In this document: positions 1-64,000 of the stretch, one piece after another | How the letters are laid out: each line of letters opens with the position of its first letter | Position numbering within the stretch: the stretch's first letter is position 1 | Source: Paramacrobiotus metropolitanus | Lineage: Eukaryota > Tardigrada > Eutardigrada > Parachela > Macrobiotidae | Assembly (NCBI RefSeq): GCF_019649055.1 | Contig: NW_026570246.1 | Span: forward strand, 62,001-126,000 | Direction of reading: 5' to 3' | Length of the DNA: 64,000 bases | The notes under the pieces: generated by a model | What the model was told of the DNA's origin: nothing | Database searches by the model: none | The model's input: the letters and a program-made list of their open reading frames with translations, nothing else | Translations under genes and position numbers: made by a program

Positions 1-44
1 CAAGTTTAAGTATTTACATAATTTACGTTTGAATCACTTTCAAG

Positions 45-600
45 GCATCTGACGAAAGCCCCATGGAGTGAAATCGTCACGCCGGACATTCAGGAATCCA
101 TTCAGTGTCACATTGAAGGAACGTGGATCGCTGCTAACTACCTGGTTGGATGGAGCGGAATTTTGCGCCATTTGCTTCCACAGTCCTGTGGCTACACTTT
201 GCAGTGGGAAAGCCTCAAACGTCAAGGGATGGGGTTATTTTTCGACCACTTGACCGTTTCGAAAAAGGACCGCAGCGGAAAGCAGCGGGTTGTGCTGGTT
301 CTCGCAGCTCATGCACCCATCAAAGATTATGGTGATGATGATCTGAAAACCCACGCCGATAGGAAGATGACCTTCATGCGCAGCACGGTGGGCGCACGAA
401 TTGATCTCTTGGCTGCAGCGGGAAGAACGGGCCATCGAGTGCACTGGATCGGTGCGTTCGGATGTCAGTTTGTTGTTGGAGTGAAAAATGAATCTGGTGA
501 TATTATGCAGACGACTAAGAACTGGCACGATGTTTTTCAGGCGTCGTCTAAAGGTGTTCTCCTGAAACTTGTCAAAAGTATTGACGAATTGATCTTGTAA
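45..600 (+). CDS. C-terminal exon of an unrecognised protein (partial)
   Basis: An open frame of about 185 codons starts just after a splice-acceptor-like TTTCAAG at 38-44 and ends with TAA at 598-600. The first base (45) completes a codon begun in an upstream exon that lies outside the window. The protein reads as a compact globular domain: Trp-rich near its start (PWSEIV, GTWIAANYLVGW), then hydrophobic strands (VVLVLAA, FGCQFVVGV) and a leucine-rich C-terminal helix (VLLKLVKSIDELIL). I do not recognise the family and assign no function. No signal peptide or membrane segment is visible. It lies tail-to-tail with Axin, 268 bases from that gene's stop. The long frame and clean acceptor make it likely a real exon; the upstream part is missing. 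Confidence 0.6.
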
Positions 601-868
601 ATAGTCGTAAGCTTTTCTCACTGTTTTTCATACTCTTATTTGCTGTTTCCGGCCAGTGCTGCTGTTGCTTTAGTAAATGTGCAATGTACATTCCAATGCA
701 TAACGTTATAAAAAACGATTAAAACACCACGATCAAACCACAGCGACTTATTTACTGAATGCATTAAGCACGTACAAAAAATACTGCTGCAGATATTGCA
801 AGTTTTCGGAAGACCTGTAAAACCATAAAACAATTACTGAAGTTTATCGAGCCAACGAATTAAGACCT

Positions 869-3800
869 TCAGAATTCCACTGTAGCGGTGATTCGTCCTT
901 CAAGCAGCGGCAACGTATCGTTGTCATTCTTTACTTCATTCCATACGGTTCCAGTACCCGGCACGGCTTCCCGGAAATAATACCTACATACATAACCGCT
1001 GAGTGTCGGTATCAATCATAACGATTTTACAACTCGTACTGTAATGGTACTATATAGATTTTTACATACTTTAAAGCACACTGCACAGTATTAGCATTTC
1101 TTCTATAATTTCCGTTTAAGTATTAATCATTCTGTTAACAGGTTAACCTGCAGTCAGTGTTCAAGCTTCAGACTTACCTAGTCGCCGGTCCAATATTCAT
1201 ATTCGCGGGCAATACATTTTTGAAATTCTTTAAACAGTTCCGTCCTGTCATTTTAGTCATAAAAAAGTCCCCGGTCTGGCCCGTTCTCCACACCACCGTG
1301 AAGCCTTCTTCTTCTTTAACACTGCTCTTCAAACCGTTGCCAGACCGACCCGTTCCCGTATTCCGAGATCGCTGATGGCGCGACATCATGCCCGGTGACG
1401 CCGCTCCTTGGTTCTGATTATGCTTCAACTGCAGCTGATGCCCTTCGTTATCTTTCCGCGGCGGGATAGTTGGTCCACGCGACGACAACTTCGGGGGTTG
1501 AGCGCCCCGTCCCTCTCCGGATGACGGTATCAAGAGGAACGGATGCGGTGGCTGAATGGGCGCCAGTGTGGAACCCTCTCCCAATCCCGAATCCGTGCTG
1601 ATGTCCCGCAAATTCATATGGGTAAACTGCCGGTTAACCTCGCGCGGATTGACCGTCATCGCCGGTTTAAAGTCGAACTGCGCCGGCACAGCAGGACGCC
1701 GATGCTCTTTGACGACAGGCTTGGGCGGCAGGACCTGTGTCGGACGGCCGAACTGTCCCGGTGGATCCCAGGATGTACCGTGCCGGCGACCCCCCTCACT
1801 GGTCGCACAAACGGTCGACGCTTTGGAATACGCTGATGCCGGTTCGCGCAAACGTGGATACGGGCTGGTACAGACGCTGTTGTTGGACGGAGGTGTCGCG
1901 GTTTCCCCCACCCGCTTGGAGTGCTCATTTAGAATGTCCTCGGAATCGTCTGCTTCCGGGGGGACATGCGGCAGTTTCGGTCGACCGGAGGGAGTTTTTG
2001 GGATGGCCAAAAGCTGCGCAACGATGGGCGGAACAGTTGGTGGATCGGGTTTTACGCTTTGGTTATTTCGCTCTGCTGCTTCGCGGTTGGCGATCACGGC
2101 GTTTAGCTTACTTGCTAACTCTTCCGGAACGAAACGAAAAGGTCCGTTCTTACGCGGATCTCGGCTTTTCGGATCCAGTGTACCCATTGCGCGCTGTAAT
2201 TAATACGAATTTCATTCAGAGGAGTTGGTGCATAATGTTATACGAATATTAGAATCTAAATTCGCAAAAGCATCTCGAAAACTGCGGTGAAGGTATCATC
2301 AGAAATGACTGATTAAGAGAACCAATCCTTTTAAATCCAGCTAAAACCTATTGAGCCAAGTATATTTAAAGAACAATGTAATAAAGAAACTCTGTGCATA
2401 ATACCATAATATTATGTAGTAACGGGCAACCGCTTTGAAATGCACCGCCACCATCGTTCCTCACAATCAATCTAGAATACACACCTGATGTTCGGTAAAC
2501 GGCAGCGGAATACTGTCCGTGTGAGCACTGGAATTTAGCTTCGCCATGTGTTTGGCTGCCTCAAAATCCAGCGCATCTCGGCGCGAGTTGCTAGTTTGTT
2601 GAGCGAGGCCGGAGCTGCGGGCAGCGGAAACGGCGCTCCTTCGCGTCAGACTGACTTGACTCAAACTGTCCAATTCGCTTTCCTGTGCTGACGGCATACA
2701 GAACTGGGCATACTTAACATAAGCTTGTCCAGGTTCTCCACCTCCCCTACAAAATATTTTTGCATTTCAGGAAATAGTATAACGAAGAATAACGAAGAAC
2801 AGCATTTAGTAGTATTTCAGGAAAAAGTATAACGATTTCAGGAAATAGTTAGCACATCAGGGCTCGCTAAACGCATTAATCTGGCCTGCATCCCAAATTC
2901 AAATATTAAACAATCACATAATAAGTCAACAATAAATTTATATACGGCATGTCCGAAAATTAGGCAAGCGGACAGATTTGTACAAACTGTACAGCATTAC
3001 CACATTATGCAGCATTGCAAAAAATTATTGCATTACCACATTTTATCCGTCGCCGTCTGATTAGGGGCACTCCGCATTCCGATACTGTTTTGCAGAGCCT
3101 CTCGCGTCAGTCCTGTGGAATGGGGAAGCGGCTTACTCAAGACGGATGTCCGTGGCGGTATCGCCGGAGCACCACCTGCGAGACGATCTTTTTCCGGGAA
3201 ATTCTGCCGAGTTTGGCTAAATGTGTGCCCAGCAGGTCTGTTTGGCCATTCTGGCGGCATAATCAGCGGCGGAGGTGGGGTGGGCGGTGGACGTGAAGGA
3301 AAAGGGCGAGTTTCCGTTTGCGGGGTCAAGTCCAAGCCAGAATCCAAAGGCTGCTGGTAGGGATATATTCGGGACACCATTTGCGAAGCATCCATGGAGA
3401 ACATATTGGGTTCAGGAGATGGAGGTGAACTCGAAGTCTGGCTGGCACCGTCCAAGCCATAGCGCTCTTCCTGCAATTCAAAAGCAAAATAACTACTACC
3501 CTACTGTAGTATTACTTCGGCATATGGCGAATACACATAAAATAATTCAGCTGCATAAAATAAACAACATAAAAAAACTAGTCCACCTGTTTATGTTCCA
3601 TATAAGTAAGTACAAGACGATAATCCGCTGGTAAAATTAAGAAAAGCAGAAAGAAGGCAATCAAAATTCTAAAGTATGACAGACAAATAGTGGAAAATTA
3701 AGACAAATACTGATCATGATGGCAGAAAGCGCGAGCAGCCAAAAGAATAACAACAGAAAATAATACGAATATCTAAATCTCTGTTAAATACATAACCATG

Positions 3801-4453
3801 AAATGATGAAAATCACTAAAAAAATAACTTTCGCTAACCTGTTCGTTGATATACTGGCTATATTTCTGCGACTGCATAAAATTCGGATACAGCTGTTCCT
3901 CCAGCACTTTCCACGCTTCGTCTTGTGCCGTCTCAAAGAGGCTCATTTTTTCGGCAAAGCGCAAATCCCCACTGCTGCGGAACACCTGGTCGAAGCGGTT
4001 GCGAGTTTCAGGCAACAACCACAATCCACCGTCGGCCTGGATGAATTTGACATACATGGAATTGACCAGGCGCACGTGGTTCTGCTGTGACTGTTTCTTC
4101 AGCCCATCACAGGCCAAATATAGATACAGCACATTATCGGCGCCTTCTTTCTGCAAATAATCAAAGAAGACATCCATCCCTGTCGGATCGTCCATGAGAT
4201 TCTGCAGCTTCTGCGACCATTTGCGCCACGGTGGCGTGCTACCGTTCTCCAGCCACGAATCATCCCCGTAATCCGTCCCACTGTATGAGCACTCGGAGCC
4301 CGTGATGGAGCCCTGATGGGAGCCAGCGGGGGAGCGCGGTGGCTCGGTGGTCAGGGAAGAATCTCTATGTGGTGAATGCGAGGCAAATGCTTCGCCACCA
4401 TCGTCATCGTAATACTGCTCCGAAAAATCATGATTGTGCCGTTCTCCCATCAT
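869..4453 (-). CDS. Axin: Axin, scaffold of the Wnt/beta-catenin destruction complex
   Basis: Axin assembles APC, GSK3, CK1 and beta-catenin in the cytoplasm for beta-catenin destruction, and also scaffolds JNK signalling. Five exons with consistent phase: 4453-3839, 3470-3037, 2746-2485, 2193-1178, 983-869; 813 residues, within the Axin size range. Seen: an acidic Ser-rich N-terminus; an RGS domain at about residues 76-203 (starts PPWRKW, ends EQLYPNFMQSQKYSQYI); a Pro-rich linker; SIPLPF near 428, matching the GSK3-interaction region; a helix PEELASKLNAV before the beta-catenin-binding helix DDSEDILNEHSKRV at about 519-532, matching vertebrate DSILDEHVQRV; and a DIX domain at about 734-813 split over the last two exons, ending LPLLEGRITATVEF. 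The start is the first ATG of an ATGATG pair after an upstream stop. No clear tankyrase-binding motif was found. Introns of 369, 290, 291 and 194 bases hold nothing else except short repeats at 2763-2855. It is divergently paired with MAP3K4. Confidence 0.93.
2763..2855. repeat. Short imperfect direct repeats in an Axin intron
   Basis: The phrase ATTTCAGGAAATAGTATAACGA occurs in three variant forms at about 2765, 2813 and 2835, with an extra AATAACGAAGAA duplication between them. It lies inside the intron between Axin exons 2746-2485 and 3470-3037. It looks like local slippage and no function is inferred. Confidence 0.5.
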
Positions 4454-5622
4454 TTTAGTACAGTACACTGTACAACTAACAATAACGCAGCGATTCAAGG
4501 CACCATTCAGAAAGGATCAGCAAAGCCACACGATGCAGTAGATTAACGGCAAAACATAATACAGATAATTTGCTGCAAAACCAGGCAAATAAAACTATTG
4601 TAAAACTTATAAAAATGAAATCGTCTTCGATCGGGGCTCAAAATATTGCAGACGATGGATGCGCAAATGCGTAAGTGGCACTGTGACAGGTATGCTGCGA
4701 TGCCAACAGGTAGTGGCAGATAGATCCGCTGAATTACAAACGCAGAAATCTGTAAACCACAAAATTATCCTCGGGTTAACTTAAACAAAAAAACTGATTA
4801 AAAATATAAAATAGTAAAAATAACTTATTGATTAAATAAGAAAAAAACTTATGTAAAAGAGATGTTGAGCAAACAAAGATCCCGCACAAAAAGTCGATCG
4901 CTAAAGAAAGCTGTGAAAGAGGTTCAGCTGGTGGTTCGCACTTCACAGCTAGAGCGACAGACAGGCAGACAACAGTAGTAAGCAACGGACATCGGTATCC
5001 AGTCGCTGGAAGGATTCGCTACTGAATCTTTAAACTGCAAAAAATGCCAGGTACTCCTTGCTTGGAATAAAACGTAAAACACAGCGAAAAGTATTGGAAC
5101 ATCGCTGTTATTTTTTCATAAGCCGAACGTTACGGTCTGATTATAAAATTTTAGAAACAGTAAGTACTAATAAATTTTTTCGCTGTTTATTGCAGCTGCA
5201 TAGCAGTGTGCAATGTGCATACTACTGACATGCGGAAGTGAACGTACGAGTACATACACCTCGTAAATGAGCATGCAGATTTCCAGTGGCAATATCCGTA
5301 CAAGATTAGGCACCATGCAAGATCGCCTTCACGTGTGCCATTTTAAAGCCTGTTATTTTAAAGAAAAGCGTTCTTCATTTTATTTTTGTAACTCTGTTTA
5401 CCTCTCAAAACAAAAGTTAACCTCTTATGCTCTGGTACCTTCAGTGATTTTATTTTTTTTTGAAATGCTCTCGCTGTGTAGCCACTCTAGTGTACCAATG
5501 ATGCCTTCGTTCAGCAAACGCATTCTCAATTGTGAATTGTTATCTGTGCGGTTCTCCCGCCAGGACTAAATCGTTTATACCTGTCATGTTAATTTTCCTG
5601 CTGATCTTCTCCACCATGCACG
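4454..5622. promoter_or_regulatory. Shared intergenic region between divergent Axin and MAP3K4
   Basis: The 1169 bases separate the Axin start codon (minus strand) from the MAP3K4 start codon (plus strand), so both promoters and both 5' untranslated regions must lie here unless there are distant non-coding 5' exons. No convincing coding frame is seen; the frame at 5267-5569 has no homology and stops before the MAP3K4 ATG. No clear TATA box or operator could be picked out. The assignment as promoter region rests on position only. Confidence 0.55.
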
Positions 5623-8600
5623 ATGGCTGATGGCGAGAACAGCAGTTCCTCCGCGTCGGAAGAGTATTGCGGAGCTGACGGTGATCACGGGAGTTTTGCT
5701 ACTCCCTCCCCCAGTAAACGGCCTCCGTCCAGTGTTCCCCACTCCAATCGCAGCTCTGCGTCACCTGCCCGTCGTCCTTGGGAGGTGCAGCAGCAGCGCG
5801 AGGAGGCTCTCGTGGATGATGTGCATCGGCGGATGGACGGGAAGCCGTCCGTGCGTCGTGGCAGTAAGGGCATAACCAAAGACACCTATGCGAAGAGCAC
5901 CAAACAGTGCGTGCGCAATATCCGCAAGCAAAGTCGCCTGGGTATGCTCAGCGGCACAAACTCCAAGATGACGTCGCCCGAGCATGACGGCCCGGAGAAT
6001 CCCTTCCAGTTTCCGCACAGTGTCTCCAGTATGGCCGTGGGGACGCCGGGCAGTGCCGCGAAACCCGTGACGACGCATCTGTCGCATCGGAATAAGCGCA
6101 CTAAAAAACGCAACAAGGATCGCTCCTACGATCGCGATTTGAAGTTATTGGGTGCTGGTGAGTTTTATTTGTACTATTCAGTGTTTTATTTCGCTGATAA
6201 GACTGCTATATAATTTTCTCACATAAAGATTTGCACGGTATGGGAACGAGTGTGATTGCATCATCTTTCAGTCTGCGAAACTACATATGTTTTCGTAACT
6301 TTAAACTGGCAGATTCACTTGATTAGACTTAAAGTGATAGCAGGCACTGTATTCTTCGCAGCAGCTGGAATTGTTGTTGTTGTTTTTCAAATGGCTTGTG
6401 ACCATGATCACGTTTTTCAGAATCTTCCAGATTGCCTTTCGATTTTATGAAAATTTTCTTGTTTCTAATTATGCTTGTTATTCTCGCGTTTCTGACGTTT
6501 CATAATACCTGTTTCCATGAAAAACGAGGTCGCAGTACATAGTATAATCAGTTTTTGAATGGGTGTAAGCGTAATTATCAGTGTGTGCTGCCGGAAACGC
6601 TCACTTGATAGACAGCTATTATCGTTCTGTGTACCGTGCATGATGTGTCTCGTGCTGTTACGGCAGTAAACTTTCCCGGAAAGGGAGGAAATTGCATTTA
6701 AATTTAGTTTGAAATTGCGCGTAAATTCAGTTTGACTTTTACGGACGTGTTGCTTTTCACCTCGCGATTTAACCAGCGTAACGTGAGTATGAGGATCGTT
6801 GAACCAAACAAGGGAGCGTATTCTGCCTTTTCGGTTTGTCAGCGTGGGTGCGTAGGACCGGATGATGTTATCATGTTATCGCGTTTCATTCTTAACGGTC
6901 TCCATCGCGTGTTGTGCCGCGTGTTAGGCTAATTTTATCTGTTGATGGGTTGTTTTTGGGATGGTATACAATCCTTTGGAGTAAGCGTAATGACAAACGC
7001 AATGATTAAGAGTAATGCTCCAGGCGGGTTTTTTATTACCCCTTTTATGACCTAAATCACTGCTGAGTGTGTGGGTGTTATCGTTGTAATCAGGAGACAT
7101 AAAGCATTCATAACGTAATAGCGGTATCGCTTTGCAGATTACGATCACGGCGGCCGCGTGACGCTCAGCCAGTCTAATGGCCCGCTGCTGGAAGTGGAAA
7201 CCAGCAGTCAGTTTATGAGTTTGGCGTCGCGCCGTGTGGATAAGGAGAAAGAAAACAACGAAAAAGAGGAGCGCAGCGTGGGATTCCGGCGTCACAGTCT
7301 GTCGCGGTCAGCGTCCAGGTGGCCCAATTGTCCGCGTGAGCGCATTAGGTTTTATGAACATTTCGCCGTACTGATCGAGCTGGGCTCGAAAGCTAAACGG
7401 AAACGGGAGGAGCAGCTGCGGAAAGGCGCCACCCCGCAGGCGCCGGAGGCCTTCCGCAATGAACTGAAAGATGTACTGTGGTTGGAGCTGCAGGCCTGGA
7501 TGCACAACCTGGATCTGCATCACCAGGATACCCGGCTAATGCAGGAGCGCGAAAAGATTGACGGGATACTGCGCGGTATCCAGGTCTTTCGTATCGATGA
7601 TCCCGATCTGGCGTCGCCGTGTTTCATCGGTGGACATGATTTGGATACCAAGTACATTTGGAAGCTGCATATGGCTTTCAAGCAGGTGCACACCGTCCAC
7701 AAGCAGCTGGAGGATGTGGAGCATCTGTATCCCTGCACCAAAAATATCGGGCTTTCGCATCCTGTCTACGAAAATCGCCAGTTTCAGGATAAAGTGCGAG
7801 CGCTGAATATGTGGTCCAATTTCTACATGCAGCTCAGCTATCGGCTGCAATCGGTTGCCGGCATCGTTTGTGGACGGAAGAACAATGATGCGTTTCCGAA
7901 ACTGTTCACAAGCACCGGAGATTGCATTCCTGAAGTGGAAGAGTGCAGTGGGTAAGTAAATGGATTAATCGATTTTATCTGTGAAATGAACAAGCCGAGG
8001 TAAACATTTTTACAGTAAACATGCGTGATACTGAACCTAATTTTTCTGAAACGGTTTTCTTTGAACCTTGTGATAATTCTGGTATGCCGCGGATATGAGG
8101 CGATAATCAAACGATTTTAATTCTGACCAAAGTGCGAAGTGCGATTAAAGTCACTTTCGTAAGTAAAGTCCAAACCTCATCAATTTTTTTTATTGCAGTA
8201 TTGGTTTCGATTGTATACGAAAAGCACTGAAGTGCACACATACGCGTGTGTTTATTCCGAAGCAAAATACACTTTTTGGAAAATTTGCACTTTTTTAGGG
8301 ATGTCCTTGATGGACTGGGACCATTTGGAGATGGAGAAGGGAGTCGATCGGGGCTGTCGTCGCGGTGCAGCAGCTATTACGATATGCGGGATTTGGACCA
8401 GGACGATGTGGAGGCCAATGCCAAGTCGATGAAGATCGCTCTGCGTGCATTCCTGGAAAAAGGAATGCGGAAAAGAGGTCTGGAGAAGACCATCAGTCAG
8501 ATAAAAAATCTGATATTTCCGACGCTGCGGCATATACTGAAGAACTTAGAACAGCCTGTAACCAGCGCAGTGACATTTCAGCGTCAGTCATCTGCTCCAG

Positions 8601-11600
8601 AAGGACGTAAGTGTGTATAACATAATGAATAGTTGAATATTTGATAAATTTGGGTATTGCTGACTTGGGTACAAATATGGTAATTTACTGTCTTGGGTAA
8701 TATGTGACAGTTGTTGATAATACTCGTAATAATTTGGAATCGAATCTCCGTAAACGGTAATATTGATCGGTTATGATCCGTTTGTGCGTAATGGCATTTT
8801 CCGGTTGTGGATGATCCAAGTGTAAATATTTACGGAATAATATCGATTTCGTGATTTGGCTATTTTTATATGACTATTACACAGTTTTTGTGAGAAACAT
8901 GAACATATTTCTCACAAAGATTCATGTTTCGATGAATGGCGAATTTTGCGTACAAATTTCTGATGGTCGTCTGTGAATTGTACTTAGCAAGTCAGAGCGA
9001 AAATCCTAGTACATGGACATTTTCCTTGCACTAATGGCCATTGTTCAAAACTAATTGTGATCGTAAGCTGATGTACTTGGAGGCATATAAGTAGAAATGC
9101 GTTTATTTAGTTGGATCACGGTACCCGATCAGTATTTGTCTGTAGAAATATGTACAGTAATCCTTCGTGTAGTTGAATAGACACTTAACATAATTTGGTT
9201 CTGGTTGGTCTAGGTACTGAAATTGACGTGGTCAAACTCTGGTGCGATTTGCACAAAGAGTCCAATCTCCCTTGCCTGGATCGTGTATTCATCCATCTGC
9301 TCCGATTACCGATACGCACACTGCGAGAAGGTATTGCGCTGCGCCTTGAACAGCGCCCGGAAGGCGATCCCGATGTGGCCAGTTTGAATCAGCTTATTCA
9401 CGAGTGCAAAGACACCCTGATCCTGGCCATTTCCATCCGGAAAGACTACATTGAGCTGGGCAGCACCATCCGCCACCACGAAGTCCTGCACGATGATATC
9501 CGTCAGTTGGATGAACTGATGAAGAAACTCCTCGAGCTGTACTTGGAATATTTACAGCAGTGGATCCTAACCCTGCAGAAGGAGATCCGTGCCAGCCGTT
9601 TGCAGAAGACCGTGTTGGAGGATGAGTGGCAGAATATGACGCAGCTGTGCGGTGGGATTGACGATGCCGAACTGGAGCTTCCACAAAAGTTCTGTGCCAT
9701 CGTGCAGGGCTTGTTGAGCGGGATTGGGACGCTGCTGGATTCCGGGTTGGATGATTTTATCTCGTCGTTGTATCAGGCTGAAGAGGGACTGGGTTTATCG
9801 CCGACCAAAGATATGTTCCGACAGTTCTTCCGTGATTGCAAGATTGTGTTTATTGAAGCGAAAGAACGGTGTTTCAAATTGTTGGAGTTTACGAAGCTGT
9901 TGCACAAAGACTTGGAGATTGCGGCCATCTACGAGATGATGGTCAGTATGCCCACATTCCTGTCGATGCTGGTGGAGACCAATCATTACTATGTGGATTT
10001 GGCGGCAGCGGACACTGACCAGAATGGGCTGAAATATCGATTTTTCGTGTCGCAGAATATCGGTAATAACGGCATGCAGGTGGCACGCCTGCTGAATGCG
10101 ACGCTAGGTGGACGGGAGACAGAAAACGATATGGAAGGATACCTGTTGATTGTACCGGCAACGAACGACAAGTGGACTGGAAGGGTGGTGAAGAGCAATA
10201 TTGGCGCGCTGACAGCGATACGGCACAGTCATATTGATTTTGATGCCGGCAATGTCATGTTAGTGGCGTTGAAAAACGGAGTGCTTGCACTGCAGTCGAA
10301 GCAGTTTGAGAAGCGCTTACCGAAGGATTATGTGAAGCCGTCCATTCCGCAGACAACCTGCCATCAGATTATTTCTCAAGCATTGGAAGATATTAAAGGT
10401 ATTTTTAAATAAAGTTTGAATTTCGCAAAATGTACTAGCCATGTATATTATGAATTATCTCGTTTCTTGTGGTTTAGGAGGAATCGCTTGAACTGGGCAA
10501 AAAGATTTGCTCTGTTATATTGAGATTCCAGGAGGAAATTAGGATGAACCAGTTTCCGGAAATTACCGAACAGGATCGATCCTTCTTCACGAAATCTTTC
10601 CGCGATTTATTGCACATGAGCTATAATTTCTCCATGGAATATCATCGGGAGCTGGCTCGGTTGAATTTCAGTGATGAAGAAGCCTTAGCTACGCAACTGT
10701 TTGATTTAGCGCGGCAGTGGATGGATTTTGTGGTGGACAAATGCGAACGAGGTCATGGCACGCGGCCGCGCTGGAGCACGCCGGGTCTGGATTACCTGAG
10801 TAAGATGGAAACATGTGAACTTTGTTTATATTTTCGCAGTTCATGTTTTACGAGTATATCTATATGAATCATCAATTTAGTTACAGTATTAACTTTTTAT
10901 CAAAAATTTGGTCTTTCTTCTGCATTCGCGTATGGCACAGCTACGCGTTAAACGGGTTTTTCTATTATTTTCGTATTTCGTATCACCACTACATGAATCC
11001 ATGGTGCATTGTAATAGTTATGTAGTTTTTGGTATACAGTGTATATCTTTGGTGTGGTGTTTTTAGATATCTTAGTATTTTTCGCTGAGCGCTCTAATAA
11101 CCGAACAGTGTTTTTGTATTTTGCAGCGGTAGCTGTCCGTCCAAACTACACCAAATACATGACCGAGGAGTTATTCCAGAGTTTTAAAACGCAGATCGAC
11201 ACCTGTGTGACTCACGTGATCGGCGATCCTCCCCAACCCGGTCAGAACAAGACACCGGTAGAGAGTCCCACCACCTTTTACCTCAGTCCACCACAGAGCA
11301 GTATTGCGTTGGCTCCGCACCGTTCTTCTCTGTCCTTGTCCGAGGGCTCGTCGGTCGTTCTCGGCAGCTACATCTCGCGGCTGTCGTCGAAGAGCGACAC
11401 GGCGTATGAATCGTCCGAGGAAGATGATTCGGAGATGCATGAACTGCATCACCGCGTCGAAGATGCCGTTGACAAATTGGACAAGAAGAGGAACGATTAC
11501 CTGATGAAGCACAAGTTGGTGGGCATGGTTGTCCCCACGGAAAGTACGTATTATACTTTTAATAGTTCTTGTAAGCTGATGTAGCAAGCTGCGGAAATAT

Positions 11601-13708
11601 TGCGAAATGATCGTGGTAAATATGCATGAAAACAGAATTTCAGACTGATATTACAGACAAAATTTTGTCTTCGGTTATCGTTCGAAATTTGATGGTGTGA
11701 AGTGAAATGCATATGTAGTACTACGTTTCTAGCACAGCATTACCTGTAGCAGTTACTGATAATGGTTATTGTGCTTTTTTATTCCTCACAAACAGCAGTG
11801 GTGCACTGCCTTTGTAAATGCCTATTTGCTAGTCGTTACAGTATAATTTTACAAAACATTTTGCGCCGGGTCGTTAGTATGAATGAATGTATCGTTAGTT
11901 CATTAAAATAGCCATAATTATGACCTTTGTACTTTTGATTTCCAAAAAACTGCTGGTATAGACGTATAGTTGTCATGGTATGAAAAGTTTTGTACGTACG
12001 TACAGCATACCTACTGAGTAATCGATATAAATTTTCTTAATTTGCAGTACCAGTGTAGAGTTTACCGCACCAAAAATAGGTCGCACGTGATGCATTAGAA
12101 ATGCAGCAGTTTATTCCCTATTAAATCGCATTCGTCTTGCCAGTTCGAATTTCGTGGCGTTGAGGAACTCTTGGGCTTTGACAAAATTCGTTTGCAAGAT
12201 ACTCTCAGACGCAATCATTCGGTTTGCGTCTGAGAGTACTGAAATTTTCAGATAAATTGTTCGATTAGTGTAGAGAAAAATTTTACTTTCAGTTCTTTCA
12301 GCGAGGTTGTTCATTGTAGGCACTAAAAACATTAATCATTTGAAATCTCGAAAAGTGGATTTCCGCTGGCGATTGTGCAACAAACTTGGATCTGGCCGAC
12401 ATGCAGATGTCTACAAAGTGATGAATCTCGACACGGGAGGACTGCTGGCGGTGAAGAAATTCTCCGTCAACCAGAGCAACAAGTCCTCATGGATCAACAA
12501 GCTGGCCACGGAGATTGAGTGGCTAGCTGGCCTGAAGCATCCCAATGTTGTGCAGTATTTTGGAGTAGAAATCCATCGCGAGGAGCTTCTTCTCTTCATG
12601 GAATATTGCGATGGTATGGGACGCAGTTTGGCGTTCGATTTTCATTTCGGGTTAAAAAACGTTTGTTCGATCTCAAAATTTAACTTTCTATGAGGGTTTT
12701 CTTCACACTATCAAAATTTCATTCGCATCCGTTTTGTTTCAGTTTCTTCCATAGACTTTCGACTGGCTGATATTATGTATTTTAAGACAAATCTGATGAA
12801 GTTTTCGTTGTGTGCGCTGTCTGTAAAGATATTCTTTATTCGTACTTCGTGTTTAGATATCTCTTCCAGTTCGTAAGTGCTTGCCCTCATTTTCTTTTGA
12901 TGTAAATTTATTGTTGTAGGGGGAACCTTGAGCGATGTTGCACGGCAGGGCCTGGACATTATCATGGTGCGCGTGTACGCCAAGCAGCTGCTGATGGGCA
13001 TTCACTACCTCCACGACAACGCCATTTGTCACTTGGACATCAAGGGACAGAACGTCTTCCTGACCTCCGAGGGCTGCGTGAAGTTGGGCGACTTCAGTGA
13101 GATGGTTAAGCTGGAATCTGGAGATACACGATCGCGCGATGTCCAGAACAACACCGGCACACCGCGTTTCATGTCGCCCGAGATGATCCGCGGGGACGAC
13201 AGCAACGGGATTGGACGCGCTACGGATATTTGGTCTTACGGGTGTGTGGTGGTGGAGATGATCACTGGGAAGACGCCCAAGTTCGACAAGATTGCTGATG
13301 ATAATGAGTAAGTATTTCAGTGGGGGTAGAATTATTTAGATCGTGTGCCGAATTGGTATTCATCAGCCACTGCAATACAATATTCGTAGATTAGTGGCTC
13401 TTACATAATTACGGTGCGCTTCAGTGTGTACATTTAGCCATCATGATAACTGTTTGGGCGTTTGGCATTTTTTAAAGTTTATTTTATAAATTATTACAAA
13501 TAAATTCATGTGTGTTATTACTTTTTACAGGTATGCGATTATGTTTCACGTTGGGGCGGGAGGCCGTCCCAAGATTCCAGACACGTTGAGTCCGGATGGT
13601 AAGGATTTCCTGGACCATTGCTTCGAAAAGAACCCCGATGATCGCTGGCGCGCTGATCGTCTGCTGAAGCATCCCTTTGTAACGATTGATATTGGAGGGG
13701 ATTTGTGA
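5623..13708 (+). CDS. MAP3K4: MAP3K4/MEKK4-type MAP kinase kinase kinase
   Basis: MEKK4 (MTK1) phosphorylates MAP2Ks upstream of p38 and JNK in stress and developmental signalling. Exons: 5623-6157, 7138-7951, 8299-8606, 9214-10398, 10478-10799, 11127-11543, 12320-12613 (or from 12302, six residues longer), 12920-13307, 13531-13708; about 1479 residues versus about 1600 in human. The Ser-rich N-terminus leads into the conserved MEKK4 regulatory region (PRERIRFYEHFAVLIELG, then VLWLELQAW), with the kinase domain at about 1208-1470. Kinase residues seen: loop GSGRHADV, lysine in LAVKKF, HLDIKGQN instead of HRD, DFS instead of DFG, and MSPE. Lys, catalytic Asp, Asn and metal-binding Asp remain. 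The 10398/10478 junction is one base out of phase; one A fewer at 10395-10397 repairs it. Introns of 980, 347, 607, 327, 776 and 306 bases show no other gene; one has a hairpin at 12200. Confidence 0.92.
12200..12238. repeat. Perfect 15-bp inverted repeat (hairpin) in MAP3K4 intron
   Basis: ACTCTCAGACGCAA at 12201-12214 is followed, after a 9-base loop, by its exact reverse complement at 12224-12237. The flanking T/A pair extends the stem to 15 bp. It sits about 80-120 bases upstream of the first kinase-domain exon. No transposase-like sequence is attached. It may be a tiny foldback element or an intron structure. Confidence 0.8.
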
Positions 13709-14930
13709 AAATCGTGATATATCGGTTTTTTGTTGATACTGGAATGCTGAATTTGTTGGAAGATCTCTGCGATTGATCGAAATGAACGAATTATGAAATT
13801 GCCTGACAGAAAATTTTGTTGGATACTAATTTATTGTTTTCGGATGTGATGCTGAGAGAATTGATTTGCGGCTATGCTTTCCTTGCTTGTTGGCGAAAGT
13901 ATTGGCCGTGTTGTGGTTTTATCTATTTTTTATCCAGTGTAAGATGTTTTCTCTGTATTATGTCATAGTTTTTCGCTGCTATGTTTTTGTCCCGGTGGCG
14001 GCTTATCGGCTTCTTTGTAGGCCTGTTTTCTGCATTTTATCCGTACTGGTTCTGCCACATGATGTCTTTTCATTATTGCTTTTTTTGAGTTCCATGCAGA
14101 AAATTTATCATGTTCTCAAAATAGTTGTATCGACGAAATGATGTTAGAATTTACGAAAGCGAAAAAAAATAATAAAAAAATCAGCTGGAAACATTCTTTC
14201 CGTTTTAGCATTTGTAAGCACACGATTTTAACTGCATAAACAACTGTAAGTACAGTTGTTTACGTGCGTACGGTACGTGTACAGAATCTACAAAATACAG
14301 ATACGACTATGCGCAATTGGTCAATGGCGTGAACTAATTACCGGTGCGTTGCGTAATACTGCGTTCAGTTCAAAACAGCACCAAAATTACTTATTCGAAA
14401 AAATCACAGAGCTACAGACTCTGTTCTTCGTACGCAGTAGAATTTTCTGTCCAACGTTCGGAACCGGTTTCAACCATTGCGATGCAGTTACTACGCTCTA
14501 CCGCTGCCACTAGTCTCGCAAAGAACATGTGAACAAAATTTGAAGTGTTACGCCATAGAATGACCTAGTATTTCCATTTATTGATCCTCCACATATTGTA
14601 GTTCTAGAGTAGGATCTCTTGGCTTTTATTTCAGTGGTTCATTCATATCATCAGTTTCTGTTAACTTGGAAATACTAATATTTTCGATTTCGCAGGTACA
14701 ATGGCTCGAAGTATCACGCCCTTCTTTTACTATCGAAAACATTAACTGTGAAGATTAGTTTTTGGATGTTTCCTCGATCTTCCGCGTGTGTATTTTGTCT
14801 TTTAAGGAAAGGCTCTTTGTTTAATTCATCTGTTCATGTGAAAATCTCGGAGATGCTGAACTACACATAATGCCATACGTGACCACATCGGAAGAATTGT
14901 TGCGGAATTCGAAGCATTCGGTCGGAAGCC
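13709..14930. other. Intergenic region between MAP3K4 and the SOD-repeat gene
   Basis: Both genes run on the plus strand. The stretch should hold the 3' untranslated region of MAP3K4 and the promoter of the next gene. An AATAAA at 14171-14176, about 460 bases after the stop, is a possible polyadenylation signal. The open frames at 13866-14141 and 14256-14513 are hydrophobic or low-complexity without homology and I do not call them genes. Confidence 0.5.
14171..14176 (+). terminator. Possible polyadenylation signal of MAP3K4
   Basis: An AATAAA hexamer in an A-rich run 463 bases downstream of the MAP3K4 stop codon. It is a candidate on sequence and position only; such hexamers are common by chance in AT-rich DNA. 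Confidence 0.3.
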
Positions 14931-17900
14931 ATGCAGATAATCTGTTCACTCTGTATACTTGCGTTATCATTTCAGTCTCTGGTTGCTGACGCCATAGCAG
15001 CCAACTCGTCGGATTTATCCGCTGCATATGTTCTGCAGGCTTCCTTCAATACTCGCGGGATAAGGGGCACTCGTGACCTTTACGGAGACGACGAATGTTG
15101 CACCGAGCGACGCTACTGAATCACGATCGGGATCCGCGACGACGATTTCCGTAGAGTACTTTTTGGAAAATCCGCAATGGGCTGCCACATCCTCACGGCC
15201 TTCCTCCAAAGATGAACTGTTTATTACCATCCGGGAGTTTCCGGTTATCTTCGGGATGACAGGCGATCAGTGCTCCGACGAGGCGCTGGGCAAACAGTAA
15301 GCAACAGGTGGCGCAAGCACGCCGATAACACAAAAAGTGGATAAAACCCACTCAGTATTATAAAGGCGCTAGAAAAACTGTAAGCAAGAGAAACCTAGAG
15401 GCAAGAAATAAAAGCAAGCATATTTATTCGTTTTTGTCTCAAGCTTTATTTTTATCGCAGTTTACACTGAATAAAGTTGATTGAATATGATGATAAGGCG
15501 CCATCGCACTACAATTTCACCACTTCAATCAGAGCACCAAACTTCAATGAAAGGATTAATAATTTACTTACCGTGAGAGAGCCACTAAAATACCAGTACT
15601 TTGCAAAGTATATATTTATAAAAGTATTTATACAACAACACTTAGTAATCTGTACTTCTAGAGGTGTATATAAAGCAGGCTTGCATAAATCCTTCTATTT
15701 TCAGATTGCACAGTCGGACCTTCCAGATCGGGCCGCTCCGTCTGAACTCTACACTCTCCGGCCGCCTCCCCGCGGTGGACGTCCCTCTCCACTCCCACCA
15801 AAGCATCCTCGGCCGCTCCATCCTCGTCATCAGCACCAAAGGTAAACGCGCCTGCGCCACCATCACCACCACACAGCCTTTCACCAGTCGACTGGCTATC
15901 GCCCGCATCCGGGGCTCCATTGCCGGCGATGTGTACTTCCGGCAGTACGCGGCGGCCACCATCCATACCACCATCTTCGTTGACCTTTACAAACTCATCC
16001 CGGATGGGATGGCCAAGAATGTCACCTATAAGTGGCTGCTGATGACCACGGGACCGTTGGATCGCAGCCGCCCCGAGGATGAAGTTTCCTGTCGCAATAT
16101 GCGCGTGCTGTATGACCCGGATTTCCGGGATGAGGCCGGTTGTAGCCGGGACGCGCCGCAGTCTTGTAAAATTGGGAATTACGAGCAGAAGTTTGGCGGA
16201 TTGTTGATCGGGTGGGTGGGTGCACCGCAGAAGGCCTTTTACACGGACACGCAATTCTCCCCGTCCGGGACGACGGCCGGCAGACGGATTTATGTGGCGG
16301 TATTCTCTCCGTTGAATCCGCTGGTTAGTGTGGCGTGTGGGGAAATTCGGATGCTGCCGCCCAAGGTAGCCGAGGCATCCTTCAGTCAGGATGGTGTTAA
16401 AGGTCAGTACAACTCTAGCCAGTTACCATTTTTTCATACTCAAAACGTGCTAACACTTCTACCGGTATCGATATACTAATTTCGCAGGGTTACTTTTAAG
16501 ATGCAATACTTTGTTTTCAAACAATTTCGATAGAGGTACGTATATATCACTCGTGCAGCTCATCTTATCAGTCTTAACTATTATCATTACGTGTTGACGA
16601 AACGTTTTAAACAGATTTTTTTTTATTTTATAATGACAGTTTCAAGAAAAGTAGTTTCTGTTACAGAATTTAACATTTTTCCGTTCTTATCTTTAGACTA
16701 GAATTGCCGTGCTTAATACAACGTATTAAACAGCCAGTTATTAAACAGAAAATAATACTGGAAACCATATTATCGTATTTTAAGTGTTCCGTGGAGTTAC
16801 ACATTAGACACATGACATCCAGTATATGCCGAAATACCATTATTAATACTGCAGAACTGCAGTGTATTTGGAACTACGTAAGCAAAAGTTAACGTTTTTT
16901 TCCAACGGTCCGATTGTATGGAGTATAGTCAGTATACACTCCCTGCAGTTCGTGATTTCGCACGTAAGACTAAAATATGCTTATATTTTTATTTTGTACA
17001 TTACCGATTCGTCCGCATGATTGTGCATGAACACGATGAACCGACTGCCTTTGTGCAACTCTACAGGTTTGCTGAAATTTGTGCAAGTGTCCCCGCTGGA
17101 TCCAACGGAAGTGTATATAAATTTAACCGGCTTGGCTTCCCGCGCCAACTCCTACCAGCTCCACCAATTTCCCCGCCGGCAGCGCATCAAGCGCAACGAA
17201 GATCTCTGTGTTGCAGCTCACATTGGCAATCTCTACGACCCCTTTAGAGCTGCATACAATCTCGGTTTGACCGTCAACGTCAGTACCGTGGACCAGTGGC
17301 CAGTGGGTGACCTAAGCGGACGGCACGGCAATCTCAGCGGTGTTGACAGTTATGATGCGGCATACGTTGACGAGAATTTACCATTGTTTGGATCACTGAG
17401 TATCATTGGCAGGACATTGGTCATTTACAATAACAGCGTTAACGGATCCAGATGGATGTGCAGCAGTGTGTGGTCGCGAGGGGAAACTGTAACAGCGAGA
17501 GTACGCTTCTTTTATACTGTCGGTAAGGGAGAATAACTTAAACACCACCGTTTGCCGTTATAACAGAAACGGGTGATTATCAGCTAACAATAACAACTCA
17601 GATACATGTACATATATCAACTCTGTATTACAGTATTGTGCGATTAAATGTTTGTTGAAACTTGATCGCCCAGATATTATAAAGTGTAGTTTGTAGTATT
17701 GTTAATTTTGCATTCATAAATTGATGTCAAAAAGCGAAAATGTTTGTCTATACTTTTATTCACAATAATTCAGTATTGTTCGTACTACGACTTCGCTCGT
17801 AGATTGGTCAAACCTACTATACGGGACAGTACTTTGATCGCCCACGTATTATGATTTTTCAATATCAATGAGGTTTTAAAAAGTTCGTTTCTATCCCTTT

Positions 17901-20900
17901 CACGTATTCAACTTTTTTTCTCTTTGCCAAGACACAGTATACGCTATGATAGTCACCGTTCTAGTTACCATTACTTGTATAACCAGTAATAACCAGCATG
18001 ATCACCAATCGAACAAACTTCATACTCAGTTCATAGAAACCTCGGCATATCGCTTATTTCTACCTTACGTCGGACTTTCGGTTTATTCATTATCACTTGA
18101 AATGCAATTATAAAAATTAAAAGTGTAAGTGCAACACACGATATCGGATAACAGAACATGTAACACGCCGCATGAGGGGCTGGTGATCAATGTACTGACT
18201 CGTACAGTAGGTTTGACCAATCTGCGAGCGAAGTCGTAGTATATACTGTACAATTGTTAGTGTATACAATATTGTTAGTCTGTATGTTTTGTGTAACTTG
18301 TATTATATTTATATGTACATATTTATAAATGCGTACATATTTCAGAAATGACGAGTTCTTCTGTCTTTGCGTTCAGGTTTTATATGAATGTCGAGTTTTG
18401 TTCGGCTTCGGTTTTAGGTGGGGAAATATTTTTGCGTCAGGCTGCGGACGATTGGAGAAGTGAGACTACCATATTCGGCAACCTGTTTTACACAAACGGT
18501 GTACCGCCGAACTTCACCAGCAACCATCCGTGGCGTGTCCATTCCGGCATTGTAGAGCGGGATGCGTTTTCCTTTGATGACCGGTGCATTAACGCGCTGG
18601 ATGTGTACAATCCTTTGGATATGGATATACGAAAAAACTACGCAACGGAGTGCCTTCCATCCCGGCCACTGCGCTGCCGCTTGGGTGACCTTTCTTTAAA
18701 ACTGCAAAATCTGGTGGTGGCCCTAAAGGGTTCCATTGGAAACGGGCGCTTTCTGTTTACGGATTCCTTCTTGCCGCTCACCGGGCCCATGAGTGTTGTG
18801 GGCCGGTCAATTGTAATTTACACTAAAGAACAGGGAACTGATCGGCTAGCCTGTGGCAACATCCAGAAGGTACACCAAAAATGTAAACTAAGTGTCGGAT
18901 CCGTAGTATTGTACATGTAGAAGAAAAGTTACAAAATGCTGTTGTAGGGGAAATTGGTTTAATCTTTTAACATATATTTTGATTTGCACTGTTGAAACGG
19001 TTTGTCATGAGAAAAATTCGATCTGATGATTGCAGGTTTATCCAGTGAAAGCGACGGCAAAGACCTGGGTAGGTAAAACCAACATCAAAGGTTACATCAC
19101 CGCATCACAGCCTACTAGCTTCCAAGACACGGAAGTGATTATTAGACTGCAAGAGCTAGACCGCGCCGCGACATCCCTGACGGTTCATGTGGGTCCGGTG
19201 GAGAACGACTTGGTTATTCCCTGCACTGAAGAATCCCTTGGAAGTACGAAAACTTTATACGATTATACTGTATACACAGGATATACGAATATCCTGTGTA
19301 GTGCATTTAGTACAGGGTCACTCTTGACCTTTGACACCGCAGACAATATTGCAATAATTATAAGATACAGTTGTGCCGTGGCATTACGCGCATGTTCGAA
19401 ACTTTTATATCTCTAATTTTAGCAATGTACGAGTGCAGCATCCATGTGTTCACAATCTGGAAAAAATTTTTCGTATTTTATTTTAAAGTTGTAACACTAA
19501 CTAAACTAATATTTTCAGAGGACTATAATCCTTTGAATACGTCAAACGCACCGTCGCAGAACACATCATTGTCGGCTGAAGTGTCAACAGACGATTTATA
19601 TGCCGTTGGTGACCTTAGGTAATACATATACAAAAGAAAAACGCAGTGTGCGGACTTTGTACACTTTTACAATTTCGTTGTCTCCTGTTGTATACAGCGG
19701 TAAATACGGATCTCTGTCTGGATTAAGCTCTTATGACCGGCAAGCTTTCGATGAGAATCTTCCGTTGGCCGGTCTGAACAGTGTTGTGGGCCGCTCTGTG
19801 GGAGTAAGACAGAGCCTGGAGAGCCGCAGTTTAGCCTGTGCGGATATCGTCCACGATATTGACGAGCAGGATATCAAAATCAAAATCGTACACGCTATTG
19901 CCGAATTTCCTGGACCTTTCTTGTGGGGCTACATGCGTATGGTAGGAAAATCAGAAAGATTAAATTTTCTATGTGGAAATACGCAGCAGGCGTTGACTTT
20001 GCACATTGTTGTTCGCATATTTAATTTTCGACTTTTACATTTATTAAAGAAGTCTTGTTTTAAATGAACCTTTCCGCCATAAATAAGCGACAAAAAAACT
20101 TGTCTCACGGTTTCTGCAGGCCATTTCGATTAATAAACTTAAGTGAAAATTAACGTGGATTTTTGTACAGTTCCAGGTAGTATACGCCGACGGAAGTACA
20201 TCACCGTTGACCATTCAGTCCCGTCTGGCGCATATGGTCAATAACACCATCGACTACCTGAGACCAACTTCCGAGTACCGATGGTCAGTGTGCCAGTTGC
20301 CGGTTGCTACGGATGCCGCAATTATTTACGAAGATTTCCGCTGCATCACCGCGGGCTTGGTATGCGTGTAGACTTGCTTCACCCAATTTTCTGCGGGCTC
20401 AATACATAAATTACTCACTGTACTGTATTTTTAATGCATGCATACGTAATGTGTCTGCCTGTTTAGTACATACAAATATATAGATATTTCGTATTTTAAT
20501 ATCAGATAAAATCCTAAAGTAAAAGAATAGGCGCGAGTGCCCTTTGTTATTTTCTGTAACTTTCTTACTAAATAATTATTCTGATAACTAAAACTGTGTA
20601 CATATATTGAATTTATAAATTTCTTCGTGTTTTTGTAGACCGATAATTACTTTAACACCTTTGTGGAAGGGCAAGAGTACCGTGATGAGTGTTGGGCCGG
20701 TAATCCAACACGGTGCTCATATGGGGACGTGACGCGCCGTTTAGGAAAAGTTCGCATTTCTTTCGACGAACGCCAAGTCTTCACCGACGATATCTTGCAA
20801 CTGCAAGGAAACATTTCCCTTATCGGACGGTCAATTGTGGTTTTCGATACAAGAGAAGGCGATCAAAGGGAAATTCGGTTGGCGTGTGCAAATATTCTGG

Positions 20901-21524
20901 AGGAAGAACACGCACAAGTGACAATTAATCTGCAGCATGCCGGCATTTTTGACATGTAAGTAACTTCGGAGCAAAATACTAAAAAACGTAACTAAATGAG
21001 TCATATTTATAAATCGCGAACAATTACGCTTAATCATACATAACAATTACAATTTAGCAGTTAAGCCATCTATAAGTTAAATCTGTACTGCGTTTATTGT
21101 AACGTGTAACGTTGTAACGTGACCTTTGCATTATAGCGTGGGATTTGAAGAGCACGTGGTGCGAGTGTCCAATCTGTCCCAATGGAACGTGCAGATTGAT
21201 TTCGGCAATGTCAAACGCATGTACCAGGACTCTTGCGTGGTGGTGGACGTCCATTTCAGGGCACCCAAAGCCCTTAGCGTCATGCGGGCATTTACCAATC
21301 TGATCGATCTGGACCAGTTCTCGTTTCTCGGATATCAAAACTGTGATAAGAAGAAGTACCGCAAATTATTAGCCATGCTGACGGGAGCAGTGACCGTCTC
21401 TTCTTCCGATCGGGAAGCGGAAGACGATCACGATGGAGCTGTACGACTGTTAAGCGGCGGCGGCATATATCACGTTGCTTTGTTAATTCTCGCATTTTTT
21501 GCATCAAAATTTTTGATGATATGA
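14931..21524 (+). CDS. Secreted/GPI-anchored Cu-only SOD-repeat-like protein (CSRP) with six SOD-like domains
   Basis: CSRPs are extracellular animal proteins made of repeated domains derived from Cu/Zn superoxide dismutase. Exons: 14931-15296, 15705-16402, 17067-17522, 18346-18869, 19036-19243, 19519-19618, 19698-19941, 20171-20359 (or from 20177), 20639-20955, 21137-21524; about 1162 residues. An N-terminal signal peptide (MQIICSLCILALSFQSLVADA) comes first. Six repeats then end in the SOD signature: GRSILVI..ACATI; RRIYVAV..VACGEI; GDLSGRHGNLSG..IIGRTLVIY; GDLSLKL..VVGRSIVIY..RLACGNI; GDLRSGKYGSLSG..VVGRSVGV..LACADI; GDVTRRLG..LIGRSIVVF..RLACANI. The C-terminus (LLSGGG then a hydrophobic run ending FLMI) looks like a GPI-attachment signal. 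Copper ligands are largely replaced, so enzyme activity is doubtful. The first exon carries a one-base break at the GGGG run 15064-15067. Introns of 408, 664 and 823 bases hold no gene; the last of these has an inverted-repeat element. Confidence 0.85.
17783..18241. mobile_element. MITE-like element with about 40-bp terminal inverted repeats, TA-flanked
   Basis: The left end at 17783-17823 (key run CTACGACTTCGCTCGTAGAT then TGGTCAAACCTACT) is nearly the exact reverse complement of the right end at 18201-18241, with about two mismatches over 41 bases. Each end is bordered by TA, as expected for a Tc1/mariner-type target duplication. The internal 380 bases have no transposase frame, so it would be non-autonomous. 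It lies in the 823-base intron of the SOD-repeat gene. The class assignment is inferred from the TA border only. Confidence 0.7.
19273..19300. repeat. Perfect 12-bp inverted repeat in SOD-repeat gene intron
   Basis: ACACAGGATAT at 19274-19284 and its exact complement ATATCCTGTGT at 19289-19299 surround the loop ACGA; an outer T/A pair adds one base pair. It lies 30 bases after the splice donor at 19243. Confidence 0.75.
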
Positions 21525-22077
21525 TTTCTATTAAGATTTCATGTTTACCAATTGCGGCAGAAATTGTTCCTGGCGCAAAAACCTTTACCTGAAAAAATTG
21601 TGATATAAACCGATATAAAACTGTTTGGTGTGTTCACCTTTTGGTTAATTTTACTAACCGTTTTTTTTCTCGCAGCAGGAGTATGTACACCACAAAACAC
21701 TGTTTCTAAGTACGTTCATGGTAACCGTACACCTGACCGGTGTCCGATCGATTTTCTATTTGCGCAATCGAGCAAAACTGAACGGGCGAACGGAGGTCAG
21801 CAATCACTGTACCGCTCGTTACCGGCTAAGCAACAAAATTCACCGGAAGTTCGTAAAATTATTGCACTATATCGTTGCGGCCACTTAGATCCGCATCCAT
21901 TAAGAACCCAATACGCGTACAGTATTAACCTTTTTCTTTAACAAGAAATTTTGTGAAGATACGTTGTAGGTGATACTGAACGTTTGTTTTTATTTACAAT
22001 CTAATTTACAAGGAAAATACCTATATATCTTCATTATTGGTTGTTATCGATTTACCATTAGTTTGATCATAACAACA
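21525..22077. other. Intergenic region between SOD-repeat and cadherin-repeat genes
   Basis: It contains a strong acceptor-like tract (TTTTTTTTCTCGCAG near 21675) and an open frame at 21630-21941 that begins with a hydrophobic stretch. The frame lacks an ATG, has no recognisable homology, and no matching donor was found. It is left uncalled and may be an alternative exon or chance. Confidence 0.4.
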
Positions 22078-23177
22078 ATGCAACAACAGTCTTACAGCGT
22101 GGTATGGTGTGTTATCATGTGCCTTGTGGAAAATTCTTTCTGTGCACTGGTAAGCCAAACATGTGGTTATGTCTTATAATAAACTGCTGTCTTGCCGACC
22201 GGCGACGTATCTGTATCACAGACATGCATAACAGGCTGAAGGTTCACCTCCCCAGTTTGCTGTAAAAAAGCCTGAGTTCTCCGTCTGCGCACCGGATTTT
22301 TCTGGACGCGTAGGAGCGACGGATGCCGATGGAGATAAAATTTTCTACAGTCTCGTTAGCAGCTCACCGTCAGCGCTCGACTACGTCGTAGATGCCGGCA
22401 CTGGCACTATAAAATCCTTCCGGTAATGCCCTAATTTATTAATATGAACCGGTAATTTTTTCATTAACAACAGGTTTCTTGCTACTTCGAAGTAAAAATA
22501 GTAGTTTCAGATTGTTATCCACTTTTAATTTCGTAGTCCGTTCAATGCCAACGAAAAATCCGTTTTCTCTGTGCAAGCTACCGACGCAACCGGACTTTCT
22601 TCGATTATAACGGTCACAGTTATCTATCAAGAATGCGGGTAAGCCGTAAGCTGTAACCACTTCCATAAAAAAATTAATCATGATTTCCGGTTACATGAAC
22701 ATGGTTACTTGAATTCTGTTAGGTACCGCCGTACCGGTACACACCGTTAAAACAAAGTAGTCAACTGAATTTCTGTTGTTGGCTAATTACTCCGCTGCCA
22801 TGCAATGTTTATCTTTGCGGATGCGTGTATAGAGTATAACTTGTAATTTATGCTTGCAATTGGGCGCAAAAGTAAAATTATACAATTGTACCCGAATTCT
22901 AACATAATTAACAACAAACTGCAAACATGTACATTTTCATTAAAACGTTGTACGCTAATAAACTATCCAAGCCACATTATACTATTTATCCTACGTATAG
23001 TAGTACTGTCACACTGTATTTATTTTTATGCTTTCTGCGTTTTGTAGGAGCCGTTTAGTTGAACCTGACCAACCGTCCTCCGCCGGAAGCGCCCGCTTTT
23101 TGGAGCCGTTCGCACCTCGCAATGCATCTATTGGAGGGATTGTTAACATTTCTAGGATAATTGAACGTGAACCATAG
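22078..23177 (+). CDS. Small secreted protein with a single cadherin-like repeat
   Basis: Exons 22078-22149, 22235-22422, 22537-22638 and 23048-23177 join in phase into 163 residues. Exon 1 is a signal peptide (MQQQSYSVVWCVIMCLVENS then FCAL). The body has cadherin-repeat features in order: PPQF near the start, ATDADGDKIFYSL, DAGTGTIKSF, then FSVQATDATGLSSIITVTV. In cadherins these surround the calcium sites and the edge strands. Two cysteines (FSVCAP and YQEC) could form a disulfide. The last exon adds a 43-residue tail without cysteine or a membrane span, so the product would be secreted and soluble, far shorter than any classical cadherin. The 409-base intron 22639-23047 holds nothing visible. 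The family assignment comes from the motif pattern; ligand and function are unknown. It could be a remnant of a larger cadherin, but no stop or frame break is present. Confidence 0.62.
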
Positions 23178-26100
23178 AAATGTATTACGAAATTTTTACA
23201 AAAGTTTTCTTATTTAACTTTGTACGTTGTAATTATTGCGTAATGACACTGCGTATGTAGCACCGTATTTAATTTTCCCGGGCCTTGCGCATCAGTTTTA
23301 TATTAATAACTGACGAATGTATTTAAATTTTGGATTATTTGAAACGACAAAAATTGTTTGAGTGCCTAACTGCCTATCAGTAATTTATATGAGCACCTTT
23401 TTATCCGCATAGGACCTGCAATTTGAACACATAACAGAAAAACCACACAAAATACAGTATGCCAGTTTACGAAATTGCATTATGTGTTAACCCAACATGA
23501 ACAAACATTTGTAATAACTTTTTTTGCAATTGTTATTTTCTCCCGATGGTGCACCTCGCACGGAAGCCGCATGACCCATGCACAATAAGGCATACATAAT
23601 TATGGAGACATTCAACTTCAAGAAGAATCTGAATGCAGGCAATAGAAGTTTTATCATTATTTTCAAATATTTACAAATTAAAAATTTTCTGCGACAACCT
23701 TTGTCGCAGCTTGTTGTTTGACTAGACTATGCAGAAGTTATGGCAATAGCGCTCTTCATTTTGATTTCCTTAGATTATTATTGATTACCGTATTGTTAGC
23801 AAGATTCGTAAAAACAAAACACAAGCCTGAAGCATCCACGTATTTTGGCAAATTATATGGTGCGGTCATCGAGCAGCAAGCCGGCAGCATACGTCACGCA
23901 TCAAGTACAATACGTCCATCAGATGATTCACTACCGGTCAGTTTAAATATACTATACAGGTCGACTGACGTGAGTCACGACGTGAGAGCCTATGGGTGTT
24001 CCTTTACTACAGCCGACAGCGTGAAAATCGTGCCTTCGCAAATCGCAAAATCAGAGCAGTGTTCAGTCTGTGACTTTGCAAACTTTTAAACAGCCATTTT
24101 CCTCGTTGCACTTTGTGACTTTTCTCGATAAAGCATCCCTTCAATGATTCGAAAATTTGCTTTCCTTTTATTGTTCAGGAAAGGATAATAATTTCTTCGG
24201 TGCATCGGTTTGCAGGTGGTTTTGGGATTCCCCAATTCCGTATTGGCTTGACTTGCAGAAAACGGTAAGAGTGCGTCTGCGACCTGTGAGTGTGAAAGCT
24301 ATCTGCTTTAGTAGGTTTTCGTGCAGTTGTCCGGTTTCCGGGTTCTGAAATTTGATGGTTTTGCATGGAATTTAGGAAAACATCCTGATGTATTTATGAG
24401 TGCATAGCTGATCTTGTAAATAATTTAGAAGAACTGTGACTACAACATTTGCTTGGGTTTTCGAGCGCAGCATCTGGAAATTCTGGTTCGATAACAGTAA
24501 ATAACAGGGAATTTGTGAGTTGCTTCGGTGTATTTATCTCCTGAAGAAGTTTCAACTTTAAAGTGATTCGTGATCGTTGAGTTTTTGTGGTTTCTTAAGA
24601 TTTAGTGTGTAATTTGGTTACGTACATAATCGTGTGCCAGGATTGTAGATGTTGCTTGAAAAGTGCTAACGTTGTCGTTTACGCGTTGGCAAGCCACTAC
24701 AGCACGTCTTTTGTGATTACGTAAACCGCGTAAACCAATGCTCGCTAGTTATAACTGATTACATATTGCGCTTTGGGTATTCGACTCTAGTTTATGAGTT
24801 GGTCAGTTACATCAGTCCGTGCGACAAAAAGTAAATTCTGTCTCGGTTGAGGCACGTTTTCGTTCAAAAATTAAACGAAAGAGAACTGTAGAGTGTGAAA
24901 TGCTGGCAGAATGAGATGGAGGCTTTTTGAGTAGAGCATGCCGTTTCCGGTTTTCAGCGATTTTTTGGGGGTTCGTTACAGGGAAGACTGAATTTGAGCT
25001 ATAAATAATAAGATATGATTTACCCGTTATTGAACCACATTTCCGCTTGTTTCCCTGTCGGGTAAACTTTATGCAGAATCACCGTCAAAGTGAGTGGTGC
25101 GGGACCGGACCTGTACTGACCATGAGTAGCGGTTCAATACGGTTCGAAAAATGTGCAACCTCATTACGTACTCTTGAGGCAGGAGGGAAATCCGAATTTT
25201 TGTACACCCTGTGAAGTTGTAACTTTTTCTAAATGCAAAATTGTGAGAAAGATGTATAATGTATTTATCAAACTGATAGGTTTACGGCAAACATTACTAA
25301 TTTTTGTTTCTGTAATAAATTCCAGTTGGTAGTCGTACAGGTTTTAATTTCCTTTTCCGTGGAAATTGTCGCTGATCGGTTAATTACTTAATTCGAAGTG
25401 TCTTCTTTACCGTGTATTACAAGTTTGTCGGAAAAAAAATTTAAAATACTTCTATAGTTCTATAGAATTACGGTCAATTTCTGAACGATATTAAATCTGT
25501 TATTATGCAGGTTATTCTCGGAATGCGGTTACTGACTTGATCACGGAATATTCTAAAGTTAAATTATGGTTTCTGTCACCAATTAAGTCTATCGTTGTTT
25601 TAGTCTGCTTGCAGTTAAGTAATGCAGCTGTTCTTTAAATTTTTTTTCGAGCCGGTATCGAAGTTTCTTCACAAGGTAAATACGTGGAAGAAACTTTTTG
25701 GCAAGATGTGGGATGTGAAAACGGTTGAACTTGGTAATCAGGTTGGCCTAAATGAAAAGTTGGCTGAAAAGTAAACGACCAAGTTTAAATACATTTGCAC
25801 ATGTGACAAGTACGCCGAAGAGTGTAGCGAGTTGCGTGATCAGATGTAAAACTGGTCCATTTCGAGACGCTTCCTCTGATGAGGACTGAAACGGAAGTCA
25901 TACGCACTGTAACGCACTGCGTCAGCAGTGGCACTGCAGAACGTGCCTGTATTTGTGGTGATACGCCGTACGACTGAACATTTAATTGGAAAACTGGGGC
26001 TCATCTGTCGCGGTATGGCCATCACACAGCGGCTGCGTGGTCCACGTTTGACTTGCTACTTTGTCTTGTGATCCATCTGGGTTGGTTCTGTAAAAGGCCC

Positions 26101-28301
26101 AGCGTAATAACAGTGCTGTGTTATCGCGACTGTTCTGCGCGCAGATCATGTTTGCGTATTTGTTCGATAGAGACACGGCGGACGAACGAAAGCGCTAATC
26201 GTTTATAGACATCGTGGCGTGTACGGTTTACATACACTTTTCATGGCATGTGTGCAGCATTCTAATCTAGTTTCGAATTTTTATTCGAGCCCGAGTGCTT
26301 AACAGGCTTGCTTTGATTTTCGTACTACCCGGGTAGCGAGGGAACTATTAATCGGATTCTTGGAGTGTTTTCAGTGCGACGTATGGAATAGAATTGTGAT
26401 TTGTGTGTGAGTCGGGAAATTTCGGCATGAGTGTGCGATAGTTAATCCAGTTCGATATTTATTTTTAACTGCCCTTGAAAGAAGGAAGTTTTGATTGGGG
26501 TGAGTAGCGATCTGAAAGCTTTGTGATTCATAGCGATGGTCTACGAATCGGGTTTTAAGTGCATAGTCTGATAATCTGCTACTCCATTTTTTTGCCGAGA
26601 TAATAGTAGTGCTACGCGAAATATGATTATTGTTGATAACTTGATATAATCCGCAGGTTAGTTTTAAGTCATCAATTATCAGGCATATGAAATTTTCCTT
26701 TGTTAAAACAATCAGAAAATCCGTTTCAAACGTATTCGATAGATCGTGGTTTTCTGTGCAAATTTTGAAAGTAATGGATTATTGGAATTCAGCGGAGTGA
26801 TAAATACATATGGCTAGACTAGTGGCTGTTATATGCAAGGTTCATTGATCTGGGAATTTGATGATTTTTCCTCCCAGTGTGTAAAAGTGATACTGGGCGC
26901 TTGCGCTCACTACTTTCCCCTGCTGACGGCTTGCTCATGCTGGGTGCGATTGATTGCTTCGGAGTCCGATGGTACCCGTTTTCACGTTTATCGACCTTTA
27001 ATACCCAATTGTCAGTGCTGCGGACCTGTTTTGTGTGCTGCTGGCGTATGGTGGCTATTTCTCGACGACCAGCCTATCCGTTTGTCATAATGGCAGGGGC
27101 GGTGCACTTGGAATTTTTAATCAATTACCTTAATGGGATTTAAAATTGCTGATAATCTTGTTGTGTTTCTGTATTTATCAGCCTGTTTGCCGAGTTTTTT
27201 AGCCTTTTTGCACAGTTTTCCAAAAGATTTTAAAGTGGCGGATAGTGAGGTAGTTCAGAATTTGCAAATGTCGCTGATAGAGAATTCTCGATATCTGTTG
27301 GGTTGTATAATTATCGATTTCCTTCAGCTCCCAATTTTGAATGTTGAGTTAGATATAGTGCGTCACTGCGTACAGTAGGTGTTCAAATTTTACAAAACGG
27401 ACAATAAGTTCTGGAACCACGGGGAATAATGTATTGACTATTTACATCAGTGGTAATTTAGTTTGATTAATAATTTTCTTAATGCTTGCCAAAAGAAAGA
27501 TCGCGATTCATGATACGAGTGTAGAAGACAACTTGATTCAACCGAGTCATGATCATATGATGACGCCAGCGGACGGCATCGTCTGATGGTGGCGCGTACG
27601 AGTACACTTTGTGTGTCAGCTTTCTTTTGAAACGCTTACTTCCTTTAAAAGTGCTCGATGTACGCTGATAGTGTCGGTGCCAAGCCAGCTGCTGCTGTAC
27701 AGGAAAGGCGTGTGTTTTGTGCGTTTCACGATCACCGTGTTGTGTCTTGTGCGGCTGAAAACCGGTTCGCTTTTCGCCAGTGGAGCAGTTCAGTTTACAG
27801 CCCAGTAGTGTTGTGTATGGCATGTGTGTGTTGAGCCGAAAATGGAAAACATCTGACAATAGTAGTAGAATAGTTGAGAGCAGGTTTCGTATTGCTGCTG
27901 CGTGATTTTTTGTCAAGTTAAGATTATGTTCAGGCCCTTTGGAAACGATTAAAGAAAGGGACTGGTGTTTTTGCTGACGTGCGTCTTTTTTCGTGGTAGT
28001 TATTGGAAGATTACTCTGGTAATTGCTGCGAAGTTTACACGAGAAGGAGGCGTTCCATCGTTAAACTGTTTTTGTGTTTTGCAGATTATTTGGCTGATTT
28101 CTGCAAAACTACTGACAGGGACGTGATTCCTGGAAGGTTTTTTCTTTCATCGTACTTCGATTTGTGGTCAATTGGGTGTTAGTCTCGTCAGTGTGTGTGG
28201 AGGACTCGGCGCCGTCGACGTCAGACTCTGGTCTACCCTCTCTTTCTCTCTGTCTGCGTCTTTCTCCCCCTTGCCCTCAGCGGATCGATCCGATCTATAG
28301 A
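23178..28301. other. 5.1-kb stretch without a recognisable gene
   Basis: Mixed AT-rich and moderately GC sequence. The longest open frames (23718-24089, 26833-27090, 27133-27378 on plus; 27479-27916 on minus) have no ATG-led conserved protein, no domain pattern and no coherent splice partners. The right-hand part (roughly 27.9-28.3 kb) should contain the promoter and 5' untranslated region of the following zinc-finger gene, with an acceptor-like CCCTCAG at about 28274-28280 just before its ATG. A long 5' intron or a non-coding transcript is possible but not shown. Confidence 0.45.
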
Positions 28302-30724
28302 ATGGAACAGCAGACCAATTCGAACACCAATCAGCCTACCTTGTGTCGTTCGGGATGCGGTTTCTATGGCAGTTCCTCCATGGACGGCATGTGCTCCAAA
28401 TGCTACAAGGATGCCCTGAACCGCAAGATGCAGCCGCCACCCAGCAGCAGCTCCCCGGCGGTGAACATCAGCAGTCCCTCCCCGGCCTCCATGGCCTCAT
28501 CCGGGACCGCGTCCACCAACAGTTCGTTCCTTGATCTCTCCACATCGCCCATTGGTATCGCGGGGGGCGGTGGTGTGGCCAGCCCCTTCTCATCCAGTGT
28601 GCCAACCCATCTCACTGCTCATTTGGTAAGGTGCTGTCTCTATGCTATGTTGTGCGGCGCTAGTGTTTACATGCGAGAAGAATAACGGAAATAGATTTGA
28701 TTTGGTAATGGGCATCGTGTGTGGGAATGCGTGCGGCCTGGTGAAGGGCGCCGTGACTATTTTCATCAGCGAGTGAAGTTGCGTAATTGGGGGTGTTTTA
28801 ATTTGAGCTGACAGGTTTACTGCGCGATGACGTTGCTCAGGGTCAGAAGTGAAAAGTAGTTCGTTCTGGGAGTGGTTTTTTCTCCTTTTCAGCAGCCAAA
28901 TAGGTACTTAACTGTTTCCTAACATTGTTTCCCCTTTCTTGCGCTTCAGCCGTAATTGTGGTAATTGCGGTAATATGGGTACAAAGGTGTTTTTTCCAGT
29001 GAGCAGTTTGGTCAACAGGAAAAATTGCTGTTTAATGACATCTGATTTGATATGTTTTTGTTGATGTTTGAACGGAACTTGTTAATAAGAGATAATGCTG
29101 GCGGAATATGGGTGCAGTGTGCTCACTAATCACCCACACTGGATCGATGCGCTTTGCTTTGGCCCACACACGATTAGTCGTATGACTAAATATGTATCCG
29201 GAAGGTGAATGTAATGCAGGCAGAATGTGAATTGGTCTCTTACTCTGGCCGATGTATGCATGGCCGTGGCGCTTCTAAGGGAAGGTCGGCTAGTTTGTGT
29301 AAACACCGCTGTGAACCTGTGAAACATATGATCGGAAAGCTGGCGCGCCGTCAACACGTCACTAGCCGAAAAAAATCACGTTCTAATACTTGGGTTCGGA
29401 GTATATATATATTTTTGATAAGGTTGCTGACGTGGGTTGCTTCTTCCTTGACTTGATCTTGATTAATTTATACATAACGGTGATGCCGTAAGTAACTGTT
29501 GTTTGGTGTGTTGCAGCCTCATCCTTCCAGTAGCATTAATCTACCACATATTGCCACTGCATCCGGATCAGGCGCTTCCCTATCGTCTGATTATGCCCTT
29601 TCAAATTCCCCCTCCTCCACCAGCCTTCCGGGCAGTTTCACGGACCCCACCTCGCCCATGAGCGAAGCGGCCAAGAAGAAGAACCGTTGTGCCGAATGTA
29701 ATAAGAAGGTCGGATTGACAGGTACGTTGTGTTGATCGTGTTTGGAGTTTGCGTTGTATCACGGGAACATCAAAACATCCCTGGCAGGGGGGTTCCAGCC
29801 CGCCTTTGATCGTGCTGGAATTTGCGTTGTTTCTTGGAACATCAATGATGAAGTTACGAAGTAAATTACTTACCATTTAAATTGATTTTGCGAAATTTTC
29901 TTTTTGGTACTTACTGGAATGAATATTTTCTGTTAGACATTTACGGGTTTTCCACTGGTTTTCGACGTATATTTAATGAGCATTTGATGGACAATCGATT
30001 TTTGATTACGCCGATAGTGATAGTTCCCCCCATAGTAGCAATCGTGTACACTTGTGTTAATCGGATTGTGTTAATCGGATATTACGTAAGGACGCCGTTT
30101 AGAGCAGTTATATTGGTGTGGTTATGTAAGGCTTTCTTACGCGTGGTAATGTGAAACATTTTTAAGCAGTTGTGAAATACACCGCATGTAATGGTGTATT
30201 TCTCCAAGCACCTGCATCACTTGCCATAATCGTTGTCGGTGACGATTATATAGCTGTGGCTTGCAGAATAACAGCCGTTTTTGGCTGATTGTGCGTAAGC
30301 AGTTAAATGTTTTGGGAAATCGATAGCCGTCGATGACGAGCACGCGAACCACGTAAAGTGAAATTTTATCCAACTCTGGTATTAAAAATTTTGTTCCTTT
30401 TAAAAATACATTTAGTACGCGAGTGTGCGGGAATCATCTTTGATAGTACTTATTGATTTACAAATTGGTTTTGTAAGTCGATTTAAACGTAGCTCAGAAA
30501 TACACCTAATCCGGAGAAATGTACGTAATCATTTAATCCGGTAATCCATAATGGAGAAATGCGTCTTTATTCCAGGTTTCGAATGCCGCTGCGGTGGGAC
30601 CTTCTGCCCCGTGCACCGCTACTCCGACATGCACAAATGCAGCTTTGATTACAAGCAGATGGGTGCGGATGAGATCAGAAAGAATAATCCGGCGGTCCGT
30701 GGGGAGAAAGTGCAGAAATTATAA
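28302..30724 (+). CDS. A20/AN1 zinc-finger protein of the ZFAND5/ZFAND6 (AWP1) type
   Basis: Three exons, 28302-28625, 29517-29721 and 30576-30724, give 225 residues, close to animal ZFAND5/6. The N-terminal A20 finger has Cys15, 19, 31 and 34 (CRSGC then CSKC). A long Ser/Thr/Pro-rich linker follows (about 40-155). The C-terminal AN1 finger at about 166-205 is split across the last intron: CAEC in exon 2, then CRCGGTFCPVHRYSDMHKC in exon 3. The protein ends GEKVQKL, matching the family's C-terminal GxKxxKL. Family members bind ubiquitin through A20 and link to proteasome or stress responses. The start is the first in-frame ATG; the frame is open upstream but without ATG. The introns (891 and 854 bases) hold only a short duplicated TTTGCGTTGT..GGAACATCAA at about 29751-29844 and a hairpin at 30174. 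Confidence 0.93.
30174..30202. repeat. 10-bp inverted repeat in the zinc-finger gene intron
   Basis: GAAATACACC at 30174-30183 is mirrored by GGTGTATTTC at 30193-30202 with a 9-base loop. It is a perfect short hairpin with no associated coding sequence. Confidence 0.65.
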
Positions 30725-31816
30725 AAGAAGCGCAAAAACGAGAGAAAGGGAGATTATTTTGATTATATCGCGGGCGCGCACGCGGGTGTTGCTTGGCCGA
30801 CAGTGTTTTTTTCATTTTTAACGATTTAGTTGTTCTGCGCTGTGGAAACCTTCACTTCGGAATAACGGACAGCCATATTAGTTGGTGGGGACAGACAACC
30901 GTGGGGAAGAAACGGGGTTGGAACCAGGCGCGCGGACACACCCAGCCTGAACGGGAAACTTGCGTTTGCTTTGATATGTTGTGCATAGTTGGAGCTCTTT
31001 TCGGGGGGATATTCTTTGTGTCTCCATTTTGGCGTAACGGTGTGACTGTTTCGGGACGGACAGATATTGGCGGATGTTTGGCTACGCCGTTATTTCTGTT
31101 TCTGTCCGATTCTGTCGTGGCTTGTCTGCGGGTGGAAGTTCGAGGGTTTTCATATCTCTGTGTTTTCATTGTAAATTGACCTTTATCTTTCGATGATGAA
31201 ATGTAGTCGGTTGGAATGATTCGTGTTACCTGCTTTTGGTTCTTCTTCCTTTTCCCATGTGTTTGTCCGCGTCTGTTGTCGGCGGAGCGGATGCTGGCTT
31301 ATCATTTTGACCTGCGTTGGAATTAAAATTTGTTTTGTTCTACGCTTTCATTCATCAGTTTCATTACAAAGCTCTGTGTTACAAAAAACAATTGCTGCAT
31401 AAATAGGAAAAACATTAGACAATATTCACTCCAGTAAAAACTTGATTATTATTTCAACTCTTGTGATACTTCAACGCTTGGAGAAAGGGCATATATTTTC
31501 AGAAAATCAATTACTATTTGTGAGCACTACGACGCGGTTGACATTCTGGATCCGTAGAATTTCTTGTTACAGTTTACAGGTTTCCCGGCATTTATGATTT
31601 TAATACAACTGCGTATGTGATGCGCAATAGCTTGCAATTTAAAACGCACAATCAAAGTTAACATAGCAGAAGCAAATCTTCAGAATAGCAGTTCAATAAA
31701 GTGCACACTGCATACGAAACAAAGTCTGAAATCTTAAATTTAAAGGCCACACCAAACGGTATCATTTTTCATCGTGTTGCTGGAGAAATTCAGTTTATAC
31801 TCTGTAGTCTGTAGGT
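30725..31816. other. Convergent intergenic region
   Basis: It lies between the stops of the zinc-finger gene (plus) and the sulfotransferase gene (minus), so it holds both 3' untranslated regions. The GC-richer part (30725-31200) has open frames on both strands (30793-31179 plus, 30852-31169 minus), but neither looks like a conserved protein. The rest is AT-rich with nothing seen. Confidence 0.5.
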
Positions 31817-34277
31817 TTAGACATAGTCGAAATGCAGTCCTTGCAATTCCTTGCTAGCAAGACTGTTAGCAATCCATTCGTCAACAATCTCGTTTTGTGC
31901 CACGGTAAAATGGTTTTTCCAGGAGCCGATTTTTCCTAAACAGATGATAGTAGTTATATATGCCATCTACTAGGGTAGGGTAGGCATCTACAGAAATATC
32001 CGGCTGCTTGCCGATGCGTAGTATCGAGAATTTTGATGGCACAGTAAGTATAAAAATGAAATTTTAATATATTAATAAAGCTGCATATTGTACAGATAGT
32101 GAGTACTTATTTGAGCCGCCCACGCGGTAGCTACACAAGTACATATCAGCGCTCGTTCAGGCAAGAGGAACCGTTTGAGCCTAGCGCCGATACATTACAA
32201 TTTTCTTAATTCGAACTGATAGCATTAGTAATGTAGTTTAATACCGCAAGGTAATTTTTTAGAAGAAATATTTATCAAGTCTTCTCATTTTCGAGGCCGA
32301 TCAGAACTCTCGCCACAAAACAGTTTTGCTTTAGAATTCTTAGTTTGCAGGCAACATATATACAGACTCTGTCCATATATTTGACTGTACCTGATCGGAA
32401 AAACGGAGCAATGTTGAAATCGATAATGCCATTTTTGTGAGTCTGCGAATAGTTGACGCAGTCGTTATTCTTCATTTCGTCAAAAGTGGTATAGTGAACA
32501 ATGTGTTCGGCTTGCTCCTTCGTTAGTGACCGTCCCAAGAATTCGCCCACTTGTTGCACTTCCTTAACCGGATCCTATGTAAAGAAAAATAGCATAGTAT
32601 TACAGTTATCGTAACAAAACCTACTATGACATAAAACTATGTTTTGTACTAATTTAATTTTAAATCGTTGTGAGCAGTAATAATTGCCGCCGGTTGATAT
32701 TTGCCGAAATGGCATTCCTTGCATAACCGGCACCTTGTGGAGTTTTTCGTAGGTCGTGAAATGGACGTTATCGTGGTTGCGCAGTGTCCAGTAGCTGGCC
32801 ACATTGCCAAAGTACGGACAGTAGACGACTTCGTCCCTTAAAAACAATCGCACAAAATCCTCGAAGTCTCCACGGTAATCCAGAACGCGATGAGATTTCA
32901 TAAAGTAATACATGGACACGATGGTATCTTTCGGGTTCCGTGCTACGTAAATTATCTAGAAAGAAAATAATTAATTGATTATTTGCGTAGTCTCATTAAG
33001 GCAACCTTCGTTGTCATTTATAACCGCCGCAGTCATATTTTCAAAATTTCAGCAAAACAAATTCAACACGCGTTTAGTGCTGGAAAGATTTGTTTAGCCA
33101 TATATTTTGTCAAAATTAACGTTTCGAACCTAGTAGAAATTCAAATTCTTTGTTTAAGGTACTTTGTATAATTGACTTGTGATTGTTTATAATTAATTTG
33201 TTACATTATAATAACATTACATTACTTTCGGTTGATTACTGTACTTATTTTGCCGAAATTAAAGTAATCGAAGTTGTGAACCAAGTTTAGGAGTTCCACA
33301 TTTCTTTAGCATCCGAGTGTTAAGGTTAATCAAGCGCATGTGACCCGAGGGTATACTTTTTCGCTAGCAGATTCTTACACGACTTTTGGCTTGGTGTGCC
33401 GAATCAGGTAGTGCCTGCCATGCCAGATGCGTTTTCAGCGTGCGAGGTCGCGGCATGCTCAGCGCACAATCTAGATGCCGGCCATTCTGCACCTTCTTCC
33501 CGCTTTCCAGGTACGGCCACTTCTCCTCCAGCAGGCCGTTATGCAGGCAGCTGGGATCGCCTTTATTCAGAATTAAGGTCACGATGGCTTGCATCCAGGT
33601 GGTGCCTGTTAAATTGACCAGTTACACATACATATGTATTAACGAAATGAAACTCATATGCGTAATAGAATCTACATAGATGCCGAACTAACTGAAGCTA
33701 ACGCAGTTGCAGTCAAGCATAGTTATTAAGGACTTATAAATATTTATGCACCGTTAATGTATGAATTGTTATACAGCTTGTGGATAATAGCGAAAGGCCG
33801 CATTTTTTCCGCACGAGTTAAATTTGTGATTTAACAAATGTCTTCCTTACCGGATTTGGGAAACGTAGCCACTATGATGTCGTCGGGAAAGGCTTCGAAT
33901 TTCTCCAGATCAGGCATAAGGTCATAGTTACGCTGGATGAGTTGAACTCCCCGGTACAATTTCATTGGACTGTTGAAACCAGTACACCCAGTATACGGCT
34001 ATGTCTTATGACTATCAGATTAATTCTACAATATTTGGCTACAATTTCGCTACATAGGTCACTGAGAAACATGAGCATAAAAAGCTGGCTTAATTGGTGA
34101 TAGTGTATTGATAATTCGCATTTATGGTGGTTAGTGGTTAAGTAATTCAACTTCGTTTTTTATACATACTGACCTGGCGAAAGGTCCTTCTCGTTTGCGG
34201 GCAACGGCTGCCGGACTGCCGCCGTTCTCCCGTTTACCATTCTCCTCCATGGGAAGATTTGCAACAACTTGAGCCAT
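31817..34277 (-). CDS. Cytosolic sulfotransferase (SULT1 family)
   Basis: Transfers sulfate from PAPS to hydroxyl or amine acceptors. Six exons in consistent phase: 34277-34174, 33969-33851, 33605-33379, 32955-32734, 32574-32391, 31935-31817; 324 residues, slightly longer than typical SULTs because of a Lys/Arg/Pro-rich N-terminus. Seen: the 5'-phosphosulfate loop FPKSGTTWMQ split over exons 2 and 3; the catalytic histidine in PRTLKTHL; the 3'-phosphate motif VARNPKDTIVSMYYF; FTTYEKLHKDPVKEVQQVGEFLG; and near the C-terminus SGKIGSWKNHFT, in place of the usual RKGxxGDWKNHFT. No membrane segment is present, so it is cytosolic, unlike Golgi sulfotransferases. The donor after exon 4 (GTGCCG) is weak but restores the conserved junction KLHK-DPVKE. 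The acceptor substrate cannot be read from sequence. The gene faces its zinc-finger neighbour tail-to-tail. The introns, up to 455 bases, hold nothing else. Confidence 0.93.
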
Positions 34278-37200
34278 ATCCAATCTCGGTGGTTATGTCG
34301 CTACCGAAGAGCCTGCTTTCTTCACTCTACAACCAGCTAACTGCAACCGAATGCTTCTGTTCGGCGTCTCGTCTTGATAAATCTAGATTATTGTAAAACT
34401 AGCGCATTTCAGCATAAAATGCCTGGAAGCCATACCGGTAAAGGTAGCAGACTTGGCCTGCGTTTCCGATGACTGGTGCTTCCTCCGGCATTTTGTCACC
34501 GTCGTCAAAAATTATTCACTACGTACTCACGTAGTCATTCTACTGCAAAAATAATACACAGTATGATGTGAAATAGTTATTTTAAACAGAAAAAGAAAAA
34601 TATCTTTTCAGGTTCCACAGAATTATGTAGATTTTTTTTAAGAATACAAAATTGCGCAGCAAAAATAAGTACTGCTTATCAAAATAAGGATATTAAGCTA
34701 CTAGTAGAAACTGTGGGTGGTCATTCCATAAAGCTTATACGATGGTGATCAAGCAATTATTATTTTTACATTATTTCATTAATTCTCAATCAAACAAGTC
34801 TTGTATTACTTATTGTCACTAGTATCAGATTTTTATACATACTTGATATAAACAGTGTTGTTAAAAATGTGTACAGTAGCTTATCGTCCAGCTATGTTCA
34901 GTTTGCGACATTTGTAGAGCGCACTCAACATCCCGGATGCTGATGACTTCGGAAGCGGTTTCGTTACTGCAGCACCGAATGCGAAACATAAATGAGGTAG
35001 ACGAAGTCTAATAAAGGTCATACTAAAACTGGTCATTCATCACGTTAAGACTGGCCTTAATAAACATTGTAAATTTTGAGTAAACAAAGCATTGCTGATA
35101 ACGAAGGGATGCAGCCGTTGGTGTTTATAAACAAAGAATTAGCGAAATTACTGCTTTTCGCTTATTTACACAGGTGTGAGCGTTAGTGTGCAGTGTGCAC
35201 AAATATCAAATCGAAGTCCTGGTTTCGTTGATTTGCAGCGATGTGTCAGTAGTTAATAATTAACAACGTCCAAGTATTGCACTTATTTATTGCTTTATAG
35301 TTCCAGCATACCCGTTTTGCACAGTTCATTCCATGTTTTCTGATAGCGATTACAGACATGAGTTAATAATTAATTCAGCAGTTCTGCAAAAAAGTCAACC
35401 AATTAAACTTTCTACCAGCAACTCATATAGAGTATTTGTTTGCATTATATTGTTTGCATTGCTATTTTAATTATGGCATATAAAATTTAATAGACAGCAG
35501 CAGCACAATTTAATAGATGCAGCACAAGAAATTACTTATGTATCTGTACAGCGTTGTCTTGCTGCATGCGAAGTACTATAAAAAGCCGCTACAATACGGT
35601 GTATTAACAGTGCGCAGTCGCGGTCACTTTGATTTATCAAACGACTTATGGCTTTTGAGTTGGCATTGTCCATCTAAAAAAGCAGAATTCGTTAACAACT
35701 TTAATGCATATTTTTCCATGTTTTCCATGATCTTCTTCTGGTCTTACAATTAAAAATAAAAATTTGCCGGCCTACAATATAATTGTACTCCCGGTGATGC
35801 TTTTTATTAATTCAGAATTTGGCTCATCTGTTTCTACACACCGATTAACGCTTATATACGCTTATCGTTAATTAGACAAGAAAAATTGATCCAATGTGTG
35901 TCGCCTTGGCCGTAAACAAAAAATTTCACATACGTTTCTTTTGTTATGAAGAATTAATTATATATAAGGTGGGATGTTTCGGTTTTATATTTGTAGTATT
36001 CTGTTCTGCCGGCACCACACGCCAGTTGGACACCACGTATATTTTTTTGGTATTAAAAAGTGTAGTTCAGTTTCTGAGAAAAATTCCTGCCGATACGGCA
36101 TAGTTGGCATAATGCTGTTTGCTTTATCTTACGCAAGTTATCCGGAAAAAAGGTGTTTGTGAAATTTGCTTTCGGACACATGCACCATCCAGATACAGAT
36201 TGTCCATACACTTGACAGTAAAACCTTTGGTTCAAAACACAACTACTGTTGCCGGTATACAGCTACCTCGGAAGGATATAAAATTATAGGAAAAGAAGCG
36301 CTGTACATTGCAGTAAGTACTTCACTGCTCAGAAGCAGCGAGTAGGAAAAGGATGAAAACGATGTTAGAACAGCAATTTACCAGCCAGCTTCAGTGATTC
36401 TTGATATGATATTCATGTGTTACAGATAATTTACATATAACTTCATCTTTCAGTTATGTATTCGGTATCTCAAAAGCTACCTAGGCACATCAGTTTACTG
36501 CACTCGTCGCAAATTACGACTTTAAGTCACAACTGTAGCATTCGGTAAGGTCCCTCCTAATTGCTGCGTCGGCAGAAACAGCGATGCAGACTGCAGTACC
36601 GAATGGATTAAGTCTCCAAGACGCTTCCGGTTTCTGAGATGCAAGTAATCCCAGAAAACCCGAGAAGCTAAGCAGCTAAAACTCCCCACAGCGTAAGAGA
36701 TTTTTCCATAAGAGAACAGTTCATTTTACTGTAAATCTGCTGGTAACTAACGAATACAAGTCATTTAGCAATTCACACTATTTACAATGTAAATAAAACT
36801 GATATTAATTCGAATTAAGCTGGAAGACATCTCTGTATTACAATGACTTTTCGTGAGTCTTGTATCATTTTCGTGCGATCTCCAGATGAAACGAATTCGG
36901 CAACACTGCTGTATCTGTAAGTAGATCTTTATGCACTTCCAGTTTCAGATGATGATTGTAATTTATAATGTGCGTCCTGCTCATAGTATAATGTGCAATT
37001 CAACGATTAATAAAATTAATTGTAAATATTATTATGACTCCTTCTTTGCATCGCATATCAACACGGGCTTTGTAGCATTATAGCAATACCGCCAATTTGC
37101 TATACATGGTACGATTCAATAAAGTTTGGCTTTTTGGTTTTGTGATCGTGCGCTTTACCTACCTAAATGCAAACCTATCCCTATAAGCTGTGCCTGCAAA

Positions 37201-37672
37201 TACTCGTATAATACCAGTTTTGAATTCCGCCTGTGAATTATTAAGTACAAGATCTATACTACGCGCGGCGCCCCATAGTTTTGAGATCTCTATAACCATA
37301 AAACTTCTGGAAAAACGGACAACGCCATTAGATCCGGGATAGTTCAGAAGTGGCCGGCAAGTGCTTTTTTATGAAAATATCGAGCCGGCATCAAGCCGGC
37401 ATCAAGACCAGATTGATCCAACCCATCTTAAAGGTCACCTTGAAACTTAGAAATATTTGCCTAGATACAATACAAAATACCAATTGACATAATTATCACA
37501 CTAATTAAACCGAAAAATAAATAAATTATTGTACTTATTCAAACACTCGCGTTATTCAAACATTGCTGCCGGAGTTGCCGAGCTCGAAACACCTTTAAAA
37601 TTAACCGATATAAAATGTAAAAATATCAAATATAAAATCAATACGAAAAATCACTGGACGAGTGAGTGACCG
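34278..37672. other. Gene-poor AT-rich stretch upstream of the sulfotransferase gene
   Basis: It should include the sulfotransferase promoter at its left end. Open frames (for example 35517-35753 and 35894-36103 on plus) are short, lysine/phenylalanine-rich and without homology. An 11-bp unit (CCGGCATCAAG) is duplicated at about 37385-37408. Nothing else is recognised. Confidence 0.45.
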
Positions 37673-38400
37673 AAACACTATCACCGACCACTGAGCGGAA
37701 TTTCTAGGTGAGTGAGTCATCGAGCGGGCTTTGCTCTTGCTCACCTAACGGGCTCTGTGCACTGGACAGTAGTTGTAGCAGGGTCACATCCTCACCTAGC
37801 GATTTTTCTCTCCTTACCTAGCGATATTTCTTACTGGACAGGTTGAGCTCGGTTAGTCACTCACCTAGTGATTGAGTGCGTCAAAAAATCGCTAGGTGAG
37901 TATACGTGACCGAGCTACCACCACTGTCCAGTGCCCAGAACCCGTTAGGTGAAAGAGTACCGAGATACCACTACTGTCCAGTGCACGAACTCCGTTAAGT
38001 GATCTAGTGACCGAGCTACCACTACTGTCCAGTGCATAGATCCCGTTAGGTAGATGGGTGACCGAGCTACCAATACTGTCCAGTGCATAGGTCCCGTTAG
38101 GTAGATGGGTGACCAAGCTACCAATACTGTCCAGTGCACAGAGCCCGTTAGGTGAACGCATGACCGAGCTACCACTACTGTCCAGTGCACGAACTCCGTT
38201 AAAGTGATCTAGTGACCGAGGTACCACTACTGTCCTTTGCATAGATCCCGTTAGGTAGGTGGGTGACCGAGCTACCAAAGCTATCCAGTGCACAGAGCCC
38301 GTTAGGTGAACGTATGACCAAACTGCAATATTACTGAGCAAAATAGAGCAGGGCCTGCTAAGTTCTTAATGGGTGACCTATCTAGCACCACTGTCCAGTC
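37673..38400. repeat. 51-bp minisatellite array with an inverted left arm
   Basis: About eight tandem units run from about 37900 to 38330. Each carries the core CTACTGTCCAGTGCA, followed by CCCGTTAGGT and GTGACCGAGCTACCA. Spacing between successive TGTCCA cores is 50, 51, 51, 51, 51, 52 and 51 bases. One unit in opposite orientation lies at about 37737-37787. An inverted pair, CTCACCTAGCGATTTTT at 37791-37807 and its complement at 37884-37900, closes a fold-back between the arms. Degenerate fragments extend on both sides. Because 51 is divisible by three, a repetitive open frame appears on the minus strand (37892-38341). It is a by-product of the repeat and not a gene. Confidence 0.85.
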
Positions 38401-41400
38401 TTATAGCGTCCTTTTAGTTTGTAATGTGATACTCTCGTGGGTGATTAGATTCGGATGGTTTTTCACTAAAAAAATTTAACAAAAAATGATCTGTAAAGTC
38501 AAAATAATTGCGTTCGACTGCACGAAACCAAAACATCCATTTTTTATAAAATTTTTTGTTATCGGGCTCTTCGGATTTATCCGTTCTAAGTTAACAATCC
38601 GTAAACCGGCCAAGGAGTTTAGAACCCAAGAAACGCGGAGGCGAAGCCGAGGCTGTTTCTTGTATGTATATAATATACACTGCAGCTTTATACAAGCAAT
38701 ATACGGAAGCTCTCGTGCATGACCTTTGGTTACAAACTGTAAGGCCTATTGCTTTTACAAATCGTTTCTGTAAAACCGAGCTTTTAAAACTCTGCATGCG
38801 AAGCGTACATACGTATTGTACATTTATATTTATATGTCAGTAATAGTTGTTTATTTTTAAGCTGAAACAAGTTGTCATGTAATTGCGTTTTAGGCTAGCA
38901 AATAATTAGAGATTTTACCGCCGGAATTCGAAGGTATAGGACTACAGTTTTTTCAAGAGAAGATTTTTGTGCATCTCAACATGTTTTACAAAAACAAATA
39001 TGGTGTGCGCGATTCTTTATTACAACGTTACGTTAGAAGCATAAACGCATTAGGGTTCAATTTAAATAGCAAGTAAACAAGGAACTCATTGCCAACCTAA
39101 AGTGTGTCAAAAGCTTTGATGCTACACTTGCAATCGATTAAACTGATAAAGTGGGATATTTGTTACTGCTGTGCATACGAAAAACAACTTAACAGCAGCG
39201 TGTTAGGCTACGAAAGAGCCATTTGTCAAGGAAATTAAAGCTTTCCGCGCGCTGAAAAACCAGCTATAATTTAGCATCCGGGATGGATATCCGCAACTTC
39301 CGCAGTTAAAACCACTTTAAGATGTCCAGCCGGGAAATGTTACGAGATGTCGATTCCACCGGATTGCATTTGCGATGAACCTTGCGCAAACTAGCATATA
39401 TAGTTAGAGGAACTGTGAGCAGTGCTGTAATTACATGTGCACGATCGTTTACTATTTCTAATGTAATAATTACTGACTCTGTATCCATAAGTTTACGTAC
39501 CCGAGTAAAACAGATTGTAAGAAAAATCGTTAGTTTAACGTGTAACTACCGCTAGGTGAACGAAATGTGTCAGCCGTTTAATAACGTTTAGCTGTTTGCA
39601 AGTTGTTTTACTTGGGGTACCGCTTTATGTTTGTGTTGGTCTGTAAAGGTGCTAACTTATTAAATTTTGTAGCAGATCATCAGTTTAATTTTACTGCAAT
39701 ATCCTCTAGGATGGCGGCACTGGCTTACGCCCAGTTCCATTCAATACTAGTATTAAATTTCTAACGTACTAAGATTCAATCAAAAACTCTTAGTGGTGTA
39801 ACACTGGTGTTACGTCGCTTTGATTGTCGTATGTAAAGTAAATGCAGAATACAGTCTTTTACTGATCCTTACTATCATCACGCCTGCGTTTGAAACTTAA
39901 AAAAATTATGTAATGTGAAGTTGGAAGAACGGGTTTGGATAAATGTCGTTACACTACAGTAAATCGCTCATTCTTAATGAGGATTAATTTTATATCTGTC
40001 GTCTGTCGATGATAATCACAAGATCATGATATTATTATAAAGCGACGCATAATTTCCCAGTACCAGCAAGATTACACGTACACGAACATTCAGAACAACT
40101 ATGCATTATTACTCGTACCTTTTGATAACGGATTTTAATGAATAAAATGTTAAAAAAATTTAATTCTAAGAACTTGTCAATGTTAGGTTTAACAAAATGA
40201 AAACTGCACCTAGCGTTTTGTTTTTCCTGCCGAATCATTCGGTGCTAACTGTTTCAATAATATTTAACGAACGTTCAACGCGCACAGAAAAATGTCATAC
40301 GACATGATGATCCGGCATCGCGCCGGATTCCTTAGCTGATAATTTCCGGTCCTATTACACAACCGCCAGCGCTACCGTTGTGGCATTACAGGTCTCTTGT
40401 GCCGGCCAACAACGTGCAACGTTAACGGGATAATGTACATCCACATTTTGCGGCACAATACGCTGACGTCCTGCATTATCGTATTACCAATAACGACGTT
40501 TCCGCCAGATAAATCGATAAGCTCCATATATGGATCATATCGCTGTCGCTGTCTGTTACGAATGTGTACGCAAGTATATATATAAGCAAAGCTCCACTGC
40601 TGTGATTCCGCCGAAAATGATGTGTGTTTGGGATATTTGCCAGCCGTTCCTGTTTCCCTTTGCGACGACCGGGTTGGCATATCAAAAAACCGTTCGCGCA
40701 CTGTCCCAAGTGGTCAATTATGTATGACCATAGCGGAAACGGATATTAAGCGTCTTTTATCTATAGGCATTCTCAGGCTGGTACGAATTTTATATATCTA
40801 TATACATGTATATATATGTCCATACAGTACAGATGCTTGATTAATTGTCAGCAGCTACTGTTTATCACGTTTCCGGCGCAGTCGTGACGGTACCGGTGTA
40901 CATAAGTTTGACTGTAAATTATGTATCATGGACGGCATGCGGGGATTTGCATTACCTGTTTGATCGACATTTGCGAGCATACTTCTCCTGTGAATGGTAC
41001 TTGGTATTCCATCATCGACAAATGCCATGACCATATGGGATCAATGGGCAACACAATTTTCTTTTCGCCTGGTTTCTTTTGTTCACTGCTTTGTGCATTG
41101 ACAAGCCTGGTACAAGTGTTTTAAATTTGCCATGTAACCTGTCATTCGTCGTTGAATGTGCCATGCAAGGATAATATTACGCTCGTACTATGGAATCATA
41201 GCTTGGAACTTGGACCACCGATTCTGGAATCCAGAGCGAGGAGAAAATATAAGAGTTTATTGTGCGCAACCTATTTTTATATACTTAAATTCATTTTTTT
41301 ATATGAAGTTATGCTTGGATATGCTTTTATCCAGATTATGCAAGAAATATTAAAGGATTCGTGCGCTTTTTACGTGATTTCGTCATAATTATTAAAATGC

Positions 41401-43195
41401 AGATGAACGTGGACGGAAGAAGTGCGCAATCGGCAATGTGATCTGGGTGATAATTCAAATTTCAGCATTAGTTTTGCAAATTCGCAATATTTTGTTGATT
41501 GGTGATTTTTTATATTCGGGTATTGCATGGTGATTGAAGTTACTTTTTGTGTTAACTACGTACAACTTGCAATGCAAGAGATGTTGCCACAAGTGTACAC
41601 AAGTTTAGCTGTTTGGATATTCTTTTTTGGAGTGTTGCTGTTTTTCGTGTTGGTCAAAAAAGGAATAATAAAACCACGATGGCAAAACATTCAGATGATC
41701 AAATATTTGCACCAATAGCTGCACCTAAGGCTTATCAATACCGTATCTGTATCCAAAAATTTTCTTGATTATTGTTTTCTTGAATTTTTTTAGCTAGGTG
41801 CTGCATTATATTTGCATTGCAACAATTTGTGCGCAGTGACAATGATTGGTTTAACCCGTGAATATTTATACAATATTTGTGCAACAACAACTTTCTATTG
41901 AAGTAGGAGCATTTTCTTTATAACGCAATTCTTTTCCTAAATGGTATAACTGTAAAGCATGAATTCCACCAGTTAATTTGTGATGAGCTGTGAACAAATA
42001 TTTAAGGCCAAGTAATACAGACTGTAATTACGAGATTTCCAGCAAAAATTGTGAGCCAGTTCAGAATCGGTGTAATTAAAAATTATGCTACAAAATAAGC
42101 TTTGTTTTTACGACAATAACCTCCAAAACGTTCAATTTACAGAAAACTTCCTAAATTTCCGGAAGCGCCTTAGTGGTAATATTAGGAATACGTCTCCTGC
42201 TATTAAGCGCCGCTGTTTGCGGTAAATCTGCATTTCCTTTGACTCACCATTAATTTAGTGTTCGTAAGCGGCGTTAACAGGTTGGTTTGCTGTCGTGTTT
42301 TACAAAATACTGAAAGAAATAATGGCAGCTTAAAAGAGTTACCCGCAGGCAAAGAGTCTATAAATACCGTCATACGACACGGGCGCAAATTATCTCGACT
42401 GAATTACACTAATTACGGCTGACATTTTCTAATTGAAATGTCAGAATGAATATCCATCCAGCGGGTCATATTTTCTGTCTCTCGTTCGGCATATTCAAGA
42501 AAAACCATTGTATTTGTACAGAGGTTACGTGCTAAAACCCTAATGTGGTACCCGTGGTTAAGGCCAAAACTGATGGAAAATACTTAAGTAGTATTAATGT
42601 ATCCATTCGGAATTACATCCGGTACGAAAATAAGTCACGGCAATCATATTTTGGCATTACACAGCCAGGTACATCAGCAAAACAATGATGTTTTTACAAA
42701 AGTACACATCAACAGTTAAACTTTCGATATTTATTCGTTTATACGTAAACAGAAAATACGAGAAACAAGGCACTACGGATTGTATTCTAGTCTGTAGTTC
42801 CACAAAAATTGTTAAACTTTAACATAAAAGTATGCACTTACTTTACTACACATTTTTTAAAAAGATTTTGTTAATTTACTTCATTGATTCATTTACCAGC
42901 AGACTGCAATATTGGCATATTTTCTGAATATCAGATACCATATGTATAATACAGCTGCATTGTTCCACGAGCAAGTGAACAACAATATGGAAGATCGGCA
43001 ACAAAAAGGGGCTAAACACCGGATTTGTAAATACAGCAGGTTCAACAATTTAAGAGGCACTGATAGGGCATAATACATACACTTGTGTGCATTCAGGTAG
43101 AAATAAATATTTTCCATTTCTCTATATGCAGACTTGATGGCCGCAAAAGCCGGCTTGCCGGCCGAAAAATATGTACCTATCATATCATAAATCGA
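38401..43195. other. Gene-poor AT-rich stretch downstream of SLC9B-like gene
   Basis: No confident gene. The segment 40380-41720 has several short plus-strand frames rich in Cys or hydrophobic residues (a Cys-rich piece with NGTWYSIIDKC at 40921-41124; a single membrane-span-like piece at 41527-41718, LAVWIFFFGVLLFFVLVKKG). They could be exons of a fast-evolving membrane protein, but I could not join them with a consistent phase. The left end of this stretch is the 3' flank of nothing known; the right end is the 3' flank of the antiporter gene. Confidence 0.4.
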
Positions 43196-46100
43196 TCAAT
43201 AGGGCAAGGAATAGCGCTTGAAAGAAAGCCGTCTCCTGGGACTGAGCTCGAATGCTTCGCCGTTGAAGGAAAGATCCACATCTTTGTCATCTCCCAATTG
43301 GTTCATAGGTTCGTTAATTGGATTTCCTTCTTCCATCGTGCGCGCCTGCATGTCCTCGTGGTCCAGGAGTTTACCTCCGCTTAACAGCAGCGCCACACCC
43401 CCGATCGGAGCGAAAAATATTATAGCCAACACGGCGCAGTTCAGTGTCTGCAACAGAGGTCAACAATGTTCAAGAATGCACTTCAGTATTATTAAACACT
43501 TTACACAGCAGGTAAAACTTATCATTAAATAACCTATCTGTACTGGCAATACTAAATAGTACAGATCTTTGTGGAGTGATATTTTGATGTACATACAAGT
43601 TGGGGTAACCACCAGCTAGCTATAGGCCGGTGTTATGTACCAGAAAATGTTAGATTTTAAAGCCTGAAACATATATTATCCGCCCTAGAGTAGATTATGT
43701 ACTCGTTTTATTTACGTTACACAATTTCTATAATATGCAAAACAAACAGTGAAATTAGTTATTTAGACACAGCATGTTAAGAAACATTGCTGGTAAAATT
43801 GTCAGTACAGATAGTGCCAGTACCAACCTTCCCCAATACAACCTAATATTTTTTAAAGATTTTATTACCTATCATCTTTATTTCACTTACATCTCGGCCC
43901 AAATCTATAAACTCTTTGCCCATGTGGTTTTTCGTGGCGATATCCAGCGCGGTAGACCCAATGGCGGCCTGAATTGTGGCTTTAGGGAGGAAACTTAGAC
44001 AGAGGAATAATGTTTCTTTCCAGGAGAAACCAAAAAAGCCCACAGCTAACCACGTTGCCAGCAGTTGCACGGCATGTGCGGCAAACAACAGACCAATCAT
44101 TAATCCTATAATTAGCAGTTTCAATCAAAATGTACTTAAACGCTTTGTATAACTGCTTACAAGTACCCTACTTCAGCTATTATAAGCTGTGAGATGTTTA
44201 TAGTCACGCCGACTCATGCGAAATCTTGACCATGAGCACAGCCATTGTTGTCGTTCGTGACCTTAAGCAATCTGCACATTAATTAACCGTTTTTTACGTT
44301 TCTAATTTTAATTAATCGATTGTATATGGAAACAATACAGGTCTCTGTACCCTCGAATTTAGCCGATTATGTAGCACCCACGAGGAAATCGGAAACGAAA
44401 TGAAGAAATCAAATCGTTTAAACTGGAACAACTGCAATCGTAAACCGTGGCTATCATGTGTTCGATTGACGCAAACGAGACACTGGGATATCCGGGACGG
44501 CGAAGTGATTGACAGCCAAAAAACGTGCTCTGTATGTTCACCTTTCCTTTTTCCAGGCTTGACAATAACAAATACGCGGGACAAATGGTTTGCACTCTTC
44601 CTTTATGCTCAACACAGACCACGTTACCTAAAGTTTTTTTTGTCATGCGCCATGGAGCCGGAGGGATATGCACAGTCGTTTTTTAGACACTTTTTAAATT
44701 AAAAACTGAATGCCTAGCTGGAAAAAAGCGAGAGAAGTTTCTTTTTATCAGAACCTGATTAAACGGCGAATGTGTTGCCACTACTGGTAATACTTTCCAT
44801 TGTTTGTATGTCGAACAATGCACCCACGGCAGAAAACGAGACGAAAAGACACGTCTTAATTGCCCTTTCGGCTTCCGTGACCTTTGCAGAAAAAATCCAC
44901 CTACATGTATTTCCACCTTATTTTGCCTTAAAGAACTCTTCAAAGCAGTGCCGTTACGTGTGACCTTTAAAACAGACTTGAAAGATGGACCACGTACGCA
45001 TCTAACAACTTACCAACTCTTTCCGGTATGAGTGTGGCAAAGTCTACTGAAGCTCCGATAAGACCAAAGAGAAGCGGTTGGAAGATATACCAGGCATACT
45101 TCAGCGCCACGGAGATGGCCGTGACACTGTTACCCCATCCGCGCTTCCGCCATCCGTATGCTGCCGTCAGGGGAATTGTCAAGGCGCCCAGCGCTCCAGC
45201 TCCCGAAATATTGGCGACTTTGGAGGCAAAAATGCAGAACACTCCGCCACAGCATAGTAAAATAAACCGGAATATTGTAGCCGAGTCCTAAAATTAACGT
45301 AAAATCAAATTACTTTGGCTAGTACAGATAGGTGTGGTTTTTCAGTAAAGCGTGAAAGACAGCAAAAAATAAAACCATTATAATAAGTTTTACATCGTCT
45401 CCACTCGGGAAGTACCACAGGCAAACGCCGGCAAACAACCCAAATCCGATTCCCACAACAATGGACAGCGGAGCGGCAATGATATTAAAGGTCAAGCTCC
45501 CTACAAGAAACAGCCAGTGTATTCGAATTAGTATATCACAACATGTTTTCGTAATTTCAGTATCGTATTTCTAACGGCGGTTTGCAGTTGTGTTAAGATT
45601 GACAAGCAATTAACAAAATTATTACGCAAATTGACAACACCATAGCCATCGATCATAGATAGGCACGGTTGGTTAAGAACGCCGCTGCACACAATAGCAA
45701 AATGCGAAAGCGGCACAAAATCCGCTTAACTGGTTAGGTAGATGGATTTGATTATAATAGAACACTATGCAGAAAAGTAACCAATTCGACCACCGAAATC
45801 TCGACAAAAACCTTTTTACACCTATTCCACGTAGAAAGAAGAAAATTGGACATTTGCCACTAAGCAGCTTTTTATACACGGTGTTCTTCCCTCTTTTGTT
45901 AAAGTAGGAAAAATGCACGCCGACTTTTCCGTGTAACGTCAGCGTATTTGATGAAGAAACGGCATTGAACGGCATTGCAGTAAAAGGTGATCATTGGATT
46001 AACTCAGCAGCCTGCGGATAAACAGCGAGTTTTTTCTCAGTGTTATTGCTACAGGACAAAAAGGATAGATGCGCTTCACTAAGCTCTTTTTGTCAGTTTG

Positions 46101-49100
46101 TCCACTGGTGCATTTTATTAGGCATTTTCTTAACCACAAGCGATAATGGTCTGTCAAACTTATTGGCACACTGTTTGAATCCCCGTGTTAATTTGTGCAA
46201 TACCGATATTGTATGTATTAATGTACGGTATGATGCACTTTTATTTATTACCGCCATTTAATTCTCGCTAACTGTCTGTAACAACAGCCTGTAATTATTT
46301 CATCTGAGGAATTAATTGCGATCTAAGTGCTCTGAACCAAGAAAAGGCAGTCAAGACCCGTACTATTAACTACATAATTATACTATCATATTGTACGATA
46401 AAACCTAACCCAATCTTAAACTACCGTATATACTACAAAGCGTTGCAGAATGCCTTTCAGGATAACTTGCGTTTTCGTGAGAGAGGTTTAGGATAATTTT
46501 CCTTATATGATTGTCCAACCGATATACGTTTGCGTATTTTCACCATGGCCATTCATCGATTTGGAAATCATTTCAGAAATGTGTGCCAGGCGGCACAATA
46601 TATAAAACTGATATACGGTAATGCACTCGAGCTTACGGTTAGGAACCTACAGCATTCATTCACTAATTTTGTTAAAAGTGGCAACAACCAACAATTTTGA
46701 CAGTTCATTGTTTACCTAGCCATATTTAGTTGCGACTACTGATTGTGAACTGACAGGAACTGACGGAACTGTGAAATTAGAACAAAATCGACACCATGAA
46801 TGACCTCAGATTCAGTTTAACGCCTGCAGGAGTACGGGCAAGAAGAATTTTAGTTTTTCTTGTCTGCATATTTGTAGTTTGAAGCAGCACAACTTGCCCC
46901 AAATTTCGATTCTGTAGCTCAAACTTGGAATAAAATGATGTACAACACTTAGTTTTAAAAAAAATTACGAAAAAAATAATCCAATTTTTTCGGAACGGTA
47001 TGCGGCATGCTGTCACCATTAAAAAAGAAGCGCGAGACGAGAAAAAGTTTTATACTTACCATGCATGGTTAGCATCAAAACGTTTACGGTACATTTTACT
47101 GTGCATAAGCGCTACGTAAACTGATCAAGCCAGCTAAGTCCCAGGTATTCAGTTAGAGTATCATCATAATTATTTATGCTAGATGTCGGCACACTAAAAA
47201 CAGACCAATCATGTACAGTACATGTTGTAAAAATCAGGCAGCAGAATTTCCAAACGGTATTATGGTTAAAAAGATACGAAATGTAAGTATTCTTGTCAAA
47301 CCGAGCAAAACTTCGAAAATTAATTCTGCCGATTCTGTACAGGCTGCCATTTGTTTACTAGTATTAATACGAAGGACATTCGCTGCTCTACAAATGTATT
47401 AAGTCAAGCGTACGGAAACAAAGTACACTGATTAAAAAAATATTGTGATAATATTCTGTGTAGCTGTAGAATTATTTTAAAGGTTTACCGGAAGAGAGAG
47501 CAATCCCCAAGCAAATGCTGTTGCCACAAATGGCGATCACATCACAGATGGTGGCCGCGGCAATAATCAACGACGGCAGTCCCTTTACTGTGCCAATCCT
47601 CTGTTCTTGGAAGTACAACATAATAGGAACGATGACCGCGGGCGAAACGGCACTGATGAGAAACCTGTAAAGCACAAAAATCACACACAGGTATGGATCA
47701 CATGACCTTCGGATTGTTAGCATGGTGGTACTTCCGGCTGTCATCGGGTTCTCTCATTCATAAGCATACACAAGTGGTCAGCCGAGACACTCACCCGAGG
47801 GCACCGCTCATCAGCCAGGGGAAGTCGATCATGTAGTGAGCGACGATTAAGATGAAGATGGTGATGCTGACGGTTGGCACGGAGCACAAACTGACCACCA
47901 CCCAGAAGCGCTGTTTTATGGCATTAATATCCAGTCCCAAACCGGCTCGCGTTAATATGACGGAGAGTGCAATGTTTCTGTATAGAAGCATAAAAAACGC
48001 ATTACTGGTTTTTTATGGTTTGTTTACGCATTAATACAGGAAGTTTTAATCGGCGCTCTACTCGCTCCGGAAAGGTGCATGATTAATTTGTGTTGAATTA
48101 CTTTCGACAGTTTTATAGTGCTGATGGAAGATTTAGTTGTCCATATAATGATTGGGTAAATTTATTACTTAATGTGTTTTCTTATAAGAAGCTTTATTTG
48201 AGCCTATATCGGAAATGTTAAGATAAGTACAGTATTCACTTAAAAAGGTACGAGTACTTAAGAAGCTCGCAAATACATCAAAATCATTTTAATTACTTGT
48301 ATAAGATGAAATGTTTCGAGGGAAATATGTACAACGTACAGCAGCCGAATGCAGATGTTTAAGGCATTTACAGTAGCTCAGCTTTAAGCAAACAATAACT
48401 TTAATTGACCTGTAATCGCTTATTCAGCGTAAACCGAAACCTACAATTAAAATCCCGTTACAAAAGCCTAACACTATGATTGATAACAACGATTCTTTCG
48501 ATCGTTTTAAGACTGTCAAAAGCGGCAGAACACTCTGTCATGCAAAATTTTCAAAGCAATAATTATCTTGTTAAGCACATGATTAACGACAAATGTGTCT
48601 GCGATATAATATCCAGTAAACTTATGGCATTTTGCTTTGATTGTCCTAAAAACTGTAAGATTATCTGAAAAAATGTCCTAATTAATATCAATCAGCAGCA
48701 GTTCCATAAGAATTGATAATTACATATCGGATACTAAAACGCGCACTTCTGAGTCCTAACAACTTATTAACACAAATTAACGACAAACGACACAAAACCA
48801 AGTCTTGTCTAATTACATAAATCATCTAATCATCTACTTTCATAAATGTCGAGTGTATATAGGTACGTAAGCATTGTGTATACTTCAAGTAGTGTATGTA
48901 TAGTGCATACACTGCATCGTGTAAGTACGCATAAGGCTGGCCCTAATAAACGATACTTCAATCGTACTATTGATTAATAACATAAAATAACTATTGAGTG
49001 TCGCTCCCCTCACAAGAAACCGATTGTGGGAAATAGTTAAAGTATTACGGAAATATCCGATCAAAAGGATTATCCGATTAAACTTAGAAACTGTAACAGT

Positions 49101-52100
49101 AACGTTAAAATTAACAGAAAACACAACGACAAATCACAAATATCTACATGCAATTCTATAAGTGCATATTTATATAACTACATAATAATTATGTGTACTT
49201 TCATACTTCCGGATCCTTACGTAGTGCAACTTATTGGATACTAGTCCGATTTTTACCGTAGCGAGCTGCTCCATGTTCCATCGATATATTTTGCATAATT
49301 AATCGGTATCACATTGCGCAGTATACAGCCGATAATCAACATCCCCAGGAGCGGGGCCAGCCGGGCCTGCTCCACCAGGAAGCCGGCCAGCAGAGCGAAA
49401 ACCACCATAATGTACAGTCCGAACATATTCCCATACGGCAACATATCGTTTTTAGCACCGACCACATGGCCGCCCACACCATCAGCGCAATGAGGACAAC
49501 GGTCACGGTACGGCCGACCACTCCGGACGGCGGCAGGAGGAGGTTCCAGTACAGATGCGAGTACCATTTTGCACCGGCCAGCGGGGCTTTGTCGGGCGAT
49601 TTCATTATGGGCGCAAAGGCGCTGCGCAGGGCGTCCTTGACGCGCCGCTTAAACCTGTAAGCCCATTTGTTATTTTGCTGGTATATAGGGTCATCGATGA
49701 GACCGTGCAGACTGGAGGCCACCGTCTGCGACGGGGTCATCTGCTCGGGAATGGGCGGAAGTGGTTTATTCATGACCATACTATAATTAATTAAAATAAA
49801 AAAACAAATTTTAATGTAGTTAACGATTACGCCAGATTATACGACTGACTGCCTAATGTGGGAGAAGAAGGACAATCTATGAATGAAGGTGTCAGCGGTG
49901 TTGAGTGGCGACAAAAGATGTATGGTGATAAATGTTGCGACTTGCATGTTATATGCAATTTGTGTTGTGGACAAAAAAATGTTATTCGCTCCGCTGGATA
50001 AAAGGCGTAAACTGGTATTGGTCGCGGTGATTGTGTGCACGTGCATGTGATACATATAAGCGCTTAAGGTAGCGCGTATGATTTCTGACAAAAAACGAGT
50101 ATATGAGACGGTCGAGTTTTCCGGGGATTTATTTTGTCTGCGCGACAATGTCTTATCATAACCAACAACCACAATTGATCGAGCTTACGTAGTACTACCT
50201 ATTGTTATGGAGTATCCGATGTTTTTAGACATCTTATGAACGAGAAATGCCACAGAACTGCAGCGCTGGCATTGTGCATTTTAATCTGCACTGTATGAGT
50301 GCTTATTAAATTTATGTGTGCAATATACGAGTATTGCAGCACAAAAAAATTTCCGAAAGTTGTATATATCGGTGAAGTTAGTATATAAAACGTGCCAAGT
50401 AGCTATGTTTATGCGCATGATATACGCACAAAACCGTATAAAAATTTTATGTCGTTCGCGGATATAGCAAATTTGTTGAAATCGCATTTTGGAAATTTAC
50501 ATATTAATTGTGTATATTATACTGTCTCTCACGTACTCGTCTACTCTGTAGTCAGGTACGGAGAGCCAGATTAATTATTAAAGTGCTCCCTATAAGGCAA
50601 AATGCTAAACTTGACCGAATGGTACAAGAGGCAATTCCACAGAGAGTACAACACTACATTACTAACCAGGAAAGCTGTTTCTTTGCTGAAAATTGTTAAA
50701 TTCATTGTTTTCCATGCAGTTTACTCCGAATATGCCCTTTTATCGCTATGCGGCCTATGCATATAAGAAACAATGCGTACCATAAATGCTAACTTTGGAT
50801 GGATCTACTACTGGTATAACATTTCTGTAATTAAGATTATCGAAAAGCTGTGCATGGCCGATTTAAATGGAGCACAGCTATTTGTGCATAAATACTCTTG
50901 TGATGGCATTAGAGGAAAACAGATTGTTATCTGTAGTGCCAGAGTTTCTACGTTTTTGTGAGCAAAACCTGAAAACGTAAAATCATTTTCCAGTAAATGA
51001 ATTTGTAATTGCGCAATTAGATAGAAACTGATCATTAGCAAATGAAATTTGCTAAACTGCATCGTAAGAATACCAAAAGCAGTTTTAGCAGGGTCAGATT
51101 AATTAAATAACATACTGAGTCCACATTAATCTATCTAATATTGAGGCGCAACGGCTCGTGTTTGGTTTCTGAAAAGGTCAAGATTGAAAAACCAGAACAA
51201 CCGGGATATCAGTCACTGCATTTCGTGACCGCCCGGTTAAGCACAAAACCCCATATTATTGCAAGGTATCTGCACATGATGCACAATTTCAGGCCGAACA
51301 AAAGCATTTATATGTATGTGATCACAACTATTAACAAAAGATGTGTTGCAGCATTCATCGGCCACTGCACGCACGCAGGGAATACGATTAGCGCGTTGAT
51401 ATGACGTTTGTTACAAAAATATTTTCAAATGAGTTGCAAATAGAAGATGATCGGTTATTAAGGCATAGAAAAAGCTATCTCCATACGAAGTAATTCTTTT
51501 AACGTTCCATTAGGAAACTTTTTATGTGGAAAATTGGAAATCAAGAGCACATATGCAAGTGATGCAACAGAATGAAACGAATGAATGATTTGTAGATGCG
51601 TTAATTAAGCAGCGTTAATATAGCGCATATTTCACCTTCCGTTGAATACTTAAAACTCATACAGTAACCATGTGCGATTACTGTAGATTGTGACAGGGGC
51701 GATGACTAACGGTATATCTCAATAAAAATTACTTTGTTTCAATCAATTAGATATCGTATACACAGAACCTGTACAAGCTGCAAAGCTGATATGCCGCACT
51801 AATAAAATTTTACGTTAGTAGTTCTCATTATTGACTAATTTTCCAGCACTGAAGTTGTGCTTTACAACCGCACGTTGCATGCAAGATTTGTTTACCAATT
51901 GTCGAGAAAATGTAAATTCTATAAGCATACCCTCTTGACGCCGCCGTTGTTGCAAGCACTTCGTATGGCACCCGATCATCAACAACCTGCTCCATCTTCG
52001 TTCGTTCCACCAGGTGCTCTTTTTCAGCAATCGCAAGATCAGGATGATCAATATCGTTAGCCTTCAGCACAGGCTGTTTAGCAAGAATATTCTGGGCAAC

Positions 52101-52124
52101 AAGTTCATTATTATATGAACTCAT
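43196..52124 (-). CDS. SLC9B-type Na+/H+ antiporter (NHA1/NHA2 family)
   Basis: NHA/SLC9B proteins exchange Na+ or Li+ for H+ across membranes. Eight exons in phase: 52124-51931, 49780-49257, 47977-47795, 47664-47489, 45500-45394, 45287-45014, 44105-43891, 43447-43196; about 641 residues. A hydrophilic N-terminus is encoded mostly by the distant first exon. The transporter core then shows LLGMLIIGCILRNVIP, RNIALSVILTRAGLGLD, GAVSPAVIVP-like SAVSPAVIVPIMLYFQ, IFQPLLFGLIGASVDFATL and FLPKATIQAAIGSTALD, all close to SLC9B2. The acidic cytoplasmic tail ends KRYSLPY. The usual Asp-Asp pair reads Cys341-Asp342 (codons at 47546-47541). Exon 2 needs one extra base at the T5 run 49449-49453 (A5 on the coding strand) to stay in frame. 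Introns reach 2150 bases (49781-51930), 1279 and 1988 bases and contain no other recognisable gene. Confidence 0.9.
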
Positions 52125-53367
52125 TTTGCTTGTCAATCCGTCTTCGGTACTCGAAATTATGATGATTAAGTTGTTTAATTAACCAAGAGCACAGTGCATA
52201 TATTTATGAGTACACATTAGCAAAAACGGTAGACACCATACATAATTCACTTCAAAGAAAAGTAATGGCATCAATGAAAAATTTACCTACAATAAAACTG
52301 TATCGACTTCGCCGACAAAATCCTTATATAGTTAAACTGTCTCGGAAAGTAATAAATAATTACGAAATGGTCATAAAAATTTCTTAGATGAGAATGTGGT
52401 TTTTCGCCGGCCTTTCGATATTGTGGTGCACTTATTTTTCCATAAAAACTGATTTATGATCCTGTTGCGCTTCTGTCTTATAAGTGAAAGTCAACCTGCC
52501 GGTTTTCTGTTGATCATGTTGTACTGCTTATGCCAGCTTGGGCCATCTTCATTGTACAGATCTGTAAGCAAACGGTTTTTCTTCGATCGACAGACATGAT
52601 TTATTTATAAATTATGTTCCAGAGGTAATTAATTTTAGTGCTTGCAGTACTCCGTCCGGTACTATACATTACTGATTCAATTTGCCAACGCCAGTTTTAA
52701 CAAATATATTAAGTCTCGAAGCGCCCTGGTATGCTACGGCGCACTATTTGACAAACTGATCAGAGATAACCGTAAAAAATGGGTTCCAAAACTTTTACGA
52801 ATAGTGAAATAACGAGCTCAGGGGCTTAAAGCTAAAGGGCGTAAAGCATTGAATCTAATAAGACTGCTGAAATGTTGCAAGAACATAATATTAAAGGTCA
52901 GGATCGAGTTTTACTTTTTTCCCGATACCATTTATTTCATTGTGAGATACGGTTTATGCTGATGGAATAACTGTGAGCCTTTAAATACCAATTTGTGAAA
53001 ATAGTGTATGTTCGTTGCTCCTTGTGATTTATATGTACAGTACAGGTCTAGGTGTGCAGAATGCTGAGAAAACCATGATGCTCCGGCAATTAAACTGTTA
53101 TACGCACGTTGAAAATAACTGGTAGGAATAACCTTTATTACTGCACTAATTAGAAGAAACCGGAATGTTAATTTCTTGCTGTACTTTGTTAGTTTTGTAT
53201 TTGCAGTTTATTTTGCATTTTGCAGTCATAGCATGTTTGTGGCAGATCAGCTGTTTTTATTACAGATACGTACGTATAGTCTATGCGGCGAAAAAAGTAA
53301 CAACACCGGGATGTCGTTTCCTAAACGAAACGGCCACCGATTGCTTATAAAGGCAACGAACTGATTC
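52125..53367. other. Intergenic region upstream of the SLC9B-like gene
   Basis: It presumably holds the promoter and 5' untranslated region of the antiporter gene, read on the minus strand. It is AT-rich, and only short open frames (53165-53364) without homology are present. No regulatory motif could be singled out. Confidence 0.4.
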
Positions 53368-53441
53368 ACTCAGGCTAAAAAACGTGTCTATCTAGGATTC
53401 GTTTCATGGAACGAATCCTAGACACGTTTTTTAGCCTGAGT
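53368..53441. repeat. Long inverted repeat forming a 32-bp hairpin
   Basis: The left arm 53368-53403 begins ACTCAGGCTAAAAAACGTGT and ends AGGATTCGTT. The right arm 53410-53441 is its exact reverse complement, except that the left arm has four extra bases (ATCT/TATC type bulge) in the middle. The loop is only six bases (TCATGG). Such a near-perfect stem is far beyond chance in this length and points to a foldback element, a recent inverted duplication or a structured RNA. Confidence 0.85.
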
Positions 53442-53659
53442 CGCATTACGATTGCGATTCTGCACCACCCTTCCCTAACCACTGCAAACGAATTTATTTG
53501 CTGTTACTGTCATAAGTGATAAACAAACAGATGTTGCGATACAGTTAATACTCTGTAATAGGAGTACAATACTATCATGAGATTCAATAGCGTGATAACA
53601 ATATCCTTGATCTAATTACGGTCAAACGAAACAACATTCTCGACGGTCCCCATTACTGA

Positions 53660-55230
53660 AGCAGCATTACCGTTGAATTGCTAAAGAGATGTTCTGTTTC
53701 AAAAACTCCAGACTACGAATCTCGCCGGTTTCAGCAAAATCTCTTCCCAATCTCGTTAACAAATCCTTTGGCAGATGTACCAAAACTGCCGAATGTTTCA
53801 AAACCAACAGCCCAAATTCGTATCGCCCCGAAAGAAGCTGTACTTTCTTGCTTTCTCGGCTTCGGCATGGTCTGCGCTCCGTATCACACTGGTCTGGTCC
53901 AAATACGAACGAGCGACAGTGTCAACACAGGTAACATCCACTTGCCAAACCTGATCCCCTTGTCCATGGGAAAGTGGTGATGCCATCGGGACGTGTTTCG
54001 TTCTCATGGTGCATGCCTCTAGGTTCAGTCCTTGCGGGTATGCCTGCTGCTCCAAGAGCCCGTCGCAAGATGTCGTCGTCGCAGTCGTGTCTAGGGCGTC
54101 TTCCAGCTGAGAATTTGCAGCTCAAGCCATGGTGACCGTCTGCAGCAACGTCACTTCCACATTTGCACTGGTGATCTGGATGAAGCGGTGCGCCAAGTCG
54201 AATTGCGACGGCAATCCGAAAGCCTCATCATCCAAAAAGGTTTCCGATTGGGGACGATGGAAGTGCGTGTGTCCAGGCGCCTGACTCCGGAGTTGAAACG
54301 GCTAACAGCCGAGCTTTGCTAGCGAGATCTAAAGCCTCGTGTAACATGGTTGTCTGCACCGCTAAACAGTACGGAGTATCCCATGCGCGTTGTAGGTGTC
54401 GGCTTTCGGATGAAGGAGGTGAAGCATCGTCGGACAGGTACTCAAAGAACCCCACGTGATCCGTCACGGCAACTCTACGAATGCAGCGTGGTCGGCAAAC
54501 CAGGCCTTGGGTAGCGTGAATCGAGGCCAAATAGGCCGTAAAGATAATTCTTCTACCCGTCGGATCCCGAGCCCACCACAGCAGCGCACTGGTAAGGAAG
54601 CTTGACATACCTAGGTGCATCCATGCGTACGTTGCAGATTGATTGCAACGACTGCCTCAAGACGTCGTCAAATTCGCATTCTCTCGTGCTGAAGGTTGGG
54701 CGTAACGTAAAGGTGAATGACCTTTGGCGCTGAGACTGCAATTCAGTAGGAAGTACGCTTGGTGTTTGGGTAAGAGATTGAGACGATTGTAATTAGGCGC
54801 ATAACTTCTGTTTTTTCTGTACAGCATGGCTGACGATACCGTTTTCGTCAGTGGAGCACCCAGGCAAAGGTTTTCTGGGGCAGCGACTGAAACAGTTGGA
54901 AAACGGTCCAGGAAAGTTTTCACAGCTGCTTCCCGTTCAACGCAGGACCCTCCACAGACAAAATCTCACACTTGGACATGTTGACGCTCAGTCCAGATGC
55001 ATGTGCTGTATGTCGATGACAGTCTGAAGTCCGTGACAAATCTCGATAGACCCTCCATGTACCGTCATCGAGAAACCACGCATTGAAGGTTGCCTTGAGC
55101 TTGGATGTAAATAGAAGAATGCCCAGAGAAAATAAAAGCGGACCTAGTGGATCGCCTTGGTGGATGCCGCTCTGCGATGACTTATCATGAGTACTATACA
55201 GAAAATTTTTTGTGACCTCTAGCAAGTGTG
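53660..55230 (-). mobile_element. Decayed non-LTR retrotransposon fragment (reverse transcriptase to C-terminal endonuclease-like part)
   Basis: Read on the minus strand from about 55225, a reverse-transcriptase core appears: HQGDPLGPLLFSL followed by WFLDDGT, the family's (F/Y)xDD catalytic box. Further along, in shifted frames, come ALLWWARDPTGRR, SGAWTHALPSSPIGNLFG (about 54228-54280), then a Cys-His/RH segment with RPDGITTFPWTRG and DVTCVDTVARSYLDQTS (about 53860-54060). The RH, PDG and later Asp pattern resembles the restriction-like endonuclease end of R2-type elements; this is an inference. At least three frame changes and missing flanks show the copy is dead. No poly-A tail or target duplication could be delimited, so the ends are approximate. 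Confidence 0.75.
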
Positions 55231-56108
55231 TTCTACGGAATCATATACATAATTATGTTGTCATACGCCCGTCGCCCGTTACGCCTTTCACAACTCGCTG
55301 CCTTTGATGTTAAGTAAAAACAATTTTAAGTAAGTATTTTATTTAAAAGTTTAAGTTCATTCGGGATTGCTTATAGGTGCGGATATCAAATTTTAGTGTT
55401 TTCTTCCAATTCTACGCGTACGTAGGCTCTGCTTGTCAGATTAAGCCAAGCACCCAGAGTGGCGGCTGCAATACCCGCATTTCTGCAACATTTGGAACGT
55501 CAGCATGTTTTTGACTCGATATGCAGCTCCGCGGTTTGTCCATCGATCTATGTACAGTACTTGCAGAAAATTCAAAATTTTAATGGCAACCATGAGATAG
55601 GATTATCAAATCTAAACGATAAAATCTATTTTCAACCTCTCTTCTTCAGTTTTTTCGTGTTTCCTTATTTGATATCTCCTTTCATTTTTTCTTGTTGTTC
55701 CCGTTTTCTCCACATCTTCGTATGGTGGTCTGGAAGACACTGCGCGGCAAGGCCTGGAGTGAATTCGAGCGATCGATTTTGTTGGCTTCTGCTGTTTTGC
55801 ACGGTTAAGGTCCACAGCGTACTCTGTAGTCAGTGTTGTGATAAGAATTTCAAGTGCGATAATATATTTGGATATTGGACATTTATCATATTAAGCGACA
55901 CCGTTGATAAGCAGCCTATGCACAGTCCTAGTGCACCGAGGCGAAATGATGCAACGTTTATACTGACAACCTACTGAATAATCTGTGAAATACTCCCGTT
56001 CGAGCTTTGCGCAAGCCATCGAGTGAGGTGCGTTCCATAAACACCAGGTCTTTGCGTGTGTGTTTGCATGTAGGGTAGCTAATTTTTCTTAAGGTTCCTG
56101 TCAGGAAA
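55231..56108. promoter_or_regulatory. Upstream region of the AIG1-like gene
   Basis: Position suggests it carries the promoter and 5' untranslated region of the gene starting at 56109. A 172-codon frame without ATG (55459-55977) is Phe/Cys/Ser-rich, without any recognised domain, and is not called. A run of pyrimidines at 55640-55700 stands out. Confidence 0.35.
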
Positions 56109-57702
56109 ATGCTGCGTTTGTTGTTCCACGGGGCCTCGGCCGCAGTATTCTGCGGCACACTGTGGTATGACATACACTACATCGATCTCGGCGCCGGAAC
56201 GGGATGGGACGTGTAAGTTAGTGCGTTCGAATTGTGCAATATCACATGCAGCAGATATCAGCGACATCATTCTTGCAGCTACGGAGGAAAGTTAAGATTC
56301 CTGACATTCATTAATCTGGTAAGTAATCATAAATTCCAAAAACTATCGTGAAATTTCTAGTATGCAATTCGCGGTTTTTTACAGTATGAATAATTTGTAT
56401 GCAATTTTACTTGAATTGTTTTTTATCGAAATTATTTTACAGTTTTATTTTTTTTGCAGTGCGTGCATGCATTGTTTTACGTGGTTTGCACGCTGTACGA
56501 TGTGGCGCGCCTGGCTCGATTTTCTCCGAAACAGCTGATATCGGTGCGCTCGCTGAAGGACCATTTGTTTACGGTTTTGGTGTTCCCGGTCGGAGCGGTA
56601 GGTAAATTTCCCCATTTACCTGCCTGTTGGATTACATCGTGTGTTGATTTGCAGTTTGTTGTTCTGATGTTCTGGGGTATTTACGCCGTCGACCGCGAAC
56701 TCGTACGTCCATGGAAAATTAATATTTTGCTCATGCATAATTATTCGCTGATTTTGCACTGCTTGCAGATCTTCCCGCAATTTTTAGATCAACTGTTTCC
56801 TGCATGGGCAAACCATGTTATGGTAAGTGTTTAATGTTTCTCAGTGCCAAATTCTGCAAATTACTATTTACATTCACCGTAATCCTGTAATGGTGCTTTT
56901 TCTTGTAGCACACAGTAATTTTGCCGGTTAATTTGTTGGAGATGGCGTTAGATTATCACACGCATCCCGTTCCGCGATGGTCTGGGCTCAAGCATCTTGT
57001 TGGATTCTCCTTGGCCTATCAGGCCTGGTAAGGAGGCGGTGCATTTTTGTATACTGTTAAGTTTTTGTTGGTTTATGGTTGTTATTTATTGTTTAGTTCA
57101 GTTTATTTGTGATGATTTTGATTTGTTTTCTTTCGCTAGCTAAGTATTATCGATCGCGTGCAGAGTAGAACCAATTTATAGAGTCGACAAATCATGCGTA
57201 TTTGATTTTGGTTTTCTTGAATTTATTGCAGCCAGTTAAATGTGCATAATTTATACATAGAAGTAGTAATAACAGTAGATGAATACGTAAGTAACTTGCA
57301 TTTTTTTTACAGGACGCTTTGGGTGTACTTTAAAACGTCCAGTTGGATTTATCCCATTTTCAACGCACTGAACGGCTGGCAGAAAGTTGCTTTTTTGCAA
57401 GGCGCTACTTTAATGATTATTCTTTTGTACTTCGTCGGAGAATTTCTGCAACAAAAAGTATTCAAAGGTAAAGCGTAAGCGTTGTTCAACCCAAAATAAC
57501 AAGTGAATCACTTGAAATTCCTCATTTTATAGCCAAGAAAGCGGTTATGGGCGACATTCGGCCTCCATCCCCAAAAAAGTCTACTAGTCCTGTAAATAAT
57601 TCAGCCAAGAAACCTGTGGCGAAAGATACGGTAAAGAAGGCAGCGTCGAACGATGGAGCGAAGAAATCTCCTTCCAAAAACTCGGTGAAGAAAACAGCGT
57701 GA
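56109..57702 (+). CDS. AIG1/ADTRP-family integral membrane hydrolase with a lysine-rich tail
   Basis: AIG1 and ADTRP are multi-pass membrane threonine hydrolases that cleave fatty-acid esters of hydroxy fatty acids. Eight exons: 56109-56212, 56279-56318, 56460-56597, 56655-56702, 56769-56822, 56909-57027, 57313-57467, 57533-57702; 275 residues. Several hydrophobic spans are visible. The conserved Thr lies in RFLTFINL (Thr44) and the conserved His in ANHVMHTVILP (His129), matching the Thr/His pair needed for activity in human AIG1. Other matches are FPVGAFVVLMFWGIYAVDREL and HPVPRWSGLKHLVGFSLAYQAW. The last exon adds about 57 residues rich in Lys, Ala and Ser (ending KNSVKKTA), absent from vertebrate AIG1. 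Intron 56703-56768 is 66 bases and in frame; family alignment (DREL joined to IFPQFLDQLFPAW) supports its removal. Confidence 0.9.
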
Positions 57703-59653
57703 TCCTGGGTGTTGTTGAAGTGATTTTTCCGGTTCGAATTTTTTCGTTTAGAGGTGCCGCACAAACTGTGGCTGCTGTGGTTATAAAAGTTTATGGGTGT
57801 TCCCCCCATCTGGTCAAATTTTGTTGTTAGTTAAATTATTATTTTCTTGGGAATAGCAGTCAAACGATATTGGGTCAGATTGTTGTTTTGCGATTTTTCC
57901 CGTCTCCCTTAAATTCTGTTTGTTGTTTTTTTCGTTTTTGCGGATGTAACCTTTGTAAAAGTCGAAGCTTTTGTTCAAATTACAGAAAGTAAATGCCATT
58001 TTCAAGCATTACAATAATCTTATAACTCGTACGGTATTCGTAGAATTTTTGATGAACTTAAGGTTAGCTTTGCAGCTTGTGATTTATTTTGGTCAGTTGA
58101 ACCACACAAATACTACTTTAAGCGCAATAGTTTAATTTCTGGAACAGCTGAAATCGAATCTTTTTCCCCAGCCCTCCTTAATGATAATGAGGATCAATTG
58201 AAGATTTGCAGGGCTCAGTAGAAGATAATGAGGGCATGAATGATTGTGCTAGTGTAGAAAAGAATAAATTTAATTCGATGAAGCGAGAGCAGGCAATAAA
58301 TACTAAATACCATCGTTAACTGTTCTTGGATGAAGAGTTAAGGAATCAACATTCGCAAATTAACCAGACAACAGAGACAATAAAGACGTCATTCAAGTAA
58401 GTAAGATAAGTACTAGTACATACATATTTTTAGTAGATGTCCGATTCGTTTAGTCTGCCACCGCTGTCGCCGGTTTAAAGAAATCCAGGACGTTAAGCAA
58501 TTCACCAGGAAAGGTCCAGGATCACCACTCAGAGCAGCTGATTACGTTTTCCTTGCAGGCTCACAGACAGCGGTCGAGTTTTACCAGTTGTTGTTGGTAG
58601 TGTTGTCCAGGTCTGTCCCGATTTTGTAATACTGTACTCGTGGAATATTTTGTGGCAATTGTAAATGAAACTAGTAATTCCTAAGAGTTATCCGAATGGT
58701 CGAATGCAATATCAATTTTTCTGATGTTTCCGTCGAACATACTGTAGATCAAAATAGCAGTTAATTCGATAACTGAAAGCGCTGAGGTTCAAGTTGGCCA
58801 AGTGCCATATGCCGGGACAGGCGGCGGTTGCTGTGTGGGAATTTCCAGCCATCCACACAACGCATACAGGGAACAAATTAAATGCTGGCGAGATTATTTA
58901 CAGTTTACATGCACCGGCGATAATAAGTACCAAGCGGGAATAGGAGCCCTGGAATTTTCTATAAAAAATGACGACTGCATCTGGAACGTAAAATTTCAAT
59001 TATAGAGACTGGTAAACTGCATCATTAGAAGTGAAACATAAAACTGCTTATCAATAATTTCCGGATTTCTTAAGACGCAGGCATTTCATGAGTCACATCA
59101 CACATGCCGTGCCGCTCTGTGCGTCGTAGTTTGAGAACCCAACACTCTATCTCGACTCTCTGTACATTCCGTTGTGAAGTTGCGAATGAAACGCGTACTA
59201 CGAGTACGTACGCTCTGCGTCTCTCTGATCTGTCTGAACTTGGTTCAAGACTTGTACACGTACACACGTCTACAACTTTTCAGCAGTCTGGTTTGCGGAT
59301 GTTTAAACGATAGCCCGCCGTCGTAAATAGCAACATATCGCCAATTTTAGGAGTTCTTTTTCGTTCTTACATTTGGTATGGTTTTTGAGTTTAATCAACG
59401 AAATACTTATAGTTCTGTGAATCCTGTGTTAAAACACTTACCTTCATCTGATTTCTTGGCATTTCCCCCTGTTGGATTGGACAGGGTGTTTGAAAACCAC
59501 GAAAGGGAGTTAGCGCAGCCTTGCCTGCATCCTCTTGGCACAATTAACAGCCGACTGCAGTTAACGGATCTTCTTGTTATTCTCTGCGTTATTTGTTCCT
59601 ATTGGATCAGTATCGTGTGGATTAAATCAGGAATACATCCCGTCCTGGACAAA
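57703..59653. other. Region between the AIG1-like gene and hexokinase
   Basis: Mostly AT-rich. It contains a possible unrecognised exon at 58748-59005 (listed separately) and an ATG-led open frame from 59378 that runs in frame into the hexokinase start exon. The latter has a hydrophobic segment (LLVILCVICSYWISIVWI) and may be an N-terminal extension or just 5' untranslated sequence. The remainder shows nothing. Confidence 0.4.
58748..59005 (+). CDS. Possible exon of an unrecognised cysteine-containing protein
   Basis: An 86-codon frame follows a TAG stop at 58745-58747 and ends with TAG at 59003-59005. It has protein-like composition: PYAGTGGGCCVGISSHPHNA, then EQIKCWRDYLQFTCTGDN and IKNDDCIWNVKF, with five cysteines. 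There is no ATG, so if real it would be a last exon; an AG at 58759-58760 could serve as acceptor. No partner exon or family was recognised. Confidence 0.25.
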   Translation: MKIAVNSITESAEVQVGQVPYAGTGGGCCVGISSHPHNAYREQIKCWRDYLQFTCTGDNKYQAGIGALEFSIKNDDCIWNVKFQL

Positions 59654-61647
59654 ATGGTGACCGATTCCAAGGTTCATTGTCATTAATAAACCTAACCTTG
59701 TTGTTGTGATGTTCTGCATGCTTGCCCCGTGTTGATACCGAAACGTTCACGATTGCATCATGCGTTTTTATTGCCCATTGCAGAGTCAGAACATCCTGGG
59801 CTCGCTAAGGCTGTCGGATAGCCAATTACGGGAATGTATGCGGCTGTTATTAGTGGAGATGAAGAAAGGGCCTGGGGAAGGATACCAATCCGGCGGCCAC
59901 CATCAAAATGCTGCCCACCTACGTCCGAGCGGTGCCCAAAGGGACCGAACAGGGCAAATTTCTGGCATTGGATCTGGGCGGGACGAACTTCCGTGTACTA
60001 CTCATTGATCTACACGGCAAGCACGTCAAGATGAGCAGCAAAATCTTCAATGTCCCCCAGGAAGTGATGACGGGGACTGGAGAAGGAGTAAGTGGGAAAT
60101 CAGGACCGATTACGCGGTCTGATAGCCTTATCTGGCGATGGCGTAACGGTGCGCATGGCCTTAACCAACTGTACTGGAGGTGTGTCAGGTTCTTACATTA
60201 TAGCGAAACAGGGATGTGCTGCGTTACTGTTAGCGTTTCGGAGATGAAAATAATGTCATTATGTTCCTCACACGGAAGTTGCATTTGTTAAGCACGTATC
60301 ACTAGTGCACTTGTTAATATTTTTTTGCGGAAGCGATTGCTGTTGACACTGTAGTGTTGAGACAGTTGAGCTACTTAAGCTTTAACCTGCAGCTTCGACC
60401 CTCGAATGCCTTTCTAAAATTTTTAATTTAAAATTGGCACGCAATTTTCTTATGATTAACAATCGGTAGTTGTTGCTTTAGGGCTGCCATCAACAATACG
60501 TTCGAAGAAAGTTATACAGTGAAAGAATAATCATAATAAGAATTAATAAACTTCATTAGGGTAAGTTGATTGCATGCTGGCGCATTTGGCAATTGAGGCA
60601 CCTTCATAGCTCCCAATAATTTGCGTTTTTGTGTTATTCGGTTTTTAATTGTTTGCTCTGGAAACATGATATTCTTGGGGTTTTTCTTGCCAGATGATTG
60701 GGTAGTGGGTACCAGTTAACCAAGCACTGGTATGTCAAGTTGTCAACTGAACAGGATTATCAACAGTTGCTAGAGCCATTTGCTTACCATCAAAGTTTTT
60801 TTGAATTACAGATTTTTGCCATATTAGCTTGCTTGATGAATGCGATTATGCGAGTACAGAATATTTACATAAAGTTTTGCAAAATTTTGCTGTTATCATT
60901 ACAGATTTTTCGGCTGCAAAATTTATCGTGGTACAGCTCCTAAAAAATCATAATTGCAAGCAGAATTGCATTTTGTAATGTGGTTCTAACCAGTTATTCG
61001 AAATAAATTGAGCATGCCATTGAATAAACCGTTTCTTCTCTCAGTTTGTAAGCGTGACTCATCATGCGAAAAGGTTTAGCCAAGAAATATTGATTTCTTG
61101 CCTGCAGCATGTCTGTTCACAGCCCTTTTGCGAATAGTTTTTGGTGCAGATTGTCTTTAACCGGATAATTAATTCCTGTACTGGTAGTAATTTGTGTTGT
61201 ATCATTGAACCTTATTTATTAGCTAATGTCTGGATTTTGCAGCTCTTCGACCATATTGCGGAGTGTATGCACCGCTTTATGACCGCCGAGGGAATCGTCG
61301 ATCAAGTACTCCCCCTGGGCTTTACCTTCTCCTTTCCCTGCCGACAACTGGGACTGGCCTCGGCCATTCTGCTCAAGTGGACGAAGGGCTTCAAGGCCTC
61401 TGGTGTGGAGGGCCAGGATGTGGCCCAACTGTTACGCGATGCGGTGAAACGGCACGGTGTAAGCTGATGAACGACGCACTTTGACCCGGCGATGCGGGTA
61501 TTATCGGGCATGGACATTGGACTGTATTTTCTGGCTGCTGGTTGCAGGGTTTCAGTGTGGATATTGTGGCGGTTGTGAATGACACTACCGGAACCCTCAT
61601 GTCCTGTGCACACTCCACTCCTTCGTGTTATATGGGCCTGATTATCG
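59654..61647 (+). CDS. Hexokinase, N-terminal half (cut by the window end)
   Basis: Phosphorylates glucose to glucose-6-phosphate, the first step of glycolysis, in the cytosol. Exons seen: 59654-59671 (MVTDSK), 59784-60087, 61243-61458 and 61548-61647, the last ending at a donor. No further exon (for example the TGSNACY motif) is present in the remaining 2.35 kb, so a long intron runs off the window. Key motifs: [27 protein letters not shown], the ATP-phosphate loop [38 protein letters not shown] and the catalytic-Asp motif [14 protein letters not shown]. All sit in the order and spacing of animal hexokinases. The reading frame breaks once at 59865-59870 (GAAGAAAGGG); one base fewer gives [12 protein letters not shown], as in the family. 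An upstream in-frame ATG at 59378 would add 92 residues with a hydrophobic segment. The 1155-base intron 60088-61242 is otherwise empty. Confidence 0.9.
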
Positions 61648-64000
61648 GTAAGAAAGTCCGGGTAATGGGTTTTTTGTAGATTTCGGGGTTGTGATTATGG
61701 CGAAATCACACGACACATAAACAAATGCCGTAGCTTCTATAACATTTTACGATCATAGTTTATAGCTGCTGGTCAAACGATTGAACGATTTGGAGGTTCA
61801 AGTGAAAGTCGGATTTTCGGTTTTTCCCAAATGCTTTGATTGTACCGGAATGTTTCCGGAAAGCCAAGAGAAATGCTATGGGCTATTATTTCGATACATT
61901 GCATGAGAGGGACAGAAACAGCTGTTTACATTTCGCAAAATGTTGTTAATTGACCGGAAAAGTACGCTAATTGCACTTAATGAATGGCGTTATCGGTTTT
62001 CCAACGAAATTCTGCATTGTTGAGCAATAGTTATCGCGATTCTCGTGGTGGTCATGAGTGGGGTAGTGAAGTTGCAGCGATAGGGGTTTTGCTTTACCGC
62101 GAGATGTGTACTCGTATGGATGACAGCAGCAAAGTTAAATGGTTCGCGTATAAATATGTGCATGGTCATGAACTTACGAGGGAATTCTCGTGACATGGCA
62201 TGACGTAGTTTTTAACGGAGCGGTAAATATGGCAGAATGGTCCGCTTTTAATTTATGAATGTCTGATTAAGGAGAGAAGTGCCTCGCGATCGGTTAGCTG
62301 GTTGGCGAATATGTACCGGTTTGCTTGCATATATCAGCAGAATAATGCGTGTTGCATAGAGCAGATTTAATATACTCTTACGTTTTAACTGAAATTTTGC
62401 TGTTATAATCGTCGTTGCTGTCGCAGATTTCACAGAAATATTTATTTTTGGAGTCAGATTTATTTTATCTTGCAGTACTGTGGATTTCCGTGTAATTGAT
62501 AGTGTTATTTCAGCGTAATTAAAAGTGCTGTTGGGAAGTCTATTAATTCTCGTCAGAAGTGAGAAATGTGACAAACTCCAGGGTGTTTCATTTGTTACAC
62601 GAGATCAGTGAATGTTGCAGTTTCTGGTTAAACTGAATTTGATTAAATTTTGTGGCTTTGGTTAGGCATTAATGAAACCCTGCGGCAGGTTTGACGTTTA
62701 AGCATGTTGTTATCACATTATTATTTCATGGGAAAACCTCACATTTATTTCGAAGATGCTCTGCTTTTTATGTTGTGTCGCCAGTAAACGAAATTTACAC
62801 GAATATTAGTTATGTACAGGTGGAAATGACGTAGGATATGGTAGTAGTATCTTGACGTTCGTCTTTTGTTTCTGAGTAAAAAGGCCAGGGGCACTCTAAT
62901 AATTCTGCTTATACTTTTTTAAAGTTTGTTTCTAATGTCCAGGTTTATAAAGTACCGAGAATCTTCTTGTGCTTATGTCGTCAGAAAGATGAAAATTGAA
63001 TTAAGTTTTTGGAACTTGTCTCTCAGTTATCACGCGGGCGCTAATCCGATGTAAAAACTGACATATGATGGTTAAGTTGTTCTGATAATCTTCGAAATGA
63101 CGTTGTGGACTTTTATGTCACAGTTAGGGATATTTTTAACATTGAAGCGTGTTTTTCTCGCTGTGCGCAGGGGGATGATTCTAGTGACGAAACTATACAC
63201 TCCTCCTTTTCTCACGCTTGACTAATGCCTGGTGGCGGAAGGATTTAATCCTTAATAAAAATACATACGTGTTCCGCGTATACGCCACATCAGCTGATTT
63301 GCAGTATTTTTTAGTTTGTCGAGCAAATACATTTCTGTTTGTCTTTCGTGCATGGAACTTGACATGGTCGTCCCCAACCTGGTTGCTTACGTGAACGCTA
63401 GTAAACGGATTGGATGTATTTATCGCTAATTCCGTGACCGAAATTTTTATCAGCAGACAGGGCTGTTTGTTGTTGTATGAAAAGAAAAAAGTATGACAAA
63501 CGTTTGTTGCCGACAAGGCGGCATTTACTAATCGTGCGTGTGCCTTCCAGTAATAATTCTCGATAGCGTAAACTTGTTGACTGAATAAAGACTTTGAAAG
63601 CTTCGTAAAATGCCCTTCCGTTGCGTTTTTTATGCCGGCAGAGAACTATAATGGTGTGGACATTACTTAATGATTTGAAGGGTTTAGAAGAACCAGTAAT
63701 TTTTATAGAATACAATCATCGATAACAAAACCAAAATATATGAAAGTATATGAATAAGTTCGGCTAGATGCTGGCAACACGTGCTTATCTGAATCAATCG
63801 TATGCGATATTCCGCCTTGCTGTGCAATTACGATGGCGAAGATTGATGGCACAGTGTGGAACTGCGATCAAGTTGGCGCATAGTTGTCTTCTTTAATGGC
63901 TGCATTAATTAATTTGATTTTGAATATCACTGGCATGTTTCACTGTTTACATGTCGCAGTGTTTTCATCTTCCATCTGTTTTAAACAAAATAAACAGTGC
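61648..64000 (+). other. Presumed long hexokinase intron, open at the window end
   Basis: It begins with the donor GTAAGA after the hexokinase exon ending CYMGLIIG. No exon encoding the next conserved hexokinase segment was found on the plus strand. The open frames (61984-62193; minus-strand 63193-63516 and 63398-63715) have no homology. I see no repeats or RNA genes. Confidence 0.5.

Follow-up and report, generated by a model that had tools for sequence, protein, structure and literature searches.

The genes for Axin and for MEKK4 (MAP3K4) are divergent neighbours in the tardigrade Paramacrobiotus metropolitanus. Axin lies on the minus strand (869-4453, five exons) and MEKK4 on the plus strand (5623-13708, nine exons), and 1,169 gap-free bases separate the start codon of the former (4453) from that of the latter (5623). 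The original prediction had pointed out a head-to-head arrangement with a gap of about 1.2 kb, which the gene models confirm. It had also cited the binding of MEKK1 and MEKK4 by vertebrate Axin, with activation of JNK, as is indeed described in PMC10826278, PMC6956378 and PMC10992237. It further suggested that both genes are regulated together from a single bidirectional promoter, for which the sequence gives no positive support. The arrangement is real, and on whether it signifies a functional pairing we lean towards no: nothing that we found marks the two genes as more than chance neighbours. The original prediction knew of no earlier report, and none of Axin and MEKK4 lying together in a genome appeared among the literature matches listed for Axin, MEKK4/MAP3K4, JNK, tardigrades and bidirectional promoters.

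Locus layout and gene identity

The features of the locus are as follows.

22..600, plus strand: convergent neighbour gene (part); open frame, no Pfam family, second genome copy at 83% identity
869..983, minus strand: Axin exon 5, DIX second half, stop ending at 869; DIX profile 41-77, whole-protein DIX 4e-9
1178..2193, minus strand: Axin exon 4, with the GSK3-binding and beta-catenin-binding segments and DIX first half; gene model, Pfam, and segment alignment to peptides that we take to be human
2485..2746, minus strand: Axin exon 3; GT/AG ends, open frame
3037..3470, minus strand: Axin exon 2; GT/AG ends, open frame
3839..4453, minus strand: Axin exon 1, start codon at 4453, RGS domain; Pfam RGS and PDB 1dk8 with open frame 3773-4453
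4454..5622, no strand: intergenic region between the start codons; 1,169 bases, GC 0.388, CpG o/e 1.02
5623..6157, plus strand: MEKK4 exon 1, start codon at 5623; gene model
7138..7951, plus strand: MEKK4 exon 2, MEKK4_N; Pfam MEKK4_N 2.1e-22
8299..8606, plus strand: MEKK4 exon 3; gene model
9214..10398, plus strand: MEKK4 exon 4, MEKK4_N; Pfam MEKK4_N 4.9e-41, junction to exon 5 one base out
10478..10799, plus strand: MEKK4 exon 5, MEKK4_N continues; gene model, Pfam
11127..11543, plus strand: MEKK4 exon 6; gene model
12320..12613, plus strand: MEKK4 exon 7, kinase N-lobe; Pfam
12920..13307, plus strand: MEKK4 exon 8, catalytic loop HLD and DFS motif; alignment to MAP3K2
13531..13708, plus strand: MEKK4 exon 9, kinase end, stop ending at 13708; gene model

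The window, i.e. the whole stretch of 64,000 nucleotides that was analysed, contains no N bases and gives no Rfam match at gathering thresholds; the genome comprises 169.8 Mb in 533 contigs. From the stop of the convergent neighbour to that of Axin there are 268 bases. About 1,222 bases beyond MEKK4 a further gene begins, its start being our own reading of a signal-peptide-like frame without Pfam match. Among three successive gaps of 268, 1,169 and about 1,222 bases, the one between Axin and MEKK4 is ordinary for the local spacing. As a separate observation on this genome, a search with a CAHS protein of Hypsibius gives 18 matches, of which the top two show 66% and 71% identity; to our knowledge, CAHS proteins are known from tardigrades only, and the matches mark the genome as that of a tardigrade.

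We assign the minus-strand gene to Axin because of the order in which its parts occur. The model has four introns with GT/AG ends and a continuous open frame of 813 aa, and the whole protein matches RGS (1.2e-14) and DIX (4e-9, residues 753-811, above the cut-off) in Pfam. The open frame 3773-4453, comprising exon 1 and some intron codons, matches Pfam RGS at 1.5e-15 and, in PDB, Axin 1dk8 best (1.6e-15), followed by 1emu (5.1e-14) and then RGS10 (3.8e-10). Used as a query, the RGS exon has one match in the genome, and the frame has none in the viral contig collection. For the DIX part, which is weak, the top PDB match is Dixin (7.4e-4), and Axin chains follow at E 1.5-1.9 only. When peptides that we take to be the human GSK3-binding and beta-catenin-binding segments were aligned to the whole protein, their scores were reached by none and by eight of 1000 shuffles, respectively.

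The plus-strand gene, judged from its predicted domains, is MEKK4/MAP3K4, and no other intact-looking gene of this kind was found in the genome. Two exon frames match MEKK4_N (PF19431), one at 2.1e-22 and the other at 4.9e-41, and the joined exons 5-9 do so at 6.1e-26; the C-terminal kinase domain matches Pfam Pkinase at 4.6e-58, with a MAP3K as the best PDB match. The identities given for both genes in the original prediction hold; Pfam assigns RGS and DIX to the one and MEKK4_N and a kinase to the other. All eight introns of MEKK4 carry GT/AG ends and seven of the eight junctions close in frame; the junction between exons 4 and 5 (10398/10478) is one base out despite canonical sites, and may reflect a lesion, a mistake in the assembly or a splice site of an unusual kind. 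When exon 4 was compared with the genome contig collection, no animal locus matched, and two bacterial loci (29-30% identity, query residues 96-191) were judged to be chance matches.

The kinase domain has HLD and DFS at the positions where the aligned MAP3K2 has HRD and DFG, and its glycine loop is incomplete. The lysine and both aspartates are retained, and therefore the altered kinase may still be active.

In human AXIN1, the contact with MEKK4 is placed at aa 678-712, and the region 730-765 is also named (PMC10826278). The alignment score of 730-765 against the tardigrade Axin is reached by 213 of 1000 shuffles for the whole protein and by 580 of 1000 for the stretch before DIX. For 678-712, in the letters and bounds that we take to be the human ones, the numbers are 121 and 31 of 1000, the latter being a weak hint of similarity. 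At the level of sequence, the human MEKK4-binding segment is thus not clearly detectable in the tardigrade protein. Binding of MEKK4 may tolerate changes that are invisible to alignment.

The shared intergenic region

A CpG-rich or GC-rich shared region is a vertebrate hallmark of bidirectional promoters. It is not found in the gap at 4454-5622, which is AT-rich (GC 0.388) and has a CpG o/e of 1.02 versus 1.12 for the window, i.e. no CpG enrichment; neither GC nor CpG content yields positive evidence of a promoter. A bacterial-type promoter scan, whose model is unsuited to animals, gave no hits in the gap, versus 3.3 expected in shuffles. TATA-like words are present and were discounted, as they were counted in AT-rich DNA without a shuffle control. 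The gap has no match in Rfam and, as a query against the genome, matches itself only, with no second match reported. Short repeats in 4300-5800 comprise three direct families of two copies each and two inverted pairs.

The gap does not seem to conceal a coding segment. A codon-usage scan trained without the gap found none in it at score 12 under any of three training sets, and with each set touched four of the five Axin exons and all nine MEKK4 exons. At score 6, the gap received one short segment with the first set, none with the second and three with the third; with 81-190 segments called across the window, the scan does not amount to a gene finder. Open frames in the gap run to 100 codons at most, a length that 70 of 300 dinucleotide shuffles attain, and a hidden gene was rejected for this reason.

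Within 300 bases upstream, six ATGs precede the MEKK4 start and two precede the Axin start. One of them, in a CCACC context, lies 7 bases before the MEKK4 ATG and opens a 4-codon frame that overlaps it. An unseen 5' intron could remove such upstream ATGs. The 1.17 kb between the start codons leaves room for transcription start sites closer than 1 kb.

Chance neighbours or a regulated pair

Partial relatives of both genes occur elsewhere in the genome. MEKK4_N is found at one other reported place (contig C75, C75:140668-141567), within a 717-codon open frame and with 32% identity over 743 aligned positions; its kinase N-lobe is on the opposite strand. Fragments of the kinase occur at C75:667723-668582, and one of them contains a stop. 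Pieces of the C-terminal end of Axin are located at C255:77493-77944 and C77:602859-603320. Among the best genome candidates scored, none for Axin fell on C75 and none for MEKK4 on C255 or C77. A middle piece of Axin is present at C26:43707-44006, on the same contig as the locus itself, and beside it, at C26:42870-43427, the convergent neighbour recurs at 83% identity; therefore part of the neighbour gene was duplicated locally together with the middle of Axin. This duplicate (86% and 90% DNA identity) lies 19 kb from the locus and lacks the RGS exon and MEKK4, no match to either being found beside it in C26:36000-62000. As these copies are partial, they say little on where a full pair may once have stood.

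Published values for other tardigrades place the gap in context. Hypsibius dujardini is given 45.13 Mb of intergenic DNA for 19,901 genes and R. varieornatus 23.89 Mb for 13,917 genes (PMC5531438), which by division amounts to about 2.3 and 1.7 kb per gene, respectively, in what are other, smaller genomes. The same source describes local synteny between these two species as low, and a random neighbourhood is therefore the default; an old and kept Axin-MEKK4 linkage would be notable. For human genes, PMC12672016 states that divergent pairs closer than 1,000 bp do not result from random rearrangement and are functionally relevant, with 66 pairs conserved in fly and 50 in worm. In the yeast data of PMC3303733, the distance is within 800 bp for 76.1% of head-to-head pairs, which occur about as often as expected, without excess, and in those of PMC2045684 the co-expression of neighbours is not noticeably tied to shared factors.

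The probability of meeting a partner next door can be estimated roughly. With N taken as the gene number of H. dujardini or R. varieornatus, one named gene would be one of the two neighbours of Axin with a probability of 2/N, or about 1.0-1.4e-4. Axin is a hub for which more than 20 binding or modifying proteins are named (PMC10826278), and therefore some known partner would adjoin it at about 0.2-0.3% or more, an estimate that depends on the assumed numbers. When thousands of gene pairs are scanned, partner neighbours of this kind will turn up.

We consider it probable that Axin and MEKK4 adjoin by chance, without selection, in a fast-rearranging genome. The rapid local rearrangement reported for the phylum would have made these ordinary, conserved signalling genes divergent neighbours in a tardigrade lineage, so that the origin of the pair would be lineage-specific. 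Each gene would probably be transcribed from its own start, with separate promoters in a 1.2-kb gap of normal length, and shared open chromatin or co-expression, if any, would be incidental, reflecting no selection for the pairing and no selected scaffold-kinase unit. The evidence leans this way in the local gaps (268, 1,169 and about 1,222 bases), the published intergenic means, the lack of CpG enrichment, the local duplication, the unpaired copies, and an Axin whose MEKK4-binding segment is not clearly detectable while its two Wnt-binding segments are. The statement on divergent pairs in PMC12672016 and the weak hint at 678-712 may be counted against it. That both promoters share one open region of 1.2 kb, giving partial co-expression without selection for the partnership, is unlikely, despite a distance between the start codons that allows it and yeast head-to-head pairs that are mostly close (76.1% within 800 bp; PMC3303733) without being more frequent than expected and whose neighbours' co-expression is not noticeably tied to shared factors (PMC2045684); the gap itself lacks CpG enrichment.

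It seems quite improbable that the two genes form a selected module, in which one bidirectional promoter would drive both in step for JNK signalling. Their divergent orientation, the 1,169-base gap, the binding of MEKK4 by vertebrate Axin with activation of JNK (PMC10826278, PMC6956378, PMC10992237) and the functional relevance claimed for close divergent pairs generally (PMC12672016) are consistent with it, but the gap offers no positive promoter evidence, the local spacing is ordinary, tardigrade synteny is low (PMC5531438), the MEKK4-binding segment of Axin is not clearly detected by alignment, the kinase motifs are altered to HLD and DFS, and no pairing exists among the Axin or MEKK4 copies found. 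Still more doubtful is the fuller proposal of a coupled and co-regulated scaffold-kinase pair in tardigrades, with the HLD/DFS kinase dependent on the scaffold and with Wnt and stress-kinase signalling set by one shared region. An adjacency created by the assembly is hardly credible: the window has no N, a genome search with the gap reports only the gap itself, and at each edge of the gap a gene starts with an open, spliced frame, although one MEKK4 exon junction is a base out of frame at canonical sites and a partial Axin copy lies on the same contig.

With chance adjacency as the preferred reading, the locus stands as one more divergent gene pair, whose main use is that it allows a cheap test of synteny. 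Were the two genes paired throughout the tardigrades, their order would indicate a functional Axin-MEKK4-JNK unit, and this in an animal group that has lost many Wnt genes. Some caution is appropriate, as known binding partners will adjoin by chance now and then.

Comparison with known systems

The Axin/MEKK4 pair resembles the human divergent pairs with bidirectional promoters described in PMC12672016 in its opposite orientation around one short intergenic region. It differs from those pairs, which are closer than 1,000 bp, in its distance of 1,169 bases, measured from start codon to start codon, and in the absence of CpG enrichment.

Like the other members of the Axin family (AXIN1/AXIN2, PRY-1), the tardigrade protein presents RGS, GSK3-binding, beta-catenin-binding and DIX parts in the usual order, whereas its MEKK4-binding segments are not clearly detectable and its weak DIX part has Dixin, not Axin, as best PDB match. 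Axin is also published for the tardigrades Hypsibius exemplaris (OQV22259.1, scaffold0018) and Ramazzottius varieornatus (GAV03998.1, BDGG01000010) (PMC8711157). The tardigrade kinase differs from that of MAP3K4/MEKK4: HRD is replaced by HLD and DFG by DFS, and the glycine loop is incomplete. The protein agrees with MAP3K4/MEKK4 in that a long MEKK4_N region precedes the protein kinase domain at the C-terminal end.

MEKK4 gene model and the adjoining, likely secreted gene

At the junction between exons 4 and 5 of MEKK4 (window 10398/10478), the splice sites are canonical and the frame is off by one base; the MEKK4_N match continues through this out-of-frame junction. Within the kinase region (window 12920-13307), the HRD motif is replaced by HLD and DFG by DFS. 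A related kinase in the same tardigrade genome (C1:1266776) carries HLD as in the window MEKK4, yet retains DFG. An ATG in CCACC context also lies upstream of MEKK4 (window 5616-5630), and its four-codon frame overlaps the MEKK4 start codon.

The segment at window about 14931-21524, with bounds read from open frames, is likely to be a secreted gene. One stretch of it resembles Cu/Zn superoxide dismutase in Pfam at 3.6e-4, under the curated cut-off, and a Pfam search of three other frames gave no match.

Copies of Axin

Window 38-2144 and C26:42868-43999 constitute a local duplication that takes in the middle of Axin together with a portion of the convergent neighbour gene, with DNA identities of 86% and 90%. 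The 3' end of Axin has two further partial copies, at 53-71% protein identity.

Partial Axin 3' end copies, both including DIX
L003 (C255:68500-78400), locus positions 8904-9448
L004 (C77:602400-612300), locus positions 457-921

A few kb away from the Axin fragment, L003 also holds long frames (locus positions 2303-4574) which, judged by eye, look like a type B DNA polymerase of Polinton or viral kind.

MEKK4 relatives elsewhere in the genome

In the MEKK4 relative at C75:134500-144400 (locus positions 5185-9093), the N-terminal region lies within a single 717-codon frame and the kinase N-lobe is inverted; possibly this is a copy that has been processed or rearranged. When the genome was searched with the MEKK4 kinase C-lobe, at least 150 matches were scored from 598 first-look candidates, although any kind of kinase may match this query. 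Several of the matches are clustered on contigs C16, C104, C105 and C205, where MAP3K-like kinases may have expanded locally.
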